A stretch of DNA of 64,000 nt from Immundisolibacter cernigliae (GTDB lineage Bacteria; Pseudomonadota; Gammaproteobacteria; Immundisolibacterales; Immundisolibacteraceae), in NCBI RefSeq assembly GCF_001697225.1, contig NZ_CP014671.1, forward strand, positions 1,364,001 to 1,428,000, in the 5' to 3' direction. Below the pieces are notes generated by a model that worked only from the letters and a program-made list of their open reading frames with translations, ran no database searches and was not told the DNA's origin. The translations under genes were made by a program, and so were the position numbers. Position 1 is the first letter of the stretch. Each line of letters starts with the position of its first letter. This document shows positions 1-64,000 of the stretch, piece by piece.

Positions 1-223
1 CGCCCAGCGCGATGCCGGCGACGATCAGCGTGGGCACCATGGCGATGCTGTGCGTGAGCCAGGCCAGCGGCAGGCCGAGCGCGAACCCGGCTGCGGCCGA
101 CAGGCCGGCGCAGATCCACAGCTCGTCGGCGGTCAGCCCGCGCACGACCACCGGCTGGCGGTTCAGCCGGTGCGGCAGGAAGGTCACCAGCGTGTCGCCC
201 GGGGTCTCCGACGGGACGGCCAT
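1..223 (-). CDS. TIGR03750-type ICE conjugal transfer membrane protein (3' end outside window)
   Basis: The gene starts at 223 (MAVPSETPGD) and runs off the left edge. A short cytoplasmic part with LPHRLNRQPVVVRGLTADE is followed by two hydrophobic segments joined near LAWLTHS. This is the pattern of the TIGR03750 family of ICE transfer proteins, a small inner-membrane part of the type IV secretion (mating) apparatus. It lies 11 bp downstream of the TIGR03745 gene, in the order usual for PFGI-1/clc-type elements. The assignment rests on sequence recall and conserved gene order. Confidence 0.8.
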   Translation of the reverse strand, partial: MAVPSETPGDTLVTFLPHRLNRQPVVVRGLTADELWICAGLSAAAGFALGLPLAWLTHSIAMVPTLIVAGIALG

Positions 224-234
224 CGCTTGCCCCC

Positions 235-603
235 TCACAGCACGCCGGTGGCCTCGGTGAGCAGCCAGATGCCGACCACCAGCAGGAGCGCGCCCACGGC
301 GACCGTCAGGCCGAACTGGCCCCAGGTGGCGCGGCCGGTGTGGATCTCCGAGTAGCGCGCATAGGCGTGATAGCAGACACCGACGAACATCGAGGCGACC
401 ACCAGCAGCGCGATCAGCAGCACGATGTCGTAGCCGTAGTTCTGCAAGGTCTGGAGGATGCCGCTGCCCTGGCCGCGCGATGGGTCTTCCATGGTCGGCA
501 GGCCCTGCGCGAAGACCGACAGCGGCAGGCCCGCGAGCGCCAGCGGCAGCAGCGGTGCGGCGATGCGGGACGGAATGCGATAGGGTGTCGGTCGCATGTT
601 CAT
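235..603 (-). CDS. TIGR03745-type ICE membrane protein
   Basis: A 122-residue protein with an N-terminal signal-like hydrophobic stretch ending near VFAQG (about residue 33), then two transmembrane segments (about 58-80 and 98-118). Size and order match the TIGR03745 family, a VirB2/TrbC-like small protein of ICE mating systems and possibly the pilin-like component (inference). It lies between TIGR03750 and TIGR03758 genes and is presumably co-transcribed with them. Confidence 0.82.
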   Translation of the reverse strand: MNMRPTPYRIPSRIAAPLLPLALAGLPLSVFAQGLPTMEDPSRGQGSGILQTLQNYGYDIVLLIALLVVASMFVGVCYHAYARYSEIHTGRATWGQFGLTVAVGALLLVVGIWLLTEATGVL

Positions 604-625
604 GGCGTATGGCCTTTCGTGACGG

Positions 626-865
626 TCAGGACAGGAGGAAGAAGGTCAGCACCAGATACATCGCCACGAAGCGCACGACGACGGCGAGGAACTGACGTTC
701 GGTGATGCGGTGCTCGGCCCAGCCGACGTAGGCGGTGCGCATGGCCCACACGCCCCACAGCAGCACCACGGCGAACACGAAGCCCAGCACCACGGCGGAG
801 ACGGCCGAAGGCGCAAAGCCGCCGTTGGCCTGGAATGCGGCGACCTGATCGGCAGAGGGCGTCAT
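626..865 (-). CDS. TIGR03758-type ICE small membrane protein
   Basis: A 79-residue protein with two predicted membrane helices (about residues 20-42 and 60-78) separated by a basic loop (GWAEHRITERQF). It matches the TIGR03758 family of ICE proteins by length, topology and position. Its ATG overlaps the stop of the RAQPRD gene by four bases, which indicates translational coupling within the transfer operon. Specific biochemical role unknown. Confidence 0.82.
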   Translation of the reverse strand: MTPSADQVAAFQANGGFAPSAVSAVVLGFVFAVVLLWGVWAMRTAYVGWAEHRITERQFLAVVVRFVAMYLVLTFFLLS

Positions 866-1209
866 GGCGACGGCTCCTCGTCGTCGGCGCGGTCGCGGCG
901 GACGTAATCGCCGGCCAGCGGGACGGGATCGCGCGGCTGGGCGCGCTGGGGCACGAGGTAGTCCTGCACGCCGGCGCGAACGCGGTTCAGGTCGGCGCGC
1001 AGCCGGGCGTAGTCGAAGTGGTAGCGAACGCGTTCCTGCGGAGCGGTATTGGCGGCGTGCTCGGCGAGGCGGTCCATCAGGTCGAGTTGGCGGGCGAGCG
1101 CGGCGAGCTGCTCACGCTCCGGGGTGTCGTCGGCGATGGCGGGTTGCATGGCCGAGAGCAACACGGCAAGCGCAGGCCATGCGGATGTGCGGCGGCTGGT
1201 CTGTCCCAT
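862..1209 (-). CDS. RAQPRD-family ICE protein
   Basis: A 115-residue protein carrying the family's namesake motif in QRAQPRDPVPLAGDY near the C terminus. A signal-peptide-like start (SAWPALAVLLSAMQPAIA) is followed by a charged helical region, so it is probably periplasmic. An AAGAGG Shine-Dalgarno-like sequence precedes the start at 1209. In related ICEs it directly follows TIGR03747; here about 15.5 kb of defence cargo separates the two. Confidence 0.9.
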   Translation of the reverse strand: MGQTSRRTSAWPALAVLLSAMQPAIADDTPEREQLAALARQLDLMDRLAEHAANTAPQERVRYHFDYARLRADLNRVRAGVQDYLVPQRAQPRDPVPLAGDYVRRDRADDEEPSP

Positions 1210-1428
1210 CGTGCCTCTTCCCTTGATGCGGATGGCACGATGCTGCGGCGGGCTCTCTCTTTACGCCGCAGGGAATGGGAACCACGGCATGACCGGATTT
1301 CCCAGGCGATCTGCTATCAACCGTGCAAAGCTCCCGCGATCACGATTGGCCACGTCTATCGCAACTTGGTAGTATTGGCCAAACTTGGCAACGGTAGTTC
1401 TCACAAGGGCAGATCGGATGGGTTCCGG
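1210..1428. other. Intergenic region at the left edge of the defence cargo
   Basis: No gene is seen. It separates the minus-strand transfer operon from the plus-strand defence genes, so it should carry the defence promoter. Two direct AACTTGG copies (1363-1369 and 1382-1388, 19 bp apart) flank a TTGGCCAA palindrome. They are the best candidate operator for the HTH protein that follows. No confident -10/-35 pair could be assigned. Confidence 0.4.
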
Positions 1429-1632
1429 ATGATGACTGACTTCGAAAGCGAGATCATCACGCTCGAGGAGGTCTCGGCCTACCTTAAGGCCGGGAAACGG
1501 ACCGTCTATCGCCTTGCTCAGAAAGGAAAGATTCCGGCGTTCAAGCTTGGAGGCACTTGGCGCTTCCGCCGCTTAGAGCTGGATCGGTGGATCGCCGAAA
1601 GCATCACCAAGACGAAGCGGGGGGCGAAGTGA
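1429..1632 (+). CDS. Excisionase-type helix-turn-helix DNA-binding protein
   Basis: A 67-residue protein (the second ATG is at 1432) whose body is one MerR-like winged HTH of the HTH_17 type: TLEEVSAYLKAGKRTVYRLA, then KIPAFKLGGTWRFRRLELDRWI. Such proteins act as excisionases in phages and as transcriptional regulators ahead of restriction-modification genes. With no integrase nearby and the methylase gene 61 bp downstream, a controller-like role is more likely. The Shine-Dalgarno sequence is weak, so the exact start is uncertain. Confidence 0.75.
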   Translation: MMTDFESEIITLEEVSAYLKAGKRTVYRLAQKGKIPAFKLGGTWRFRRLELDRWIAESITKTKRGAK

Positions 1633-1693
1633 CACTGCATCGAATCGGCGCGCGAATCACATCCGGGAAAAAACTCGGTGGAGAACCGCTGGC

Positions 1694-3313
1694 GTGCCAG
1701 TTCCCATAATTGACCTCTTTGCTGGCCCAGGAGGACTCGGGGAAGGGTTTGCTTCCCTGCGGGGGCACAAGGGGAAGCCGTTCTTCGAAATCGCCCTTTC
1801 AATCGAACGGGATCCTGTCGCACATCGCACGCTGACGCTTAGGGCAGTGTTCAGGCGTCTGCGTGGCACCGAGGACGTCAGGCACTACTACCGCTACATA
1901 CGGGGCGAGATAGACGAGGCCGCTTTCCGCAGGATCCCGGCCGTGGCCAGCGCATTCGAGCATGCTGCCACCGAGGCGAGGTGCCTAGAGCTTGGCAAGT
2001 CCGATGAGGCCAGTATCGACAGGGAAATTCGTGCTGCACTCAAGGGGCAGGAAACCTGGGTGCTGATCGGCGGCCCGCCGTGTCAGGCGTACTCACTGGC
2101 GGGGCGCTCCCGGCGCACCAACGACAAGGACTTTCACAAGGATGAAAAGCACCTCCTCTACAGGGAGTACCTGCGAATCATCCACGTGCACAAGCCTACT
2201 CTCTTCGTGATGGAAAATGTCAAGGGTCTGCTTTCCTCAAAGCACTCCGGCGACCCGATGTTCGAGAAGATCATTGGGGATCTTTCGATGCCGACCGAGG
2301 GGCTCGAATATGAGATCCGATCCTTCACCAAGAAGGGCGACGGCAGTGCGCTGGTCCCCACCGATTATCTCATCCAATCGGAGCGTCATGGGATCCCGCA
2401 AAGCAGGCATCGCGTTATCCTGCTCGGAGTGAGAAAGGCGCTCCACATGCCTCAACACCAGTTGCTGGCACCAGTAGCAAGGGCCGTCACGGTCAGGCAG
2501 GCCATCGACGACCTTCCCCGAATCCGCAGCAAGCTGTCGCGTGGCGATTCAGTGGAGGCATGGCGCAAGGCTGTTCAGGCTGCCCCTTCTTACGTCAAGG
2601 GATGGAGGGCGGAAAGCGAGTCTGTCGTGATCGAGACAATGCGCGCCTTCGCCGCTGCGGCAACCAGCACAACGACCGGCAGCGCCTTCATTTTGCGACG
2701 CTACAGAGGACCGAAAAGGCGGACCGAGCTTCAGCGATGGGTGCACGATCGAAGCGTCGGTGGCGTCTGTCAGCATGAAGGGCGTGCGCACATGGAATCG
2801 GATCTCGCCCGCTACCTTTTCTCAGCAAGTTTCGCGCATTTATGGGGATATTGTCCACGGCTGGATGTGTTCCCTCCCAAGCTTTTGCCCGATCATCTGA
2901 ATGTGCGTTTCGCCGGGGACTTTGATGCCATCCCGTTCAAGGATCGCTTCCGCGTGCAATGCAGGGACGAACCGTCAACCACAGTGGTCGCTCACATTGC
3001 CAAGGACGGGCACTACTACATCCACTACGACGCCTCCCAATGCAGGAGTCTCACCGTCAGGGAAGCAGCACGGCTCCAGACGTTTCCCGACAACTATGTC
3101 TTCGCGGGCACCCGCACGGAGCAGTACACCCAGGTCGGGAACGCGGTGCCTCCGTTGCTTGCCCACAAACTGGCCAAGATCGTTCGTAGCCTTCTGAACG
3201 AGATGAGCAGGGGCACGCGGAGGCAGGCTGGTGATGCCGTACAGAAGATGCCTGCAGGAAGCGTGCCGCGAAACCTGCCGGAACAGTTTCCGGTGCTTGC
3301 CGAAGCGGGCTAG
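1694..3313 (+). CDS. DNA (cytosine-5) methyltransferase
   Basis: A 539-residue C5-cytosine methylase. Motif I is DLFAGPGGLGEGF (near residue 7), motif IV with the catalytic Cys is GGPPCQAYSLAGRSR (near residue 125), and motif VI is ENVKG. The C-terminal motifs include TVREAARLQTFPD and QVGNAVPP (motif X). It transfers methyl from AdoMet to C5 of cytosine in a specific sequence. A GTG start at 1694 follows a GGAG at 1680-1683. At about 540 residues it is longer than a minimal Dcm, leaving room for a large recognition domain. It converges with the Vsr-type gene, overlapping by four bases. Confidence 0.92.
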   Translation: MPVPIIDLFAGPGGLGEGFASLRGHKGKPFFEIALSIERDPVAHRTLTLRAVFRRLRGTEDVRHYYRYIRGEIDEAAFRRIPAVASAFEHAATEARCLELGKSDEASIDREIRAALKGQETWVLIGGPPCQAYSLAGRSRRTNDKDFHKDEKHLLYREYLRIIHVHKPTLFVMENVKGLLSSKHSGDPMFEKIIGDLSMPTEGLEYEIRSFTKKGDGSALVPTDYLIQSERHGIPQSRHRVILLGVRKALHMPQHQLLAPVARAVTVRQAIDDLPRIRSKLSRGDSVEAWRKAVQAAPSYVKGWRAESESVVIETMRAFAAAATSTTTGSAFILRRYRGPKRRTELQRWVHDRSVGGVCQHEGRAHMESDLARYLFSASFAHLWGYCPRLDVFPPKLLPDHLNVRFAGDFDAIPFKDRFRVQCRDEPSTTVVAHIAKDGHYYIHYDASQCRSLTVREAARLQTFPDNYVFAGTRTEQYTQVGNAVPPLLAHKLAKIVRSLLNEMSRGTRRQAGDAVQKMPAGSVPRNLPEQFPVLAEAG

Positions 3314-3756
3314 TCAGTGCTCTGACCAATCACCAGGACATCCTGATCGCCATGCAGCCACTCCCCAACCGCTTGCGCAGTCTCCTCGACCGAGTGCTTC
3401 AAGGCGCACTCCCAGACGACCGCCACACGCCAGCCGACAGCATGGAGCATCTCCGCATGGCGCCTGTCGCGAGCGGCATTTCCCTGGAATTTCTGCCGCC
3501 AGAATTCTTCATTGGTCTTGGGGGTGGTTGTGTAGCGACAGCCTTCATGTCGGTGCCAGAAGCAGCCATGGACGAACACCACTGCTCTGCGCTTCGGGAA
3601 CACAAGGTCGGGGGACCCGGGCAGCCCCCGCACATGAAGTCGATATCGAAAGCCCCTGGCGAAAAGAAGGGAGCGAAGTATCCGTTCCGGCCGGGTGTTC
3701 TTTCCGCGAATGCTCGACATCACGCGGCTGCGCTGCGGAGTGGTCGGAACGCGCAT
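3310..3756 (-). CDS. vsr: Very short patch repair (Vsr) endonuclease
   Basis: About 148 residues when started at MRVPTTPQRSRVMSSIRGKN; an in-frame ATG at 3819 would add 21 residues. The family signatures are MSSIRGKNTRPE, the catalytic region GSPDLVFPKRRAVVFVHGCF, and WHRHEGC with its metal-binding His and Cys. Vsr nicks 5' of T:G mismatches that arise when 5-methylcytosine deaminates, so it protects methylated sites. Its place beside the C5 methylase fits that role. It is the only minus-strand gene in the cargo apart from the IS. Confidence 0.9.
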   Translation of the reverse strand: MRVPTTPQRSRVMSSIRGKNTRPERILRSLLFARGFRYRLHVRGLPGSPDLVFPKRRAVVFVHGCFWHRHEGCRYTTTPKTNEEFWRQKFQGNAARDRRHAEMLHAVGWRVAVVWECALKHSVEETAQAVGEWLHGDQDVLVIGQSTD

Positions 3757-3900
3757 GGTCTTGAAGAGCTTCCGCCTGAATGTCTGCAGAAATGGCAGTT
3801 CCGCGCGCCTGCTTCGCAATGCGAACTGACGAAGACGCCCGAAGCAGCAACCCGGAGCTTACCATGCGCTTGACTCACGGGACGACGCAAGGGGACGCCG

Positions 3901-5379
3901 ATGGCTCGTGATCGCAGTCATCCGCCGAGCGCGGCATGCCTATCCGAATCGATGCGGGACCTTGGGTACTCGCTCGAAACTGCGATTGCCGATCTGGTCG
4001 ACAACAGCATTTCCGCTGGCGCGGACACCATCGACATCATTTGCGACGTGTCTGGTGAGCATCCTGTGATGGTCGTCCTCGACAACGGCAGGGGGATGAC
4101 GGAAGACCAACTGCTCGATGCGATGCGTCATGGGACCGGCAACCCCAGGCAGCATCGGTCGCCGCAGGATCTTGGGCGCTTCGGCCTCGGCCTGAAGACA
4201 GCCTCGTTTTCGCAATGCCGCTCGCTGACCGTCGTGAGCACACGCGATGGAACTGGCTGCGGGGCCGAATGGAATCTGGATCGCATCGATGCTGCCGATG
4301 ACTGGCTTCTGTCCATCCTGGACGATGCGGACATCCATGGGCTGCCTTATGTCGAGCGGCTCGGCGGCCGGGGCACGGCCGTTATCTGGCGAGAGCTCGA
4401 CCGATTGATGGAGGACGAGGCCGGGGATCGTCGAGACGAGATCGTCAATGAGAAGCTTGAGGCCGTGGGCAGACATCTGTCACTTGTCTTTCACCGCTTT
4501 CTCTCGGGTGAGATCAAGGGACATTCCAAGATTTCTCTCACCGTCAATGGTCGTCCGATTCCGGCATTCGATCCTTTCTGCAGGAAGAATCCTGCCACCC
4601 AAGTGCTTCCAGAGGAGATCGTCCGGATCGGCGAGGCCGAGGTGCGCCTTCAGCCCTACGTGCTTCCGCACCACAGTCGTCTGTCCGCGTCCGAGTACGA
4701 CTACTACCAAGATCGCAGTGACTTCATCTCCAATCAGGGGGGTTACGTCTATCGAAACGGCCGCCTGATGGTCTGGGGTGACTGGTTCAGACTCGTGCCG
4801 AAGGGCGAGGCCACCAAGTTGGCGCGGGTACAGATCGACTTTCCCAACAGTCTGGACGAAGCTTGGACCATCGACATCAAGAAGTCCCGCGCCCGCCCGC
4901 CGCATGGAGTGCGGGAGCGGCTGCGTCAGATCATCAACAGGATCACTGCCCGCAGCGTGACGGTGCATCGGGCACGCGGGCAAAAGCTTTTTCAGGAAAG
5001 CCAAGCCCCGTTCTGGGAGCGCTACGCCGACCACGGCGGCATCCGTTTCGGAATCAACGCGCAGCACCCGCTCATTGCATCTTTGGACACAAGACTCTCG
5101 GCCGAGGATGCGGATCTGCTTCGTGTCCTGCTGGATTCGATTGCTGCCTCCCTGCCGGTGGAGATGATCTACTCCGATTACTCGACCCATCCGCGCGAGA
5201 TCAACCAGAGGGTGGTGGATGAAGGCCAAACTCTGGAGCGCCTGAAGAGTCTCAGAAAGGTGCTCTACGGCGACGGGCCGGGCGATCCGAATGCCTTCCT
5301 CCAGATCGCGCGCTCGACGCACCTTTTCAATAGCCAGATTGAACTGGTCGAAAAATTCATCAGGGAGACCTTTGCATGA
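3901..5379 (+). CDS. GHKL-type ATPase (MutL/MORC-like) of a restriction-linked defence operon
   Basis: A 492-residue protein with an N-terminal histidine-kinase/Hsp90/MutL-type ATPase fold. The N box is IADLVDNSISAGAD (near residue 30), G1 is DNGRGM (near residue 61), and G2 is LGRFGLGLKTASF (near residue 90). The rest has no domain I recognise. Such ATPases occur in DNA-repair-derived and restriction systems, where ATP-driven dimer closure is thought to control nuclease partners. Its stop overlaps the start of the Z1 gene by four bases. The 80-bp gap before it should hold a promoter if the methylase is transcribed separately. Confidence 0.85.
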   Translation: MARDRSHPPSAACLSESMRDLGYSLETAIADLVDNSISAGADTIDIICDVSGEHPVMVVLDNGRGMTEDQLLDAMRHGTGNPRQHRSPQDLGRFGLGLKTASFSQCRSLTVVSTRDGTGCGAEWNLDRIDAADDWLLSILDDADIHGLPYVERLGGRGTAVIWRELDRLMEDEAGDRRDEIVNEKLEAVGRHLSLVFHRFLSGEIKGHSKISLTVNGRPIPAFDPFCRKNPATQVLPEEIVRIGEAEVRLQPYVLPHHSRLSASEYDYYQDRSDFISNQGGYVYRNGRLMVWGDWFRLVPKGEATKLARVQIDFPNSLDEAWTIDIKKSRARPPHGVRERLRQIINRITARSVTVHRARGQKLFQESQAPFWERYADHGGIRFGINAQHPLIASLDTRLSAEDADLLRVLLDSIAASLPVEMIYSDYSTHPREINQRVVDEGQTLERLKSLRKVLYGDGPGDPNAFLQIARSTHLFNSQIELVEKFIRETFA

Positions 5380-8039
5380 GTCTCACAGTCATCACGGAAG
5401 AACGAAACATTGCCAACGCGCTCATCTCGGGCCTTGCCAACCTGCCTGAGACGCCAACGCGGGAGCAGGTGGAGGACAAGGCGAGACAGATCGCCTCGAT
5501 CTTCGGCTATACGGGCGATCTCCGCAATATCGTCACCGAGGCGATGATCTCGATCGACACGCGTATGGGGGCAGGTGTTTCGCTGGTGGATGTCACCGCG
5601 AAGCATGATGATCAGTGGGTCCACAAGCGTGAGGATGTCGCCTGGACGTATGCGGAATCCTATGGAAACTTTCTCCTCAAGGAGGGTTGGCCACCGCAGA
5701 TGGTCCAGTCGCTGAGTGATGTGACGACCCGCATTCTTGGCCACCTGCAGGATCCGTTGAGCGAGGGCACAACCTGGAACCGTCGCGGCCTCGTCATCGG
5801 TCATGTGCAGTCGGGCAAGACGGCCAACTACACGGGCCTGATAGCACGCGCCGCCGACGCCGGCTACAAGTTCATCGTCGTCATTGCCGGCATTCACAAC
5901 AATCTGCGCAAGCAGACGCAGCAGCGAATAGACGAAGCGTTTATTGGCCGGTCAAGCGATCCTGTAGATGGACGAAAAAAAATAGGTGTGGGTCTCGGTC
6001 ACGGATACCCACATCCGGCAACACTGACAAACGTTAACAGCGACTTCAACAAGAAGACAGCAACTGAGAGTGGTTGGGAGCTCAATGATTTCAGCAAGCC
6101 CATCATCTTGGTCATCAAGAAGAACGTCAGTACTCTGACAGCGCTTCATCGCTGGCTAAGGGAGCTGAATACTGCCGGAGATGGGCAGATCCGCGACGTG
6201 CCCATGTTGCTGATCGATGATGAGGCTGACAACGCTTCGATAAATACAAATAAGGACGATATTGATCCAACCAAGACCAATGCAAGGATCAGAGAAATAC
6301 TCAGTCTTTTCGCGAAGTCGTGCTATGTTGGCTATACGGCAACCCCGTTTGCCAACATCTTCATCAATCCTGACGCTTATGATCCGGATGTGCGCGACGA
6401 TCTGTTCCCTCGGGACTTCATCTATTGCCTGGATGCGCCGACGACGTATTTTGGCGCGGAGAAGGTGTTCCTTGACGACGAGACGAGCCAGTCCATCGTG
6501 AAGCCGATCGACGACTGCGAGGACTTTATCCCCTACAACCACAAGCGGGACGACGCGGTCCACGAGTTGCCCCCCAGCCTCTATCGCGCACTCGACGAGT
6601 TCGTCATCGCTCGCGCCATCCGAAACCTGCGCGGGCAAACCGGCAGTCATTGCTCAATGATGGTCAACGTGTCGCGCTTCGTGCCCGTTCAGAAGGCCGT
6701 GCGTGACTTCCTGAGTCTCAGGGAGAAGAAGATCAGGGAAGCGGTTCTCGCCAACTACGCGATGCAGGAAGAGGTTTCCTCAAGAAACACGTACATGCAG
6801 GGCCTGAAGCGCGCCTTCGATGCCGAGTACGCCGATGCTGGGCTTACTTGGGCGGAAGTGAAGGCTGCCCTCAGCGGCGTCTTCGAGCACCTCCACCTCT
6901 ATGTCATCAACAGCAAGAGTGACGAGGTGCTCGACTACGCCCGCTACGCGAAGGAAGGAGTCGGGTTGACCGCGGTCGCGGTCGGTGGTCTGAGCCTCTC
7001 CCGAGGCCTGACCATCGAGGGGTTGACCGTCAGCTACATGTACCGCAACACGAAAATGTACGACACCCTCATGCAGATGGGCCGCTGGTTCGGTTACCGG
7101 CCGGGCTTCGAGGACCTCTGCCGCGTCCATCTCTCCCGCGATTCGATCAACTGGTACTCCCACATCGCCGATGCCGCCGAGGAGCTTGTACAGCAGGTCA
7201 AGCGCATGCGGCGCGATCGCCTCAGCCCGAAGGATTTTGGCCTGTACGTCCGCTCGCATCCGGACAGCCTGCTGATCACGGCGGCGAACAAGATGCGATC
7301 CGGCCAGGAGGTCACGGTCGAGCAGAGTTTCAGTGGGCGATTGCGGGAGAGCTACATTGTCTCCACCGACCCCGACGTGAATGCTAGGAACCTTGCGCTG
7401 ATCGGCGATCACTGGCGAAGTGGATTCGGCGGGCGACCGGAGGAGTCCACCGAAAAGGGCGTCATCTTCAGGGACGTGCCTGTCGAGGTGATCGACGACT
7501 TCCTCACCCGGTTCGAATGCCATTCGACCTTTGCCGGACAGAAGTCGGACGTGGTGAGCTATCTCGAACGGATCGCGACGAAGCGCCCGCTGGCCGATGT
7601 TCTGCTGATTTCGCCTTCGGGTGGCTCAGGGGGTGAACATCCGTTCACCCTGAGGAATCAGGTGCGCGTCGTCGGGAAGGATCAGCCGAACGGCACTTCG
7701 TGGCGCCTGAACAAGGACAGGGTTGCCTCGCGTGGCGACGAGAAGCTCGGGCTCAGCGACGCACAACGCAATGAGGCCAGGACGCTGGCTGGCGGCGAAG
7801 ATGGCTTAGGAGCGGTATCCGACGCGCATTACCGCATGGTCCGGAACAAGCCGCTCCTCATGATTCACAGCCTGGAGCCCAAGGGCGAGGCCGTGACGGG
7901 ACCGATCGCCGCCTTTGGCGTCAGCTTTCCCTACGGGGACTATTCGACGACCATCAACGTCGTCGTGAACAAGGTCTGGCTGCAGCAGATGCAGGGTTAC
8001 GCCGACGATCCTGACGACGAGGATGACTACGATGCCTGA
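5376..8039 (+). CDS. Z1-domain superfamily II helicase-like ATPase
   Basis: An 887-residue protein. Walker A is GHVQSGKTANYTG (near residue 147), and the DEAD-like box is LLIDDEADN (near residue 276). A motif III-like YVGYTATPFANIF follows. The Z1 domain starts near GGLSLSRGLTIEGL and includes MYDTLMQMGRWFGYR, the helicase C-terminal motif equivalent. Z1 proteins occur with GHKL ATPases, PD-(D/E)XK nucleases and AIPR proteins in predicted defence operons. A local A-rich patch (about 5,960-6,320) differs from the GC-rich surroundings. Both ends overlap neighbouring genes, so expression is tightly coupled. Confidence 0.9.
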   Translation: MSLTVITEERNIANALISGLANLPETPTREQVEDKARQIASIFGYTGDLRNIVTEAMISIDTRMGAGVSLVDVTAKHDDQWVHKREDVAWTYAESYGNFLLKEGWPPQMVQSLSDVTTRILGHLQDPLSEGTTWNRRGLVIGHVQSGKTANYTGLIARAADAGYKFIVVIAGIHNNLRKQTQQRIDEAFIGRSSDPVDGRKKIGVGLGHGYPHPATLTNVNSDFNKKTATESGWELNDFSKPIILVIKKNVSTLTALHRWLRELNTAGDGQIRDVPMLLIDDEADNASINTNKDDIDPTKTNARIREILSLFAKSCYVGYTATPFANIFINPDAYDPDVRDDLFPRDFIYCLDAPTTYFGAEKVFLDDETSQSIVKPIDDCEDFIPYNHKRDDAVHELPPSLYRALDEFVIARAIRNLRGQTGSHCSMMVNVSRFVPVQKAVRDFLSLREKKIREAVLANYAMQEEVSSRNTYMQGLKRAFDAEYADAGLTWAEVKAALSGVFEHLHLYVINSKSDEVLDYARYAKEGVGLTAVAVGGLSLSRGLTIEGLTVSYMYRNTKMYDTLMQMGRWFGYRPGFEDLCRVHLSRDSINWYSHIADAAEELVQQVKRMRRDRLSPKDFGLYVRSHPDSLLITAANKMRSGQEVTVEQSFSGRLRESYIVSTDPDVNARNLALIGDHWRSGFGGRPEESTEKGVIFRDVPVEVIDDFLTRFECHSTFAGQKSDVVSYLERIATKRPLADVLLISPSGGSGGEHPFTLRNQVRVVGKDQPNGTSWRLNKDRVASRGDEKLGLSDAQRNEARTLAGGEDGLGAVSDAHYRMVRNKPLLMIHSLEPKGEAVTGPIAAFGVSFPYGDYSTTINVVVNKVWLQQMQGYADDPDDEDDYDA

Positions 8040-8997
8040 GTCTTCTCCGTGGGATGACATCGCCGTTCCGGGAGCGGACTTCAATGTCCGCCAGGTTGCG
8101 GTGGGAACGGCCGTGCCCTGTTTCTGGGGACGCGATGCCGGTGGCGCCTGCCTGTTCATCGTGGAGCTTCAGGGCGACCACGCAGCCCAGTATCGGAAGA
8201 GCGCGGTCACTGTGAACGGCATCGATGTCGATCTTCGTGCCGGAGATCAGGGGCAGCAACACTTGGTCCTCGCCCTTGAAAGGCAGGTCGACCGCGATCT
8301 CTTCGAAGGACTGTGCCGCACCCTTGCATCGTCGCTGGAGCACGCCACCGACTCGGCGAGTTCTCTCGCGGTCTCTCTGGCACACATCCGCCGTTGGAAG
8401 ACCTTCCTGTCAGGCCGGAGTCAGCACCTGTCCATCGAGGAAGTGCGCGGTCTCTTCGCCGAAATCGTCTTCCTGACGGAACTGATCGATCGGCAGATGT
8501 CGAGCGGTGCCGCCGTCGGAGCCTGGCTCGGTCCGGAGCGATCACATCAGGATTTCATGTTCGGCAACACAGCCGTCGAGGTCAAATCGCTCTCGGGGGC
8601 AGAGCGGAGTAGCATCCGCATTTCGTCAGAAGACCAGCTTGAATCCCTGAACGATGCGTTGTTCCTGCGCGTGTACAGGCTGAGCAGCTTGGCCGACGCG
8701 GCAGGAGCCCGATCGCTCAACGAGATCGTCGCTGCAGTCCAGGCGCGTCTCGGCGAGGCGGACGCCGTCGAGGCCTTTGACAGGAAGCTGGTTGCGCACG
8801 GCTATGCCCCGCTCCCTGACTACGATGAGCCTCGCTTTGTCGTCAGCGACGTGTGCAGCTATCGTGTCGGTGACGGTTTTCCGCGTCTCATGCGGTCGCA
8901 ACTGCCGACAGGGATTGCCAACGTGGCCTACGACATCAGGCTGGAAACGATTGCTCCCTGCGAGTGTGACGAAGCAGCTATCTTCGGGGAGGATTGA
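8032..8997 (+). CDS. PD-(D/E)XK motif nuclease (DUF4420-like)
   Basis: About 321 residues from the ATG at 8032, chosen because GAGG (8019-8022) lies nine bases upstream; the in-frame ATG at 8023 touches that site. The nuclease signature is visible near residue 180: SHQDFMFGNTAVEVKSL supplies the Asp and the E-V-K triad, with IRISSEDQLES following. The protein matches the PD-(D/E)XK family usually found with Z1 and AIPR proteins. Predicted role: the DNA-cleaving subunit of this defence operon. It overlaps both the Z1 gene and the AIPR gene. Confidence 0.85.
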   Translation: MPESSPWDDIAVPGADFNVRQVAVGTAVPCFWGRDAGGACLFIVELQGDHAAQYRKSAVTVNGIDVDLRAGDQGQQHLVLALERQVDRDLFEGLCRTLASSLEHATDSASSLAVSLAHIRRWKTFLSGRSQHLSIEEVRGLFAEIVFLTELIDRQMSSGAAVGAWLGPERSHQDFMFGNTAVEVKSLSGAERSSIRISSEDQLESLNDALFLRVYRLSSLADAAGARSLNEIVAAVQARLGEADAVEAFDRKLVAHGYAPLPDYDEPRFVVSDVCSYRVGDGFPRLMRSQLPTGIANVAYDIRLETIAPCECDEAAIFGED

Positions 8998-11069
8998 TGG
9001 AGCAGACCGACGAAGATTTCTTCCACGACTTCCGACAGGAACTGTTGGCGGGCGCCGAAGCCAATGGCAGCTTCCAGCTTTCCGAATTCATGGAGGCCAT
9101 CGCGAACGACCTTGTCGAGACAGGGTTCACGGAAGGTTTTGAATTCTGCCATTTCCGGGCGCAGCGTGGCATGCGCGTGGACGGCTACTGGTTCAGTGAC
9201 GAAGGAGTTCTGGATCTCTTCATCGCGGACTTCGACTCCCGAAACGAGCTGGCATCGCTCACCAGAACGGAAGTGGCCGCGGCATTCAAGCGTGTTGCCA
9301 ACTTCTTCGAGGCCAGTGCCAACAAGGGCTTGGCCGGCGAACTGGAGGTCACATCGCCGGAGTACGGCCTTGCCAGGCAGATTGCGGATCGCAAGGACGC
9401 CATTCGGCAGGTCAACCTGGTTCTCTTCTCCGAGCGCACGCTCAGCGAGAAGATTCAGGCCCTTCCCGATACGGAAGTGGCAGGTGTTCCGGCTGCTCAC
9501 CACATCTGGGACATCTCACGACTTCATCGTCAACGAAGCTCCCGCAGCCACAAGGAGCCACTCGACCTCGACTTCGAGCAGATGTTCGGCAAGGGTATCG
9601 CATGCCTTCCCGCACACTTGGGGACCGACGCCTATCAATCCTATCTCATGGTCATGCCTGCCGAGGTGCTGGCGACCCTGTACGAGAGATTCGGAGCGCG
9701 TTTGCTTGAGCAGAACGTCCGAACATTCCTGCAGGCCCGCGGCAATGTGAACCAGGGAATAAGGGCAACGATCCTGAACGAGCCGGGAATGTTCTTTGCG
9801 TACAACAACGGGATCACGGCCACTGCGCAGAGTGTCGAGACCGCGACGACGGATTTCGGTCTGGCGATCACAAGGGTTGTCGACCTTCAAATCGTCAATG
9901 GGGGCCAGACCACGGCATCGCTGTTCCATACACGGAAGCGGGACAAGGCAGATCTTTCCCAGATATTCGTCCAGTTGAAGCTGTCTGTCATCGATAGCCA
10001 ACAGAGCGAAACGGTCGTTCCAAGGATATCGGAGTACGCGAACACCCAGAATCGGGTGAATGCCGCCGACTTCTTCTCGAACCACCCGTTCCATGTGCGG
10101 ATGGAAGGGTTTTCCCGGCGGATCTGGGCGCCGGCGCAGAAGGGCGCCCCGCGCGAGACGAGGTGGTTTTATGAGCGCGCACGCGGCCAGTATGCCGATG
10201 CACAGTCGAAGCTCACACCTGCGGAGCAGCGTCGATTCAAGGCGGAGCATCCCAAGCCACAGATGTTCACGAAGACGGACCTTGCGAAGTTCGAGAATGT
10301 CTGGGATGACCACCCCAAGTGGGTGAATCTTGGCTCCCAGAAGAACTTTGCGCGCTACGCCGCCCGAATCGGCAGCGAGTGGGAAAAATCTTCCGACGCG
10401 TTCAATGAGTTCTATTTCAAGAGGGCTGTCGCGCGCGGGCTGATCTTCCGCGCCACGGAGCGCATTGTTTCTGCGCAGCCTTGGTACAACGGCGGATACC
10501 GAGCAAATATCGTGGCCTACACGTTGGCGGTACTCGGTGACATCACGAAGCGCAGGAAGGAGAGCATCGACTTTCTGGGCATCTGGAATGCACAGAAGGT
10601 CGACCCAGTGCTCGAAAGTGCCATCGCTGTCGTGTCAGGGGTCGTGAACGACGCCATCATCCACCCGCCGCAAGGCGTTTCCAACATTTCCGAGTGGTGC
10701 AAGAAGGAGGCGTGCTGGACGAGGATACAGGCTCGTAGCGAAGCGATCGCCAATCTCCTACCGTCCGAGTTCTACGATCGACTTGTACCGCAGGATGATC
10801 AGGCAGCGATCGTGAAGGCTGCGAAGCAGACGCAGAGGATCGACAACGGCATCGAGGCGCAACGAAAAGTGCTGACCGTTCCCGCTGCGGAATGGGCTCG
10901 CATCCATCAGTCGTTGCTTGAGAAGGGTCTGCTCACGCCGAAGGAAGACGGCGTGCTCAGAGTTGCCATGCAGGGTCGCTCCAAGCTCCCGACAGAAAAG
11001 CAGAGTGTGGTGTTGCTGGAGATTCTCGACAAGGGGCGGCTGGAAGGCGTGGTTGTGAGTGATCCCTGA
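8997..11069 (+). CDS. AIPR-family (abortive infection phage resistance) protein
   Basis: About 690 residues; the ATG at 8997 follows GGAGG (8988-8992) and overlaps the previous stop by one base (TGATG). The AIPR signature IVNGGQTTASLFHTRKR lies near residue 300, preceded by FFAYNNGITATAQSVE and followed by the conserved NTQNRVNAADFFSNHPF. AIPR proteins have been linked to abortive phage infection and recur at the end of GHKL-Z1-nuclease operons. The molecular activity is not settled; a nuclease or effector role is inference. Confidence 0.9.
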   Translation: MEQTDEDFFHDFRQELLAGAEANGSFQLSEFMEAIANDLVETGFTEGFEFCHFRAQRGMRVDGYWFSDEGVLDLFIADFDSRNELASLTRTEVAAAFKRVANFFEASANKGLAGELEVTSPEYGLARQIADRKDAIRQVNLVLFSERTLSEKIQALPDTEVAGVPAAHHIWDISRLHRQRSSRSHKEPLDLDFEQMFGKGIACLPAHLGTDAYQSYLMVMPAEVLATLYERFGARLLEQNVRTFLQARGNVNQGIRATILNEPGMFFAYNNGITATAQSVETATTDFGLAITRVVDLQIVNGGQTTASLFHTRKRDKADLSQIFVQLKLSVIDSQQSETVVPRISEYANTQNRVNAADFFSNHPFHVRMEGFSRRIWAPAQKGAPRETRWFYERARGQYADAQSKLTPAEQRRFKAEHPKPQMFTKTDLAKFENVWDDHPKWVNLGSQKNFARYAARIGSEWEKSSDAFNEFYFKRAVARGLIFRATERIVSAQPWYNGGYRANIVAYTLAVLGDITKRRKESIDFLGIWNAQKVDPVLESAIAVVSGVVNDAIIHPPQGVSNISEWCKKEACWTRIQARSEAIANLLPSEFYDRLVPQDDQAAIVKAAKQTQRIDNGIEAQRKVLTVPAAEWARIHQSLLEKGLLTPKEDGVLRVAMQGRSKLPTEKQSVVLLEILDKGRLEGVVVSDP

Positions 11070-11234
11070 CCGAAGGATTGAAGAGTCCCTAATCCTGCGT
11101 GAAGCTACCCACAGCGATGTTTACTGCCAGCGCGAGCAGCATCAGCAGTGGTGCAGGGACGCCTGTAGCGCAAGATGGCCCACTTGGTTGGCCTATTCGA
11201 TCTCCGTTGGCACCATCTCACGGGGGAACTAAAA
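11070..11234. other. Spacer between the two defence cassettes
   Basis: No gene. An AGGATT/AATCCT inverted repeat (11074-11079, 11091-11096) right after the AIPR stop could be a weak terminator but lacks a T tract. The DUF3800 start at 11235 has a purine-rich GGGGGAACT ahead of it. No clear promoter or structured leader was recognised. Confidence 0.35.
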
Positions 11235-12290
11235 ATGGAGTGCTTCCGGATTGACGAGAGCGGCTACACAGGTTTCGATCTGCTAAACCCGGAACAACGC
11301 TTTCAAGGCGCCACGGCAATCGCGATCAGCGATGACGAAGCAGCACGCCTGATCCGAGAGCATTTCCCCAAACTGCAGGCGCCCGAACTCAAGTACCGGT
11401 CACTCGCGCGCCGCCCCAGCTACCGACAGCCACTCTTAGACCTGCAGCGCCTCGTGCTGTCCCGACATAAGTGTGTGACCTACGTCTGCGACAAGCGCTT
11501 CCTGCTGCTGTTGATGTTCCTGGATTACGCCGTCGAACCCTTCTACTACGAGCGCGGACTGGACGTCTATGAGGATGGCCAGAACTACTCGCTGGCTTCG
11601 CTGCTCTACACCGCCGGTCCAACCTTGCTTGGCAAGGAGGCATTCGAGGCCTTACTGATCGCTTTCCAGCGCGCAGTCAAGGAGAAAACCGAGGATGCCC
11701 TGCGTGAGCTTGTGTTGGCGGCCAGTCGCCTCAATTGGCGCGAGTTGCCCGAGGCTCTGGTGCCGCTGGTGCAGGCATCACCAGAATGTCTGTCTGCCAT
11801 CGCCACCCCTGGCGTCACGACCGATGCGGCGATCGTAGTGTTGCAGGCCCTAATCAGCCGGATGGAGCTGATGGCTGATGGAGCGTATCGGGTCGAACAT
11901 GACCAGTCGAAGAACCTGCTTGTCTATCACGACCTGCTCCAGCGCTACATCGACCACCAGCACGGGGTCGAGTTCAGGCAGACCCAGATCGCGAGCATCC
12001 AGTTCCCCCTCAAGCTGTCTTCCGTCAGTCAGGTCGACTCGAAGGCCAGTTCAGCGGTGCAGGTCGCCGACGTCATGATCGGCGCTGCCATTGAGGCCGC
12101 CAACGGACTGACGGGCCTGCGCCCGCCGTTGCTGGAGCCGCAGGCGGTGATGTCGCTGTATGCGGATGATCAGTTCATCCACTTGGTGCCGTCGATCGAC
12201 TTCACTGAGCAGAAAGAATTTCGGCAAGGCACGCAGGCGGCACAGATGATCGACTATTTCGCCAAGCACTTCGGCACGAAACCTTCGTGA
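11235..12290 (+). CDS. DUF3800-domain protein at the head of a Gabija-like cassette
   Basis: A 351-residue protein. The RNase H-like DUF3800 fold is suggested by an N-terminal FRIDESGYTG with a catalytic-type Asp, VEHDQSKNL in the middle and VDSKASSAVQVADVMIGA near the C terminus with a second acidic cluster. The ATG at 11235 is preferred over 11175 because a purine-rich site precedes it and homology begins there. It lies 37 bp upstream of the OLD-nuclease gene on the same strand, so it is probably a third member of that system. DUF3800 activity is generally unproven; a nuclease role is inferred. Confidence 0.8.
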   Translation: MECFRIDESGYTGFDLLNPEQRFQGATAIAISDDEAARLIREHFPKLQAPELKYRSLARRPSYRQPLLDLQRLVLSRHKCVTYVCDKRFLLLLMFLDYAVEPFYYERGLDVYEDGQNYSLASLLYTAGPTLLGKEAFEALLIAFQRAVKEKTEDALRELVLAASRLNWRELPEALVPLVQASPECLSAIATPGVTTDAAIVVLQALISRMELMADGAYRVEHDQSKNLLVYHDLLQRYIDHQHGVEFRQTQIASIQFPLKLSSVSQVDSKASSAVQVADVMIGAAIEAANGLTGLRPPLLEPQAVMSLYADDQFIHLVPSIDFTEQKEFRQGTQAAQMIDYFAKHFGTKPS

Positions 12291-12327
12291 GGCCATCACG
12301 AGACGCAGACCACTGAAGAGACAGCGC

Positions 12328-14061
12328 ATGGCAAGGATCAGAAAAATCGAGATCGCCAACTTCCGCGGCATCCAGCTGCTGGCCTGGTGCCCGACGCCTG
12401 GCATCAACTGCCTGATCGGCCCGGGTGACAGTGGCAAGTCCACGGTACTGGACGCGATCGATCTATGCCTGGGGGCCAGGCGCAATGTCCAGTTCTCGGA
12501 TGCGGACTTCTTCGGCCTGGACATCACGATCCCAATCAGCATCACGCTGACGCTCGGCGACCTTGATGACAGCATGAGGACGCTGGAGGGCTTCGGTGCA
12601 TTTCTGCGCGGATACCACGCCAACACTGGCGTCGTCGAGGACGAACCCTCGGCCGGCGTGGAGGTTGTGCTCTGCCTGAACCTGACGGTCGCCAGTGACC
12701 TGGAGCCCTCGTGGACCCTTGTCTCCGACCGCGCCGCACAGCAAGGCATCGTCAAGACGCTCGCATGGAAGGATCGCGTCGCCCTGGCGCCCACTCGCAT
12801 CGGTGCACTGGCGGACTTCCACTTGGGATGGCAGCGCGGCTCCGTACTGAACCGCATCTCGGAGGAGCGAGCCGACGCTTCAGCCGCTCTGGTCCAGGCC
12901 GCAAGGGATGCGCGCAGTGCCTTCGGAGACCAGGCCGAACAACAGTTGGGAGAAGCGCTGGGGATCGTCACCACCGCTGCTCAGGAGCTGGGCGTCAACA
13001 TCGGCGCCAAGGCCAAGGCGCTGCTGGATTCGCATTCGGTGTCGTTCGGTGGCGGTACCATCTCCCTACACAACGAAAGCGGCATCCCCCTTCGCAGCCT
13101 GGGCGTCGGTTCCACGCGTCTGCTTGTCGCCGGCCTGCAGCGCAAGGCGGCCGGTCAGGCGTCGATCGTGCTCTCGGACGAACTGGAGTACGGGCTGGAG
13201 CCGCACCGCATCGCGCGGTTCCTGGGCTCCCTCGGTGCCAAGGAGGCCGCTGCTCCGCTGCAGGTGTTCCTCACTACCCACTCACCCGTGGCGCTGAGAG
13301 AACTGTCGGGCGGCCAGCTCTTCGTGCTGCGCCGTGGTCCCCAGGGCCACGAGGTTCGCTTGGTCGGCGGCGACAATGATATCCAGAGCACGATCCGCCT
13401 CTATCCCGAGGCCTTCTTGGCTGGTTCCGTGGTCGTGTGCGAGGGAGCCAGCGAGATCGGCCTGTTGCGCGGCCTAGACTTGTACAGGCTTGACCAGGGG
13501 AATGCGTCACTGGCTGCATTGGGTGTGGCCCTCATTGACTGCGGTGGCGGGGAGCCGGACCGACCATATGCCCGCGCTGCAGCGTTCCAGTCTCTGGGCT
13601 ACCGGGTGATGGTGCTGCGCGACGACGACAAGAAGCCCACACCTGCTATCGAGCAGGCATTTGTCCAGAACGGTGGCGCCGTCGTTGCCTACCGAGCGGG
13701 TCGGGCGCTGGAGGACGAACTGTTCGGCAGTCTCACGCCGGCTGCCTGCCAGAGGCTGATCGGCTACGCCAACGAATTGCATGGCGACCTGATCGTCGAA
13801 CACCTGCGCACTGTCTCGAACAACACGCTCACCTTCCAGCAGATCTGGGACGAAATCCAGAACACCGGCCTCCTGTCGGCCGAACGCAGGGCCATCCTTG
13901 GTCAGGCAGCGCGCATCCGAAAGGCTGGCTGGTTCAAGCAAATCTCGTGGATGGAGGATGTGGCGAGGACCATCGTTGCACCGGACCTGCATCTTTGCGA
14001 TCAGGGCTTCCGTGCGCTGATGGACCAGGTATTCGGGTGGGCCGCTGATGGACCACGTTGA
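12328..14061 (+). CDS. gajA: OLD-family ATPase/TOPRIM nuclease, GajA-like
   Basis: A 577-residue protein, close to the length of characterised GajA. The ABC-type ATPase half shows Walker A GPGDSGKST (near residue 32), a signature-like GVGSTRLL, Walker B SIVLSDELEYGLEP and a TTHSP switch. The C-terminal TOPRIM half shows VVVCEGASEIGLL (catalytic Glu, near residue 370) and LRDDDKKPT (acidic pair). GajA nicks DNA when nucleotide pools fall during phage infection. The gene overlaps the helicase gene by 14 bp, the typical Gabija arrangement. The pairing supports GajA rather than a stand-alone OLD protein. Confidence 0.85.
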   Translation: MARIRKIEIANFRGIQLLAWCPTPGINCLIGPGDSGKSTVLDAIDLCLGARRNVQFSDADFFGLDITIPISITLTLGDLDDSMRTLEGFGAFLRGYHANTGVVEDEPSAGVEVVLCLNLTVASDLEPSWTLVSDRAAQQGIVKTLAWKDRVALAPTRIGALADFHLGWQRGSVLNRISEERADASAALVQAARDARSAFGDQAEQQLGEALGIVTTAAQELGVNIGAKAKALLDSHSVSFGGGTISLHNESGIPLRSLGVGSTRLLVAGLQRKAAGQASIVLSDELEYGLEPHRIARFLGSLGAKEAAAPLQVFLTTHSPVALRELSGGQLFVLRRGPQGHEVRLVGGDNDIQSTIRLYPEAFLAGSVVVCEGASEIGLLRGLDLYRLDQGNASLAALGVALIDCGGGEPDRPYARAAAFQSLGYRVMVLRDDDKKPTPAIEQAFVQNGGAVVAYRAGRALEDELFGSLTPAACQRLIGYANELHGDLIVEHLRTVSNNTLTFQQIWDEIQNTGLLSAERRAILGQAARIRKAGWFKQISWMEDVARTIVAPDLHLCDQGFRALMDQVFGWAADGPR

Positions 14062-15460
14062 AATCGACCTTCGTGCAATCGAACGCGGAACGGTCACCGC
14101 ACCGGCCGGCTGCGGCAAGACACAGTTGATTGCCCACGCGCTTGCGGGTCATCGGGGCAACAAGCCCATCCTCGTGCTGACACACACGAACGCCGGGGTC
14201 GCGGCCCTGCGTGGCCGGCTGGACCGCGCCGGTGTACCAGCCAGCGCCTATCGATTGAGCACGATCGATGGCTGGGCCATCCGGCTCATCTCGACCTTTC
14301 CCAGCCGCAGCGCCCACGATCCGGAGATTCTGCGGCTGGCTGCACCTTCGCGGGACTACCCGGCAATCCGCGACGCCGCCTGGAAGCTGCTGCAAGCCGG
14401 GCACGTCAGTGAGGTGCTGAAAGCCTCATACGTGCATCTGATCGTGGATGAGTACCAGGATTGTTTGGTGCCTCAGCACTACATCGTCTATTTCCTCTCG
14501 TTGATCTTGCCGACCTGCGTGCTGGGCGACCCCATGCAGGCGATCTTCGGGTTCCGGGGCAATGCGCTGGCCGACTGGAACCAGCACGTGTGCGCGCATT
14601 TTCCTGTCGTCGGGGAACTGGCAACGCCCTGGCGATGGCGCAACGCCGGCGCGGAAGCGCTGGGACAATGGTTGCTGGAGGCTCGCCGGTTGTTGGCGGC
14701 GGGGCAGTCGGTGGATCTACGTAGTGGGCCACCGGAGCATGTGATCTGGAGGGAGGCCGTACCGCCCAACGACCATGCTCAGCGCCTAGCCGCTGCGAGG
14801 ACGGCATCGCCAACCGCTGACGGGCGCGTGCTCATCATCGCCGATAGCCGCAACCGAACAGCTCAGCAGAACTTTGCGAGCCAGACGCCGGGCGCTTCGA
14901 CGGTCGAGGCCGTCGATCTGCAAGACCTCATCGCCTTCGCCAGCAACTTTGATGCGGGGACACCGAATGCCCTCGCGCAGTTACTGGCGCTGGCGCAGAG
15001 CGTCATGACCAATGTGGGCGTGGCGGAGTTGACGCGGCGCCTGGAGTCGTTGGCAAAGGGAACTGCAAGGAATCCTCCGAACGAGGCGGAAAGCCGCGCA
15101 CTGGCGTTCGGGCGCGCGCCCTCTCTCGCTACGGCCACCGCCTTGTTGTCGGAACTGAGGGCACTGCCGAACGTGCGTGTGCATCGGCCGACCATCCTCT
15201 ACGGCGCGCTCAAGGCGCTCCGAGAAGCCTCGTCGGGGACCGTCCCTCTGGCAGAAGCGGCCCGGCGCGTGCGGGAAGAGAACCGGCTGTTGGGGCGCCC
15301 GCTACCAAAACGCGCGGTCGGCAGCACGCTGTTGCTCAAGGGGCTGGAAGCGGAAGTGGCGGTGGTGCTGAATGTCGAGGATATGAGCGCACAGAACCTC
15401 TACGTCGCCATGACCAGGGGGTTGAACCGCCCCGGTAACCCCGGAGACTCGTTGGTGTGA
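14048..15460 (+). CDS. gajB: UvrD-like helicase, GajB-like; C terminus replaced by an IS insertion
   Basis: As it reads now, a 470-residue protein with superfamily I motifs: I TAPAGCGKTQLI (near residue 17), Ia VLTHTNAG, II LIVDEYQDC (near residue 133), III LGDPMQAIFGFRG, and V/VI ending in NLYVAMTRG (near residue 458). After Gly458 the frame enters an IS3-family element and adds LNRPGNPGDSLV before a stop inside the IS. Joining 15422 to 16735 restores SMKLVVCSASSVIG and a stop at 16778, a normal UvrD-type end of 472 residues. All catalytic motifs remain, so activity may be reduced or retained. Confidence 0.85.
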   Translation: MDHVEIDLRAIERGTVTAPAGCGKTQLIAHALAGHRGNKPILVLTHTNAGVAALRGRLDRAGVPASAYRLSTIDGWAIRLISTFPSRSAHDPEILRLAAPSRDYPAIRDAAWKLLQAGHVSEVLKASYVHLIVDEYQDCLVPQHYIVYFLSLILPTCVLGDPMQAIFGFRGNALADWNQHVCAHFPVVGELATPWRWRNAGAEALGQWLLEARRLLAAGQSVDLRSGPPEHVIWREAVPPNDHAQRLAAARTASPTADGRVLIIADSRNRTAQQNFASQTPGASTVEAVDLQDLIAFASNFDAGTPNALAQLLALAQSVMTNVGVAELTRRLESLAKGTARNPPNEAESRALAFGRAPSLATATALLSELRALPNVRVHRPTILYGALKALREASSGTVPLAEAARRVREENRLLGRPLPKRAVGSTLLLKGLEAEVAVVLNVEDMSAQNLYVAMTRGLNRPGNPGDSLV

Positions 15461-15461
15461 G

Positions 15462-16681
<1,220 letters not shown>

Positions 16682-16734
16682 GGCTCTATCCTCTCAAGGG
16701 AATGAGCCTCCGGGAAAGCCGGGGCGGTTCAGGT

Positions 16735-16778
16735 CGATGAAGCTCGTAGTGTGTAGCGCCAGTTCCGTGATCGGCTAG
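16735..16778 (+). pseudogene. Displaced 3' end of the gajB-like helicase gene
   Basis: These 44 bases are the part of the helicase gene cut off by the IS. Read with the T at 15422 they give SMKLVVCSASSVIG and a TAG at 16776-16778. The stop overlaps the stop codon of the convergent TIGR03747 gene (16775-16777), so the defence cassette ends flush against the ICE core with no spacer. Confidence 0.85.
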
Positions 16779-17524
16779 AGATACTTCTTGAACGTCGCCG
16801 CCGCAATGCACACCGCCACGCCGAGCAATGTGGCGCTGGGCAGCAGGATCAGCAGCGGGTTCACGCTGACCGGCAGTGCCAGGTAAGTCACCCACGGCAG
16901 TACGGCCAGCGGGATCAGGCTGGCCCTGGCGCGGTGATAGATGAACCCCGACTCGCGTCCCGCGCCGAAGCGGCGGATGTCCCGGCGCACCAGGCCGTCG
17001 ACCAGCCCGACGAAGGCGGCCATCAGGAACAGCGGCAGGGTCAGGCAGAGCACCAGCAGCCGCACGAGGAAGACCAGCGTCGTGTAGGCCGAGGCGATCA
17101 GGTAGCTCTCCACGTTCACGTAGACCAAGCCGATGTAGTGGCGGAAATCCTTGGTCGGGCGGTGGCTGCCGGCGCTGGCCTGCGTCGAGGCGTCGCGTAT
17201 CCAGTCCAGCAGACCGCTGCGCACGAACAGCCAGTCGTAGCCCTGCGCGACCAGCCGGAGCGCGGTGCGCCCCGGCTCCTGCACCAGCGCGCTGCGCGTG
17301 AAATGCGTGGAGAGCTGATCCAGCTCGTGGTGCAGCATGCCCTGCGCGTGGCGCCAGCCCTGCTCGGGCCAGAAGAAGTGCATGCCGACGCATTCGATCA
17401 GGATGCACAGCAGCAGCGCGCCGCACAGCACGCCGAAGAAGCGGAACGGCAGCGTGACCAGGCCGGCGATCAGCCCCTGCTGTCGTTGCTGCTGGCGCTG
17501 GGCCGCGACGGCCGGATCGCTCAT
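16775..17524 (-). CDS. TIGR03747-type ICE membrane protein
   Basis: A 249-residue protein with four or more hydrophobic segments, the first in GLIAGLVTLPFRFFGVLCGA and others around residues 140-165 and 205-240. It matches the TIGR03747 family of ICE membrane proteins, always found next to the coupling protein. Its start overlaps the TraD stop by four bases. In related elements the RAQPRD gene is next downstream; here the defence cargo intervenes. Confidence 0.85.
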   Translation of the reverse strand: MSDPAVAAQRQQQRQQGLIAGLVTLPFRFFGVLCGALLLCILIECVGMHFFWPEQGWRHAQGMLHHELDQLSTHFTRSALVQEPGRTALRLVAQGYDWLFVRSGLLDWIRDASTQASAGSHRPTKDFRHYIGLVYVNVESYLIASAYTTLVFLVRLLVLCLTLPLFLMAAFVGLVDGLVRRDIRRFGAGRESGFIYHRARASLIPLAVLPWVTYLALPVSVNPLLILLPSATLLGVAVCIAAATFKKYL

Positions 17525-19677
17525 GCATCGGCCTCTTCAGCCGCGGCCATCTGCTTGAAGTCGTCCAGCAGGTCGTCGGGCAGCGCCTTGTCCTGCAGGC
17601 CGGGGATGCCCTGGTTCTCCCACCAGTCTCCCGCCTCGACGTAGTGCTGTCGCATGTAGCCGGCCAGCTCCTGCAGATCCTTCGGCATGGCTTCGTCGGG
17701 GTCGGGCGCCGGCAGCGGCATGCGGACTTTCCAGAGGTTGCCGCCCTCGGTCAGCGCGAAGCACTGCCCCTTGGGCAGCGCCACCACATGCGCGGGCTCG
17801 ATCAGCGGCACGCTGTTGCTGCTGATGCGGTCCTGGGTGTTGGACGTGAACGCGGTATTGCCGTGCGGGTCGGAGCTGTCGGTGGCGCCGCTCATGATCG
17901 CGGTGGCATGGACATCGACCTTGGGCAGTTGTCGCGTCAGCAGTTCGGCGGTGGCGGTCTCGCGCACGCGCAGCATGAATAGATTGTTGAAGTTGCCGAC
18001 CACCTGGCCGGCCTTGGCGCGGTTGCCGATGCGCGCTTCGATGTCGCTGAGCGTCTGCGTGTAGGCCGTCACCTGCACGCCGGCACCGCCGCCCTTGTTG
18101 ACCATCGGGATGAACTCGTCGCCCATGAGTTCATTGAATTCGTCGGCGTGGACGTTGATCGGGATCCTGGCGCCCACCGTTGCGCCGGGTAGCCCGTCGT
18201 CGATGCCGAACTTGTAGATGTGGCCGGCGACCGAGACCAGGTCGCTGAACATCGAGTTGCCCACCGCCGCCGCGACTTCGGCGTCGGACAGAGCATCCAG
18301 CCCCACGTAGACCACCGCGCGTTTGCGGATGACCTGCATCCAGTCGAAGATCGGCCGCCGGTCGGACAGGTCGGAATAGTTCGGTGCAAGCAGTTGCGCG
18401 ATCTTGCCGGTGGTGAGCTTCTCCAGCAGCGGCAGCAGCGAAGCGACGATCTTGTCGAAGTACGTCCGGTCGTAGCGCACGGCGCTGCGCAGGCCGTCGA
18501 GCACCGGGTCATAGATGCGCACCTGGGACAGGTACTGTTCGAGGGCCACCACGCGCTTCTCGCGCCCGATCATGTTGCGCGGGATGTTCTTGTCGTTCAG
18601 CCTGGCTTCGAGCTGGACGATGACCTCCCAGGCCTTCGGCTCGCTCTTGGCGAAGTAGTGCTGGGCGTACTCGATGAACAGCGCGTCGATGTTGATGACG
18701 TGGCGCTGGATCAGCAGGTAGTCCGGCCGCTGCCCCAGCTCGACCAGGGCGCGCGCGATGATGTTGACGAAGCGCCAGGCGAATTCGCGGAACGCGGCGC
18801 TGTTGCCTTCGCCCGAGAGCTGTCCGGCGATGCGCGTGGCCACCTCGGAGATCCGCCCGAACCGGCCGACGGCGTTGTAGCGCGCCGAGATGTCCGGCCA
18901 GCCCAGATGGAAGACGTAGAACTCGCCTTCGCGCCCGGCGCGCCTGGCTTCCACGTACACGCGCTTGAGCAGGTCCGCATCGCCCTTGGGGTCGAAGACG
19001 ATCACCACCTCGTGCTCGCCGCGGACCTTGCGGCGGATGTCTTGCGTGATGAACAACTCGGCCAGCCGCGTCTTGCCCACGCGCGTGGTGCCCAGCACCA
19101 GCGAATGGCCGACCCGTTCGCCCAGCGGCAGGGTGACATCGACCTCATGCGGCTCGATGCCATGCAGGCGCGGCATTCCGCCGACGGGCGGCAGCGGCCG
19201 CGCCGGGTTTAGCGGGCTGTCCCAGGCCAGCGCGCGCGCCAGCTTCGAGACCGGAAACGGCGCGAACTCAAGCCGTTCCTCCAGCCGCCGTGCGGCCCGG
19301 TGGATCGCCGTCGGCTCGACATAGCGGCGGAACTCCGGCCGGTAGGTCTGCATCAGCCGGTGCGTATGCCGCTGCTCCCAGCGAAAGCCACGGCCGACGA
19401 ACAGCCGTTGCTGACTCACCGGCACGTCGCGGCTGGTCATCACGTAGCGCGGCAGGCGGCGGATGTTGCGGCGATAGCGCAGGATCGCCCAGGCATCGCG
19501 CAGGCGAATCGCGCCGAAGGTCAGGAAGGCCAGTGCCGAGCCCAGGCCGAGCAGCGGATTCAGCGCGAGCGACCACGGTGCCACCAGGCACAGAATCGCG
19601 GCGCCGGTGCAGACCGCCACGGTATGAAGCTCCACCGCTGGCCGCAGCAGCACCTCGACCGCATGCGGTTGGGCCAT
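17521..19677 (-). CDS. traD: Type IV coupling protein TraD (TIGR03743-type)
   Basis: A 718-residue ATPase that links the DNA relaxosome to the mating channel. Two N-terminal membrane helices (about residues 18-60) anchor it. Walker A is GTTRVGKTRLAEL (near residue 195) and Walker B is VVIVFDPKGDADLL. The C-terminal ATPase region contains HADEFNELMGDEF and VQVTAYTQTLSDIEARIGN. The start at 19677 (MAQPHAVEVL) was chosen because homology begins there; the longer open frame upstream is the shadow of the preceding gene. It lies 8 bp after the PFL_4695 gene. Confidence 0.93.
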   Translation of the reverse strand: MAQPHAVEVLLRPAVELHTVAVCTGAAILCLVAPWSLALNPLLGLGSALAFLTFGAIRLRDAWAILRYRRNIRRLPRYVMTSRDVPVSQQRLFVGRGFRWEQRHTHRLMQTYRPEFRRYVEPTAIHRAARRLEERLEFAPFPVSKLARALAWDSPLNPARPLPPVGGMPRLHGIEPHEVDVTLPLGERVGHSLVLGTTRVGKTRLAELFITQDIRRKVRGEHEVVIVFDPKGDADLLKRVYVEARRAGREGEFYVFHLGWPDISARYNAVGRFGRISEVATRIAGQLSGEGNSAAFREFAWRFVNIIARALVELGQRPDYLLIQRHVINIDALFIEYAQHYFAKSEPKAWEVIVQLEARLNDKNIPRNMIGREKRVVALEQYLSQVRIYDPVLDGLRSAVRYDRTYFDKIVASLLPLLEKLTTGKIAQLLAPNYSDLSDRRPIFDWMQVIRKRAVVYVGLDALSDAEVAAAVGNSMFSDLVSVAGHIYKFGIDDGLPGATVGARIPINVHADEFNELMGDEFIPMVNKGGGAGVQVTAYTQTLSDIEARIGNRAKAGQVVGNFNNLFMLRVRETATAELLTRQLPKVDVHATAIMSGATDSSDPHGNTAFTSNTQDRISSNSVPLIEPAHVVALPKGQCFALTEGGNLWKVRMPLPAPDPDEAMPKDLQELAGYMRQHYVEAGDWWENQGIPGLQDKALPDDLLDDFKQMAAAEEADA

Positions 19678-19685
19678 TTGCGCAC

Positions 19686-20204
19686 CTACTGCTCGATGCC
19701 GGTGGACGTGATGAGCACCGGGTAGTGGCGCAGGCCCAGGCGCTGGCCCAGGTCGTCGCCGGAGGCCGGCGAGAGGGTCAGGCCGGGAGCCAGCCTGCGC
19801 AGCGCCGTCAGCGCGGCCATCGACTCCACGTTGACCACCAGGCCCACGGCCTGCAGCTCTCGCAGCGCCGCCTGCCGCTGCCGCAGCCAGGCGCGCGAAC
19901 GCTCGTCGTCGCCGATCAGGAACAGCGCCGTCAGGCCCGGCGCCCGGATGACGCGGCGCTGCACCTCGCCCGGCGACAGTTGCGTCGAGCACACCGGCAG
20001 CATGGCGGCTTCGGCGTCGGCCGCGTTGCCCGCGCGAAGGGCTGGCATCGGGGCCGGCGGCGTGGCCTGATCCGGCTGAGGATTCAGCGACTGGTAGTAC
20101 GGCAGCGCGGAGTCGCCGCCGCGGTCTTCGACGACGATCAGCGGCGCGGAGACGGTGGTCGTGGACAGCAGCCCGATGGCGGCGATGAGGACGGTGTGGT
20201 TCAT
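19686..20204 (-). CDS. PFL_4695-type (TIGR03765) ICE protein
   Basis: A 172-residue protein starting MNHTVLIAAIGLL with a cleavable signal peptide, so it should be exported. The conserved region has QRRVIRAPGLTALFLIGDD and ends LGLRHYPVLITSTGIEQ, which resembles TIGR03765 proteins. It overlaps the lytic transglycosylase gene by four bases. Exact role in conjugation unknown; periplasmic location is inferred. Confidence 0.82.
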   Translation of the reverse strand: MNHTVLIAAIGLLSTTTVSAPLIVVEDRGGDSALPYYQSLNPQPDQATPPAPMPALRAGNAADAEAAMLPVCSTQLSPGEVQRRVIRAPGLTALFLIGDDERSRAWLRQRQAALRELQAVGLVVNVESMAALTALRRLAPGLTLSPASGDDLGQRLGLRHYPVLITSTGIEQ

Positions 20205-20821
20205 GGCGTGGTGGCCTGGAGGGTTGGAACGGGAACGCCGGGGTCGATCACGCGGGTCAGGTGCCGATGCACACTGCGCCGGTAGCGCGCCGCGGGTGCC
20301 CCGCCGGCGGGCCGGTGGTAGCGGCCGATGGCAAGCAGCCAGTCCTCGCCCGGCGTGTGCTGTTCGCGCAGGATTTCCGCAGCGATGGCGAGGTTGCGGT
20401 ACGGGTCCAGCAGATCGCAGGGCTGCGTGTAGCGATGCGTGTGGTAGCCGAGATTGACTTGGCCAAGGCCGGCGTCGATGCGATTGGCCGGCGTGTGGGC
20501 GAACGCACGGTGCAGCCCCGCGCAGGCCTCGGCGCGGGTGGCATAGCGCTGCGGTGTGCCGGCGACGTTGAGCGTCCACGGCCAGGGGATCAGGCGCCCG
20601 CGCAGCATGGCGCCGCTCTCCTGCAAGGCCACCGCGTACAGCACCGCCGCCGGCACGTCTGCACGATGCGCCGCCAGTTGATAGGCCGGCGGCGGGACTT
20701 CCCGCGCCAGGGCGGCCAACGCCCAGCCGCCGGTGGTGAGCAGCAGCACGGCGCTGGCGCAGCGGATGGCGACGCGGGACGGCCGACGCTCCCGGCCCGG
20801 AGCACCTATTGCCGCTGCCAT
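20201..20821 (-). CDS. Lytic transglycosylase (SLT domain) of the ICE transfer operon
   Basis: A 206-residue exported protein. After a basic N terminus and hydrophobic signal segment comes the SLT-like domain: VALQESGAMLRGRLIPWPW with the catalytic Glu (near residue 70), then DAGLGQVNLGYHTHRY and EDWLLAIGRYHRP. It should cut peptidoglycan to let the mating channel pass, the role of VirB1-type enzymes. It overlaps the TIGR03759 gene by 16 bp and the next gene by four. Confidence 0.88.
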   Translation of the reverse strand: MAAAIGAPGRERRPSRVAIRCASAVLLLTTGGWALAALAREVPPPAYQLAAHRADVPAAVLYAVALQESGAMLRGRLIPWPWTLNVAGTPQRYATRAEACAGLHRAFAHTPANRIDAGLGQVNLGYHTHRYTQPCDLLDPYRNLAIAAEILREQHTPGEDWLLAIGRYHRPAGGAPAARYRRSVHRHLTRVIDPGVPVPTLQATTP

Positions 20822-21525
20822 TGGCCGTTCACCTCGCGCACCACGGCCGGCAGCTCGCCGGGCAGGCCGAGCGACAGCCAGCGCCCCGCATCGTGGTTGA
20901 GCGTGATGGTGCGGGCGCGCACCCTGGCGGTGTCGATGCCCGCCCGGGTGGCCCACTGCCGGATGCGCGCGTCGTCCTGACGGCTGCCGACCATGTAGAG
21001 GTCGAAGGCCGTGCCGGCCGCCTGCAACTGCCGCACGCGCTGCGCGCACGGTGCGCAGTCGGCCTTGACGAAGACCGCCAGGCGCCCGGAGCCGGTGTTG
21101 CCGGCACCCGGCACCTTGGCGCCGGGAAGGCTCACGCGCGGCTGGCCGGGAAACAGGCGCTGCCACGCCGCGTCATAGGCCCGCTGGTAGGCCAGCGTCT
21201 TGCCGACGCGCCGGGCCTCGGCCTGCACCTGGAGTTCGGCGTAGCGCCTGCGCTCCTCCTCGCTGCGGGCCTCGATGCCCAGCGCCGTGAGCGGATCGAG
21301 CCGGGGCGAATAGACCCCGAGCGGCCCCTGCATCAGTTGCCGGTAACGCGCCCACTCCTCGGAGCGAAGCCCCCACTCACGCGCCTGCCTCTCGTCGAGC
21401 GCGGCATCCGCGCCCGGCTGCACCTGGGCGGGCACCATGCGCGAGTTCGTCACCGCGGCCGGCTGGGCGGATGCGCCGAAAGCGGCGAACAGGACGACGG
21501 CAGCGAGCAACGACCGCAGGTTCAT
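20806..21525 (-). CDS. TIGR03759-type ICE protein
   Basis: A 239-residue protein with a signal peptide (LLAAVVLFAAFGASAQ). A TIGR03759-like middle part (WARYRQLMQGPLGVYSPRLD) is followed by a thioredoxin-like C-terminal half with VFVKADCAPCAQRVRQL. The CAPC pair suggests a periplasmic thiol-active fold. It may assist disulfide formation or assembly of the channel (inference). Confidence 0.87.
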   Translation of the reverse strand: MNLRSLLAAVVLFAAFGASAQPAAVTNSRMVPAQVQPGADAALDERQAREWGLRSEEWARYRQLMQGPLGVYSPRLDPLTALGIEARSEEERRRYAELQVQAEARRVGKTLAYQRAYDAAWQRLFPGQPRVSLPGAKVPGAGNTGSGRLAVFVKADCAPCAQRVRQLQAAGTAFDLYMVGSRQDDARIRQWATRAGIDTARVRARTITLNHDAGRWLSLGLPGELPAVVREVNGQWQRQ

Positions 21526-21534
21526 GGCGACCTC

Positions 21535-22182
21535 CTACGGCACCGCGATGCGCTGCGTCTCGCCGTTCACCTGGAACACGCCCGCCTGCGCCTCGATGGA
21601 CTGCAGTTGCCAGTCGCCCTCGACATCGCCCTCGCGCAGCAGCCGGGCGCCCGCGAGCGAGGCCGCGGCGGTGGAGGTGATCGACAGAAAGCGCTCGCCT
21701 CCCCGCAGCTCCACGCCGAGCACCCGGAACGGCGGCTCCGGCACCTTGGGCTTCGTCGCAACCGGAGCACTCGGGCGAGCGGCTGATGCCATCTGCCGGG
21801 TCTTCTCCAGGCGGGTCTCGATTCCGTTCACGCGCGCCTGCAGCGTCTGCAGGTCGACGGCCAGGGCCCTCGTCTGGTCGGCCGCTTCGAGGCGCGTCAT
21901 CCGTTCGTCCAGCGCCTGCCGCGCGGTGGCGAATTCGGCCTGGCTGATCGGCGCCGGCCGGCGCTTGTCCGCATCGGTCTGTCGTTCGAGATCGGCCACG
22001 CGCAGGGCCAGCGCATTGACCTGCGCATCCTGTGCGCTGCCCTGGGTCTGCTCAGCGAGCCGCGACAGGCCGACGCTGTTGATGAGTGCCACGGCACTGA
22101 TGAGCAGCAGCCAGAAGGCCGCGGCGACCTTGAGCCAACGCGTGCGGGAATTGCGCTCGGATGGCGCCTGGGGAAAGGTCAT
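21535..22182 (-). CDS. Conserved ICE protein of unknown function, membrane-anchored coiled coil
   Basis: A 215-residue protein with one N-terminal transmembrane segment (about residues 18-38), a long coiled-coil-like region (about 45-140) and a C-terminal globular part (FRVLGVELRGGERFLSI). The domain order resembles inner-membrane pilus or secretion assembly proteins. I do not recognise a named family. It overlaps the PilL-N gene by four bases and belongs to the same operon. Confidence 0.7.
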   Translation of the reverse strand: MTFPQAPSERNSRTRWLKVAAAFWLLLISAVALINSVGLSRLAEQTQGSAQDAQVNALALRVADLERQTDADKRRPAPISQAEFATARQALDERMTRLEAADQTRALAVDLQTLQARVNGIETRLEKTRQMASAARPSAPVATKPKVPEPPFRVLGVELRGGERFLSITSTAAASLAGARLLREGDVEGDWQLQSIEAQAGVFQVNGETQRIAVP

Positions 22183-22727
22183 GGCTGCATCTCCTCGGGC
22201 CGGTCGACGTCCGGCACGGGCGTGGCGGCGCCGGGCGGGTTGGCGGAAAGGAAGGTGGGAGCACCGTGCCGGCTGAAGCAGACCTGGCGGGTGACGTCAT
22301 CCACCGACAGCTCCCAGGCGGGGCCGGCAAGGGTCAGCAAGGCATCGCACAGCATCAGCGGACCCAGGCGCAGGTGTGCGGCAGGCAGCGGCAGCGCGTA
22401 GAGCGTGGCGGCCTCGGGCGCATCGCAGAGCCGGTAGCCGGAGCGCAGTAACACGTGGCGCATGGCATCGCCCACGCTGGCATCGAGCATGGGCGGAATC
22501 GAGACCTCCACCGCCTGCTGCAAGAGATCACGCTGCGCGGGCTCCGGCACCAGCTCGACCAGCGTGTAGCGGCCGTAGCGGGCCACGGGTACCAGTCGCT
22601 GCTCCGAAGCTGGCTCGGCGGGCGGCGCTTCTATGTGGTCAGGGGTGGCCGGTGTCGTCGTGCAGCCGGACAGCAGGCCGCCAAGCACGGCGAAGATGCA
22701 GAGGAAACGAGGCAAAGACGGCGGCAT
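22179..22727 (-). CDS. PilL N-terminal domain lipoprotein (TIGR03748-type)
   Basis: A 182-residue lipoprotein: MPPSLPRFLCIFAVLG leads to a lipobox LLSGCTTT, so Cys about residue 21 should be acylated. The mature part has RYGRYTLVELVPEPAQRDLL, SVGDAMRHVLLRSGYRLC and PLAAHLRLGPLMLCDALLTL, the pattern of TIGR03748/PilL N-terminal proteins. It is the first gene of this transfer block. The start at 22727 is preferred over 22739 because the lipoprotein signal begins there. Confidence 0.85.
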   Translation of the reverse strand: MPPSLPRFLCIFAVLGGLLSGCTTTPATPDHIEAPPAEPASEQRLVPVARYGRYTLVELVPEPAQRDLLQQAVEVSIPPMLDASVGDAMRHVLLRSGYRLCDAPEAATLYALPLPAAHLRLGPLMLCDALLTLAGPAWELSVDDVTRQVCFSRHGAPTFLSANPPGAATPVPDVDRPEEMQP

Positions 22728-23040
22728 GTGGCACCCCACGGTGGCGGGATGCCTTCACCTTTGCAGAAACGTGCTGCGCGGGATGCCGGAAATCCGAAAC
22801 GCGCGGCGCCCCATTTCCCAAGGGAGGGGCACATATCAATCAGCCAGCATGACTGGCTCGCTGCTGGGCGGGAACTGCGACGATGGATCTATAGCGGCTG
22901 GAAAGTGCTGCCGGGGCTGGTAGCTCGGCGGGAGGCAGGGCAACGTTCTTTCTCACATAGACGGAAGACAGCTGTCATCGAATCATCGCCAAGAGGCCAA
23001 TGGCGACAACGACGCCAATGACGCCTGAAACAGCGAGAGC
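22728..23040. other. Junction between ICE core and metal-resistance insert
   Basis: No complete gene. On the minus strand 22975-23040 reads as the end of a membrane protein (GVIGVVVAIGLLAMIR, then stop), out of frame with the transporter upstream, so it is probably a remnant. A short hairpin AGCCAG/CTGGCT lies near 22840-22860. The left edge of the metal insert must lie in this interval, but no direct repeat marking it was found. Confidence 0.45.
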
Positions 23041-23658
23041 TCATGCGGTCGGCGGGGTCGATTCGGTGCGGGCCTGGCGGGCATCGCCGAGGATTTCGAC
23101 GGCTTCCTTGATCACGTACAGGCCGATCAGCGTGCCGATGAAGAAGTCGGGGTATGGCGAGCCGAGCCAGAGCACCAGGATGCCGGCGAGGATGACACCG
23201 AAGTTGGCCACGACGTCGGCGCGGGTGAACAGCCAGGTCGCGCGCAAATGTACTTCGCCCGACTTCAAGGGCGAGAGCATGCGCAGCACGGTCACGTTGA
23301 CCGCCAGCGACAGTAGCGCCGTGCCGATCATCCAGCCGCTGAGTGGCTCGGCGCCGTGGATCACTCGTCTGCCCACTTCCACCAGCACGCCGAGGCCCAA
23401 CACCAGCAGCACGCTGCCGCTCAGCCACGCGGCGTTGGCTTTGAAGCGGGTGGTCCGGCCGATGGCAATCAAGCCGATCGCATACGCGGTGGCGTCGGAC
23501 AGCATGTCCAGTGCATCGGCAAGCAGGCCCGTGGATTGCGCAATCCAACCGGCTATGCCGCCGATGATGGCCATCGCGGCATTGAGCGCTAATGCGATAC
23601 GCAGTACGCGCTGCTCCTGCGCGTTCTTCGCCTCGTGGTGGCAGCCGCAATCGCTCAT
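23041..23658 (-). CDS. Cation diffusion facilitator (CDF) transporter
   Basis: A 205-residue membrane protein with about six helices. Metal-site motifs are ADALDMLSDA in TM2 and TRADVVANFGVILAG in TM5. The N terminus has a Cys/His cluster (CGCHHE) that may bind metal. The usual cytoplasmic domain is absent, as in short CDFs of lead/zinc islands. It would export divalent metal by proton antiport. It is last in the minus-strand metal operon and touches the DUF3703 stop. Confidence 0.85.
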   Translation of the reverse strand: MSDCGCHHEAKNAQEQRVLRIALALNAAMAIIGGIAGWIAQSTGLLADALDMLSDATAYAIGLIAIGRTTRFKANAAWLSGSVLLVLGLGVLVEVGRRVIHGAEPLSGWMIGTALLSLAVNVTVLRMLSPLKSGEVHLRATWLFTRADVVANFGVILAGILVLWLGSPYPDFFIGTLIGLYVIKEAVEILGDARQARTESTPPTA

Positions 23659-24044
23659 CAAGTGTTCTCCAGATACGGGCGCAGTTCGGGAGAAATGGGC
23701 ATGATGCGCAGCGCGCCGACACGAGCCCCGCCCGTGTTGCCCCGGGGCATGCACAACCAGGTGAACAGCGCAGCGGCTAGCAGGCGTGGGACCTGGCCGA
23801 CCATCTCACGCCGATCACCAAAGCGGAGGCCCCAGCGCAGGAATGCCCAATGGCTGCGCACGTGGGCGTTCGTGCGCGACTGCGCCAGGACATGGGCTTG
23901 CTCGAACAACGTGTAGGCATGCTCGGCTTGGCCGGCATGGAGCGTGCGATATCCCTCGGCCAAGCGCCCGGCGAAAGCCCGCTTTCGGGCGTCGGCTGGC
24001 GTTGCGAACGGCCACAGCAATTGCGCGGCATAGCCGAGCGGCAT
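23658..24044 (-). CDS. DUF3703 protein
   Basis: About 128 residues from MPLGYAAQLLWPF; helical, with HVRSHWAFLRWGLRFGDRREMVGQ and a hydrophobic segment LLAAALFTWLCMPRGNTGG. DUF3703 proteins occur next to CDF transporters in metal-resistance clusters; their role is unknown. The frame is open further upstream, but only because a sterol-desaturase remnant abuts it. The start is therefore set at the first ATG of the DUF3703 part. Confidence 0.7.
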   Translation of the reverse strand: MPLGYAAQLLWPFATPADARKRAFAGRLAEGYRTLHAGQAEHAYTLFEQAHVLAQSRTNAHVRSHWAFLRWGLRFGDRREMVGQVPRLLAAALFTWLCMPRGNTGGARVGALRIMPISPELRPYLENT

Positions 24045-24062
24045 CGTTTCTTCGCGCAGACC

Positions 24063-24342
24063 CACGGCATCGGCCGGCCAGCAGCGCCAGATTGGCCAGG
24101 CCGTGCAGGACATCGGCGCGCAGGTCGCCGTGATCGCGCAGCCAGTCGCGCTCGTAGGGCTGCAGCCGTTCGAGCAGCGCGACGATGGCGATGCCCACCG
24201 CCGCTATCGCCGCCAGCGTGGGCCATGCCGGCAGCGCGCCGTACGCGACCGCACCGGCCGCACCGGCCGCACCGGCCGCGCCGACCGTTGGCAGCATCAC
24301 CGCAGGGTAGCTGCCGTATCGGATCCATTGGTCAAGTTGCAT
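24063..24342 (-). pseudogene. N-terminal remnant of a sterol desaturase-family gene
   Basis: From MQLDQWIRYGSYPAVM the frame encodes a hydrophobic stretch and LERLQPYERDWLRDHGDL, then DVLHGLANLALLAG, typical of the start of sterol desaturase/fatty acid hydroxylase proteins in metal islands. After about 93 residues the similarity stops and the DNA passes into DUF3703. The His-rich catalytic part is missing, so the gene is dead. AAGGA precedes the ATG. Confidence 0.6.
24245..24283. repeat. Short 9-bp tandem repeat inside the desaturase remnant
   Basis: Three to four head-to-tail copies of CACCGGCCG encode a GAAGAAGAA run in the remnant. Simple-sequence expansion of this kind is tolerated in a non-functional gene. 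Confidence 0.6.
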
Positions 24343-24343
24343 G

Positions 24344-24821
24344 TCAGGTTCCTTCTCGAACATTGCACCGTTTCGCGCCTGCGTCACGCGGGATCGCGTC
24401 GGGCGTCGCATGCCAGTCGCGCCATGCGCCTGTCAGCACGTGCGTGGCCGTCTGCAGGAACAGCACGGCGATCAGCGCGCCGATGACGAGATCCGGCCAG
24501 GCGCTGTCGAGCCAGGCGACTAGGCCGGCCGCGACGATCACGCCGGGGTCATTGACCAGATCGTTTGAGGAAGACTGCGCCACTGCGCTGGCGCAGGCTC
24601 CCGCCGATGACCCACAGACTCAGGGCGTACACCAGCGCGTCACCGAGGCTGTCGAGCGAGTCGGCCTGCAATGCACTCGAATCGGCCCACCAACCCGCGC
24701 CGAACTCGCCGGCAAACAGCAGCACATTGATCGCTAGCACGATCCACAGCACCCGGCGACGGGCGTTGTCGCTGTTCCGGCTCAGCGATGTGGCTGTGTG
24801 ATCGCAGTTGCATCCGCTCAT
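24344..24821 (-). pseudogene. CDF transporter gene with internal deletion
   Basis: The N-terminal part (24821 down to about 24570) reads MSGCNCDHTATSL and includes ADSSALQADSLDSLGDA, a CDF metal site. It then leaves frame after SLWVIGGSLRQRSG. The C-terminal part (about 24583-24344) continues in another frame from NDLVNDPGVIVAAGLVAWL to the end. The two parts cover about 155 residues, whereas the intact neighbour has 205, so about 50 residues including a helix pair are lost along with the frame. Confidence 0.75.
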
Positions 24822-24832
24822 GCTCGGCTCCC

Positions 24833-26797
24833 TTATTTCAACTTCGTTGGCTTGACCGCATGCGCCAGCACCTGCGCAGAGCGCGTGTTGACGATGAAGC
24901 AGACGATCGCCACCGTCGCCACTAACAATTGCGCCAGCAACGATTGCCAAGACGGATAGACACCGAGCCACTCGATACGCGGCACGGCGATCAACGCTTG
25001 TGGCACCCAGCCGGCCTCCTGCAGCGCCGCCACGCCCTTGCCGACCAGCACCACCGCCAGCACGGCGATCAGGATCGAACTGACCGAAAAGAAGCGGCTG
25101 ATCGGGAGGCGCCTGCTTATGCGCAGCAGCCAGTACGCCACACCAGCCAGTACCACGATGCCCGCCACCAGACCCGCCACGATTGCGGTAGCGGCGGCGG
25201 GACTCCACATCGCGATATAGAACAGCATGGTCTCGAAGACCTCGCGATAGACCGCGACGAAGGCCAGCAGGAACAGGAAGATCGCCGAGCGACGCGTCAG
25301 TGCCGCCGACACCCTGGCGTGCAGGTACTGCTGCCAGCGCCCCGCCAGGCTCTTGCCGTGCATCCAGATGCCCACGCTGAGCAGCACCGCGGCGGCGAAC
25401 AGCCCCGACACACCCTCGGTGACCTCGCGGTTGGCGCCGCTGATGTCGACCAGATAAGTCGCCACCGCCCAGGTCGCGGCACCAGCCAGCAGGGCGACCA
25501 CCCAGCCGGCATGCACGTAGGGCAGCACTTCCTGGCGTTCGGCCTTGCGCAGGAACGCGATCATGCCGATCACGATCAGCAGCGCTTCCAGACCCTCGCG
25601 CAGCAGGATGGTGAAGCTTCCGAGGAAGGCCGTCACGGGATCCGTGTGCGTGGCCTGCAGCACGGCCTCGGCACGATCGAACAACGCGGTGACCACCTCG
25701 GCTTGCGCCGACACCGCGGCGGCCGGTTCACGGCGCCCGATCTGCGCGCGGAACTGGGCCATCGCCGTTTCCAGCTCGCGCAGCAGGGGAGCATCGCGCG
25801 TGGCCAACGTGGGCTCGACGGGCTCGATGCCATCCAGATATGCCGACAGTGCCAGCGACTGCGCCCCTGCCGCATCGCCGGAGATGTAGGCGCGCAGACT
25901 GACGGCCAGGCGCTGCCGCGCCAGTGCCAGGGGCGCCGCGGCTTGGCCAGACGCCTCCGTGATCGCCTGCGGTTGCGATCGCACATATGCCAACAACTCC
26001 CGGGCTTGCGTGGCGCCCACCGTTCGGGCCAACTCGGCTTCGCGGGTGCGGGTGAGCACCTCCGGCGTCGGGATCTGGTCGCGCAGTTGGGCGTTTTGCC
26101 GCCACCGCGTCTCTCCGGCGCGGCGAATTTGGGGCGAATACGCCATGCCGCCGACATAGAAAGCGAGTGCCCAGCGGTCGGCTTCGGACAACTGCGGAAA
26201 CCCCGCCATGGCCGTGCCAGCGACTCCCTGTGAGATCACCTCGTACAGGGCCAGTGGTGTGCGCTGCGCGGCGCGGTCGGCGTCGGTGAATGCGATCGGC
26301 GGCGGGTCGAGGCCGGCGGCCGCTGGACCATCGCCGTGCCCCGTTGAGCCGTGGCAGGCCGCGCATTGTTGGGCATACAGGGGAGCCGCTCGGGCCGGGC
26401 TGGGTGGCGAGGCCGGTACCGCGCCGATCGGGTAATTCGCAAGCAGACCGTCGGCCAGTTGGCGGGCGAGCGACGCGACCTGCGCGGGCTCGGCCTTGGC
26501 GGCGATCGCCGCACCCAGCCGGTCGGCCTCTGCCTGCAGCACCGGCTGTTCCGGCGTAACCGGCAGTGCCGCCAACTGGGACCGCACCGCGGTGGCGAAC
26601 TCCTGCATCTCGGCGTATTCGCCGGCGTCGGCGATCCGGCCAGCCTGCACCGCGCCGGCATAGTCCACTGCGATGTAGTCGAGCATCTGCCAGGTTTGGC
26701 GCGGGTCCGCCGCCGCAGGCTCGGCCGCGCCCGCTGGCGCCAGCCCCGAGAGGATGGAGAACAGGCAAAAACGCATCAGGGCAGCGAGCCACGGCAT
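24833..26797 (-). CDS. pbrT: Cytochrome c-FTR1 fusion permease, PbrT-like
   Basis: A 654-residue protein. A signal peptide (FCLFSILSGLAPAGAA) leads to a periplasmic cytochrome c-like domain with heme motif CAACHG (near residue 143) and a possible Met ligand in GTAMAGFPQL. The C-terminal half is an FTR1-type permease with seven helices and both family motifs, REGLEAL (near residue 390) and REVFETM. PbrT homologues import Pb(II) or iron. The divergent MerR regulator and CDF neighbours support a lead-resistance (pbr-type) role. Confidence 0.85.
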   Translation of the reverse strand: MPWLAALMRFCLFSILSGLAPAGAAEPAAADPRQTWQMLDYIAVDYAGAVQAGRIADAGEYAEMQEFATAVRSQLAALPVTPEQPVLQAEADRLGAAIAAKAEPAQVASLARQLADGLLANYPIGAVPASPPSPARAAPLYAQQCAACHGSTGHGDGPAAAGLDPPPIAFTDADRAAQRTPLALYEVISQGVAGTAMAGFPQLSEADRWALAFYVGGMAYSPQIRRAGETRWRQNAQLRDQIPTPEVLTRTREAELARTVGATQARELLAYVRSQPQAITEASGQAAAPLALARQRLAVSLRAYISGDAAGAQSLALSAYLDGIEPVEPTLATRDAPLLRELETAMAQFRAQIGRREPAAAVSAQAEVVTALFDRAEAVLQATHTDPVTAFLGSFTILLREGLEALLIVIGMIAFLRKAERQEVLPYVHAGWVVALLAGAATWAVATYLVDISGANREVTEGVSGLFAAAVLLSVGIWMHGKSLAGRWQQYLHARVSAALTRRSAIFLFLLAFVAVYREVFETMLFYIAMWSPAAATAIVAGLVAGIVVLAGVAYWLLRISRRLPISRFFSVSSILIAVLAVVLVGKGVAALQEAGWVPQALIAVPRIEWLGVYPSWQSLLAQLLVATVAIVCFIVNTRSAQVLAHAVKPTKLK

Positions 26798-26841
26798 ACA
26801 GACGACATCCGGAAAGACCGGTTTGCACCGACGAAAATGTC

Positions 26842-26872
26842 AGCGTAACGTCCGTAGCAGCTACAGAGTCAA
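26842..26872 (-). promoter_or_regulatory. MerR-type promoter/operator of the pbrT-like operon
   Basis: On the minus strand, -35 TTGACT (26872-26867) and -10-like TACGCT (26847-26842) are 19 bp apart, the overlong spacing that MerR-family activators correct. A dyad CTGTAGC/GCTACGG fills the spacer. The start TTGACTCT resembles the known pbr promoter. The regulator's Shine-Dalgarno sequence (AAGGGG, 26871-26876) touches the -35 box. Confidence 0.75.
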
Positions 26873-26882
26873 GGGGATGCGA

Positions 26883-27314
26883 ATGAAAATCAGTGACGCG
26901 GCAGCCGCGAGCGGCTGCCACTTGGAAACCATTCGTTACTACGAGCGCGTCGGGCTCATGCCGCGACCGGCGCGCACGGCCAGCGGCTATCGGGCCTACA
27001 GCCCGACCGACGTCGATCGCCTGCACTTCATCAGCCGCGGCCGCAATCTAGGGTTCAGCCTCGAGGAAATCCGCAGCCTGCTGCGCTTGGACGACGATCC
27101 GTCGATGAGCTGCAGCGATGTGGATGCGATCGCGCGCAGCCATCTGTCCGATATTCAGTGCCGCGTCACGGAGTTGCAGCGCATGGCGGCGGAACTGGAA
27201 CGGGTCATCGCCCAATGCGCCGGCGGCGAACGCGGTACCTGCACGATCCTGGGGGCTCTGAAGCAGAGCGGCGGTGAGAGATCGGGTTGCAGCGGTCCGG
27301 GGGCCTGCGCATGA
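26883..27314 (+). CDS. MerR-family metal regulator, PbrR/CadR-like
   Basis: A 143-residue regulator. The winged HTH has [18 protein letters not shown]. The metal site is suggested by Cys in [11 protein letters not shown] (near residue 78) and by [10 protein letters not shown] (near residues 113 and 121), the three-cysteine pattern of PbrR/CadR proteins. The C terminus is Cys-rich ([10 protein letters not shown]). The ATG at 26883 is chosen over 26877 because AAGGGG is seven bases upstream of it. The stop overlaps the next ORF by four bases. Confidence 0.88.
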
Positions 27315-27405
27315 CGATCGCGCAATGTCTGGAGGCCGCCACCCGAGTGAACACTCAGCGCAGCTATGCCTCCGCGCTGCGGCATTTCAAGGTCGAATGG
27401 GGGCG
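27311..27405 (+). pseudogene. 5' stub of a tyrosine recombinase (integrase) gene
   Basis: [20 protein letters not shown] followed by [11 protein letters not shown] resembles the SAM-like N-terminal domain of phage-type integrases. Similarity stops at about residue 31 and the frame enters intron-derived DNA. The ATG overlaps the MerR stop (ATGA), an arrangement suggesting the integrase travelled with the metal genes. The catalytic domain is absent. Confidence 0.65.
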
Positions 27406-27533
27406 GTCACTTGCCAGCAGCGCCGGACAGCGTTCTGCCTTCGGCTTCCTTCAGATTTCACCTCGCGGTGAACACCCTTGCCGGGTGAGTAGAGGACTTT
27501 CACCTCCGGGTGAGTGCGCCCTGCCGGGCGTAC
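27406..27533 (-). mobile_element. 5' fragment of a group II intron (class C-like domain I)
   Basis: On the minus strand from 27533 the sequence starts GTACGCCCGGC (consensus GUGYG) with a GCCCGGCAGGGC hairpin. The diagnostic GAGGTGAAAGTCCTCTAC follows, then TGAAATCTGAAGGAAGCCG and AAGGCAGAACGCTGTCC, the order seen in domain I of bacterial group II introns. It begins six bases after a terminator-like hairpin, the favoured target of class C introns. It is cut at about 27405 by the metal insert. The reverse transcriptase and domain V are missing. Confidence 0.65.
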
Positions 27534-27539
27534 GAACGA

Positions 27540-27555
27540 AAAGCCCGCGGGCTTT
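27540..27555 (-). terminator. Terminator-like palindrome downstream of the helicase gene
   Basis: AAAGCCC/GGGCTTT with a two-base centre, followed on the minus strand by TCGTTC. It is the second of two hairpins after the helicase stop and probably served as the intron's landing site. Confidence 0.6.
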
Positions 27556-27561
27556 GCTGAA

Positions 27562-27589
27562 GAAAGAAGCGGCCCCCGGAAGGGCCGCC
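27562..27589 (-). terminator. Rho-independent terminator of the helicase transcript
   Basis: GCGGCCC/GGGCCGC stem (27589-27570 on the minus strand) followed by TTCTTTCTT, starting 14 bases after the helicase stop codon. A classical hairpin plus T-rich tract. Confidence 0.8.
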
Positions 27590-27603
27590 AAGTCCAGCAA
27601 CGC

Positions 27604-29874
27604 TCAATGCACCAACTGCCGGGCCAGTGCCACCTCCACCGAGTCGCCGTCCTGGTTCAGGATATCGAGTCCGGATTCGGGCACGTCGCCCGATGTGCTC
27701 TGCGACACCATGATCTTCTTGGCCATCAACCCCAGGCAGGTCATCTGCGAGGAGTTGGCATAGCCGAGGTAGACCACGCGCACCGGCTGCTTCTGGCCGA
27801 TGCGCCATGAGCGCCGGGCGGCCTGCTGCAACGAATACACGTTATAGCCCGACTGGAGGAACACGATGGTCGGGAACTCCAACAGGTCCAGGCCGGTTTT
27901 CACCAGCTCGGGATTGGTGATGAGCACGTCGATGCCACGGTCCAACTGCTCGGCGATCCAGTCCTCACGGCGGGAGGCATCCACGCTCGCGCGCAGCACC
28001 GCCACCTTGAAGCCTTCCTGCTCCAGCAGCACCTTCAAACGCGACGTGGTGTCGCGCGTGCCGGTGTAGACCGAATAGACCAGGGTCTTGCGACCTTCTG
28101 CCTTCTCCTGCCGGCAGATCTCGATCAGCTCGCGCTCCTTGGGCATCACCTCCAGCTCGTTGAACTGAGCCGGCACGAACGCCAAGGTGTTGCGCGTGCG
28201 CGGATGCACCACCGTTTCCGACCGGAAGCAGCAGTCCGGCCAGGCCAGCAGCACGTTGAGGACCACACCGAGCAGCGTCGTGTCGCGCTTCGCCAGGGCC
28301 TGCTTCAGCTCCTGGGTCAGGCGACCCGCCAGATCGCGGTAGGCCGCAGCTTGCGCCGCGTCCATCGCGACTTCGCGGAACTCCTCGTCGTAGGGCGGCA
28401 GCACGTTGCCGCCGATGTCCTTCAACTTGAGGAAGACCGTGAACGGCAGGACGCAGCGCAGCACGCCCTTCGGGCCGAAGCCCGGCGCCTTGACCGTGCG
28501 CACCGATACCTTGGTGCCCCTGGCCGTCTTGTGCGCCGTGCCGGTGCTCTCGGAGTAGATGTCCTTGAGCACGCCGTGATCGCGCATGAACGCCATCGCG
28601 GCCGAGGTCATGCTGCCGCTCTTGGTCGGCCGGTATCCGTCTTCGATCATCCGCCCCGGCAGGGCTCGGAACAGCAGGTGGAACAGGTCGTCGCCGTACC
28701 CGCCCATCAAGGTGCCGGTCAGCAGCAGCGTCTTGCGTACCTTCGAGGCCAGCACGCCCATCGCTTGTCCCTGGGCGGAACCCGCGTTTTTGTACTCGTG
28801 CGCCTCGTCGGCGATGAGCAGGTCGAACGTGCCTTGCGGCAGATAGCGTTTGACGTACTCCGAAGGCTGGTAGCCGCCTTCTCCGAAGCCGAACTCCATG
28901 TTGGCCATCGCACGTTCCATGCGATGGGCTTGCCGGTCCGAGAAGACCAGCTCGCCATTGCCGTCCATCAGGTTGATGAACTCGTGGATGTTGTCCCCGA
29001 GCATCGACGCGAGGAAGGCGTCGCCGAACTTCTGCATCAGCTTCTGCGCGGTGACTTCGCCGATGGTGGGAATACGCTTCAGGGCCTTGAGCACGGCCGA
29101 GGACTGGTCGCTGGCGGACAGCCCCCTGGGACGAATCAGCGTCCACAGTGCGGAGGCGCAGCGGCCGCACTTGCGGCGGGTTTCCTCCGCTTCGAGTTCG
29201 ATGGGATTGATCGGCTCGCCGTCGAGATCGGTGATGACGGTCCCGCAATGCGGGCACGCCCCCACGTCACCGTGACGGGTGCGATGCTGCGCGAACACCG
29301 GCTTCCAGTGAAAACCCATGCGCATGCGCACACGCCCGAGGACGAAGAACTCCTGGCCCTGGGGCGGAACACCCAACTGCTCGCGCAGCTTGATGAGCTT
29401 GACCAGGGTGTCCGGGCCGTTGAGCACCCAGACCTTGGCGCCGGCCACCGTCTCCTGGATTTCGCGCCGCCACTTGTAGACCAGGTGGGGTGGCGAGAGG
29501 ACCAGGGTACGGCGATAGCCTTCGGCGTTGAGCACGGCGGCCGTGGCGATGCCGACGGTCGTTTTGCCGCAGCCCATCTCGCCATTGACGACGGCGCTAC
29601 GTTCCCCGCGATCGACCAACAGCGCGGTGACGGCATGGACCACTTCGGCCTGGGCGGGAAACAACTGCCGCTTCAGGCCGGCCAGGATGACCTGGCGATG
29701 CGGCCGCGGTTGGCCGGTGTAGACCGGCGGGTTGGCGCGGTTGAGGGAATCGAGCAACTCGTCGCCGAACTGCGAAACGAAGTCCTGCAGGCTGATCGTA
29801 AGAGGAGAAGCAGCCGCTTCGGGCAGATCGCCGTGCGCGGCGGTATCGGGAACAGTATCGAGATCGAGGGACAT
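27604..29874 (-). CDS. SNF2-like DEAD/DEAH helicase of the ICE
   Basis: About 756 residues from [19 protein letters not shown] lies eight bases upstream of the ATG at 29874, so longer in-frame starts are rejected. Motif I is [11 protein letters not shown] (near residue 95), motif [13 protein letters not shown], motif [12 protein letters not shown], and motifs [24 protein letters not shown] Cys cluster (CPHC...CGRC, near residues 210-245) may bind zinc. Such helicases are conserved in this ICE family and probably act in DNA processing or replication of the element. Confidence 0.88.
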
Positions 29875-29891
29875 GGTGATGCTCCTGAGAA

Positions 29892-29946
29892 ACCGGGGCA
29901 TGCACCTCCCCCGATGGGGCGGTGACATGCCCCAGGGGTGGGAAGA
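29892..29946 (-). promoter_or_regulatory. CCACCC-hairpin leader (helicase gene)
   Basis: Minus strand: TTCTTCCCACCCC, then outer arms GGGGCATG/CATGCCCC enclosing an inner GCCCC/GGGGG hairpin, then the CAGGAG ribosome-binding site. It is a copy of the recurrent ICE leader. Confidence 0.6.
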
Positions 29947-29979
29947 AACGCGACGGTCAACCGTCGTGGAACGAACGGA

Positions 29980-30276
29980 TCAATACTCGCTGGGCAGCAA
30001 CAGCGTGGTGACGCTGCGATCCCATTCGGTGATGATCCAGAGCTTCAGGTCGGGAGCGAGCTGGTAGGATGAGAACAGCCGATCCTCGCCCGACTTCAAT
30101 GCAGCATCGTTCTGTCGCTTGTCGTCATCGCAAAGATCGCCCCAATCGCCAGCGAGATGACGTCGGAGATAAGGCACGGGATCGAGTGCACCCCGTTGAA
30201 CCAAGTCGTTCACGCCCGCGGTCATGACCAGTTGGCCGGCCTGGAAGCGTGGTTGAGAAAGGACTGCGAGTGCCAT
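29980..30276 (-). CDS. Conserved ICE protein of unknown function (98 residues)
   Basis: From MALAVLSQPRFQAGQLVMTAGVN the protein continues with HLAGDWGDLCDDDKRQNDAA and ends LWIITEWDRSVTTLLLPSEY. It resembles small plasmid- and ICE-borne proteins without known function. It has no membrane segment or signal peptide. The ATG at 30276 follows the CCACCC-hairpin leader; an upstream in-frame ATG at 30306 lies inside that hairpin and is unlikely. Confidence 0.75.
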   Translation of the reverse strand: MALAVLSQPRFQAGQLVMTAGVNDLVQRGALDPVPYLRRHLAGDWGDLCDDDKRQNDAALKSGEDRLFSSYQLAPDLKLWIITEWDRSVTTLLLPSEY

Positions 30277-30297
30277 GGTGATTGCCTCTCGAAATGA

Positions 30298-30348
30298 AGG
30301 GGCCACGGCACCCTGCGGGGTGACTGGACCCCGATGGGTGGATGAAAA
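30298..30348 (-). promoter_or_regulatory. CCACCC-hairpin leader (98-residue gene)
   Basis: Minus strand: a GACGG-TTCG-CCGTC hairpin, TTTTCATCCACCC, then a GGGG...CCCC hairpin (with an inner ACCC/GGGT stem) just before the gene. One of the clearest copies. Confidence 0.65.
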
Positions 30349-30375
30349 CGACGGCGAACCGTCAGGGAAACGCGA

Positions 30376-31485
30376 TCAGCGAATGGTCAACACCTCCCCC
30401 CGCGTCGGGGAGCCGGGCGTCAGGTCCCACGCGCGGATCACGGGGACGAAGCGATCGGTGAGGATGCGCGTCTCGGCGACCGAGCCGTCATCCCGTTCCG
30501 TGTACTCCGTCGTCAAGGATTTCTCCTTGTGGGTATCGCCCTTGACCACCAGCACCTTGCCGGTCTTGGAGGTCACGACGCCCGAGATCGCGCCCGCGGC
30601 CAAGGCCAGAGCGAGATGCCAGTGCGACAAGGCCCGCGCCGGTGGCCGCAGCGATTGCTGCGCGGCTCCCAGGTGCGCATCGAGCGCCGGCCACAGCCCC
30701 TGCAGGCGCTGCACCTCGTCGGCGAACTGCTCGGGTTCGAGCGTGACGCGATAGAAGTGCTCCGGCTCGGTGGCAGATACCGGGACCCTGTACGGCAGGA
30801 ACGGCCATGCGTCCGGCAGTTCCTCGGCCTCGATTTCGCCTTGACCGAGTTGCAGCAGCAGGGTGCGCGCCGCCTTGGCGTCGTCCGATAACTGCTCGGG
30901 CTGACGAACACGCCGGCCGAAGATCACCACCTGCCTGAACTGCGTATCCACCGCCCGGTAGATGCGCAGGTCGGCGAAGTGGCGCGTCAGCCAGCCGACG
31001 AACTCGGCGTCGAGCACGTAGAACGGGATGATGAGCACCAGCACGCCGTCGTACTGCAACAGCGGGATGCTGCGCTGATAGAACAGCTTCTCCAGCCGCG
31101 GGCGGCCCTGTCCTTGATAACCGATGTTGCCATCGACACCCCGGGTCAGATCGCCGTAGGGCGGATTGAGAAACAGCAGCCCGAAGGACTGCCGGGAAAT
31201 CAGCGCGTCCATCAGGTCGCCGTGCAGACAACGATCGACGAGTCCGCGCGCATGGGCCGCGCGCTCCGCGTCGTACTCGACGGCAAACGCCTTCACCTGC
31301 TCGCGCCCGAGGGCATGAGCGGCTTCGGCAATCGCCACGCCTTCGCCGGCGCAGGGATCGAGGATGCACATGGGGCCGCAGGACGGCGCCAGTGCGGACA
31401 GGAGTCTCTCCAACGTGGGTTCGTCCGTCGGGAAGTAGCCGTTGCGTATGAAGTTGCGCGCCAGGCGCGGAAACATGAGAGCCAT
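30376..31485 (-). CDS. DUF6094-type SAM-dependent methyltransferase
   Basis: A 369-residue protein with an adenine-methylase layout: AdoMet-binding LDPCAGEGVAIAEAA (near residue 42), acidic VEYDAERAAHARGL, and catalytic motif IV FLNPPYGD (near residue 106). The C-terminal half is less conserved and may recognise the target. It is likely to methylate adenine in DNA (inferred from NPPY), perhaps to protect the ICE from restriction. It is a conserved member of the ICE accessory block. Confidence 0.82.
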   Translation of the reverse strand: MALMFPRLARNFIRNGYFPTDEPTLERLLSALAPSCGPMCILDPCAGEGVAIAEAAHALGREQVKAFAVEYDAERAAHARGLVDRCLHGDLMDALISRQSFGLLFLNPPYGDLTRGVDGNIGYQGQGRPRLEKLFYQRSIPLLQYDGVLVLIIPFYVLDAEFVGWLTRHFADLRIYRAVDTQFRQVVIFGRRVRQPEQLSDDAKAARTLLLQLGQGEIEAEELPDAWPFLPYRVPVSATEPEHFYRVTLEPEQFADEVQRLQGLWPALDAHLGAAQQSLRPPARALSHWHLALALAAGAISGVVTSKTGKVLVVKGDTHKEKSLTTEYTERDDGSVAETRILTDRFVPVIRAWDLTPGSPTRGEVLTIR

Positions 31486-31539
31486 GGGAATCTCCGGTGA
31501 AGAAGTGGGATGAATGCGCGCATGCCCGGTGGTCCGGCT

Positions 31540-32187
31540 TCAGGCCACCCGCCGCAGCGGTTTGCCCGCGGCGAGTTCGTATTGCGAAACACCCAGCGTT
31601 CCATTGCGGATCAGTTCGCCCAGCGCCGGGGTCAGCGCCGGAACGTCCAGGGCCAGCCGATGACCTTCCAGCGGCCCGAGGGCGAATGGAAGGCGGGTCA
31701 GCATGTCCCGCAACCGCAACAGCGTCAGCACGTCGTCGCGCCAGTGGTCGAGCAGTGGCAGCGGGCAGGTTTCCCGCACCAGGGTCCACAGCCGTTCGGT
31801 GGGGTTGGATACCATCCTGGGCAGCAGCGCCAGCGCACTGGCGTTGGCCTTGTCGGGCTTCACGCAGCGCTTGTCGAACAGCCACAGATGGACCATGGAA
31901 CCGAACAGCGTGCGCCGGAAGGCGCGCGTGGTGCGTTTCTCCAGGGCCTCGACGTTGCCGACGAAGACCGGGATCGACGCCTGATCGGTGACGAGATGGA
32001 ACTGATCCAGTCCCTGCTCAGACCGACCGAGGGTCAGGCGGGCCAGGAACTCCTGAACGGCGGTATCGCGCGCCCAGACGGATAGAAAGACCAGGTTGCC
32101 GTGCTCGTCACCGATGCAGCCGTCGGCCATCAGGTCGGGGCATTCGTCGATGCGATACAGCGGTTGCGCGGATGAGTGCGTGGGCAT
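31540..32187 (-). CDS. Conserved ICE protein of unknown function (215 residues)
   Basis: A soluble protein with DECPDLMADGCIGDEHGNLV near the N terminus, then VFVGNVEALEKRTTRAFRRT and a Leu-rich C-terminal region (RDDVLTLLRLRDMLTRLPFA). No catalytic motif is recognised. It is preceded by a CCACCC-hairpin leader and followed by the methyltransferase gene on the same strand. Homologues are expected only in related ICEs. Confidence 0.75.
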   Translation of the reverse strand: MPTHSSAQPLYRIDECPDLMADGCIGDEHGNLVFLSVWARDTAVQEFLARLTLGRSEQGLDQFHLVTDQASIPVFVGNVEALEKRTTRAFRRTLFGSMVHLWLFDKRCVKPDKANASALALLPRMVSNPTERLWTLVRETCPLPLLDHWRDDVLTLLRLRDMLTRLPFALGPLEGHRLALDVPALTPALGELIRNGTLGVSQYELAAGKPLRRVA

Positions 32188-32209
32188 GGTGATGTCCTCT
32201 TGAGTAGGA

Positions 32210-32265
32210 GAGGCACCCGTGCCCCATCGGGGCGAACGAGTGCCCCGGTTCGGGTGGATGAAAAA
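32210..32265 (-). promoter_or_regulatory. CCACCC-hairpin leader (215-residue gene)
   Basis: Minus strand: TTTTTCATCCACCCGAA, outer GGCAC...GTGCC arms, inner GCCCC-GAT-GGGGC hairpin, then a purine-rich site (AAGAGGA) before the ATG at 32187. Confidence 0.65.
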
Positions 32266-32270
32266 CCGTG

Positions 32271-32666
32271 TCAGACAGTCGACGGCATGGCGGACGCGCG
32301 CCTCGTACGGCGCTGTTCGTGATGGATGCGCACCCCTTCACGCCACTCGCCGGATCGCACGGGCGCCATGTCGAGATAGCGCAGCGGGCACGAGTAGTAG
32401 TAGGGATGCATGGATTCATCCAGGGGCTTGTGGCCCCATTCGCCACCCGAGCCTTGCAGCAGGTCGCAGCGGATGAAAGTCGTGGATTCGCCTTCGGTGA
32501 CGTCGAGCACGCCCGCCTGCCTGGCGGTCACGCGCACCACGGACCACAGCACATTGCCGCGCAGGGCGTGGGCGATGACCTCCGAGCGAGCGCGTTCGCT
32601 CTCCTGCGGTTGGATCAGTTCACGGATCAGTTGGTCGCGGGTTTGCCGCGAGAAGTACCAGCCCAT
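32271..32666 (-). CDS. DUF6927-like ICE protein
   Basis: A 131-residue protein beginning MGWYFSRQTRDQLIRELIQP, then SEVIAHALRGNVLWSVVRVT and HPYYYSCPLRYLDMAPV. The pattern matches small proteins of this ICE block annotated, as far as I recall, as DUF6927. Function unknown. CAGGAG lies eight bases before the ATG, after a CCACCC-hairpin leader. Confidence 0.7.
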   Translation of the reverse strand: MGWYFSRQTRDQLIRELIQPQESERARSEVIAHALRGNVLWSVVRVTARQAGVLDVTEGESTTFIRCDLLQGSGGEWGHKPLDESMHPYYYSCPLRYLDMAPVRSGEWREGVRIHHEQRRTRRASAMPSTV

Positions 32667-32687
32667 GGGAGTTCTCCTGTGAAAAAA

Positions 32688-32735
32688 GCCGGAGCACTCC
32701 CCACCAGGGAAGTACCCCGGCGGGTGGTTGAAACG
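32688..32735 (-). promoter_or_regulatory. CCACCC-hairpin leader (DUF6927-like gene)
   Basis: Minus strand: a CGTCGCC-TCC-GGCGACG hairpin, TTTCAACCACCC, then CCGGGGTACTTCCC folding on GGGGAGTGCTCCGG, then CAGGAG. Confidence 0.65.
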
Positions 32736-32756
32736 TCGCCGGAGGCGACGACTGGA

Positions 32757-33371
32757 TCAGGCTGAGACCAGGTGCCAGTCCTGGGACAGCGGAGCGAACT
32801 CGTAGCCCAGGACACCGAGACGGTCGCGCTGTTGACGCAGCACACGACGATCGACGGTGGCATCGAGCTTCACGATGTCACCCAAGGGCCAGAGCGCGCC
32901 GAACAGCGTGGCGTCCTCATCCTGCGCCGTCTGCGTGGCAGCCGGCGTGGGAGGAACGTCCGCGCCGAACGGTGCGGTGTCGACCAGGGGATCGCTGGAT
33001 GCCGGAGCCTTCGCTTCGACGGGGGTCGAGGCGACGGCAGGCGCCGGTGTCTGCGCTTCCTCGTCGATCGGATCGACCTCTTGCGGGCTCAGCCGGTTGG
33101 CTTCGTCCCTGCTCAGAGGATCGATGTTCGATAGCGTCATTCCGCCCAGGTGAGCGCGGATCTCGATGACCATGCGGCCGCTGGTGTTGTACGTGGAAGG
33201 ACGAATCTCGGTGATGACGAAATCGCCCTCGTACTTGCCTTCGCGGTACTGGTCCAGCTCGGCGTTCTTGATGACGAACTCGCCGATGGAAGTGGCGAGG
33301 CGGCCGACGTTGAAGTCGCCGTTCCTGCCGTGGATGGTCCTGATGGCCAACTGGCCAGGGAGTGTGATCAT
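32757..33371 (-). CDS. DUF3275 protein
   Basis: A 204-residue protein. The conserved N-terminal half includes PGQLAIRTIHGRNGDFNVGR, then SIGEFVIKNAELDQYREGKY and GDFVITEIRPSTY, the DUF3275 signature. The C-terminal half is Pro/Ala-rich and acidic, likely unstructured, ending in a small conserved block (LGVLGYEFAPLSQDWHLV). It is always found in ICEs of this type; role unknown. TAAGGAG precedes the ATG. Confidence 0.88.
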   Translation of the reverse strand: MITLPGQLAIRTIHGRNGDFNVGRLATSIGEFVIKNAELDQYREGKYEGDFVITEIRPSTYNTSGRMVIEIRAHLGGMTLSNIDPLSRDEANRLSPQEVDPIDEEAQTPAPAVASTPVEAKAPASSDPLVDTAPFGADVPPTPAATQTAQDEDATLFGALWPLGDIVKLDATVDRRVLRQQRDRLGVLGYEFAPLSQDWHLVSA

Positions 33372-33435
33372 GGGTCAGCTCCTTACGATGATGAATGGGA
33401 GGCTCCGGCCGCATGGGTCGGGGTCTCGATGGAGA

Positions 33436-33466
33436 GAAGGAAAGCAAGGCCCCGGTGAGGGGGCCT
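33436..33466 (-). terminator. Rho-independent terminator after the DUF3577 gene
   Basis: AGGCCCC/GGGGCCT stem (7 bp, 6-base loop) followed on the minus strand by TGCTTTCCTTC, seven bases after the DUF3577 stop. Confidence 0.7.
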
Positions 33467-33472
33467 CGTGGG

Positions 33473-33982
33473 TCAGGCCGTTTCGGCCAGCGCCGGCTCC
33501 TCGACGGTGCCAGTGCCGGAAACCGCCTCGTCGGCCGCGGGTACGGTCGGGGCGGCGGGCTCGCGCGAAGCAGCAGTCTTTTCATCCTTGGCTTCGGCTT
33601 TGTAAACGAGCTGACCGTCGACCTTGATCCAACCGACGAACAGCAGGCGGGCCTTGAGGCTCACCCCCTGCTCGCCGGCACGCTTGCCCTTGGAGTAGGT
33701 GAAGGTGTCGGTCCACAGGTCGCCCAGGCGGAACCCGATCATCACCTTCTTCTCGGTGTCGACCGCCTGAATGCAGCGGCGCACCAGGTGCTGCGCTTCC
33801 GATCCCGATACGCGCGTGTCGAAGCGCACATACGAGACGTCATCGCTGGGACCGTTCAGAGCCGCGATGTCGCAGGCCAGGAATGCATCGCCTTTCTTGG
33901 GCTTCACTTCGCGGATGCGATTGAGATACCCGAGGCCGGTGATGTGCAGATCGAAGTAGGATTTTTCGTTGGAAGTGGTCAT
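33473..33982 (-). CDS. DUF3577 (STY4534-type) ICE protein
   Basis: A 169-residue protein: SYFDLHITGLGYLNRIREVK, then FLACDIAALNGPSDDVSYVRFDTRV in two overlapping blocks, GFRLGDLWTDTFTY, and an Ala/Glu-rich tail from about residue 125. These match the DUF3577/STY4534 family, thought to act in ICE replication or DNA metabolism; an OB-like fold is plausible but not shown. CAGGAG precedes the ATG at 33982. Confidence 0.88.
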   Translation of the reverse strand: MTTSNEKSYFDLHITGLGYLNRIREVKPKKGDAFLACDIAALNGPSDDVSYVRFDTRVSGSEAQHLVRRCIQAVDTEKKVMIGFRLGDLWTDTFTYSKGKRAGEQGVSLKARLLFVGWIKVDGQLVYKAEAKDEKTAASREPAAPTVPAADEAVSGTGTVEEPALAETA

Positions 33983-34004
33983 GGTGAATCTCCTGAGAAC
34001 AATG

Positions 34005-34066
34005 AGGCGGAGACACACCCGACCCAAGGCGGGGAAGGTGTGGAACCCCCGCGTGGGTCGATGGAA
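34005..34066 (-). promoter_or_regulatory. CCACCC-hairpin leader, variant (DUF3577 gene)
   Basis: Minus strand: TTCCATCGACCCACGC, then GGGGG and ACACC pairing with GGTGT, then CAGGAG. The motif is degenerate (CGACCC) and the hairpin looser than in other copies. Confidence 0.5.
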
Positions 34067-34135
34067 CAGCTTGGTGGCATCGCCATCGAGAGCCGATGGC
34101 CGTTCGCGCATGGATGCCGGTGCGAACTGGAGTGA

Positions 34136-34287
34136 TCAACGCGGTCGGAACCGCGTCGCAGCCTTGAAGATCGTGGCTGCCTGGGCATGTCGCTGACGGA
34201 CGTCAGCGGAACATGGCCGGAAGCGTGGCGCCAGGGCGGCGCACATGCGAGCGGCAATCGGCACGCGCGGCCGTCCGCATTGCCGGG
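34136..34287 (-). repeat. Three-hairpin intergenic element, copy A
   Basis: About 150 bp between the DUF3085 terminator and the DUF3577 leader. On the minus strand it has hairpins CGCTGAC/GTCAGCG, GCAGCC/GGCTGC and CGCGGT/ACCGCG, with GACATGCCCAGGC between the first two. It is paralogous to copies at 35,653 and 37,386 with base changes that keep pairing. Confidence 0.7.
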
Positions 34288-34313
34288 CACAAAGCGGCCC
34301 CCGGAGCGGGGGC
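34288..34313 (-). terminator. Rho-independent terminator after the DUF3085 gene
   Basis: GCCCCC/GGGGGC stem (6 bp, 5-base loop) followed on the minus strand by CGCTTTGTG, 14 bases beyond the stop codon. Confidence 0.65.
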
Positions 34314-34326
34314 GAGGGATGGGCGG

Positions 34327-34692
34327 TCAGTTGCCGCCGGGCGTGGAAGGAGTCGCCAGCAGCGACAGGTGTGTCGCGGTGGCGGACACGTCGAGGTCGT
34401 CCTCGCTGTGCAGGATGCGCGCAAACACGCCCTCCTGCGGATCGAAGAACTCGCCAAAGTCATCGCCGCCGAACTCGACGCGCGCCAGCCCCCACCAGTC
34501 GTCTAAGGCATCGACATCCGGGTTGCAGCCGGCGGCATAGGCGATGGTCTTCTGGCGACCATCGGGCCGGCGCTCGCCGCGCTCGGCCAGGAAGTACACG
34601 CCCTGATCCTTGACCAGGATGACGCGGCATTGATTCGCCACCGCTTCGGCGAGCACGGGCCGCAGCTCCGTGCCTTTGAATCGAACAGTCAT
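34327..34692 (-). CDS. DUF3085 protein
   Basis: A 121-residue protein starting MTVRFKGTELRPVLAEAVAN, then CRVILVKDQGVYFLAERGER, and a C-terminal acidic stretch GGDDFGEFFDP. This matches the DUF3085 family found in plasmids and ICEs; no activity is known. A GGAG-type site lies seven bases upstream of the start, and a long GC hairpin separates the gene from the one before. Confidence 0.85.
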   Translation of the reverse strand: MTVRFKGTELRPVLAEAVANQCRVILVKDQGVYFLAERGERRPDGRQKTIAYAAGCNPDVDALDDWWGLARVEFGGDDFGEFFDPQEGVFARILHSEDDLDVSATATHLSLLATPSTPGGN

Positions 34693-34722
34693 GGGTGTGA
34701 TCTCCAGGGAGGCAGGAAGAGA

Positions 34723-34747
34723 GGCTTCCCGCCGCGAGGGCGGGAAG
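34723..34747 (-). promoter_or_regulatory. Strong 10-bp hairpin between two ICE genes
   Basis: GCTTCCCGCC/GGCGGGAAGC with a 5-base loop, 11 bases after the stop at 34759 and about 30 bases before the next ATG. It lacks a good T tract, so an mRNA-processing or stability element is as likely as a terminator. Confidence 0.55.
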
Positions 34748-34758
34748 CTGCTGGAATG

Positions 34759-35556
34759 TCAATGCCGGGCAGCCTTGCGACCCGACAGGCACTGCACGCG
34801 GATGCGTCTCCAGCTCCCGTCGTCGATCAGCCGTTCCAGCGTCTCGCCGAGGGTGTCGAAGAACACCTCATCGACCCGTTCGATCGGCTCGCCGTCGCGG
34901 CGCAGCTCCACCGCGTAGATGTCGAGGCCACGCTCGTACAGCACGGTGACGCGACCCTGGAACTTCATCGTGGCGACGGTGAAGCCGATGGCCGGCGGCG
35001 TGCGGATGATGTCGGCGGGCAGCGGATCGGCCCAGCTGAAGTCCCGCGCACCTGCATCCACCAGCATGTGGGTGATGCGCCGGAAGCCATCGGGCGCGGG
35101 CAACTGCTCCAGTTGGTGGATCAGCTCCTGCAGCTCGGGGCAGCGCGGCTCGGGGATCGGTAGCTTCGCCGGCGCAGAACCGAGCACGAGCGTCTTCACC
35201 GTGTAGGGCTGGCCGTCGCCGGTGAACTCGGTGTGCTCCTCGGGCGTGTCCGCCCGCTGACCGTCGAAGCGGCGTCTGACATAGGGTTCGACCTGTACCT
35301 TGGTGCCTTCCTCGGGCACCTCGGTCACGAGCGCCCGGTCGAGCACCGCGAACTCGGCTCGCCCCGTCTTGACGACGATGGCCTCGTCGGTGGTGGCGAT
35401 GACCTTGCCCTCGAAAGGCTTCGGGTCGATGTGAAAGCCCAGCGTCGAAACCTTGGGCTGGCCGTCGAAGATGTTGAACTTGAACGAACGGACGTTGGAA
35501 GGCACATGACCGACGACAAGCGTTGGCATCTGTGCACGGATGGCTTGGGTATCCAT
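34759..35556 (-). CDS. Conserved ICE protein of unknown function (265 residues)
   Basis: Starts MDTQAIRAQMPTLVVGHVPS at 35556, with AAGGAG 8 to 9 bases upstream; longer in-frame starts enter copy B of the intergenic repeat. The N-terminal half looks like a beta-rich domain (FEGKVIATTDEAIVVKTGRA, then FAVLDRALVTEVPEEG). The C-terminal half has RVTVLYERGLDIYAVELRRD. No enzyme motif was found. Sometimes labelled GTPase in annotations, but no Walker motif is visible here. Confidence 0.75.
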   Translation of the reverse strand: MDTQAIRAQMPTLVVGHVPSNVRSFKFNIFDGQPKVSTLGFHIDPKPFEGKVIATTDEAIVVKTGRAEFAVLDRALVTEVPEEGTKVQVEPYVRRRFDGQRADTPEEHTEFTGDGQPYTVKTLVLGSAPAKLPIPEPRCPELQELIHQLEQLPAPDGFRRITHMLVDAGARDFSWADPLPADIIRTPPAIGFTVATMKFQGRVTVLYERGLDIYAVELRRDGEPIERVDEVFFDTLGETLERLIDDGSWRRIRVQCLSGRKAARH

Positions 35557-35573
35557 GGGGAGACTCCTTGTGG

Positions 35574-35622
35574 CAACCAAGGGACCCCCCGCAAGGGAGG
35601 TCGGTCCCTTGAGGGTGGATGG
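35574..35622 (-). promoter_or_regulatory. CCACCC-hairpin leader (265-residue gene)
   Basis: Minus strand: a GGACGC/GCGTCC hairpin, ATCCACCCT, then CAAGGGACC pairing perfectly with GGTCCCTTG, followed by AAGGAG. Confidence 0.7.
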
Positions 35623-35652
35623 ACGCGGCATGCGTCCGGCGAAGGAAACGAC

Positions 35653-35797
35653 CAGCACGGCGAACCGCGCCGCAGTCTCGAAGGTCTCGACCGCCTGGGC
35701 ATGCTGCCGGCAACGCCAGCGAACATGCGGCCAGCGTGCGGCACATGGCGGCGGCCGTCCGCCGGGAATCGGCAATGCGCCGGCACCGCGTTCCGCG
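35653..35797 (-). repeat. Three-hairpin intergenic element, copy B
   Basis: Minus strand: GCTGGC/GCCGGC, AGCATGCCCAGGC, then GCGGTC pairing with GACTGC through one G-U, then GCGCGG-TTCG-CCGTGC. It lies between the terminator-like hairpin at 35,798 and the leader at 35,622, the same order as copies A and C. Confidence 0.7.
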
Positions 35798-35820
35798 AAA
35801 AAGAAGAGCCCCGCTGGGGG
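35798..35820 (-). terminator. Terminator-like hairpin after the 237-residue gene
   Basis: Short CCCC/GGGG hairpin followed on the minus strand by CTCTTCTTTTTC, 12 bases after the stop at 35833. The stem is short but the T tract is good. Confidence 0.5.
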
Positions 35821-35832
35821 GTCAGGAGGGGG

Positions 35833-36546
35833 TTACTCGTCGTAGAGCGTCAGCCCGTTCAGCACGGGCGCGTCGGAATCGAACACCAGCAGGCGCACGT
35901 CGGCGAGCGCGGCCAGGTGGAGCACCTCGACGAGGGACTCCGGCATGCCTTTCCGGCGATGCTCCCGCCACAACCGCTCGGCGGTGATGCCTTCGACCTG
36001 TTGCAGGTTCTCGTCCGTCCAAGGCGTGGCGATCAGCTTCACGCCGACCGCCGGGCTGTAGGGAATGCGGAAGGCAACGAACAGGAAACGGGTCGGCGTG
36101 TCGATGTCGGCCAGCTTGGCCAGATAGCGGCTGGCCTCCTCGGTGATGTGCGCCGAACTGATTTCCCAGGCACGGCTGTAGAAGCCGGTCTCGAAGCGCA
36201 GGCGGCGCACCACCTCGCGCGCGGCCTCCTCGGAGTAGGTATCGCCGACGTGCAGCGGCTTGCCGGCTTCTTCGGCCATGACGGCGTAGACGAGGTTTCG
36301 GGCGATGCCGTGGCTGGGGCACTGCGCGTCCAGATCGGACGGCACGTTCTGGCCCTCGGTGATCAGCGCGAAGTCGTCGCAGAAGATGCAGGCATGGCGC
36401 TCGACCTGGTTGTCGGGCAGATGCGACTGCGAGACGTGCAGCGGCAGATAGCTCAGCGGGCAGTCGTCGTCGTAGGAAATCGCCAGCAGCCGCTGCGCGG
36501 ACAGGCCGTCGTAGCCGCGGACGAAGGGGTTGTTGGAATGGGACAT
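35833..36546 (-). CDS. Conserved ICE protein, DUF5983-like
   Basis: A 237-residue protein. RHACIFCDDFALITEG with paired Cys lies near residue 52, and ISSAHITEEASRYLAKL, which resembles the DUF5983 start, near residue 129. It continues with FLFVAFRIPYSPAVG and LRLLVFDSDAPVLNGLTLY-like C-terminal sequence. Function unknown; assignment tentative. A CCACCC-hairpin leader precedes it and a terminator-like hairpin follows. Confidence 0.7.
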   Translation of the reverse strand: MSHSNNPFVRGYDGLSAQRLLAISYDDDCPLSYLPLHVSQSHLPDNQVERHACIFCDDFALITEGQNVPSDLDAQCPSHGIARNLVYAVMAEEAGKPLHVGDTYSEEAAREVVRRLRFETGFYSRAWEISSAHITEEASRYLAKLADIDTPTRFLFVAFRIPYSPAVGVKLIATPWTDENLQQVEGITAERLWREHRRKGMPESLVEVLHLAALADVRLLVFDSDAPVLNGLTLYDE

Positions 36547-36558
36547 GGGATTTCTCCA

Positions 36559-36617
36559 GCAGGGGCTGGCCGAGGCAATCCCCTGCCGGGGATCGAACCC
36601 CAGCGGGTGGATGAAGT
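36559..36617 (-). promoter_or_regulatory. CCACCC-hairpin leader (DUF5983-like gene)
   Basis: Minus strand: a GCCGG-CTGA-CCGGC hairpin, CTTCATCCACCCGCTG, ATCCCC pairing with GGGGAT, then CTGGAG before the ATG at 36546. Confidence 0.65.
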
Positions 36618-36677
36618 GGCAGCCGGTCAGCCGGCCGCGGCGTCGGGCCGCCCTGGTGGCGGGCGGTGCAGGTCAGT

Positions 36678-36773
36678 GGAAGATGCTGGTTCGGGACATG
36701 GCCGCTCCAGCGAAAAGAAGGAGGGACATGGCCCCGAACGGGGACGCATGTCCCTCGTGGGGTGGGATGAAAA
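36678..36773 (-). promoter_or_regulatory. Orphan CCACCC-hairpin leader with an eight-codon ORF
   Basis: Minus strand: TTTTCATCCCACCCC, then AGGGACATG pairing with CATGTCCCT around a CCCC-GTTC-GGGG hairpin, then CTGGAG and an ATG at about 36704. That ATG opens an ORF of only eight codons (MSRTSIFH). The leader is intact but no gene follows, so a gene was probably deleted. Confidence 0.55.
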
Positions 36774-36796
36774 GACGGTGGGTTGCCAGGCGCGGC

Positions 36797-37188
36797 TCAC
36801 CAGCCGTCGTAGTTCAGCGTGAGGTCGGCGATGACCTTGCGCCGCTCCAGATCGAGACCGCCGAAGTCGGACAGCCCCTCGAAGCCGCAACGCTTGAGCA
36901 TCGCGCCGCCCTCGCGGGCGTTGTAGAAGCTCACCATCGCGGACAGGAACATGCGTTGACTGCTGCTCAGCACGCCCAGGGCGTCGTTGAGCATCGGCAT
37001 GTTGGGCCGCAGGCCCCACTTGCTGGTGGCACGCTGCAGACCTTCGCGTGTGCCGTCGCCGAACCACTCGGGGCCGGCGATCTGCGCGCCGCGCTTCCAG
37101 GCATTGAAGAAGGCCTGCGGTGCAGCGTCGAAATGCGCTTGTTCCAGCGCCATCCGATCGAGCAGTCTTCGGGCAAAGACAGATTCAT
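36797..37188 (-). pseudogene. Conserved ICE gene with a one-base frameshift near its start
   Basis: AAGGAG (37201-37196) and an ATG at 37188 give MNLSLPEDC in a frame that soon loses similarity. The conserved frame runs from about 37176 (FARRLLDRMALEQAHFDAAP) to WYDG-like C-terminal sequence at 36797. Adding one base after codon 4 would yield MNLSFARRLLDRMALEQ, about 130 residues. Without it translation could only start at the ATG at 37153, which has no ribosome-binding site. Function unknown; a sequencing error is possible. Confidence 0.6.
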
Positions 37189-37274
37189 GAGAGAACTCCT
37201 TGAAGGGTGAGAAATCTGGGTGAGCGCGCTGCGTCCAGGCATCGGTATCCAGGGCGCTGTGCTGTGAGGTGGGT

Positions 37275-37327
37275 CGGGGAGCACGCATCCCGCAGGGGAT
37301 GGAGTTCCCCTCGGGTGGTCGAAAAAG
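37275..37327 (-). promoter_or_regulatory. CCACCC-hairpin leader (frameshifted gene)
   Basis: Minus strand: a CGTCG/CGACG hairpin, CTTTTTCGACCACCCGA, then GGGG...ATCCC pairing with GGGAT...CCCC. It lies about 87 bases before the ATG, farther than in other copies. Confidence 0.6.
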
Positions 37328-37385
37328 GTGCATCGTCGCCAGGCCGACGAACGTCCGCGGTAGGCGATGCGAAGCGGACTGGATC

Positions 37386-37540
37386 GGTCAGCACGGCGAA
37401 CCGCGCTGCAGTCTTGAAGACCGAGACTGCCAGGGCATGCCGCTGACGACTGTCAGCAACGCATGGCGTGAGGATGGGCGCGAAGCATGGCTGCCGTCGC
37501 AGGGGAAACCGAATCGCGGACGGCCCGCTTAAGGGCAATG
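37386..37540 (-). repeat. Three-hairpin intergenic element, copy C
   Basis: Minus strand: GCTGAC/GTCAGC, GGCATGCCCTGGC, GCAGTCT/AGACTGC, then CGG-TTCG-CCG within CAGC/GCTG arms. The second stem pairs T-A where copy A has C-G, a compensatory change. It lies upstream of the leader at 37,327. Confidence 0.72.
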
Positions 37541-37574
37541 GCCCGTGTCACGGGACAAGGCAAAGACCAGGGCG

Positions 37575-37597
37575 CCGAAGGCCACGCGGGCCTTCGG
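37575..37597 (-). terminator. Nine-bp hairpin, possible terminator
   Basis: CCGAAGGCC/GGCCTTCGG with a five-base loop; only a partly T-rich stretch follows on the minus strand. By analogy with copies A and B it occupies the terminator position next to the repeat. Confidence 0.45.
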
Positions 37598-38039
37598 CTG
37601 GAGAGGAAGGAAAACCACCTGTGGGCTGCGTCAGTGCAGGCCGTCGTCAAAGCCGTTCGCTGCGTCAGCAATCGCACCCGGCCCGTTTCGTGGCTGGGGC
37701 CGGAAACATATGGCGTGCATCCACACACAAAGGGAGCCCGATGTTTCGCCGGCGGGCACCGGCACGGAACACCCTCGGCCCAAGGGGCCTCCTCACGGCT
37801 CGCGCGGCGGCAAGGCGTCAGGAAGCCCCTCGTGACCGAGGCAGGGTCACACCGATCAGGGGAATGGCGGCGGACGCGATTCGTGGAGCAATGACCTTCT
37901 CGCCCCGTCGCCCGGTGATGGGCAGACGGGACGCGCACACCGTTGCAGAAGGAGACGCGCGCTGGGGAGTCCCGCCACACGCGGGACGTTTGCCCCGCCG
38001 CCAGGAAAGCGGCCGGCGTGGCAGAGGGATGCGTAGGCG
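37598..38039. other. Intergenic region downstream of topoisomerase, no gene recognised
   Basis: Both strands have long open frames here, as GC-rich DNA often does, but none has a recognisable protein pattern, ribosome-binding site and start together. It may hold the promoter of the genes below 37,400 or the site of a lost gene. Confidence 0.5.
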
Positions 38040-40055
38040 TCAGGACGCCTTGGGTACTGCGCGCCGCTTGCGTGGCGCTCCGCGCTTGCTTGCCGAGGAC
38101 TCGACCGGCAGCGCGCCCTTGCAGTCCGGATGACGGCTGCATGACCAGAACGCGCCGCTCTTGCCGGTACGCTGGCGCATCGGGGCGCCGCACTGCGGGC
38201 AGGGCGGCGACGGCGGCAGCGTGATGGAAAGCGTTGCGCCCCGATGCTGCTGCACGAGCTGGGCCACCCAGGCGGATTGCTTGGCGATGAAGGTGTCCAG
38301 CGTCATCTGGCCGGCCTCGATCAGGTCGAGCGCCTGCTCCCAGATGGCGGTCATGCCGGGATCGGCGATGGCTGCCGGCACGGCGTCGATGAGCGTGAAG
38401 GCCGCATCCGACGCGCGGATGGCGCGGCCCTTCTTCAGCAGGTAGCCGCGATCGAGCAGGCCCTTGATCGTGCTGGCGCGCGTGGCCTCGGTGCCGATGC
38501 CCGTCGTCTCCTTCAGCTTCTGCTTCAGACGCGGGTCGTCCACCAGCTTGGCCACACCCTTCATTGCCTTGACCAGTTCGCCCTGGGTGTAGGGCTTCGG
38601 CGGCAGCGTTTTCAACGCCTTCAGCTCGACCTGCTCGACCCCGCAGCGCGATCCGCTCGCCAGTGGCGGCAGCACCTGGCTGCGCCGCGCTTCCTCGCCA
38701 TCGGCAGCGTCCGGCTCCGGTGTCGCCAATACCTGGCGCCAGCCGATCACGGCGATCTGCTTGCCCACCGCCACGAGCGACTGGCCGTCGCAAGCGAGCT
38801 GCGCCACCGTGCGATCGAATTCGTGGTGTGGCAGGAACTGCGCGAGGTAATGGGCGCGGATCAGTCGGTAGACGGCCAGCTCCTTGTCGCTCATCGCCGA
38901 GAGTTTGGCCGGCTCCAGCGTGGGGATGATGCCGTGGTGGGCCGTCACCTTGCGGTCGTTCCAGGCACGCGAGCGTTGCGTTCGGTCGAGCTTGTCGATC
39001 AGCGGGTGCAGGCCGGGATCGGTGGCAAGCAAAGCATCGAGTACCGTCGGCACCTCGGCCAACATGCTTTCGGGCAGGTAGCCCGCGTCGCTGCGTGGAT
39101 AGGTCGTGGCCTTGTGTACCTCATACAGTGCCTGGGCGATGTCCAGCGTCTCCTGCACGTCGAGCCCCAACCGCTTGGAGCACATTTCTTGGAGCGTTCC
39201 CAGGTCGAACGGCAGCGGCGGTGCCTCGCGCACGCGCTCGATGTCCACCGACACGACCTGTGCATCGCGTGCCGCGCGAATACGATCCGCAGCCTGCTGC
39301 GCCACCGGCTGCTGAAGGCAGCGACTCGCTGCATCGGTGCTGCCTTTGGGCGGTATCCAGCTCGCGGTGAAGGAGTGGCCGGCATGGGATAGCAGCACGT
39401 CCACGGCCCAATACGGCACGGAGACGTACCGTGCGATCTCGCGATCACGATCGACGACCAACTTCAGCGTCGGCGTCTGCACGCGCCCCACCGACAGCAC
39501 GCCGTTATAGCCGGCCTGGCGCCCCAGCAGTGTGAACAGGCGGCTCAGGTTCATCCCGATCAGCCAGTCGGCGCGCGATCGGGCGAGTGCGGAGAAATAC
39601 AGCGGCAGCGTCTCGGCGGACGGCTTGAGCGCATCCAGCGCCTTGCGGATCGACGCATCGTTGAGCGCCGACAGCCACAGGCGCTGAATCGGCCCGCGGT
39701 AGCCGCATAGGTCGATGATCTCGCGGGCGATCATCTCGCCCTCGCGGTCGGCGTCGGTCGCAATCACCAGCTCGCCCGCGTTGGCGACGAGCTGCTGCAC
39801 GACCTTGAATTGCGCTGCGGTCGCCGCCTTGGGCTCGACACGCCAACGCTCAGGAAGAATGGGCAATTGCTCGATGGCCCAGCGCTTGTATTGCTCGCCG
39901 TAGCCTTCGGGTGGAACCGCCTCCACCAGATGACCGATGCACCAGGTCACGACGACACCCGCGCCGCTGTAGCAGCCGTTGCCGCGTTGGCCGGCACCCA
40001 GCACACGGGCGATGTCCTTGCCCTGGGAGGGCTTCTCGCACAGGAACACGCGCAT
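38040..40055 (-). CDS. topB: DNA topoisomerase III (TopB) of the ICE
   Basis: A 671-residue type IA topoisomerase. The TOPRIM domain starts MRVFLCEKPSQGKDIARVLG with VIATDADREGEMIARE (near residue 100). The active-site region is SVGRVQTPTLKLVVDRDREI, with the catalytic Tyr expected in TTYPRSDAGYLPESML. A C-terminal zinc finger (CPQCGAPMRQ, then SCSRHPDCKG) follows. It decatenates ICE DNA during transfer or replication. AAGGAG precedes the ATG. Confidence 0.95.
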   Translation of the reverse strand: MRVFLCEKPSQGKDIARVLGAGQRGNGCYSGAGVVVTWCIGHLVEAVPPEGYGEQYKRWAIEQLPILPERWRVEPKAATAAQFKVVQQLVANAGELVIATDADREGEMIAREIIDLCGYRGPIQRLWLSALNDASIRKALDALKPSAETLPLYFSALARSRADWLIGMNLSRLFTLLGRQAGYNGVLSVGRVQTPTLKLVVDRDREIARYVSVPYWAVDVLLSHAGHSFTASWIPPKGSTDAASRCLQQPVAQQAADRIRAARDAQVVSVDIERVREAPPLPFDLGTLQEMCSKRLGLDVQETLDIAQALYEVHKATTYPRSDAGYLPESMLAEVPTVLDALLATDPGLHPLIDKLDRTQRSRAWNDRKVTAHHGIIPTLEPAKLSAMSDKELAVYRLIRAHYLAQFLPHHEFDRTVAQLACDGQSLVAVGKQIAVIGWRQVLATPEPDAADGEEARRSQVLPPLASGSRCGVEQVELKALKTLPPKPYTQGELVKAMKGVAKLVDDPRLKQKLKETTGIGTEATRASTIKGLLDRGYLLKKGRAIRASDAAFTLIDAVPAAIADPGMTAIWEQALDLIEAGQMTLDTFIAKQSAWVAQLVQQHRGATLSITLPPSPPCPQCGAPMRQRTGKSGAFWSCSRHPDCKGALPVESSASKRGAPRKRRAVPKAS

Positions 40056-40349
40056 GAAGCCTCCTTGGAAATGTTCGGTTCATCGGATGGGCGTCAGCTT
40101 GGCGGGGCCAGAAGATGCCGGCAGCAAGGAAGCCGATTGGTGCAGACACCGCTTTGTGATCGGCAGGCGGTCCGTTGCCGCAGCGGTGCGCATGGACCGC
40201 AGGAGCTGGCCCAGCAAAAGCGTCGTTTCGGGAGGGCGGCTGGAACGCCGTGGACGACCTTGGAGCTATCCCCTGGGGATAGCTCGCTGGTGCATCGCGG
40301 GCGTATGACGGTTGCTACAGCCGCCCTCGGGGGAGTGGCGATGGGCGAA
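40056..40349. other. Intergenic region between SSB and topoisomerase genes
   Basis: About 290 bp without a gene. It contains a perfect 23-bp palindrome (40,263-40,285, listed separately) and a GCCGCAGCGG-rich stretch. It probably holds the topB promoter on the minus strand. Confidence 0.5.
40263..40285. promoter_or_regulatory. Perfect 23-bp palindrome, copy 1
   Basis: Arms GAGCTATCCCC and GGGGATAGCTC around a single T, about 210 bases upstream of topB. It recurs at 42,178 and, degenerate, at 43,643. Likely an operator for an ICE regulator. Confidence 0.6.
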
Positions 40350-40733
40350 TTACTGTCCGCCGGCCGGCTTGGCGCTCAGCGCCACCGACTCGATGCGGTA
40401 CGGCAGGATGCCCACGCGCCGGGCCTCGACCTTGAACGTGACGCGCTCGTTCTCGTCGGCGTCCTCCCATTCGTCGCGCACCGTGCGGCCCTCGACCAGC
40501 ACCCGCATACCTTTCTGGTACAGCGTCTTCCAGTGCTCGGCGTCGCGGTGCCACAGCTCCACCGGCGCCCAGAAGCCGCCGCGATCCTCGTACTCGCCGT
40601 CCTTCGTCGGGATCGGGTTGTCAAAATAGACGTTCAGGCGCAGCAGCCGGCGCGGCTCGTCGTTGCCGTTCGGGAATTCGCGGTAGTCTGGCGCAGAACC
40701 GATGTTGCCCTCGCCGACGAAGTGCGTGCTCAT
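40350..40733 (-). CDS. ssb: Single-stranded DNA-binding protein of the ICE
   Basis: A 127-residue OB-fold protein: MSTHFVGEGNIGSAPDYREF, then RRLLRLNVYFDNP, FWAPVELWHRDAEHWKTLYQ, and VLVEGRTVRDEW. It binds single-stranded DNA during conjugation or replication. The acidic DDxPF tip that recruits chromosomal partners is absent (ends SAKPAGGQ), which is common in ICE-borne forms. Its ATG overlaps the DUF3158 stop by four bases. Confidence 0.92.
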   Translation of the reverse strand: MSTHFVGEGNIGSAPDYREFPNGNDEPRRLLRLNVYFDNPIPTKDGEYEDRGGFWAPVELWHRDAEHWKTLYQKGMRVLVEGRTVRDEWEDADENERVTFKVEARRVGILPYRIESVALSAKPAGGQ

Positions 40734-41281
40734 GGTGACTCCTTGGGGGTGGTGGTGCGGATGGGCGCGGCGTGCCCGTGGACACGCCGCAGGTAAGCTG
40801 CTTCGGCCAGTGCGACCTTGTTGGCGCATTCCAGGGCTTGGCGAGCGATGCTGTGGGTCAGGCTGATCTGCATGTTCAGCACGATGCGCTGCAGCTCCAT
40901 CGCGTACAGATCGTCGATCAGCGAGGCCGGCGTCGCGGGGTCGGTCAGCAGCGCTTCCCACAACGCAACGCCCATACTGGAACGATCGAGGTTGCGCCAG
41001 CGCAGGAACATCGTCCCTGCGCCAGTGGCCTGCTGGGCCAGTTGCACGTCGAGCAGACTGAAGGGGTAGGCGCGCGCCTGGGGCAGCACGCGCCGCTGCG
41101 CCAGGCCAATCACGTCGTCGCGCAGCGCCGCGCACTGGCTGGCCCAGGTCTCCAGACTCCCCTTACCCTTAAAAGGCTGTAAAAGGCCTTTTAGGTACCC
41201 TGCGTGTTCCAGCCGCTGGAAGTCCGCCTGTTCCAGCGCCACGAAGCGCGTGGAGTGGCTGATGGGGGGCGATGCCGTCAT
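40730..41281 (-). CDS. DUF3158 protein
   Basis: A 183-residue protein: FVALEQADFQRLEHAGYLKG, then GKGSLETWASQCAALRDDVI and ARAYPFSLLDVQLAQQATGA. Matches the DUF3158 family, found only in ICEs next to TIGR03761 and SSB. Function unknown; helix-rich and soluble. It overlaps both neighbours by four bases, so the three genes form one translationally coupled unit. Confidence 0.88.
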   Translation of the reverse strand: MTASPPISHSTRFVALEQADFQRLEHAGYLKGLLQPFKGKGSLETWASQCAALRDDVIGLAQRRVLPQARAYPFSLLDVQLAQQATGAGTMFLRWRNLDRSSMGVALWEALLTDPATPASLIDDLYAMELQRIVLNMQISLTHSIARQALECANKVALAEAAYLRRVHGHAAPIRTTTPKESP

Positions 41282-42057
41282 GCGTCAGCACCCTCATTAC
41301 CCATCGCTGGATTGGCTGCGCCGTTCGTGTGAGCCGGCGCATCGGGCTCGATGGCGGGCGCAGCAGGCGGCGTGCCGGGCTTGGTCGTCCGCCGCGCGAT
41401 CGGTGGCGCGAAGCGCGAGCGGCGCGTGCCTTCCAGCACGTCCTGCGGCAGCTCGCCGAACTTCTCCAGCGCCGCTCGCGCCGCCGCGTTCTTCGCCGCG
41501 AAGTCGTCGCGCGTCGTGCCCGAGTAGCGGTACTGCTGGGCCAGCGAGAACAGGCTGCGCAGCGCGTGCGCGCCCTCATCGAGCCAGCGCTCCAACGTGC
41601 TGCGGTCGATCAGCGCGGTGTGGTGCGCCAGGATCAGTTTGCGCGCCAGGTCGTCGTAGTCGGCCAGCAGGTATACCGCCATGAAGCCGAGCTGCGCATT
41701 CACGAACAGCGGCAGCTTCACCGGCTGCACGTTCAGGTTCTCGCCCAGCGACAGCGCCGGTGGCACGTCGGCCAGCGCCCGGTCGACCTGTTCGCGCAGG
41801 GTCTGCAGGCGGGTCCTGGTGTCGGCGAGCTTGTCCTCGATCCGCAACATCCACCAGTCCGAGTACGGGTCGTCCTGCTCGGCGCCGCGCTTCATCCTGT
41901 TCATCGCACTGATGAAGCCGTTGAGCCCGATGATGCCGGGGCGTTCTTCGGTCGGCGCGCGGCCGTGCCAGATGCGCGAAGCGTGGTGCGTGTGCAGCGT
42001 AAGCGACATCGCGCTGCGCAGCGACCCGAGATTCAGTTGCAGGGATTCGTTGGCCAT
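41278..42057 (-). CDS. PFL_4669-type (TIGR03761) ICE protein
   Basis: A 259-residue protein starting MANESLQLNLGSLRSAMSLT, with HTHHASRIWHGRAPTEERPG and GIIGLNGFISAMNRMKRGAE. A helical middle part (DKLADTRTRLQTLREQVDRA) and a Pro/Ala-rich tail follow. This is the TIGR03761 signature; role in ICE maintenance unknown. A related N-terminal fragment lies at 43,312-43,521. Confidence 0.9.
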   Translation of the reverse strand: MANESLQLNLGSLRSAMSLTLHTHHASRIWHGRAPTEERPGIIGLNGFISAMNRMKRGAEQDDPYSDWWMLRIEDKLADTRTRLQTLREQVDRALADVPPALSLGENLNVQPVKLPLFVNAQLGFMAVYLLADYDDLARKLILAHHTALIDRSTLERWLDEGAHALRSLFSLAQQYRYSGTTRDDFAAKNAAARAALEKFGELPQDVLEGTRRSRFAPPIARRTTKPGTPPAAPAIEPDAPAHTNGAANPAMGNEGADA

Positions 42058-42120
42058 GGGTGCGACCGGCGATAGGGGAACGAGTCGCCAGCATCGGCAT
42101 CGGCCGGAAGGCCGTCAGTC

Positions 42121-42196
42121 AACAAACCGCAGCCCGCGCGCGCCCGGTTTGTTGCGCACGGAAGGCCGTGTGTGCTGGCTATCCCCTGGGGATAGC
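42121..42196. promoter_or_regulatory. Two dyads upstream of TIGR03761 (palindrome copy 2)
   Basis: AACAAACCG (42121-42129) and CGGTTTGTT (42145-42153) form a perfect 9-bp inverted repeat. GCTATCCCC-T-GGGGATAGC (42178-42196) is the second copy of the palindrome at 40,263. Both lie upstream of the minus-strand operon TIGR03761-DUF3158-ssb and probably regulate it. Confidence 0.6.
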
Positions 42197-42215
42197 CTGA
42201 TGAAATGACAGCCGG

Positions 42216-42530
42216 TCATGAGCCGAAATCGTCCCGGAATCGGTCGATCTGGTGCATCCGCTCGTGCAGGATGGTCACAATGCCGATGTCGCCATTCGAG
42301 AGTCGGCGCCAGTAGACGAAGTGCCGTTCATAGCGGAAGAAGTAGCCTTCGACACCGAACTCGGCCGGGACGGGTCTGGACGATGTCCGGTGCGTGTCGA
42401 TGCCGTCGAAGGCTTCGAACAGCCCGGCAATGTAGCGATCGGCCTGTTCGGTGCCCCAGCGATCGCGCGTGTAGCGGTAGATCTCGTCCAGCCGCCAGGA
42501 CGCCGCCTCCTGGACCAGAACCTTGGCCAC
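42216..42530 (-). CDS. parE: ParE/RelE-type toxin
   Basis: A 104-residue toxin: VLVQEAASWRLDEIYRYTRD, RWGTEQADRYIAGLFEAF and YFFRYERHFVYWRR followed by IGIVTILHERMHQ. This is the ParE fold, where the target is usually DNA gyrase. The gene follows its antitoxin by five bases, the usual order. Such modules stabilise ICEs after integration. Confidence 0.9.
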   Translation of the reverse strand: MAKVLVQEAASWRLDEIYRYTRDRWGTEQADRYIAGLFEAFDGIDTHRTSSRPVPAEFGVEGYFFRYERHFVYWRRLSNGDIGIVTILHERMHQIDRFRDDFGS

Positions 42531-42535
42531 AACCG

Positions 42536-42790
42536 TCAGTCTTGGTTGCGCGTGATCACGTCGGCGGCGGTCAGGGGACGATATGAGGTTTCCGGGGCGG
42601 CGAAGGCATGGGTCAGCTCGGCCTGCAGCCGGTCGAAGGCTTCCCGCTCCTTGCGTTCCTTGTCGCGGCGGATCAGGTCTCGCATGTACTCGCTGACGTT
42701 CTCGTAGTCACCATGCTCGCCCACGTTGGCGGCGACGAAATCGCTCAGCGGTCCGCTGAGGCGAACCGTCATGGTCGTAGTCCGGGGCAT
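42536..42790 (-). CDS. parD: ParD-type ribbon-helix-helix antitoxin
   Basis: An 84-residue protein: a ribbon-helix-helix start (MTVRLSGPLSDFVAANVGEH, then YENVSEYMRDLIRRDKERK) and a C-terminal toxin-binding tail with RPLTAADVITR. It should bind the dyad at 42,813-42,841 and repress the operon. CAGGAG lies seven bases before the ATG at 42790. Confidence 0.9.
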   Translation of the reverse strand: MPRTTTMTVRLSGPLSDFVAANVGEHGDYENVSEYMRDLIRRDKERKEREAFDRLQAELTHAFAAPETSYRPLTAADVITRNQD

Positions 42791-42812
42791 GTCTGGCTCC
42801 TGCTGCCGTTTT

Positions 42813-42841
42813 CGTATTCAAAGTACGCAAAAATGAATACG
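42813..42841 (-). promoter_or_regulatory. Autoregulatory operator of parDE
   Basis: Perfect inverted repeat CGTATTCA (42813-42820) and TGAATACG (42834-42841), half-site centres 21 bp apart, which is two helical turns. It sits 23 bases upstream of the parD ATG and overlaps the AT-rich promoter. Suits a ribbon-helix-helix repressor. Confidence 0.7.
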
Positions 42842-43300
42842 CGGGCAAGCGTCCGGCAGGCTCTTCCTTGCCCGGTCCGGGTCGATCGGAAGACTTCTGT
42901 TGCAACCATCCGTTGAGGATGGCGCGATGTGCCGCCGGCATGGCCGCTCCAGCATCGAGCGCAGACGCGTGATGTCAGCCTGTACGAGCTCCGGACCGGT
43001 GGCCTTTGACACGGCGGATGCCGGACCGGACATGGCGCGGGCATCGCCTTGCCCGGCCAACGCCTTGAACTCCCCGCCAATCGCCTTCTGGACGATGCCG
43101 AACAGGTAGCCGGCCGGGTTGCGTACCGCGCTGTTGCCGCAGCGCGCCGCCCACTCGTCGAGCACGGCCTGCCGCTGGGCCTCGTCCACTTGTTGCAGCG
43201 CCACCAGCGCGCCGGCCTGCTGCTCGTCCTTCAAGCGCAGGAAGCGCTCGGGCAGCCGCAGGTCCTGCAAGGCCCCGTGCGCGCGGTACCGTACGTACTT
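42818..43300 (-). pseudogene. C-terminal remnant of an STY4528-type ICE replication protein
   Basis: The frame encodes LPERFLRLKDEQQAGALVAL, DEAQRQAVLDEWAARCG and RNPAGYLFGIVQKAIGGEFK, as at the end of STY4528-family replication proteins. Everything upstream of about 43,300 is replaced by unrelated sequence with a stop, so at least half the protein is lost. ParA, ParB and integrase genes normally following this side are absent as well. Confidence 0.7.
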
Positions 43301-43311
43301 CGTTTATACGA

Positions 43312-43521
43312 TCACTGCGTACTGTACGGCCCTCCTTCGGAATCGGCGCCGCGCTCCATCTTGTTCATCGCACTGATGAAGCCGTTGAGCCCGATGATGC
43401 CGGGGCGTCCCTCGGTCGGTGCACGGCCGTGCCAGATGCGCGAGGCGTGGTGCGTGTGCGGCGTCAGCGACATCGCGCTGCGCAGGGATCCGAGATTCAG
43501 TTGCCGGGGTTCATTGGCCAT
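43312..43521 (-). pseudogene. Second, truncated TIGR03761 gene start
   Basis: MANEPRQLNLGSLRSAMSLT and 45 more residues match the start of the gene at 41278, with differences (for example RIWHGRAPTEGRPG for EERPG), then stop after GGPYSTQ. The upstream 150 bp also match 42,058-42,196. The copies differ by roughly one base in ten by eye, so they came from different ICE lineages or an old duplication. Confidence 0.75.
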
Positions 43522-43585
43522 CGGTGGCGACCCGCGATAGGGGAGCGAGTCGCCAGCATTGGCATCGGCCGAAAGGCCGTCAGTC

Positions 43586-43665
43586 AGCAAACCGCGGCCG
43601 ACGCGCGCCCGGTTTGTTCCGCATGGGAAGGCCGTTTGTGCTGGCCCATCCCCTGGGAATAGCTC
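43586..43665. promoter_or_regulatory. Degenerate second copy of the TIGR03761 regulatory dyads
   Basis: AGCAAACCG (43586-43594) and CGGTTTGTT (43610-43618) repeat the dyad at 42,121. A decayed palindrome copy (ATCCCC-T-GGGAAT, within 43643-43665) repeats the one at 42,178. Confidence 0.55.
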
Positions 43666-43799
43666 AGCGGAGTTCTCCATCCTGGTACGGGAGGACTTGA
43701 ATGCACAGCATCCGTGGTGCCAACATCACAGGCCAATCGAGCCCGGTGGCCACTGCTCTGTTGCTCCGCTGCCCCTGCCTGTTGTCTGAGCAGAAGCGC

Positions 43800-44046
43800 C
43801 TTGGGCAATCACCGCCGCGTGAATCCGCCGCTTCGTCGGCATCGACCTGGCCTGCGAGGCGGCGCCGGATGCCACCACGCTGCTGAAGTTCCGCCGCCGG
43901 CTGGAGGATCACGGTTTGACCGGCGGCTGATCGCCGCCCCGCCGTCGACCAAGAACCGCGACCGGGCGGGCGATCCGGCCATGCATCAGACCAAGAAGAG
44001 CAACCAGTGGCACTTTGGCATGAAGGCGCGCATCGGTGAGGAATGA
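43800..44046 (+). pseudogene. IS5-family transposase remnants
   Basis: Two frame-shifted pieces: [20 protein letters not shown] followed by [10 protein letters not shown] (about 43,835-43,925), and [20 protein letters not shown] followed by [15 protein letters not shown] (about 43,940-44,045). Both match parts of IS5/IS4-type transposases. The DDE residues between and beyond them are lost. No terminal repeats were found. Confidence 0.65.
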
Positions 44047-44049
44047 CAC

Positions 44050-44290
44050 ATGACCGCGAAACGCGGTCTCGGCACAACGGTCCCCATGGACTTCGAGCAT
44101 GCGGTCGATGTCATCACAGGGTGCTCAAGCAGGACGGCTTCGGCGTGCTCACCGACATCGACGTGGAGACAACCCTGAAGCAGAAGGTCGGCGACGATAT
44201 GCCACCCTACCGCATCCTCGGCGCCTGCAATCGATCGCTGGTGCACCGGGACGTGCCGCAGCGCAAGGCGAAGCCCATGAGCCGCCCACG
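44050..44290 (+). pseudogene. DUF302-domain gene with frameshifts
   Basis: ATG at 44050 gives MTAKRGLGTTVPMDFEHAVD and VITG, then a one-base loss moves the frame to VLKQDGFGVLTDIDVETTLK and KVGDDMPPYRILGACN. These are the start of a DUF302 protein. After that the similarity is lost. No stable product is likely. Confidence 0.7.
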
Positions 44291-44619
44291 CTTCCGCGAC
44301 CAGCGTGTTTCACGTCGATGATCCCGAAGGTCGAGCCGGCGGCTGGAGGCGTCGCACCTCCGGGCGGAACTTATCAAAGCTACAGATGGTGAGATGCTCC
44401 GGTATGGGGAAACCGCTGCTCAAGCGCGGTCGGAGCTTGCATCGACCAACGCGCCCGATCCCCTGTGTGCCCTGATGGGCAGGGTGGTGTGGCACTGGAT
44501 TTCGGAGCCACCTCCCCTGTCTGAGGCCGGCGGCGCTCTGAACCGGTCGAATCCGGCCTCCGTGCCGCAAGTGCGGCTCTTATTCGCCGGCTTGTGGCAG
44601 GCGCGGTTCGAAGACCCGG
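44291..44619. other. Decayed intergenic DNA, nothing recognised
   Basis: No protein pattern or RNA gene is seen on either strand. A stretch near 44,540-44,565 looks vaguely like a tRNA T arm but has no matching acceptor or anticodon stem. Confidence 0.5.
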
Positions 44620-45105
44620 CTAATCGCGCCCGTCCCCGGAACCGCCCGCCGGTGGAATCTGCTCGGTCAGATGATATAGCGCAAGTCGCGCGAGTCCGAC
44701 CATCAGATCTACAGGGCGTCCAATACCCACGGTATCCCGAACGGGGCTATCCAGGATCTGGTCGTGGCCGGTAAGTGATGCACCCTCGAACTGCTTCAGA
44801 AATCCGGGTCTTGTAACGTCCCGACCGTGCCGGGCACCATACGTTAGCATGTTCACTTGCGCGATCCGGGCATCTTCGACGACCACGCCGACGGTGATCG
44901 GCGCTCCATCCAGGCTTTCTTTGAGCACCCAGGCGGTGCGGCCGTCCCGTTTCCAATAGGGAAGGCGCAGCCAGCGCGGATTGTGGCCGAGAATCGTCTC
45001 TACCTGTGTTTCATCCGCACCGGATGTGCCCGCTTTCACGACTCGCTGGGCCACCAGTACGAGTCCCTCTCCGAGTCGGCCGCCGAACCGCGCCTGAAGA
45101 TGATG
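44620..45105 (-). pseudogene. FMN-binding domain protein remnant
   Basis: The frame carries [20 protein letters not shown] and [31 protein letters not shown], and PGFLKQFEGASL, which resemble FMN-binding domain proteins. The expected D-G-I-S-G-A-T flavin-attachment block is replaced by unrelated residues. Upstream, the frame overlaps a plus-strand coding remnant, and no start is convincing. Probably inactive. Confidence 0.5.
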
Positions 45106-45451
45106 CCGGACTACCTCGCTCAGCACGAGCACGAGATGCGCGCGGGCCTCGTAGGATTTCTCGAAAACCGCGAGCTTTTCCGTGCTCAACACCTGGTTCC
45201 GCCAGGTGCCGGACTTGCCGCAGCCGGATCCACTCGAGGCGATGCGCTGCTGCTTGCTGTGCTGCGCGTCGGTGGACGACGCCGAGAACGCGGCGAGGGC
45301 ATTCCATAGCCAACTGCAGGATACATACCAGCAGCTCGCGGATCTTAGCGAGACGACGCCGCTGCACGAGCTGTTCGCGTTGCTCGTTAAAGATGAATAC
45401 GCGGATCTGCGGCGTATGGTGCGCGACACAGCACGGCTGGATAGCCCGTGA
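45100..45451 (+). pseudogene. Small helical protein gene with a probable frameshift
   Basis: An ATG at 45100 reads [20 protein letters not shown], then the good pattern moves to another frame near 45,165. That frame continues [20 protein letters not shown], then [20 protein letters not shown] and [17 protein letters not shown] before a stop 10 bp ahead of the dehydrogenase gene. Family not recognised. The second part looks truly protein-coding. Confidence 0.5.
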
Positions 45452-45461
45452 GGTAGTGCCG

Positions 45462-46565
45462 ATGCGCGTGTTGCTCTTCAGCGCCCGTCCCTACGACCGC
45501 CGCGAGTTCACGGCTGCCAACGCCCGCATCGGCCATGACCTGAGCTTCGTCGAGGCGCGACTCGGCGCTGAAACCCTGTCGCTCGCGGCCGGCTACGAAG
45601 CGGTGTGCACCTTCGTCAACGACACCCTTGATGCATCCGTGCTGCGCCGGCTCGCCGACGGCGGCACTCGGCTGATCGCGCTGCGCTGCGCCGGATTCAA
45701 CCAGGTGGACGTGCGCGCCGCCGCCGGGCTTGGCCTCACCGTGGTCCGCGTGCCGGCCTACGCGCCGCACGCGGTGGCCGAACACGCGGCGGGGCTCGTG
45801 CTCACGCTGAACCGTAAGTTCCATCGCGCCTACAACCGCGTGCGCGACGATAACTTCCTGATCGACGGCCTCGAGGGCTTCGACCTGTACGGCAAGACTG
45901 TCGGCGTGGTCGGCGCCGGGCGCATCGGCCGCGTGTTCGTCCGGATCATGCTCGGCTTCGGCTTCGGCTGCCGGGTGCTGGTCCACGATCCACAGTTCTG
46001 CGCCGGCGACGCCTGCATCGAGGGCGCCAGCCTGGCGACGCTGCCGGAGCTGTTCGCGGCTGCCGACATCGTCTCGCTGCATTGCCCGCTGACGCCCGAG
46101 ACCCATCACCTGATCGGCGCGCAGGCGCTGGCGCGCATGAAACCGGGCGCGATGCTGATCAACACCTCCCGCGGCGGCCTGCTCGATACGGCGGCGGTGA
46201 TCGGCGCGCTCAAGTCCGGCCATCTGGGCGCACTCGGCCTGGACGTCTACGAGCAGGAAGGCGACCTGTTCTACGAAGATCTGTCGTCGAGCGTGGTGAC
46301 GGACGATGTGTTCCAGCGCCTGCTGACGTTTCCCAACGTTGTCGTCACCGCGCACCAGGCGTTCTTCACCCGCGAGGCGCTCGCCGCGATCGCCGATACC
46401 ACGCTCGCGAACATCGCGGCGTTCGGCGCTGGGCGCCCAATACCGAACCGGGTGCTGCCGGATTTGCTCCGGGAGGCTTCTGTATCGCATGAAGGAACAG
46501 GCTGCGCCCCAGGCGCTGCAGGCGATGGTGTGCCGCCGCTGGGCTGTGCAACGGACGGGAAATGA
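45462..46565 (+). CDS. D-lactate dehydrogenase-type 2-hydroxyacid dehydrogenase
   Basis: A 367-residue NAD-dependent enzyme. The Rossmann motif is [16 protein letters not shown] (near residue 146). Catalytic residues are Arg in NTSRGGLLD (near residue 236), Glu in DVYEQEG and His in [12 protein letters not shown] (near residue 298). It should reduce pyruvate to D-lactate. The family usually ends near residue 333 (about IPNRV); the extra tail here looks like read-through after a shifted stop. It is the first intact gene of the right-hand cluster. Confidence 0.88.
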
Positions 46566-46646
46566 CGCAGCGGCGGCGCTGCGATGCAGGCGATACAAGG
46601 AGCGGCTTGGTCTCGACGCGACAGGTGAACAGCTCCGCTTCCGCGC

Positions 46647-46660
46647 TTGACCCAGGTCAA
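46647..46660 (+). promoter_or_regulatory. FNR/Anr-like box upstream of the small protein and glgX
   Basis: TTGAC-CCAG-GTCAA, a perfect dyad matching the TTGAT-N4-ATCAA consensus in its outer bases. If its centre is at -41.5, the -10 box falls on CAGAAT (46683-46688) and transcription starts near 46,695. Confidence 0.65.
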
Positions 46661-46719
46661 TGCCGGAATCGCAGCCGGCATCCAGAATGAACCACACGAT
46701 CACCCAGTGGAGAACAGTG

Positions 46720-46908
46720 ATGGGCTTCTTTTCACGTAAGCGCGCTTCGAGCACGGCGCCGACCAAACCCGCCGTCAAGGGCGACCACGGGTGCTGCAAG
46801 GAGAAGGGCACTGCGGCCGACGTCAAGGATACGGCTGCCCCGCAGACGGGCAACGCGGCGCCCAAGGCGCCGGCGGGCGGCTGTTGTGGCGGAAAGCACG
46901 CTCACTGA
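46720..46908 (+). CDS. Small Cys-rich protein with CCGG motif
   Basis: A 62-residue protein: MGFFSRKRASSTAPTK, then DHGCCKEKGT, a Lys/Ala linker and GGCCGGKHAH at the end. Two Cys pairs plus terminal His suggest metal binding. GTGGAG lies seven bases before the ATG; the earlier in-frame ATG at 46687 overlaps the predicted promoter. It overlaps glgX by 23 bases. Similar CCGGK-ending small proteins occur in other proteobacteria, but their role is unknown to me. Confidence 0.65.
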   Translation: MGFFSRKRASSTAPTKPAVKGDHGCCKEKGTAADVKDTAAPQTGNAAPKAPAGGCCGGKHAH

Positions 46909-48928
46909 GTACGCAACGGCACAGGGCGCAGGGCGGAACCACGGCTTTCATGCCCGTCCGGGAAGCCCGTTGCCGCTGGGCGTGCACGACTGCTGCGACG
47001 GCTTCAACTTCGCCATCTTCAGCCGCCACGCCGAACGCGTCGAACTGCTGATCTTCGAGGATCCGGCTGACCAGCATCCGCTGTGGGCGCTCGATCTGGA
47101 CCCGGCGCAGCACCGGACCGGGGACATCTGGCACGCTCTGGCCGAAGGTGTGCGCTGGGGACAGGCGTATGCCTACCGCGTGCACGGCCCGTTGGCGCCG
47201 GAGGCCGGACATCGATTTGACGCCGACGCGCGTCTGCTTGATCCGTACGCCCGGGCCGTCGCCGGCCGTGGGGGCGCCGGCGTGCCGCCGGGCGACGGCC
47301 GCTGTCTGCTCCTGCGGTCGCGCTTCGACTGGCAGGGGACACAGCGGCCGCGAACGCTCTGGTCCGACACCGTCATCTACGAGAGCCACGTGCGCGGCCT
47401 CACCGTCCATCCCTCGTCAGCCAGCCGGCACCCAGGGACGTTTCTGGGCGTGATCGACAGGATTCCGTATCTTCGCGAACTCGGCGTCACCGCGATCGAG
47501 CTGATGCCGGTGCAGGCCTTCCATCGCGGAGACGCCGGTCGACACAACTACTGGGGCTACGACACGCTCGCATTCTTTGCGCCGGAACCGGCTTACGCGG
47601 CACACGCCGCGCCGGGCAGCGTGATCGACGAGTTCAAGACCCTCGTGCGCGAGCTGCATCGCAACGGCCTCGAAGTGATCCTCGACGTGGTTTTCAATCA
47701 CACCGCGGAGGGCGACGAGCGCGGACCCTTGTTCAGCTTTCGCGGGCTCGACAACGCGATCTACTACCTGCTCGGCGCCGACCGGCGCCGCTACGAGAAC
47801 TTTTCCGGCTGCGGCAACACGCTGAACTGCAGCCATCCGGTCGTGCGCGACTTCATCATCGACTGCCTGCGCTACTGGGCCGCGGAGATGCAGGTCGACG
47901 GCTTTCGTTTTGACCTCGCCTCGATTCTCGGCCGCGATCGCGAGGGCCGGCTGATGGCCGATGCGCCGCTGCTCGAGCGCATCGCCGAGGATCCGATCCT
48001 GCGCGACGTGAAGCTGATCGCCGAGGCCTGGGACGCCGGCGGCGCCTACCAGGTCGGCCGCTTTCCGGGCGTACGCTGGGCCGAGTGGAACGGAAGGTTT
48101 CGCGACGACGTGCGGCGCTTCTGGCGCGGCGACGCGGGCATGACCGGTGCGTTCGCCTCACGGCTGTGTGGCAGCGCCGATCTGTATCAGCACAGCGGCA
48201 AGGCGCCGCTCAACAGCGTCAACTTCGTCACCTGCCACGATGGCTTCACGCTCAACGACCTCGTCAGCTACGCGCGCAAGCACAACGAGGCCAATGGCGA
48301 GGGTAACCGCGACGGCGCCGACGAGAACTTCAGCATGAACCACGGCGTCGAGGGACCGACCATCGATGCCGCCATTGACGCCGGGCGGTTGCGGCAGATC
48401 AAGAACCTGTTGGCTACGCTGCTGCTCGCCCGCGGCGTGCCGATGCTGCTCGGCGGCGACGAGTTCCGTCGCAGCCAGGCCGGCAACAACAACCCCTGGT
48501 GTCAGGACAACGCACTGTCCTGGTACGACTGGCGGCTCGTTGAAGAGAACGGCGAGGTACTGCGCTTCGTACGTGGGCTGATCGCGCTGCGCCAGCGCCA
48601 TCCGTGTCTGCGCAACGATGCCTTTTACCGCGCAGAGGAACTGGACTGGTTCGGCCCGCAGGGCCATGCGCCGGACTGGGACGGACCCACCCGCGCCTTC
48701 GGCTGCCGCGTGCGGGAATGCGCTGAGCCCGGCATGCTGTGTCTGCTGTTCAACGCCAGCGATCGGCCGGCCGACTTCCATCTGCCCGATGCGCCGTGGC
48801 GGCTGGAGGCCGATACCGGACAAGCGCCGCCGGGCGACATCTGCGCGCTGGACGACCTGCGGCCGCTGCCCGATCGGCAGCGCTACGCGCTCGCCGCCGG
48901 CAGTCTGGCCGTGCTATCGCATCTGTGA
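46886..48928 (+). CDS. glgX: Glycogen debranching enzyme GlgX
   Basis: A 680-residue GH13 isoamylase-type enzyme. The N-terminal CBM48-like part has LGVHDCCDGFNFAIFSRHAE. The catalytic barrel has VIYESHVRGLTVHP, the nucleophile in DGFRFDLASILG (near residue 345), the acid in LIAEAWDAGG, and VTCHDGFTLNDL with the His-Asp stabiliser. It hydrolyses alpha-1,6 branches of limit dextrins. It starts with GTG and overlaps the small Cys-rich gene. Confidence 0.93.
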   Translation: MAESTLTEYATAQGAGRNHGFHARPGSPLPLGVHDCCDGFNFAIFSRHAERVELLIFEDPADQHPLWALDLDPAQHRTGDIWHALAEGVRWGQAYAYRVHGPLAPEAGHRFDADARLLDPYARAVAGRGGAGVPPGDGRCLLLRSRFDWQGTQRPRTLWSDTVIYESHVRGLTVHPSSASRHPGTFLGVIDRIPYLRELGVTAIELMPVQAFHRGDAGRHNYWGYDTLAFFAPEPAYAAHAAPGSVIDEFKTLVRELHRNGLEVILDVVFNHTAEGDERGPLFSFRGLDNAIYYLLGADRRRYENFSGCGNTLNCSHPVVRDFIIDCLRYWAAEMQVDGFRFDLASILGRDREGRLMADAPLLERIAEDPILRDVKLIAEAWDAGGAYQVGRFPGVRWAEWNGRFRDDVRRFWRGDAGMTGAFASRLCGSADLYQHSGKAPLNSVNFVTCHDGFTLNDLVSYARKHNEANGEGNRDGADENFSMNHGVEGPTIDAAIDAGRLRQIKNLLATLLLARGVPMLLGGDEFRRSQAGNNNPWCQDNALSWYDWRLVEENGEVLRFVRGLIALRQRHPCLRNDAFYRAEELDWFGPQGHAPDWDGPTRAFGCRVRECAEPGMLCLLFNASDRPADFHLPDAPWRLEADTGQAPPGDICALDDLRPLPDRQRYALAAGSLAVLSHL

Positions 48929-48929
48929 G

Positions 48930-50213
48930 GTGATTCCCGTGCACGAGGCGCGCCCAAGCGCCATACCGGTCGATGCACTGCTGGCACTGATGCTGGCCAC
49001 GTTCAGCGTCTCCGCCGGCTATGGCGTGGTGCTGCCTGTGCTGCCGGACAGCGTCGCGGCCCTGGGCGGGGCGGCGACCGGCGAGGCTTTCGTCTCCCGC
49101 CACACCGGGCTGCTGGCCGCCGCATACACGCTCGCGCTGTTCGTTTTCGCACCGCTCTGGGGGCGGCTGTCCGATCGGTACGGGCGCCGGCCGATCCTGA
49201 TGATCGGTCTGGTCGGCTACGTCGCGGCGACGCTGCTGCTGGCTTTCGGCGGCAGCCTTGCGCTGTTCTACGCCGAGCGCCTCCTCAGCGGGGCGTTCAG
49301 CGCCTCGGTCACGCCGGTCGCTTCGGCCGCAGTCGGCGAGCTGGTCAAGGACGACACCATGCGCGCGCGCCGTCTGACGCTGCTCAGCATCGCCAGTGTC
49401 GCCGGCTTTCTACTGGGTCCGATGCTGGGCGTGTTTTCAGGCAGCCTCGCCAACGGTGTGCTGGGACTCAGCGGCGCGGCGGCGGCACTGCTTGCGCCGC
49501 GCGCCGCCGTGGCCGTGCTGGCGCTGCTGGCCGCGGCGGCGGTGGCGCTGCGCCTGCCGCGGACCGCGACGGGTCGAGCCGAATCCGGCAGCCTGGAGGC
49601 AGCGCGCGGCGCTGCCTCCAGCATCCGCGTGCTGCTCGCGCTGGGATTCATCGCTGCCGCGGCAGTCGGCGTGTTCGAGGTCGGCCTGGCGCTGCGCGGC
49701 CGGCGCGAGCTGGGTCTGAGCCCCTACCAGATCGCGACGATGTTCATGGAGTGCAGTCTGGTGATGCTCGTGGCGCAGGCGCTGGTGTTCTCGCCCCGGG
49801 TCAAGCCGGCGCACACGCGCTGGCTGATCGCACCGGCGACGATCATGCTTGGCGGCGGTCTGCTGCTCGTGCCGATGGCATGGAACTTCACCGGCCTGCT
49901 GATCGCGGTCGGTGTGGTCGCAGCCAGCGCGGGCGTGCTGTCGCCGATCCTGACCTACTGGATCTCGACTCTTGCGGGCGGCGCGCAAGGCGCCCAGCTC
50001 GGCCGGCAGACCGCCGCCGCGAGCCTGGGCCAGACCACCGGCTCGGCGGTGGGGGGACTGCTGTTCAACATTTCCCTGCTGCCGGGCGCACCGTTCGTAT
50101 TGACGGCGGCGCTGACGGCGTTCGGCTTCTTCCTGTCTGTCGGTCTGCCTGCTCGGCTTTACGCGGTTGCACGGGTGGCGCCGGTGGCGGGCACGATCTC
50201 CGAGCCGCCATGA
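48930..50213 (+). CDS. Major facilitator superfamily transporter
   Basis: About 427 residues with roughly twelve membrane helices. MFS motif A between TM2 and TM3 is WGRLSDRYGRRPILMI (near residue 76). The pattern resembles drug/H+ antiporters of the DHA1 type. GTG at 48930 or 48939 could start it; either follows the glgX stop directly, so it is probably co-transcribed with glgX. Substrate unknown. Confidence 0.85.
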   Translation: MIPVHEARPSAIPVDALLALMLATFSVSAGYGVVLPVLPDSVAALGGAATGEAFVSRHTGLLAAAYTLALFVFAPLWGRLSDRYGRRPILMIGLVGYVAATLLLAFGGSLALFYAERLLSGAFSASVTPVASAAVGELVKDDTMRARRLTLLSIASVAGFLLGPMLGVFSGSLANGVLGLSGAAAALLAPRAAVAVLALLAAAAVALRLPRTATGRAESGSLEAARGAASSIRVLLALGFIAAAAVGVFEVGLALRGRRELGLSPYQIATMFMECSLVMLVAQALVFSPRVKPAHTRWLIAPATIMLGGGLLLVPMAWNFTGLLIAVGVVAASAGVLSPILTYWISTLAGGAQGAQLGRQTAAASLGQTTGSAVGGLLFNISLLPGAPFVLTAALTAFGFFLSVGLPARLYAVARVAPVAGTISEPP

Positions 50214-50304
50214 ACAGAGCCAGTCAGGCCGGTCCGCCACATCTGCGATGTTGGTGCGCGTGCATGACCGTTGTGCCGCGTGATGTCGGGCGGTGCAGTC
50301 GCGC

Positions 50305-50318
50305 TTGACTCGCGTCAA
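50305..50318 (+). promoter_or_regulatory. FNR/Anr-like box upstream of lemA
   Basis: TTGAC-TCGC-GTCAA, a second perfect dyad. At -41.5 spacing the -10 box is TAACGT (50341-50346) and the start site about 50,353, an almost ideal class II arrangement. Confidence 0.7.
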
Positions 50319-50389
50319 CGCAGCGTCGCGGTCACAGTGGTAACGTATGAGAGTGGCCTGCGGTGATGGCCCACATGACGGAGAATCTC

Positions 50390-51010
50390 ATGCCCGTTGC
50401 ACTGCGGCGTTGCGTTCCCTGGGCCCTGGCCGGACTGCTCACGCTGCTGTTGTCCGGCTGCGGATACAACACGCTGCAGGGCCAGGATGAGCAGATCAAG
50501 GCCGCATGGTCGGAAGTGCTCAATCAGTACCAGCGCCGGGCCGATCTGGTGCCGAATCTGGTCAATACGGTGAAGGGTTACGCGGCCCAGGAGGAGCGGG
50601 TGCTGACGGAAGTCACCAACGCGCGCGCCAAGGTCGGCAGCATCCGCGTCACGTCCGAGTCGATCGACGATCCGCAGGCCCTCGCGCGCTTCCAGCAAGC
50701 GCAGGGTGAGCTGACCGGCGCATTGTCGCGCCTGCTGGTGGTTTCCGAGAACTATCCGCAGCTCAAGTCTGACGGCGCTTTCCGCGATCTTCAGGCGCAG
50801 CTTGAAGGTACCGAGAACCGCATCACCGTGGCGCGCAACCGCTACATCCAGGCGGTGCGGGATTACAACGTGACCATCCGCAGCTTCCCCAGCAATCTCA
50901 CCGCGATGGCGTTCGGCTATCAGGCCAAGCCGACTTTCACGGTCGAGAACGAGGCAGAGCTGGCGCGGCCACCCGAGGTTCAGTTCGCGCCTGCCGAGCC
51001 GCAGAGCTGA
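50390..51010 (+). CDS. LemA-family lipoprotein
   Basis: About 206 residues from MPVALRRCVPWALAGL, with lipobox LLSGCGYNTLQ. The LemA signature follows: QIKAAWSEVLNQYQRRADLV, PNLVNTVKGYAAQE, then ENRITVARNRYIQAVRDYN. LemA proteins are membrane-anchored helical bundles, often next to TPM-domain proteins as here. GGAG at 50,380 supports this start. Role unproven; perhaps envelope stress. Confidence 0.9.
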   Translation: MPVALRRCVPWALAGLLTLLLSGCGYNTLQGQDEQIKAAWSEVLNQYQRRADLVPNLVNTVKGYAAQEERVLTEVTNARAKVGSIRVTSESIDDPQALARFQQAQGELTGALSRLLVVSENYPQLKSDGAFRDLQAQLEGTENRITVARNRYIQAVRDYNVTIRSFPSNLTAMAFGYQAKPTFTVENEAELARPPEVQFAPAEPQS

Positions 51011-51037
51011 CGCGGCGCAGTGCGGCGCGTGGACGCC

Positions 51038-51877
51038 ATGATCAAAGCCCTGCTCCTGCTGCTTGCAGTCTGCACGCCGTTTATGGCGCGGGCGGAGCTG
51101 CCGGTGCCGCCGCTGACGGGCCGTGTGACCGATCAGACCGCGACGCTCACGCCGAGCCAGATTCAGGCGCTGGAGCAGACGCTGCGCCGCTTCGAGGAAA
51201 GAAAGGGAAGCCAGATCGCCGTCGTGCTCGTTGCGAGCACGCAGCCTGAAAGCATCGAGCAGTACGCCCTGCGCGTGGCGGAGCAATGGAAACTCGGGCG
51301 CAAGAAGGTCGACGACGGCGCCATTCTGCTGATCGCCAAAGACGATCGCGCGCTGCGCATCGAGGTCGGTTACGGCCTGGAGGGCGCACTCAGTGATGCC
51401 GTCAGCAAGCGCATCATCAGCGAGGTGATCGTGCCGCGCTTGCGCGAAGGCGGTTACTACGCGGGCATCACCGAAGGTGTGGACCGGATGATCCGCGTGG
51501 TCGACGGAGAGCCCCTGCCAGCACCCGCCGCCACGCCGGGCCAAGGGGATACCGACTTGCCGCAGTGGGTCCCGCTCATTCTGATCGTCGCGCTGGTTAC
51601 GAGTGCGGCCTTGCGCTCCTGGCTGGGCCGGATGCCCGGCGCGCTTGCAGCGGCCGGGGTCGTCGGACTGATCACTTGGTTAGTCGCTGGCGCGCTGGCC
51701 GCGGGGCTGGGTGTCGCGCTCATCACCTTCGTGCTGACATCGATGAGCGGTTTGGGCGGTCATGGCATGCACGGTCACCATGGCCGCCGCCACGGCGGCT
51801 TCGGTAGTGGCCTGGGCGGCGGTTTCCGCGGTGGCGGCGGCGGATTCGGGGGCGGCGGCGCGTCGGGCCGGTGGTGA
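51038..51877 (+). CDS. TPM-domain (YgcG-like) membrane protein with Gly-rich tail
   Basis: A 279-residue protein. A signal peptide (LLLLLAVCTPFMARA) leads to the TPM domain with LTGRVTDQTATLTPSQIQAL and GSQIAVVLVASTQPESIEQY, then RIEVGYGLEGALSDA. Two transmembrane helices (about residues 178-240) and a Gly/His-rich tail (GGGFRGGGGGFGGGGASGRW) follow. TPM proteins pair with LemA; some members have phosphatase-like or chaperone roles in photosystem repair, but the function here is unknown. Confidence 0.9.
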   Translation: MIKALLLLLAVCTPFMARAELPVPPLTGRVTDQTATLTPSQIQALEQTLRRFEERKGSQIAVVLVASTQPESIEQYALRVAEQWKLGRKKVDDGAILLIAKDDRALRIEVGYGLEGALSDAVSKRIISEVIVPRLREGGYYAGITEGVDRMIRVVDGEPLPAPAATPGQGDTDLPQWVPLILIVALVTSAALRSWLGRMPGALAAAGVVGLITWLVAGALAAGLGVALITFVLTSMSGLGGHGMHGHHGRRHGGFGSGLGGGFRGGGGGFGGGGASGRW

Positions 51878-51879
51878 CC

Positions 51880-52377
51880 ATGAGTGTTCCGCGCGTCTTT
51901 CGGCACTTGCTCCTGACCCGCTGGCAGCTTGAGCGGGCGTTTCCGCGCGCCGCGCTGCTGGCGATCGAGCAGGAGATCGAGGCCAGCGAAGCGACGCACG
52001 CCGGACAGATCCGCTTCGTAGTGGAAGGTGCGCTGGACGGCGCTCCGCTGTTCCGCGGGCAGACCGCGCGTGAGCGCGCCATCGAGCTGTTCTCGCTGTT
52101 GCGCGTCTGGGATACTGAGCACAACTGCGGCGTGCTGATCTACCTGCTGCTCGCGGACCGGGACGTGGAAATCGTCGCGGATCGCGGCATTCACGCGAAG
52201 CTGGGCACCGCGGAATGGGAGCGGATCTGCCGGCAGATGGAAGTGGCATTCAGGCAGGCGGACTACGCGGGCGGTGCGCTCGGCGGCATCCGCGCAGTCA
52301 CGCGACATCTGGTCGATCAGTTTCCTGCCAGTGGCAGCAGCCGCAACGAGTTGCCGAACCTGGCGGTTGTCCTTTAG
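51880..52377 (+). CDS. Second TPM-domain protein, cytoplasmic
   Basis: About 165 residues from MSVPRVFRHLLLTRWQLERA, with ASEATHAGQIRFVVEGALDG, ARERAIELFSLLRVWDTEHN and CGVLIYLLLADRDVEIVADR. These match the TPM fold without membrane segments. It overlaps the previous gene's end region, so lemA and the two TPM genes form one operon. Such soluble TPM partners are common beside YgcG-like proteins. Confidence 0.85.
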   Translation: MSVPRVFRHLLLTRWQLERAFPRAALLAIEQEIEASEATHAGQIRFVVEGALDGAPLFRGQTARERAIELFSLLRVWDTEHNCGVLIYLLLADRDVEIVADRGIHAKLGTAEWERICRQMEVAFRQADYAGGALGGIRAVTRHLVDQFPASGSSRNELPNLAVVL

Positions 52378-52800
52378 TCAGCGGCTCGGGCTTTAATCGC
52401 AGGGTTGCGCCGCCGGCGACCGCTGCGCTTGGCTCACGCTCTGCGCCCGCCGGAACGGCCAGACGAACTGCCCGGCGTAGTCCTGCGGGAAGTCGCGGTC
52501 GCGCAGGCCGACGTCGCCGGCGCGCAGCTTAACGTGACTCCAGCAATGCATTGCGTAGAGGCTCAGGTTGAGCACCGCGTCCACTGCCAGAACCTGCGCC
52601 CACAGCGGCCTGTGCCGGCCACAGCCGCGGTTCGGGCATCCAGACACTGCGCAGCAGGAAGCTGCCGGCGACCCATCCGGGGCGCAACACCGCGGTTCCG
52701 GTCCACATGAGGCAACGATGGGCAAAGCGCGCGGGCCGCTCAAACCGGCCACGCCGCGGCGGGGATAGCGGTATGAGCCAGCTCAATGCCCGCGGCGCGG
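52378..52800. other. Interval with a degraded minus-strand coding trace and the MAT promoter region
   Basis: On the minus strand, TGTAVLRPGWVAGSFLLRSV (about 52,700) and LAVDAVLNLSLYAMHCWSHV (about 52,570) read like parts of one membrane protein but are in different frames, so any gene is broken. A weak FNR-like half dyad, ATGAG-CCAG-CTCAA, lies at 52,773-52,786. No complete gene is seen. Confidence 0.4.
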
Positions 52801-52819
52801 CGCATACTTGAAACCAGTG

Positions 52820-54007
52820 ATGATTGCTCCCGACACACGTTTCGTGGTGACGCGCCGCGACCCCGGACTGACCGGCGGCATGGCCGTGGAAATCTGCGAG
52901 CACAAGGGCGTCGGCCATCCGGACAGCATCTGTGACGGCGTCGCCGAGGCGGTTTCGCGTGCGCTTTGCCGTGCGTACCTGAGCGCGTACGGTGCGGTGC
53001 AGCACTACAACGTCGACAAGGCGCTGCTCGTCGGCGGCGAGAGCGCGCCGCGCTTTGGGGGCGGCCGGCTCATCGTGCCCCTGCGGCTGATCGTCTGCGG
53101 ACGTGCGACCGCGTTGCCGGATGTGGCGATCGAGGACTTGGTCCGCGCCGCGGCCCTGGACTATCTGCGCGCGCATCTGCGCTGCAATCCGGCGACCTTC
53201 ACCGTGGAGTCCGCGGTGCGCAGCGGCAGTCCCAACCTGCGCCGCGTCATCGACGGCACGGCGGTGCACCTGGCCAACGACACCTCCTTCGGTGCCGGCT
53301 ACGCGCCCTACTCGCGCCTGGAGCGCACCGTGCTCGACATCGCCGAGGTGTTGCGCTTGGACGACTTCCGCCGCGTATTTCCCGCGGCCGGCGACGACTA
53401 CAAGATCATGGGCGCGCGCGTCGGTGACGACATCCGCGTTACCGTCGCCCTGGCGTTGGTCGACCGCGCCGTTGAAAACGTCGCTCACTACTTCGACGTG
53501 AAGCAGGCTATGCGGGAACATGTACGCGCCGCAACCGGCGTGAGCGGTGCGCTCGTGTTCAACGCACTGGACGATCCTGCTGCACGCGACGAGAGCGGGC
53601 TCTACCTGACCGTGACGGGATTGTCAGCAGAGCACGGCGACGACGGGCAAGTGGGGCGCGGCAACCGCGTCAACGGCCTGATTACGCCCTTGCGCACGAT
53701 GTCGCTGGAGGCTTCCGCCGGCAAGAACGCCATCGTGCACGTCGGCAAGCTCTACAACGTGCTGGCGCTGGAACTCGCACGCGCCCTCTGCATGGACGTG
53801 CCCGGCGTCGCCGGAGCGGCGGTACAGGTCCTGTCCACGATCGGCCAGCCGGTCGAAAGCCCCGCGCTGGTGGTCCTGGAGTTGGCGGCGGCCGAGTCCG
53901 TGTTCGAAGCCGCGCGCGAGCGTGCAGTGGCAATCGCGCGCGAGCGCCTCGCCGACGTCGGCGGACTCACCGAGCGTCTGATTCAAGGCGCCGTCCGCGT
54001 GTTTTGA
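52820..54007 (+). CDS. Archaeal-type S-adenosylmethionine synthetase
   Basis: A 395-residue enzyme of the archaeal MAT family, unrelated in length and motifs to bacterial MetK. Signature blocks are EHKGVGHPDSICDGVAEAVS, LLVGGESAPRFGGG, DYKIMGARVGDDIRVTVALA and GRGNRVNGLITPLRTMSLEA followed by GKNAIVHVGKLYN. It makes AdoMet from ATP and methionine. A TTG at 52808 is a possible alternative start. A bacterial chromosome normally has MetK, so this copy is extra and probably horizontally acquired. Confidence 0.92.
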   Translation: MIAPDTRFVVTRRDPGLTGGMAVEICEHKGVGHPDSICDGVAEAVSRALCRAYLSAYGAVQHYNVDKALLVGGESAPRFGGGRLIVPLRLIVCGRATALPDVAIEDLVRAAALDYLRAHLRCNPATFTVESAVRSGSPNLRRVIDGTAVHLANDTSFGAGYAPYSRLERTVLDIAEVLRLDDFRRVFPAAGDDYKIMGARVGDDIRVTVALALVDRAVENVAHYFDVKQAMREHVRAATGVSGALVFNALDDPAARDESGLYLTVTGLSAEHGDDGQVGRGNRVNGLITPLRTMSLEASAGKNAIVHVGKLYNVLALELARALCMDVPGVAGAAVQVLSTIGQPVESPALVVLELAAAESVFEAARERAVAIARERLADVGGLTERLIQGAVRVF

Positions 54008-54286
54008 GGCGTTTTGCGACAGCGGCCGGCTTCCGGCTACCGCCCCGCCGTCAGCGCTGCGCAGCGCACGCAGGCTCACCAGCAGCGCGAGTGCGAGCAG
54101 CAGCAATGCAGCACCGGCCAGCCGCCAGGCCGCGGCATTTCGGGGACGAACAGCGCCGCCGCACCTGCCACGTACAGGCCCAACGCCACCAGCGCGGCGG
54201 CGATGCTGCGCGCGCCGTCCGGCTCGTGACGGTCGGGTTCCCGGTCAGCGGAGACGGGCTTGTCGCGAGCCCGGCCTTCTTCCAGT
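54008..54286 (-). other. Out-of-frame C-terminal coding sequence of the UbiB-like gene
   Basis: On the minus strand a second frame (54,076-54,357) gives SRVTVPAPQAARQIARQRPA then LLARWLRELEEG and a membrane helix (SIAAALVALGLYVAGAAALF). In a third frame AGAALLLLALALLVSLRAL reads as a second helix. These fit the end of a UbiB-type protein, so one or two indels separate them from the gene at 54,287. Confidence 0.55.
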
Positions 54287-55594
54287 TCACGCAGCCAGCG
54301 CGCGAGCAGCGCCGGCCGCTGTCGGGCGATCTGGCGCGCGGCTTGCGGCGCCGGCACGGTGACCCGGCTGTAGCAGCTCCGCGACCTTGCCGCTGCGTGC
54401 CTGCGGCTCGGCGGGCAACGCGAAGCCCGGGTCCAGTGCGCGCATAAGGCCTTCGAGCAGCATCAGCGTGCGCAGCAGCAGGATCAGGTTGCGCGGCAGC
54501 AGCAGGTGCTGGCGCGAGTCCAGCCGCGCGATGCGCAGCAGCACCTGCGCTGCCGACGATTCGGCCAGCGGCTTGGTCGCGAACTCGGCGAGGATCAGGT
54601 CGACCATGGCGATCACATCGCGCCGGTCCGGCGGCACGTCGAGCAGACCCAGCTCGACGGCCGCGGTCAGCACCGACGGGGCGTCGCAGCCGGCCACGCC
54701 GTGCAGCGCCTGCGCCAGGGCGTGGCGCGCATGGCGGTCCAGGTAGCCGATGACGCCGAAGTCGTGCAGGCACAGGCCCCCGTCGGCCATCACGAAGGCA
54801 TTGCCCGGGTGCGGATCGCCATGGAAGAAGCCGACGCCAAACAGCTGCTGCAAATAGGCGTCGAGCAGAAGTCCGGCCAAGCGCTTGCCGTCGTCGGTGC
54901 CGTACGCGCTGGCGATCGGACGCCCTACGCTGAGCGTCTGCACCAGCACGTCCTCGTGTACCAGCGGCTCGACCACGGTCGGCACGTGCACGCCGGGAAC
55001 CGCGGCGAGCACGCGCTGCATGCGGCGCATGTTGGCGGCCTCGACGCGGAAGTCGATCTCGCGCCGCAACTGCGCGGCGATCTCGTCGACGAGGTCGAGT
55101 GGACGCCAGTGCGCGAACGGTGGCCACAGTAGCATCGCCGCGCGCACGACGCGGCGCAGCCAACGCAGATCGTGCTCGACTTCCGCACGCAACCGCGGCC
55201 GCCGCACCTTGACGACGACGGCGGTGCCGTCCGCCAGAGTGGCACGGTGCACCTGTGCCAACGACGCGGCCGCCAGCGGCGTGTCGTCGAACTCCGCGAA
55301 CAGCGCGTCGAGCGGCTGGCCGAACGCGGCCTCGACCGTGGCGCGCGCAGCCGCCGCCGGAAACGGCGGCACGCGGTCCTGCAGCGCGGCCAGCGCCTGC
55401 GTATACGGCGCGGGCAGCAGGTCGAGGCGCTGGCTCAGCCCTTGGCCGAGCTTGACGAAGGTTGCGCCCAGCGCGGCCGGCGTGTCGCGCAGCGCGGCCG
55501 CAGCGGCCTCGGGCGCGTGCCGGTGCTCGCGCGCGATGACCAGCGCCAGGCGCAGCAGCCGCCAGGCGATGATCAGTGCGCGTGGCGCGCTCAT
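54287..55594 (-). CDS. ABC1/UbiB-family atypical kinase, frameshifted at its C terminus
   Basis: About 435 residues from MSAPRALIIAWRLL. Family motifs are GATFVKLGQGLSQRLDLLPA (KxGQ), AAASLAQVHRATLADGTAVV followed by VKVRRPRL, and GVGFFHGDPHPGNAFVM with DFGVIGYLD. UbiB proteins support ubiquinone biosynthesis; paralogues in such clusters have less certain roles. After VAELLQP the frame shifts away from the expected membrane-anchor region. Last gene of the minus-strand operon. Confidence 0.8.
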   Translation of the reverse strand: MSAPRALIIAWRLLRLALVIAREHRHAPEAAAAALRDTPAALGATFVKLGQGLSQRLDLLPAPYTQALAALQDRVPPFPAAAARATVEAAFGQPLDALFAEFDDTPLAAASLAQVHRATLADGTAVVVKVRRPRLRAEVEHDLRWLRRVVRAAMLLWPPFAHWRPLDLVDEIAAQLRREIDFRVEAANMRRMQRVLAAVPGVHVPTVVEPLVHEDVLVQTLSVGRPIASAYGTDDGKRLAGLLLDAYLQQLFGVGFFHGDPHPGNAFVMADGGLCLHDFGVIGYLDRHARHALAQALHGVAGCDAPSVLTAAVELGLLDVPPDRRDVIAMVDLILAEFATKPLAESSAAQVLLRIARLDSRQHLLLPRNLILLLRTLMLLEGLMRALDPGFALPAEPQARSGKVAELLQPGHRAGAASRAPDRPTAAGAARALAA

Positions 55595-55599
55595 GCCGT

Positions 55600-58299
55600 T
55601 CAGGGCGAGGTCGCCGGCGCCAATCGTGCTCGCCCGCGGTGCGCCCAGAGGCGCTTGTGCAGCTCCATGACCGCGAGCAGGCTCAGTGCCAGCAACGGCA
55701 ACACGATCCAGCCGCCGAGCGCGACCGGCTCGATGCGCAGCACGCGCTGCATCAGCGGCAGGGACATGGCAATCACGTGGATCGCGAGCGCGACGGTGAC
55801 GCCGACGGCGAGGAGGGGGTTGTTGCGCAGCGGGATCGAAAATGCCGAGCGCGTCTCCGAACGGGCGTTGAACGCGTCCACGTTCTGCATCAGCACCATC
55901 AGCAGCAGCAGCGTGTTGCGGGCCTGATCGACCGGCACCTCGAATTGCAGCAGCAGCGCGAAAGCGCCGAAGCCGAGCGCCGCCATCCAGGTTCCGGCGA
56001 GCAGTCCGCGTTCGATCATGAGGCGGTCGAAGATCGGATCGTCCGGGCGCCGCGGCGGCGCGCCGAGCTCGTCGCCGCGCCCGCGCTCGAAGGCGAGCGC
56101 CACATCCTGGATGCCGTTGGTGACGAGATTCAGCCACAGCAGTTGCACCGGCAGCAGCGGGATCGGCAGCCCGATCATGACCGCCAGGCCGACCGTGAGC
56201 ACTTCGGCAGCCCCGGCTGCGGTGAGCAGGTAGACGACGTTGCGGATGTTCTGATAGGCGATACGGCCTTCCTCGACGCCGGCGACGATCGTGGCGAAGT
56301 TGTCGTCGCTGAGCACGAGGTCGGACGCCTCGCGCGCGACATCGGTGCCGCCGCGGCCCATGGCCACGCCGATGTTGGCGCGGCGAAGCGCCGGTGCGTC
56401 GTTGACGCCGTCGCCGGTCACGGCGACGAAATGCCCGGCGCGCTGGGCGGCTTCAACCAGCGCGAGCTTCTGCTCCGGGGTCACGCGCGCAAACACGCGT
56501 CCGCGCGTGATGGCCTGGATCAATGCGTCCGGCGAGTCTGCCTGCAGCGCGCTGCCGTGAATCACGTCCTGCGGCTGCACGGCGATACCGAGCTCGCGCG
56601 CGATCGCCAGCGCCGTTGTCGGGTGATCCCCGGTTACCATCACGACGCGGATGCCGGCGGCCGCGCAGCGACGCACCGCGTCGCGCACTTCCGGCCGCAG
56701 CGGATCGATCAGGCCGACGAGGCCGGCAAACTCCAGATCGTGTGGTTCTGCAGGCGTCTCCTGCGGAGCGACACCGCGCGCCGTCACGCCGCTGGCAAGC
56801 GCGAGCACGCGCAGCCCGCGCTGCGCCATCTCTTCGGCCGCCTGCAGGATGCGTTCTGCCGGCGCATTCGTGCACATCTGCAGCACGCGCTCGGGTGCGC
56901 CCTTGACGGCGATCCACGTTGCCCCGTCGAACGCATGCCAGCTCGCGGCGAAGCGCCGCTCGGGCTCGTAGGGAATCTCGTTGACCTGCGGCCGCTCGAC
57001 CAGCAGCGGCTCGCGGCCGACGCCGCCCTTCTCCGCGAGCGCGAGCAGCGCGATGTCGGTCGGATCGCCGCGCCAGGTCCAGTCGGCGTCGCGACGATGC
57101 AGGTCGGCCTCGTTGCAGGCGGCGGCGATTTCGAGCGCACGACGCAGACCGGCACCGGGGGCGCCGGCGATTTCGCCCACGGGCGCGTAGCCCGAGCCGG
57201 TGACGGCGTAACGCGTCTCGTCCGGCAGCCAGATTTCGCGCGCGGTCAGCTCGTTGCAGGTGAGCGTGCCGGTCTTGTCGCTGGCGATCAGCGTGCAGCT
57301 GCCCAGCCCCTCGACGGCCGGCAGGCGGCGCACGATCGCGCCGCGTGCGGCCATGCGGCGCGCGGCGATGGCCAGCGCGACCGTCAGCGCGACCGGCAGG
57401 CCTTCGGGGATTGCCGACACCGCCAGCGCGACGGCGAAGACGAACATGGTCGCGAGGCCGTCTCCATGCACCCACACGCCGACCGCGCCGATGAGCGCCG
57501 CGGCGATCAGCACGATGATCGCGATCGTGCGGCTAAAGCGCTCCATGCGCTGGACCAGGGGCGGCTGACCGCTCTGGGTGCCGCTCATTGCGATCGCCAG
57601 CCGGCCGATTGCGGTCGCCGCGCCCGTGGCGACGACCACGCCCAGCCCGCGGCCGCGCGCGACCAACGACCCGGCGTGGGCCATAGTGGGGCGCTCGGCG
57701 AGCGCCGCAGCCGCGGCACTCATCGCGGCAGCGTCCTTGAGCACCGCCAGCGACTCGCCGGTCAGCGCGGCTTCCGCGATCTCCAGGCCGTGCGTGCTGA
57801 GCAGGCGCAGGTCCGCTGGCACCAGCTGCCCGCTTTCGAGTCCGACGATGTCGCCGGGCACGAGCTCGGCCGCATCGAGCTCGACCCTCTCGCCGTCGCG
57901 CAGCGCGTTCGCGCGGATGCGCAGCAGTTTCTGCAGGCTCTGGCTTTGCCTTTCGGCGCGCCATTCCTGCCAGCCGCCGATCACGGAGTTCACCAGCAGG
58001 ACGATGCCGATGAAGGCGGCATCCGTCACGTCGCCGAGCGCGGAGGACACGACGGCGGCGGCGAGCAGCACGTAGATGAGCGGGCTCTTGAGCTGCCGCA
58101 GGCCGATCGCCAGCCAGCCCGGCGCCGGCTGGGCGGGAAGAATGTTCGGCCCGCATTCGGCGAGGCGCTGCTGCGCCTGCGTGCGCGACAGGCCGTCGGC
58201 GGAAGATGCGGTGCGGGCAAGTGCTTCGTGCGCCGGCAGCGCGTGCCAGGGCGGCGCCGCGCCGCCCGGGTCGAGGACAGATCGGCGTGCGTCGTTCAT
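55600..58299 (-). CDS. P-type cation-transporting ATPase
   Basis: An 899-residue P-type ATPase. The actuator motif is ALTGESLAV, the membrane metal-site motif is SAIPEGLPVALTV (M4), the phosphorylation site is ASDKTGTLTCNEL (near residue 350), and the hinge is VTGDGVNDAPALRRANIGVA. PEGLP points to the P2/P3 groups (Ca2+, H+ or Na+), not heavy-metal pumps. The N-terminal domain is short (cation ATPase N type). It lies between glgC and the UbiB gene with 6-13 bp gaps. Confidence 0.92.
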   Translation of the reverse strand: MNDARRSVLDPGGAAPPWHALPAHEALARTASSADGLSRTQAQQRLAECGPNILPAQPAPGWLAIGLRQLKSPLIYVLLAAAVVSSALGDVTDAAFIGIVLLVNSVIGGWQEWRAERQSQSLQKLLRIRANALRDGERVELDAAELVPGDIVGLESGQLVPADLRLLSTHGLEIAEAALTGESLAVLKDAAAMSAAAAALAERPTMAHAGSLVARGRGLGVVVATGAATAIGRLAIAMSGTQSGQPPLVQRMERFSRTIAIIVLIAAALIGAVGVWVHGDGLATMFVFAVALAVSAIPEGLPVALTVALAIAARRMAARGAIVRRLPAVEGLGSCTLIASDKTGTLTCNELTAREIWLPDETRYAVTGSGYAPVGEIAGAPGAGLRRALEIAAACNEADLHRRDADWTWRGDPTDIALLALAEKGGVGREPLLVERPQVNEIPYEPERRFAASWHAFDGATWIAVKGAPERVLQMCTNAPAERILQAAEEMAQRGLRVLALASGVTARGVAPQETPAEPHDLEFAGLVGLIDPLRPEVRDAVRRCAAAGIRVVMVTGDHPTTALAIARELGIAVQPQDVIHGSALQADSPDALIQAITRGRVFARVTPEQKLALVEAAQRAGHFVAVTGDGVNDAPALRRANIGVAMGRGGTDVAREASDLVLSDDNFATIVAGVEEGRIAYQNIRNVVYLLTAAGAAEVLTVGLAVMIGLPIPLLPVQLLWLNLVTNGIQDVALAFERGRGDELGAPPRRPDDPIFDRLMIERGLLAGTWMAALGFGAFALLLQFEVPVDQARNTLLLLMVLMQNVDAFNARSETRSAFSIPLRNNPLLAVGVTVALAIHVIAMSLPLMQRVLRIEPVALGGWIVLPLLALSLLAVMELHKRLWAHRGRARLAPATSP

Positions 58300-58312
58300 G
58301 GGGAGTCGCCGG

Positions 58313-59596
58313 CTACTGCGCCACCAGCACGACGCCGTTGGGCGTCACCGGGTAGCGCCGTCGATCGGCATCGAGGTCCATGCCGATCACCGTGCCCGGC
58401 GGCAAGCGACAGTTCTCGTCGATGATCGCGTTGCGGACCCGGCAGCCGGCGGCGATGCGTGCGCCCGGCAAGGCGATACACCCGTCGAGCCACACGCCCG
58501 CGCCGATGTGGACGCCGGGAAACAGGACGGAGCGCCGCACGTCGGCGTCATTGGCGATGCTTGAGTCCGAGCGGCGATCGCGCCGCTGCTCCGTTGCGTC
58601 GAGCGGCGGGCTGTGGATCGGCCATGCCGGATCGTCGAGATCCAGGGGCGCGCTCGTGCCGGACAGCTCCAGGCTCGTCTCCCAGTAGGCGTCGACGGTA
58701 CCGACATCGCGCCAGTAGCCGTCGGTCCACGGACGCCGGATGTAGCGAAGCCGGTGCGCATAGGCGCGTGCGTCCGCGAGAGCGCCCGGGATGACGTTGC
58801 GGCCGAAGTCGTGGACGGAGTGCGGACGCGTCGCGTCCTCGGCCAGAAGCTTCAGCAGGAAGCCGGTCTCGAACAGGTAGATGCCCATCGACGCGAGCAC
58901 GACGCCAGGCCGCCCCGGAATGGCGCGCGGCGATTCCGGCTTCTCGGCGAACGCGGTAATCCATCCGGCCTCGTCGACCTCCATCACCCCGAAGTTGCGC
59001 GCGGCGGATACCGGGACCTCGATGCATCCCACCGTCACCTGCGCGCCTCGCTGCCGGTGCTCTTGCAGCATCTGCGCGTAGTCCATCTGGTAGACGTGAT
59101 CGGCCGCCAGCACCAGCACCTGCGCGGGCGACAGCTGCAGGATCAGATTGCGGTTCTGATGCACGGCATCCGCCGTGCCGGCGTATTCCTGTCCCGCGCC
59201 TGCCGGCAGCGTCATCACCTCGGCGTTGCGCGACATGCGGTTCCACGCCGACAGGTGGGGTGTGAGCGACTGCGCCATGTACTGCGTCAGCACGCCGATA
59301 TGGGCGAGGCCGGAGTTCACGCAGTTGGACAGGGTGAAGTCGATGATGCGGTGGCGCCCGCCGATCGGTACGGCCGGCTTTGCGCGCCTTGCGGTCAGCC
59401 CTTCCAGGCGGGTGCCGCGACCGCCGGCGAGCACCATGGCGAAGATGTTCGACATCAGGTCGCGGCGGGACTCGCGGTTGTGCGCGCCGGCGGGGAGTGA
59501 GTCGGCCCACCACGGATAGCGCTCGCTGCATGGCGGTTCCGGCCGAGGTCTCCCTGCCTCGTCTTGCGGTGGGTTCGTGCGGGCTGCAATGTTCAT
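58313..59596 (-). CDS. glgC: Glucose-1-phosphate adenylyltransferase GlgC
   Basis: A 427-residue enzyme making ADP-glucose for glycogen. The nucleotide-binding block is FAMVLAGGRGTRLEGLTARR, then KPAVPIGGRHRIIDFTLSNC. VLVLAADHVYQMDYAQML carries the catalytic Asp, and the C-terminal beta-helix includes DGCIALPGARIAAGCRVRNA. The start at 59596 ([10 protein letters not shown]) overlaps the transaldolase stop by four bases. Confidence 0.94.
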   Translation of the reverse strand: MNIAARTNPPQDEAGRPRPEPPCSERYPWWADSLPAGAHNRESRRDLMSNIFAMVLAGGRGTRLEGLTARRAKPAVPIGGRHRIIDFTLSNCVNSGLAHIGVLTQYMAQSLTPHLSAWNRMSRNAEVMTLPAGAGQEYAGTADAVHQNRNLILQLSPAQVLVLAADHVYQMDYAQMLQEHRQRGAQVTVGCIEVPVSAARNFGVMEVDEAGWITAFAEKPESPRAIPGRPGVVLASMGIYLFETGFLLKLLAEDATRPHSVHDFGRNVIPGALADARAYAHRLRYIRRPWTDGYWRDVGTVDAYWETSLELSGTSAPLDLDDPAWPIHSPPLDATEQRRDRRSDSSIANDADVRRSVLFPGVHIGAGVWLDGCIALPGARIAAGCRVRNAIIDENCRLPPGTVIGMDLDADRRRYPVTPNGVVLVAQ

Positions 59597-60708
59597 GACA
59601 GGGCTCCGGTAGTTCCACGGGTGGCGGCAAGCGCCGACAGCAAGTGCTCGAAGGGCTCGACGAACTTGCGGATGCCCTCGGCCTCGAGCTGCAGCGCGAT
59701 TTCGTCGAGGCGGATACCAAGCGCTCCGAGCTTGCGAAGCAGCGTGGGTGCGTCGGCTGCCGCTTCGAGGCGCGGCGCCGGATCGCCGTGGTCGCGATAG
59801 GCCGCGAGCGTGGCGAGCGGCACGGTGGTGACGGTATCGGGGCCGATCAGCGCGTCCACATACTTCACGTCCGGGTAGACCGGATCTTTCGTCCCGGTGC
59901 TGGCCCACAGCAGCCGCTGCGGCACTGCGCCCTGATCGATCAGCCGCCGCCAGCGCGGGCTCGCGGCGATTTCGCAGCGGCTCGAGTGCGCCAGTTGCGC
60001 GCAGGCCACGGCGGCCAGGCCGCGCAAATCGCGGACCTCGGACCCAAGCGCGTCGAGCCGCCGGTCCACCGCGGTGTCGATGCGGCTCACGAAGAAGCTG
60101 GCGACCGAGTGCACCGTGTCGAGCGGGTGCCCGGCTGCGGCGCGGTCTTCAAGCCCGGCCATCCAGGCCTCCGCCACTTCGGCGCAACGCTCGGCGCTGA
60201 ACAGCAGCGTCGCGTTGACGTGGATGCCGTCCGCAATGAGCGCGCGGATCGCCGGCAGGCCCTCGCGCGTGCCGGGAACTTTGATCATGACGTTGGGCCG
60301 TGCAAGTTTCGCGAACAGCCGCCGCGCCTCGGCGACCGTCCGCCCGGTATCGCGCGCGAGCCGCGGCGAGACCTCGAGGCTCACGTAGCCGTCGTGGCCG
60401 TGCGTGCGCTCATACACCGGCCGCAGCAGGTCTGCGGCGCGGCCGACATCATCCAGCACCAGCCACTCGTAGAGTTGCTCCGCCGATGCCCCGGCGGGCG
60501 CCGTACGAATCCCCGCATCGTAATCGGACCCGCTGGTGATGGCGTGGTGCAGGATCGCCGGGTTGGTGGTCACGCCGCTGATGCCGTCGTCGCGGATCAT
60601 CTGCGCGAGCGCGCCGGACTCGATCAGCCCGCGCGACAGATCGTCGAGCCAGACGCTCTGGCCGAGCGCCTGCAGCCGGCGCAGGGGCTTGGTGCTCAGG
60701 CTGTCCAT
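59593..60708 (-). CDS. tal: Transaldolase
   Basis: A 371-residue transaldolase of the long bacterial type. [20 protein letters not shown] and [13 protein letters not shown] lie near the start. The Schiff-base Lys is in [18 protein letters not shown] (near residue 140), and [20 protein letters not shown] closes the barrel. It transfers dihydroxyacetone units between sugar phosphates. It overlaps phosphoketolase by 13 bases. Confidence 0.93.
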
Positions 60709-63092
60709 GTCCAGTCCCGGATGTCCGGCGGGTCCTCGCCGTGTTCGGTGATGTACGCGCGGTGCTCGATCAGCCGGTCGCGCATTGCCTGGCGCAGGCT
60801 TGCCGCGCGCGAGCCCAGTGCCGGCACGCGGTCGATCGCGTCGCAGACCAGATGGAAGCGATCCATGTCGTTGCGCACCAGCATGTCGAAAGGCGTCGTT
60901 GTCGTGCCTTCCTCCTTGTAGCCGCGCACGTGCAGGTTGCCGTGGTTGGTTCGCCGGTAAGTCAGCCGGTGGACCAGCCACGGGTAGCCGTGATAGGCGA
61001 ACAGGATCGGCTTGTCGGTCGTGAAGATCGTGTCGAAGTCGCGGTCGGACAGGCCGTGCGGGTGCTCCTCCCTGGGCTGCAGGGTCATCAGGTCGACGAC
61101 GTTGACGACACGGATTTTCAGCTCCGGTCGGTGCTCGCGCAGGATCTGCACCGCGGCCAGCGTCTCCAGCGTCGGCGCGTCGCCGGCGCAGGCCATGACC
61201 AGGTCCGGATCGCCGTCGTCGTTGCTCGCCCAGTCCCAGATGCCTATGCCCGCGGTGCAGTGCTTGATCGCAGCATCCATCCCGAGCCACTGCGGCTGCG
61301 GCTGCTTGCCGGCGACGACGACGTTGACGAGATCGCGCGAGCGCAGGCAGCACTCGGTGACGCACAACAAGGTATTGGCGTCCGGCGGCAGATACACGCG
61401 GATCACGTCGGCCTTCTTGTTGACGACGTGGTCGATGAACCCCGGGTCCTGGTGCGAGAAACCGTTGTGGTCCTGGCGCCAGACGTGCGATGTCAGCAGA
61501 TAGTTCAGTGATGCGACGGGCCGCCGCCACGGCACGGCCTTCGACACCTTCAACCACTTCGCGTGCTGGTTGAACATCGAGTCGACGATGTGGATGAAGG
61601 CCTCATAGCATGAGAACAGGCCGTGACGCCCGGTCAGCAGATAGCCTTCGAGCCAGCCCTGGCAGCTGTGCTCGGACAGGATCTCCATTACGCGGCCGTC
61701 GGCGGCGAGGTGATCGTCGTCCGGTTCCGTGCGTTCCATCCATGCACGGCCGGTGACCTCGAACAGCGCGCCGAGCCGGTTCGACGCGGTTTCGTCCGGA
61801 CCGAAGACGCGGAAGTTGCGATGCTCGGCGTTGAGCCGCATCACCTCGCGCAGGTACTGGCCCATCACGCGCGTCGATTCGGCCTGCGCCGCGCCGGGCG
61901 CCGGCACCGCCACTGCGAACGCGCGGCAGTCCGGCAGCTTCAAACCGCGCAGACGCAGGCCGCCGTTGGCGTGCGGGTTCGCGCCCATGCGCCGCGTGCC
62001 CTGCGGCGCCAGCGCTTTCAGCTCCGTGCGCAGCCGGCCGTTCTCGTCGAACAGCTCGTCGGGCCGGTAGCTCTTGAGCCAGCTTTCGAGCTGGCGCAGG
62101 TGATCGGGATTCGTGTGCAGCTCGGCGAGCGGTACCTGGTGCGACCGGAAGTGGCCTTCAGTCTTTTTGCCGTCGACTTCCTTCGGCCCGGTCCAGCCCT
62201 TGGGCGAGCGCAGCACGATCATCGGCCAGCGCGGGCGCTCGGTCGCAGCCTGCGTGCGCGCCTGCGCTTGTATCGCCCGGATCTCGGCGATGACCTCGTC
62301 GAGCACGACGGCCATCTGCCGGTGCATCGCGGCCGGATCGTTGCCTTCGACGTAGCGCGGCGCGTAGCCGTAGCCGCGCAGCAGCGCATCCAGCTCCCGG
62401 GGGTCGATGCGTGCGAGCAGCGTCGGATTGGCGATCTTGTAGCCGTTCAGGTGCAGGATCGGCAGCACCGCGCCGTCGCGCGCGGGATTCAGGAACTTGT
62501 TCGAGTGCCAGGCCGTCGCCAGCGGCCCGGTCTCGGCTTCGCCGTCGCCGATGACGCAGGCGACGATCAGCTCCGGGTTGTCGAAGGCTGCGCCGAACGC
62601 GTGCGACAGCGCGTAGCCGAGCTCGCCGCCCTCATGGATCGAGCCCGGCGTTTCGGCCGTGACATGGCTGCCGACGCCGCCCGGGAACGAGAACTGCCGA
62701 AACAGCCTGCGCAGGCCGGCTTCGTCCTCGGTCACGTCCGGATAGAACTCGCTGTACGAGCCTTCGAGATACGTGTTCGCGACCAGCGCCGGCCCGCCGT
62801 GGCCAGGACCGGCGACATAGATCATGTCGAGGTCCTGCGCCTTGATGACGCGGTTCAGGTGCACGTAGATGAAATTGAGCCCGGGCGAGGTGCCCCAGTG
62901 CCCAAGCAGGCGCGGCTTGACGTGCCCGGGCTTGAGCGGCTCGCGCAGCAGCGGGTTGTCGAGCAGGTAGATCTGGCCGACCGACAGGTAGTTTGCTGCG
63001 CGCCAGTAGGCGTCGAGGTGCCCCAGTTCCTCGTCCGGCAACGGCGCGGGCGCGGCTGCGCCGCCGAGGGAAGGCGTGGCTTTCAGGTCCAT
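60696..63092 (-). CDS. xfp: Phosphoketolase (xylulose-5-P/fructose-6-P)
   Basis: A 798-residue thiamine-diphosphate enzyme that splits xylulose-5-P or fructose-6-P to acetyl-phosphate. Typical blocks are [54 protein letters not shown] (diphosphate/Mg site) and [19 protein letters not shown]. It would give acetyl-P without carbon loss; no acetate kinase gene is in the window. It starts 32 bp after the YHS gene. Confidence 0.95.
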
Positions 63093-63124
63093 GCAGGTTT
63101 CTCCCGAATACGAAGGCGGGGCGC

Positions 63125-63520
63125 TCAGCAGCCGCCGCGCCGGCGCGGACGGTGCTCGGGCGGCGGTGCGGCCGTGGCATAGCGTTGCGGTTCGGCTTCG
63201 AAGCGCTTGCGCGTCTCTTCCGACTCGAAGTGGTAGGCGCGCCCGCCGAACACCGCGGTGAGCGCGCGGTCAGTGCGCACCGGATTGCCGCTGACCGGGT
63301 CCAGTGCCGCCGCAGCGGCCGCGTGCGGCCCGTCGCCGTCGCCGGGTTCCAGAACCCCGCCGGGCGCGTCGCGCCGCTCATCGCGCGAGCTGCCGTGATG
63401 GCCGCCGCCCATGCCGTGACCGAATCCGTGACCATGGCCGTGACCGCGGCCGCGCAGCAGGAACCAGACTGCGGCGACCGCCGCGAGCACCCAGATGATG
63501 TTCCCGTTCAACCAGTTCAT
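63125..63520 (-). CDS. YHS-domain membrane-anchored protein
   Basis: A 131-residue protein. An N-terminal helix ([16 protein letters not shown]) is followed by a Gly/His repeat ([20 protein letters not shown]) and a C-terminal YHS domain: [20 protein letters not shown], then [20 protein letters not shown]. The His-rich linker and YHS fold suggest metal binding. Start overlaps the preceding 29-residue ORF by four bases. Confidence 0.85.
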
Positions 63521-63606
63521 GTCCGATACTCCTTGTCCCGGCGCTGCGGCCAGATCAGCACCGCCAAGGCGGCGGCGTTCACGACATCCGTGATTGGCGT
63601 TGTCAT
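63517..63606 (-). CDS. 29-residue ORF coupled to both neighbours
   Basis: MTTPITDVVNAAALAVLIWP plus RRDKEYRT-type tail. Its ATG overlaps the DUF6629 stop, and its stop overlaps the YHS start, both as ATGA. GACAAGGAG lies inside its 3' end and serves the next gene. Overlap at both ends argues for real translation, perhaps only to couple its neighbours. Confidence 0.5.
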   Translation of the reverse strand: MTTPITDVVNAAALAVLIWPQRRDKEYRT

Positions 63607-64000
63607 GAGCGAATCTCCACGAGTGCCGCGTTTCTCGCGGCAAAGTGCAGCCAGATGACCAGGCTCAGCCCCGCGGCGAAGAAGCACCACACCGAGATGA
63701 ACCAGCGCGCGTAGAACCACCAGGCCACCAGCGCGCCGGCCAGGGCCAGCGCGCCGAACAGCTTCATGACCCGGCGGCTGGACAGCAGCATGCTGCCCGT
63801 CGTCGCCGTCAGGTACAGCGTCATCACGACGGCGGCGTAGAAGTGCGGCGAGTCGTAGTCGATGTGATTGCCGACCGGACGCGCGAGGATCGGATTGGCG
63901 AACATGTTGTAGAGGAGGTAGGCGCCGACGGCGATGCCGCCGGCAGAAATCAGCGTCAGCGCGTGGCGCCGCGGCCCCCGCGGCTCCAGCGCCCACGCCG
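63603..64000 (-). CDS. DUF6629-like membrane protein (5' end outside window)
   Basis: The frame enters from the right edge with RRHALTLISAGGIAVGAYLL, then NHIDYDSPHFYAAVVMTLYL and CFFAAGLSLVIWLHFAARNA. At least four membrane helices are visible. It resembles DUF6629 proteins (tentative), whose role is unknown. It appears to be an upstream member of the phosphoketolase operon. Confidence 0.75.
   Translation of the reverse strand, partial: AWALEPRGPRRHALTLISAGGIAVGAYLLYNMFANPILARPVGNHIDYDSPHFYAAVVMTLYLTATTGSMLLSSRRVMKLFGALALAGALVAWWFYARWFISVWCFFAAGLSLVIWLHFAARNAALVEIRS

Follow-up and report, generated by a model that had tools for sequence, protein, structure and literature searches.

In the 64-kb stretch of DNA that was analysed here (the window), the 106 nt at 27428-27533 on the minus strand represent the 5'-terminal part of a group IIC intron, which is preserved as a broken piece in the cargo slot of a PFGI-1-class ICE. 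Since the piece is without most of D1 and without D2-D6 and has a changed 5' splice site, it can neither splice nor move and is best regarded as a dead scar. The inert piece was very probably left by the retrohoming of an intron, the entry of a transposon, a deletion via microhomology, and a further deletion of 24 nt. A class C intron would have retrohomed into the slot between the ICE helicase gene and pilL2, landing behind the double hairpin downstream of the helicase gene. Either earlier or later, the slot would also have received a Tn3-family transposon with lead-type cargo (FTR1/PbrT, CDF transporter, MerR, tyrosine recombinase, tnpA). A single deletion that probably spanned several kilobases would have fused intron nt ~130 with recombinase codon ~42 via a 6-bp microhomology and taken away the rest of the intron as well as the transposon tnpA, and a separate 24-nt deletion between 9-bp direct repeats would have shortened the remaining D1 piece. 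We infer the number, size, and order of these events from the homology, borders, missing parts, repeats, and empty and filled slots that are observed. The relevant features are:

22179-22739, minus strand: pilL2 of the PFGI-1-class ICE, which borders the slot downstream (TIGR03748)
22831-27433: metal module, a Tn3-family transposon remnant occupying the ICE slot; homology to ICEs sets in again at 22830
24833-26797, minus strand: PbrT-like FTR1/cytochrome c permease, transposon cargo
26880-27314, plus strand: MerR-family metal regulator, transposon cargo
27311-27433, plus strand: frameshifted 5' stub of a tyrosine recombinase of a Tn3-family transposon, ~42 codons (homology to the transposon integrase)
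27428-27433: microhomology ACGCTG / CAGCGT at the junction of intron and integrase
27428-27533, minus strand: 5' remnant of the group IIC intron, i.e. its first ~130 nt minus an internal deletion of 24 nt
27475-27483, minus strand: single copy of CGGCAAGGG, site of the internal deletion
27540-27555, minus strand: hairpin AAAGCCCGCGGGCTTT directly upstream of the intron
27568-27589, minus strand: strong intrinsic terminator of the helicase gene
27604-29928, minus strand: SNF2/DEAD-type helicase gene of the PFGI-1-class ICE, upstream border of the slot

An earlier note on this DNA had suggested a remnant of a class C-like group II intron on the basis of domain I motifs, and both of these motifs, GGTGAAAGTCC and GAAGGAAGCCG, are located on the minus strand of the fragment. 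The covariance-model search that had been proposed there was carried out with the whole 64-kb window against all Rfam and yielded a single group II match, RF02001 (group-II-D1D4-3) at 27472-27402 on the minus strand, whose 38.8 bits exceed the gathering score of 32 (E 2.4e-4). The coordinates of this match were not adopted down to 27402, because its end only aligns by skipping 99 model positions and the DNA past 27428 belongs to the integrase gene, so that the match is forced there. Rfam matches below the threshold (sbrA, suhB, FMN, CRISPR-DR28) were dismissed as chance. Our own covariance model R1, which was built from eight intron relatives, picks up the fragment with 43 bits (E 7e-10 in 1.46 Mb searched). 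In blastn comparisons the 5' half of the fragment (27534-27475) matches a complete intron from a Paraburkholderia plasmid (L002) with 95% identity over 60 nt, whereas the 3' half (27483-27425) matches one from a Pantoea plasmid (L003) with 95% identity over 59 nt. As the nearest relatives differ between the two halves, the parent may conceivably have been a mosaic. The IIC origin and the status as a remnant are both supported.

The introns L002 and L003 both possess an RT gene and domain V, and the D5 family RF00029 was found in them and in a further complete group IIC intron from Pseudomonas putida pKF715B (L004). All three share with the window copy the sequence of the 5' end, the D1 motifs, and a site just past a terminator-type hairpin. 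In contrast to them, the window copy is reduced to its 106 nt and lacks the RT along with the missing domains; with regard to domains V and VI, no RF00029 match occurs anywhere in the window. Domain I of a group IIC intron is thus represented by the first part of D1 only. For the RT of the nearest complete relative, the scores are 480 bits with the GsI-IIC RT, 350 with the RT of 7uim, and 131 with LtrA. Its only Pfam domains are RVT_1 and GIIM, without an endonuclease domain; by these comparisons it is an RT of the IIC type. The fragment starts with GTACG where the relatives have GTGCG, which deviates from the GUGYG 5' end of group IIC introns, and for this reason it was filed as a decayed remnant and not as a working member.

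No second copy of the intron piece is present in the genome, nor was an RT found there with the L002 RT as query, a search that had no positive control in the same genome. With nothing preserved beyond the start of D1, and with the genome searches negative for both an RT and another copy, the intron can be regarded as dead. Among 369 genomes from the class and 398 from the phylum, a search for a near-identical full intron gave no match of high identity to the larger part of the fragment, the best piece having 92% identity over 59 nt, and phage records gave no match to the fragment. In G377 (L104, L111; C1:3719695-3719944) two pieces of intron 5' ends lie ~35 nt apart on the same strand in a tandem-like arrangement.

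The earlier note had assigned the complete span 27406-27555 to the intron. The intron does lie inside this span but is shorter at both ends: about 22 nt at 27406-27427 are DNA of the integrase gene, and the 22 nt at 27534-27555 are hairpin DNA of the ICE, which is also present in the intron-free ICEs L016 (Dyella) and L019 (Acidovorax). Following the same hairpin these two ICEs read ...CCGTTC|CTTGTCCCGCAG, whereas the window reads ...TCGTTC|GTACGCCCGGCAGGGCGCAC at this border. The intron starts with G27533, six bases beyond the hairpin at 27540-27555, just as the note had stated; counted from its GC stem, the hairpin is followed by TTTTCGTTC and the intron begins 9 nt past the stem. It is established that class C introns insert behind intrinsic terminators (PMC4424553, PMC3522654). 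In most of the relatives for which the 5' flank was read, the intron likewise begins ~9-10 nt past a hairpin stem that is rich in G+C and followed by a T run; the upstream hairpins of L094 and L006 are without a good T run. The T run of the window hairpin is weak, with no more than four consecutive T, and the terminator scan did not call this hairpin, which sits behind the strong terminator of the helicase gene (27589-27568).

Longer forms of the remaining D1 piece exist not only in the complete introns L002-L004 but also in relatives in G401 (139 versus 115) and G395 (125 versus 101), which have exactly 24 bases more than the window in this region. In L003 and L054 the 9-bp sequence CGGCAAGGG occurs twice, 24 nt apart, and in L002 and L004 the second copy begins AGGCAAGGG. 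In the window the sequence is found once and the intervening sequence is gone, for which slippage between the 9-bp repeats would be the simplest reading. One could also imagine that the fragment has been retained as a functional small RNA or attenuator made of intron domain I, and the UUCACCGCGAGGUGAA hairpin, in which all positions are paired, would agree with such a role. However, the deletion lies inside D1, the fragment is a single copy, its shortened form is absent from all 80 related ICE loci, and low transcription is expected behind the strong terminator, which makes a retained function extremely improbable. The decayed scar remains the preferred reading.

At its other end, the intron adjoins the integrase gene. 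Homology to the integrase of a Xanthomonas transposon extends exactly to 27433, whereas intron homology ends at 27428. The join lies within ACGCTG at 27428-27433, because the next base fits the integrase and not the introns. On this base pattern the junction is a deletion via a 6-bp microhomology, which would have taken the 3' part of the intron and the tnpA side of the transposon. The same border bears on the idea of an aborted retrohoming, according to which the intron was cut off while being copied in. In group II retrohoming, cDNA synthesis begins at the intron 3' end and aborted copies retain this end. The window piece has kept its 5' end, which argues against an aborted copy, and it breaks within a microhomology with another element, so that this origin is very unlikely in comparison with the deletion. 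The earlier note had further read the order of insertion as terminator, intron, and then metal island. This order does not follow, since the junction deletion postdates both insertions and reveals only that both elements had been present beforehand. Moreover, blastn comparison with the complete introns detected no intron sequence beyond the metal module, and thus a transposon insertion into the intron finds no support.

The truncation of the intron at the integrase stub and the metal module stands as described in the note, but the stub is the recombinase of the Tn3-family transposon and there is no separate island integrase. The closest counterpart of the module is a Tn3-family transposon from the Xanthomonas plasmid pLMG930.1 (L099), which encodes FTR1, a cation transporter, MerR, integrase, and tnpA. 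Both have the order FTR1, MerR, integrase in common, with 70-80% DNA identity in the common parts. In L099 tnpA follows the integrase, whereas the window copy is without tnpA and its integrase ends at about codon 42, being out of frame before that. The L099 tnpA has no DNA match in the genome, wherefore the module was filed as a remnant; inverted repeats or a target duplication were not identified when the ends were inspected by eye. The PbrT-like FTR1/cytochrome c protein and the MerR-family regulator would point to lead handling, whereby the regulator scores below every curated metal-specific cut-off. Next to an intact CDF gene (23041-23754), a second CDF gene at 24344-25208 on the minus strand is split over two frames (ORFs 24549-25208 and 24344-24583) and is probably a pseudogene.

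The surrounding element was assigned to the PFGI-1-class ICEs, as TIGR03748 (PilL2) and TIGR03754 (TraD) both score above their cut-offs. In many of 80 helicase relatives pilL2 lies within ~250 bp of the helicase gene, and in others the distance is up to 6.3 kb; owing to this variable spacing the interval between helicase and pilL2 was regarded as a cargo slot. Its cargo is varied, since in L013 and L019 it comprises a helix-turn-helix (excisionase-like) gene and, behind it, a further gene, with no pilL2 match within the locus. L016 and L019 have the slot without an intron. With the R1 model, introns in the slot were recognized in L054 and L064 only among the 80 related ICE loci, in addition to the window; the scores of these two are not independent, because both belonged to the model, and it is the absence from the other 78 that is informative. 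In L064 the intron extends from ~10198 to 12050 and carries an intact RT ORF of 456 aa, followed by pilL2, and its D5 match reaches 36.9, just below the gathering score of 40. In L054 ~295 nt of intron stand behind the first terminator, followed by a heavy-metal sensor kinase and a CzcB/IhpAB-type efflux cluster. Like the window copy, both are group II introns behind a terminator in the same slot. They differ from it in that they are located at the first terminator and not at the second hairpin, and in that the L064 intron has kept RT and D5 and belongs to a divergent lineage, whereas the L054 intron is broken elsewhere, being cut at about nt 295 beside the czc-type cluster. With regard to intact introns at the same site in other ICEs, for which the earlier note had suggested to look, L064 provides an intron with RT ORF and D5 in the same slot, but an intron at exactly the same nucleotide as in the window occurs in none of the ICEs examined.

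The occupied slots also speak to the question of whether the intron piece arrived together with the metal transposon and not by insertion into the ICE. The direct joining of intron and integrase stub would be compatible with a common arrival. However, it is the 5' end of the intron and not its broken end that adjoins the ICE hairpin, where class C introns start, the introns of L054 and L064 occupy the same ICE slot, and the related transposon L099 is without an intron beside integrase or tnpA, so that a common arrival is quite unlikely. With an insertion of the intron into the ICE as the preferred reading, the stretch is explained at base resolution and tells in part how one ICE cargo slot has decayed, and group II introns have entered the slot between helicase and pilL2 in at least three ICEs (2 of the 80 relatives and the window). 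There is a slim chance that the terminator behind the ICE helicase is a recurrent class C landing site, that stubs come to lie beside heavy-metal cargo as in the window and L054, and that intron DNA may serve as a junction for cargo exchange. Otherwise, this is ordinary decay of mobile elements, in which truncated group II introns are common, and the scar is of a familiar kind with a partly readable history.

Further RNA elements were observed. Adjoining the ICE transfer genes, a frameshifting element of the IS3 type, the ALIL pseudoknot (RF01497, 119 bits), is located at 16287-16403 on the minus strand. A 3.4-kb part of the ICE contains three radC RNA motifs (RF01754) at 34077-34225, 35585-35737, and 37330-37475 on the minus strand, and the ICE loci L016, L019, and L064 likewise carry two or three of them.
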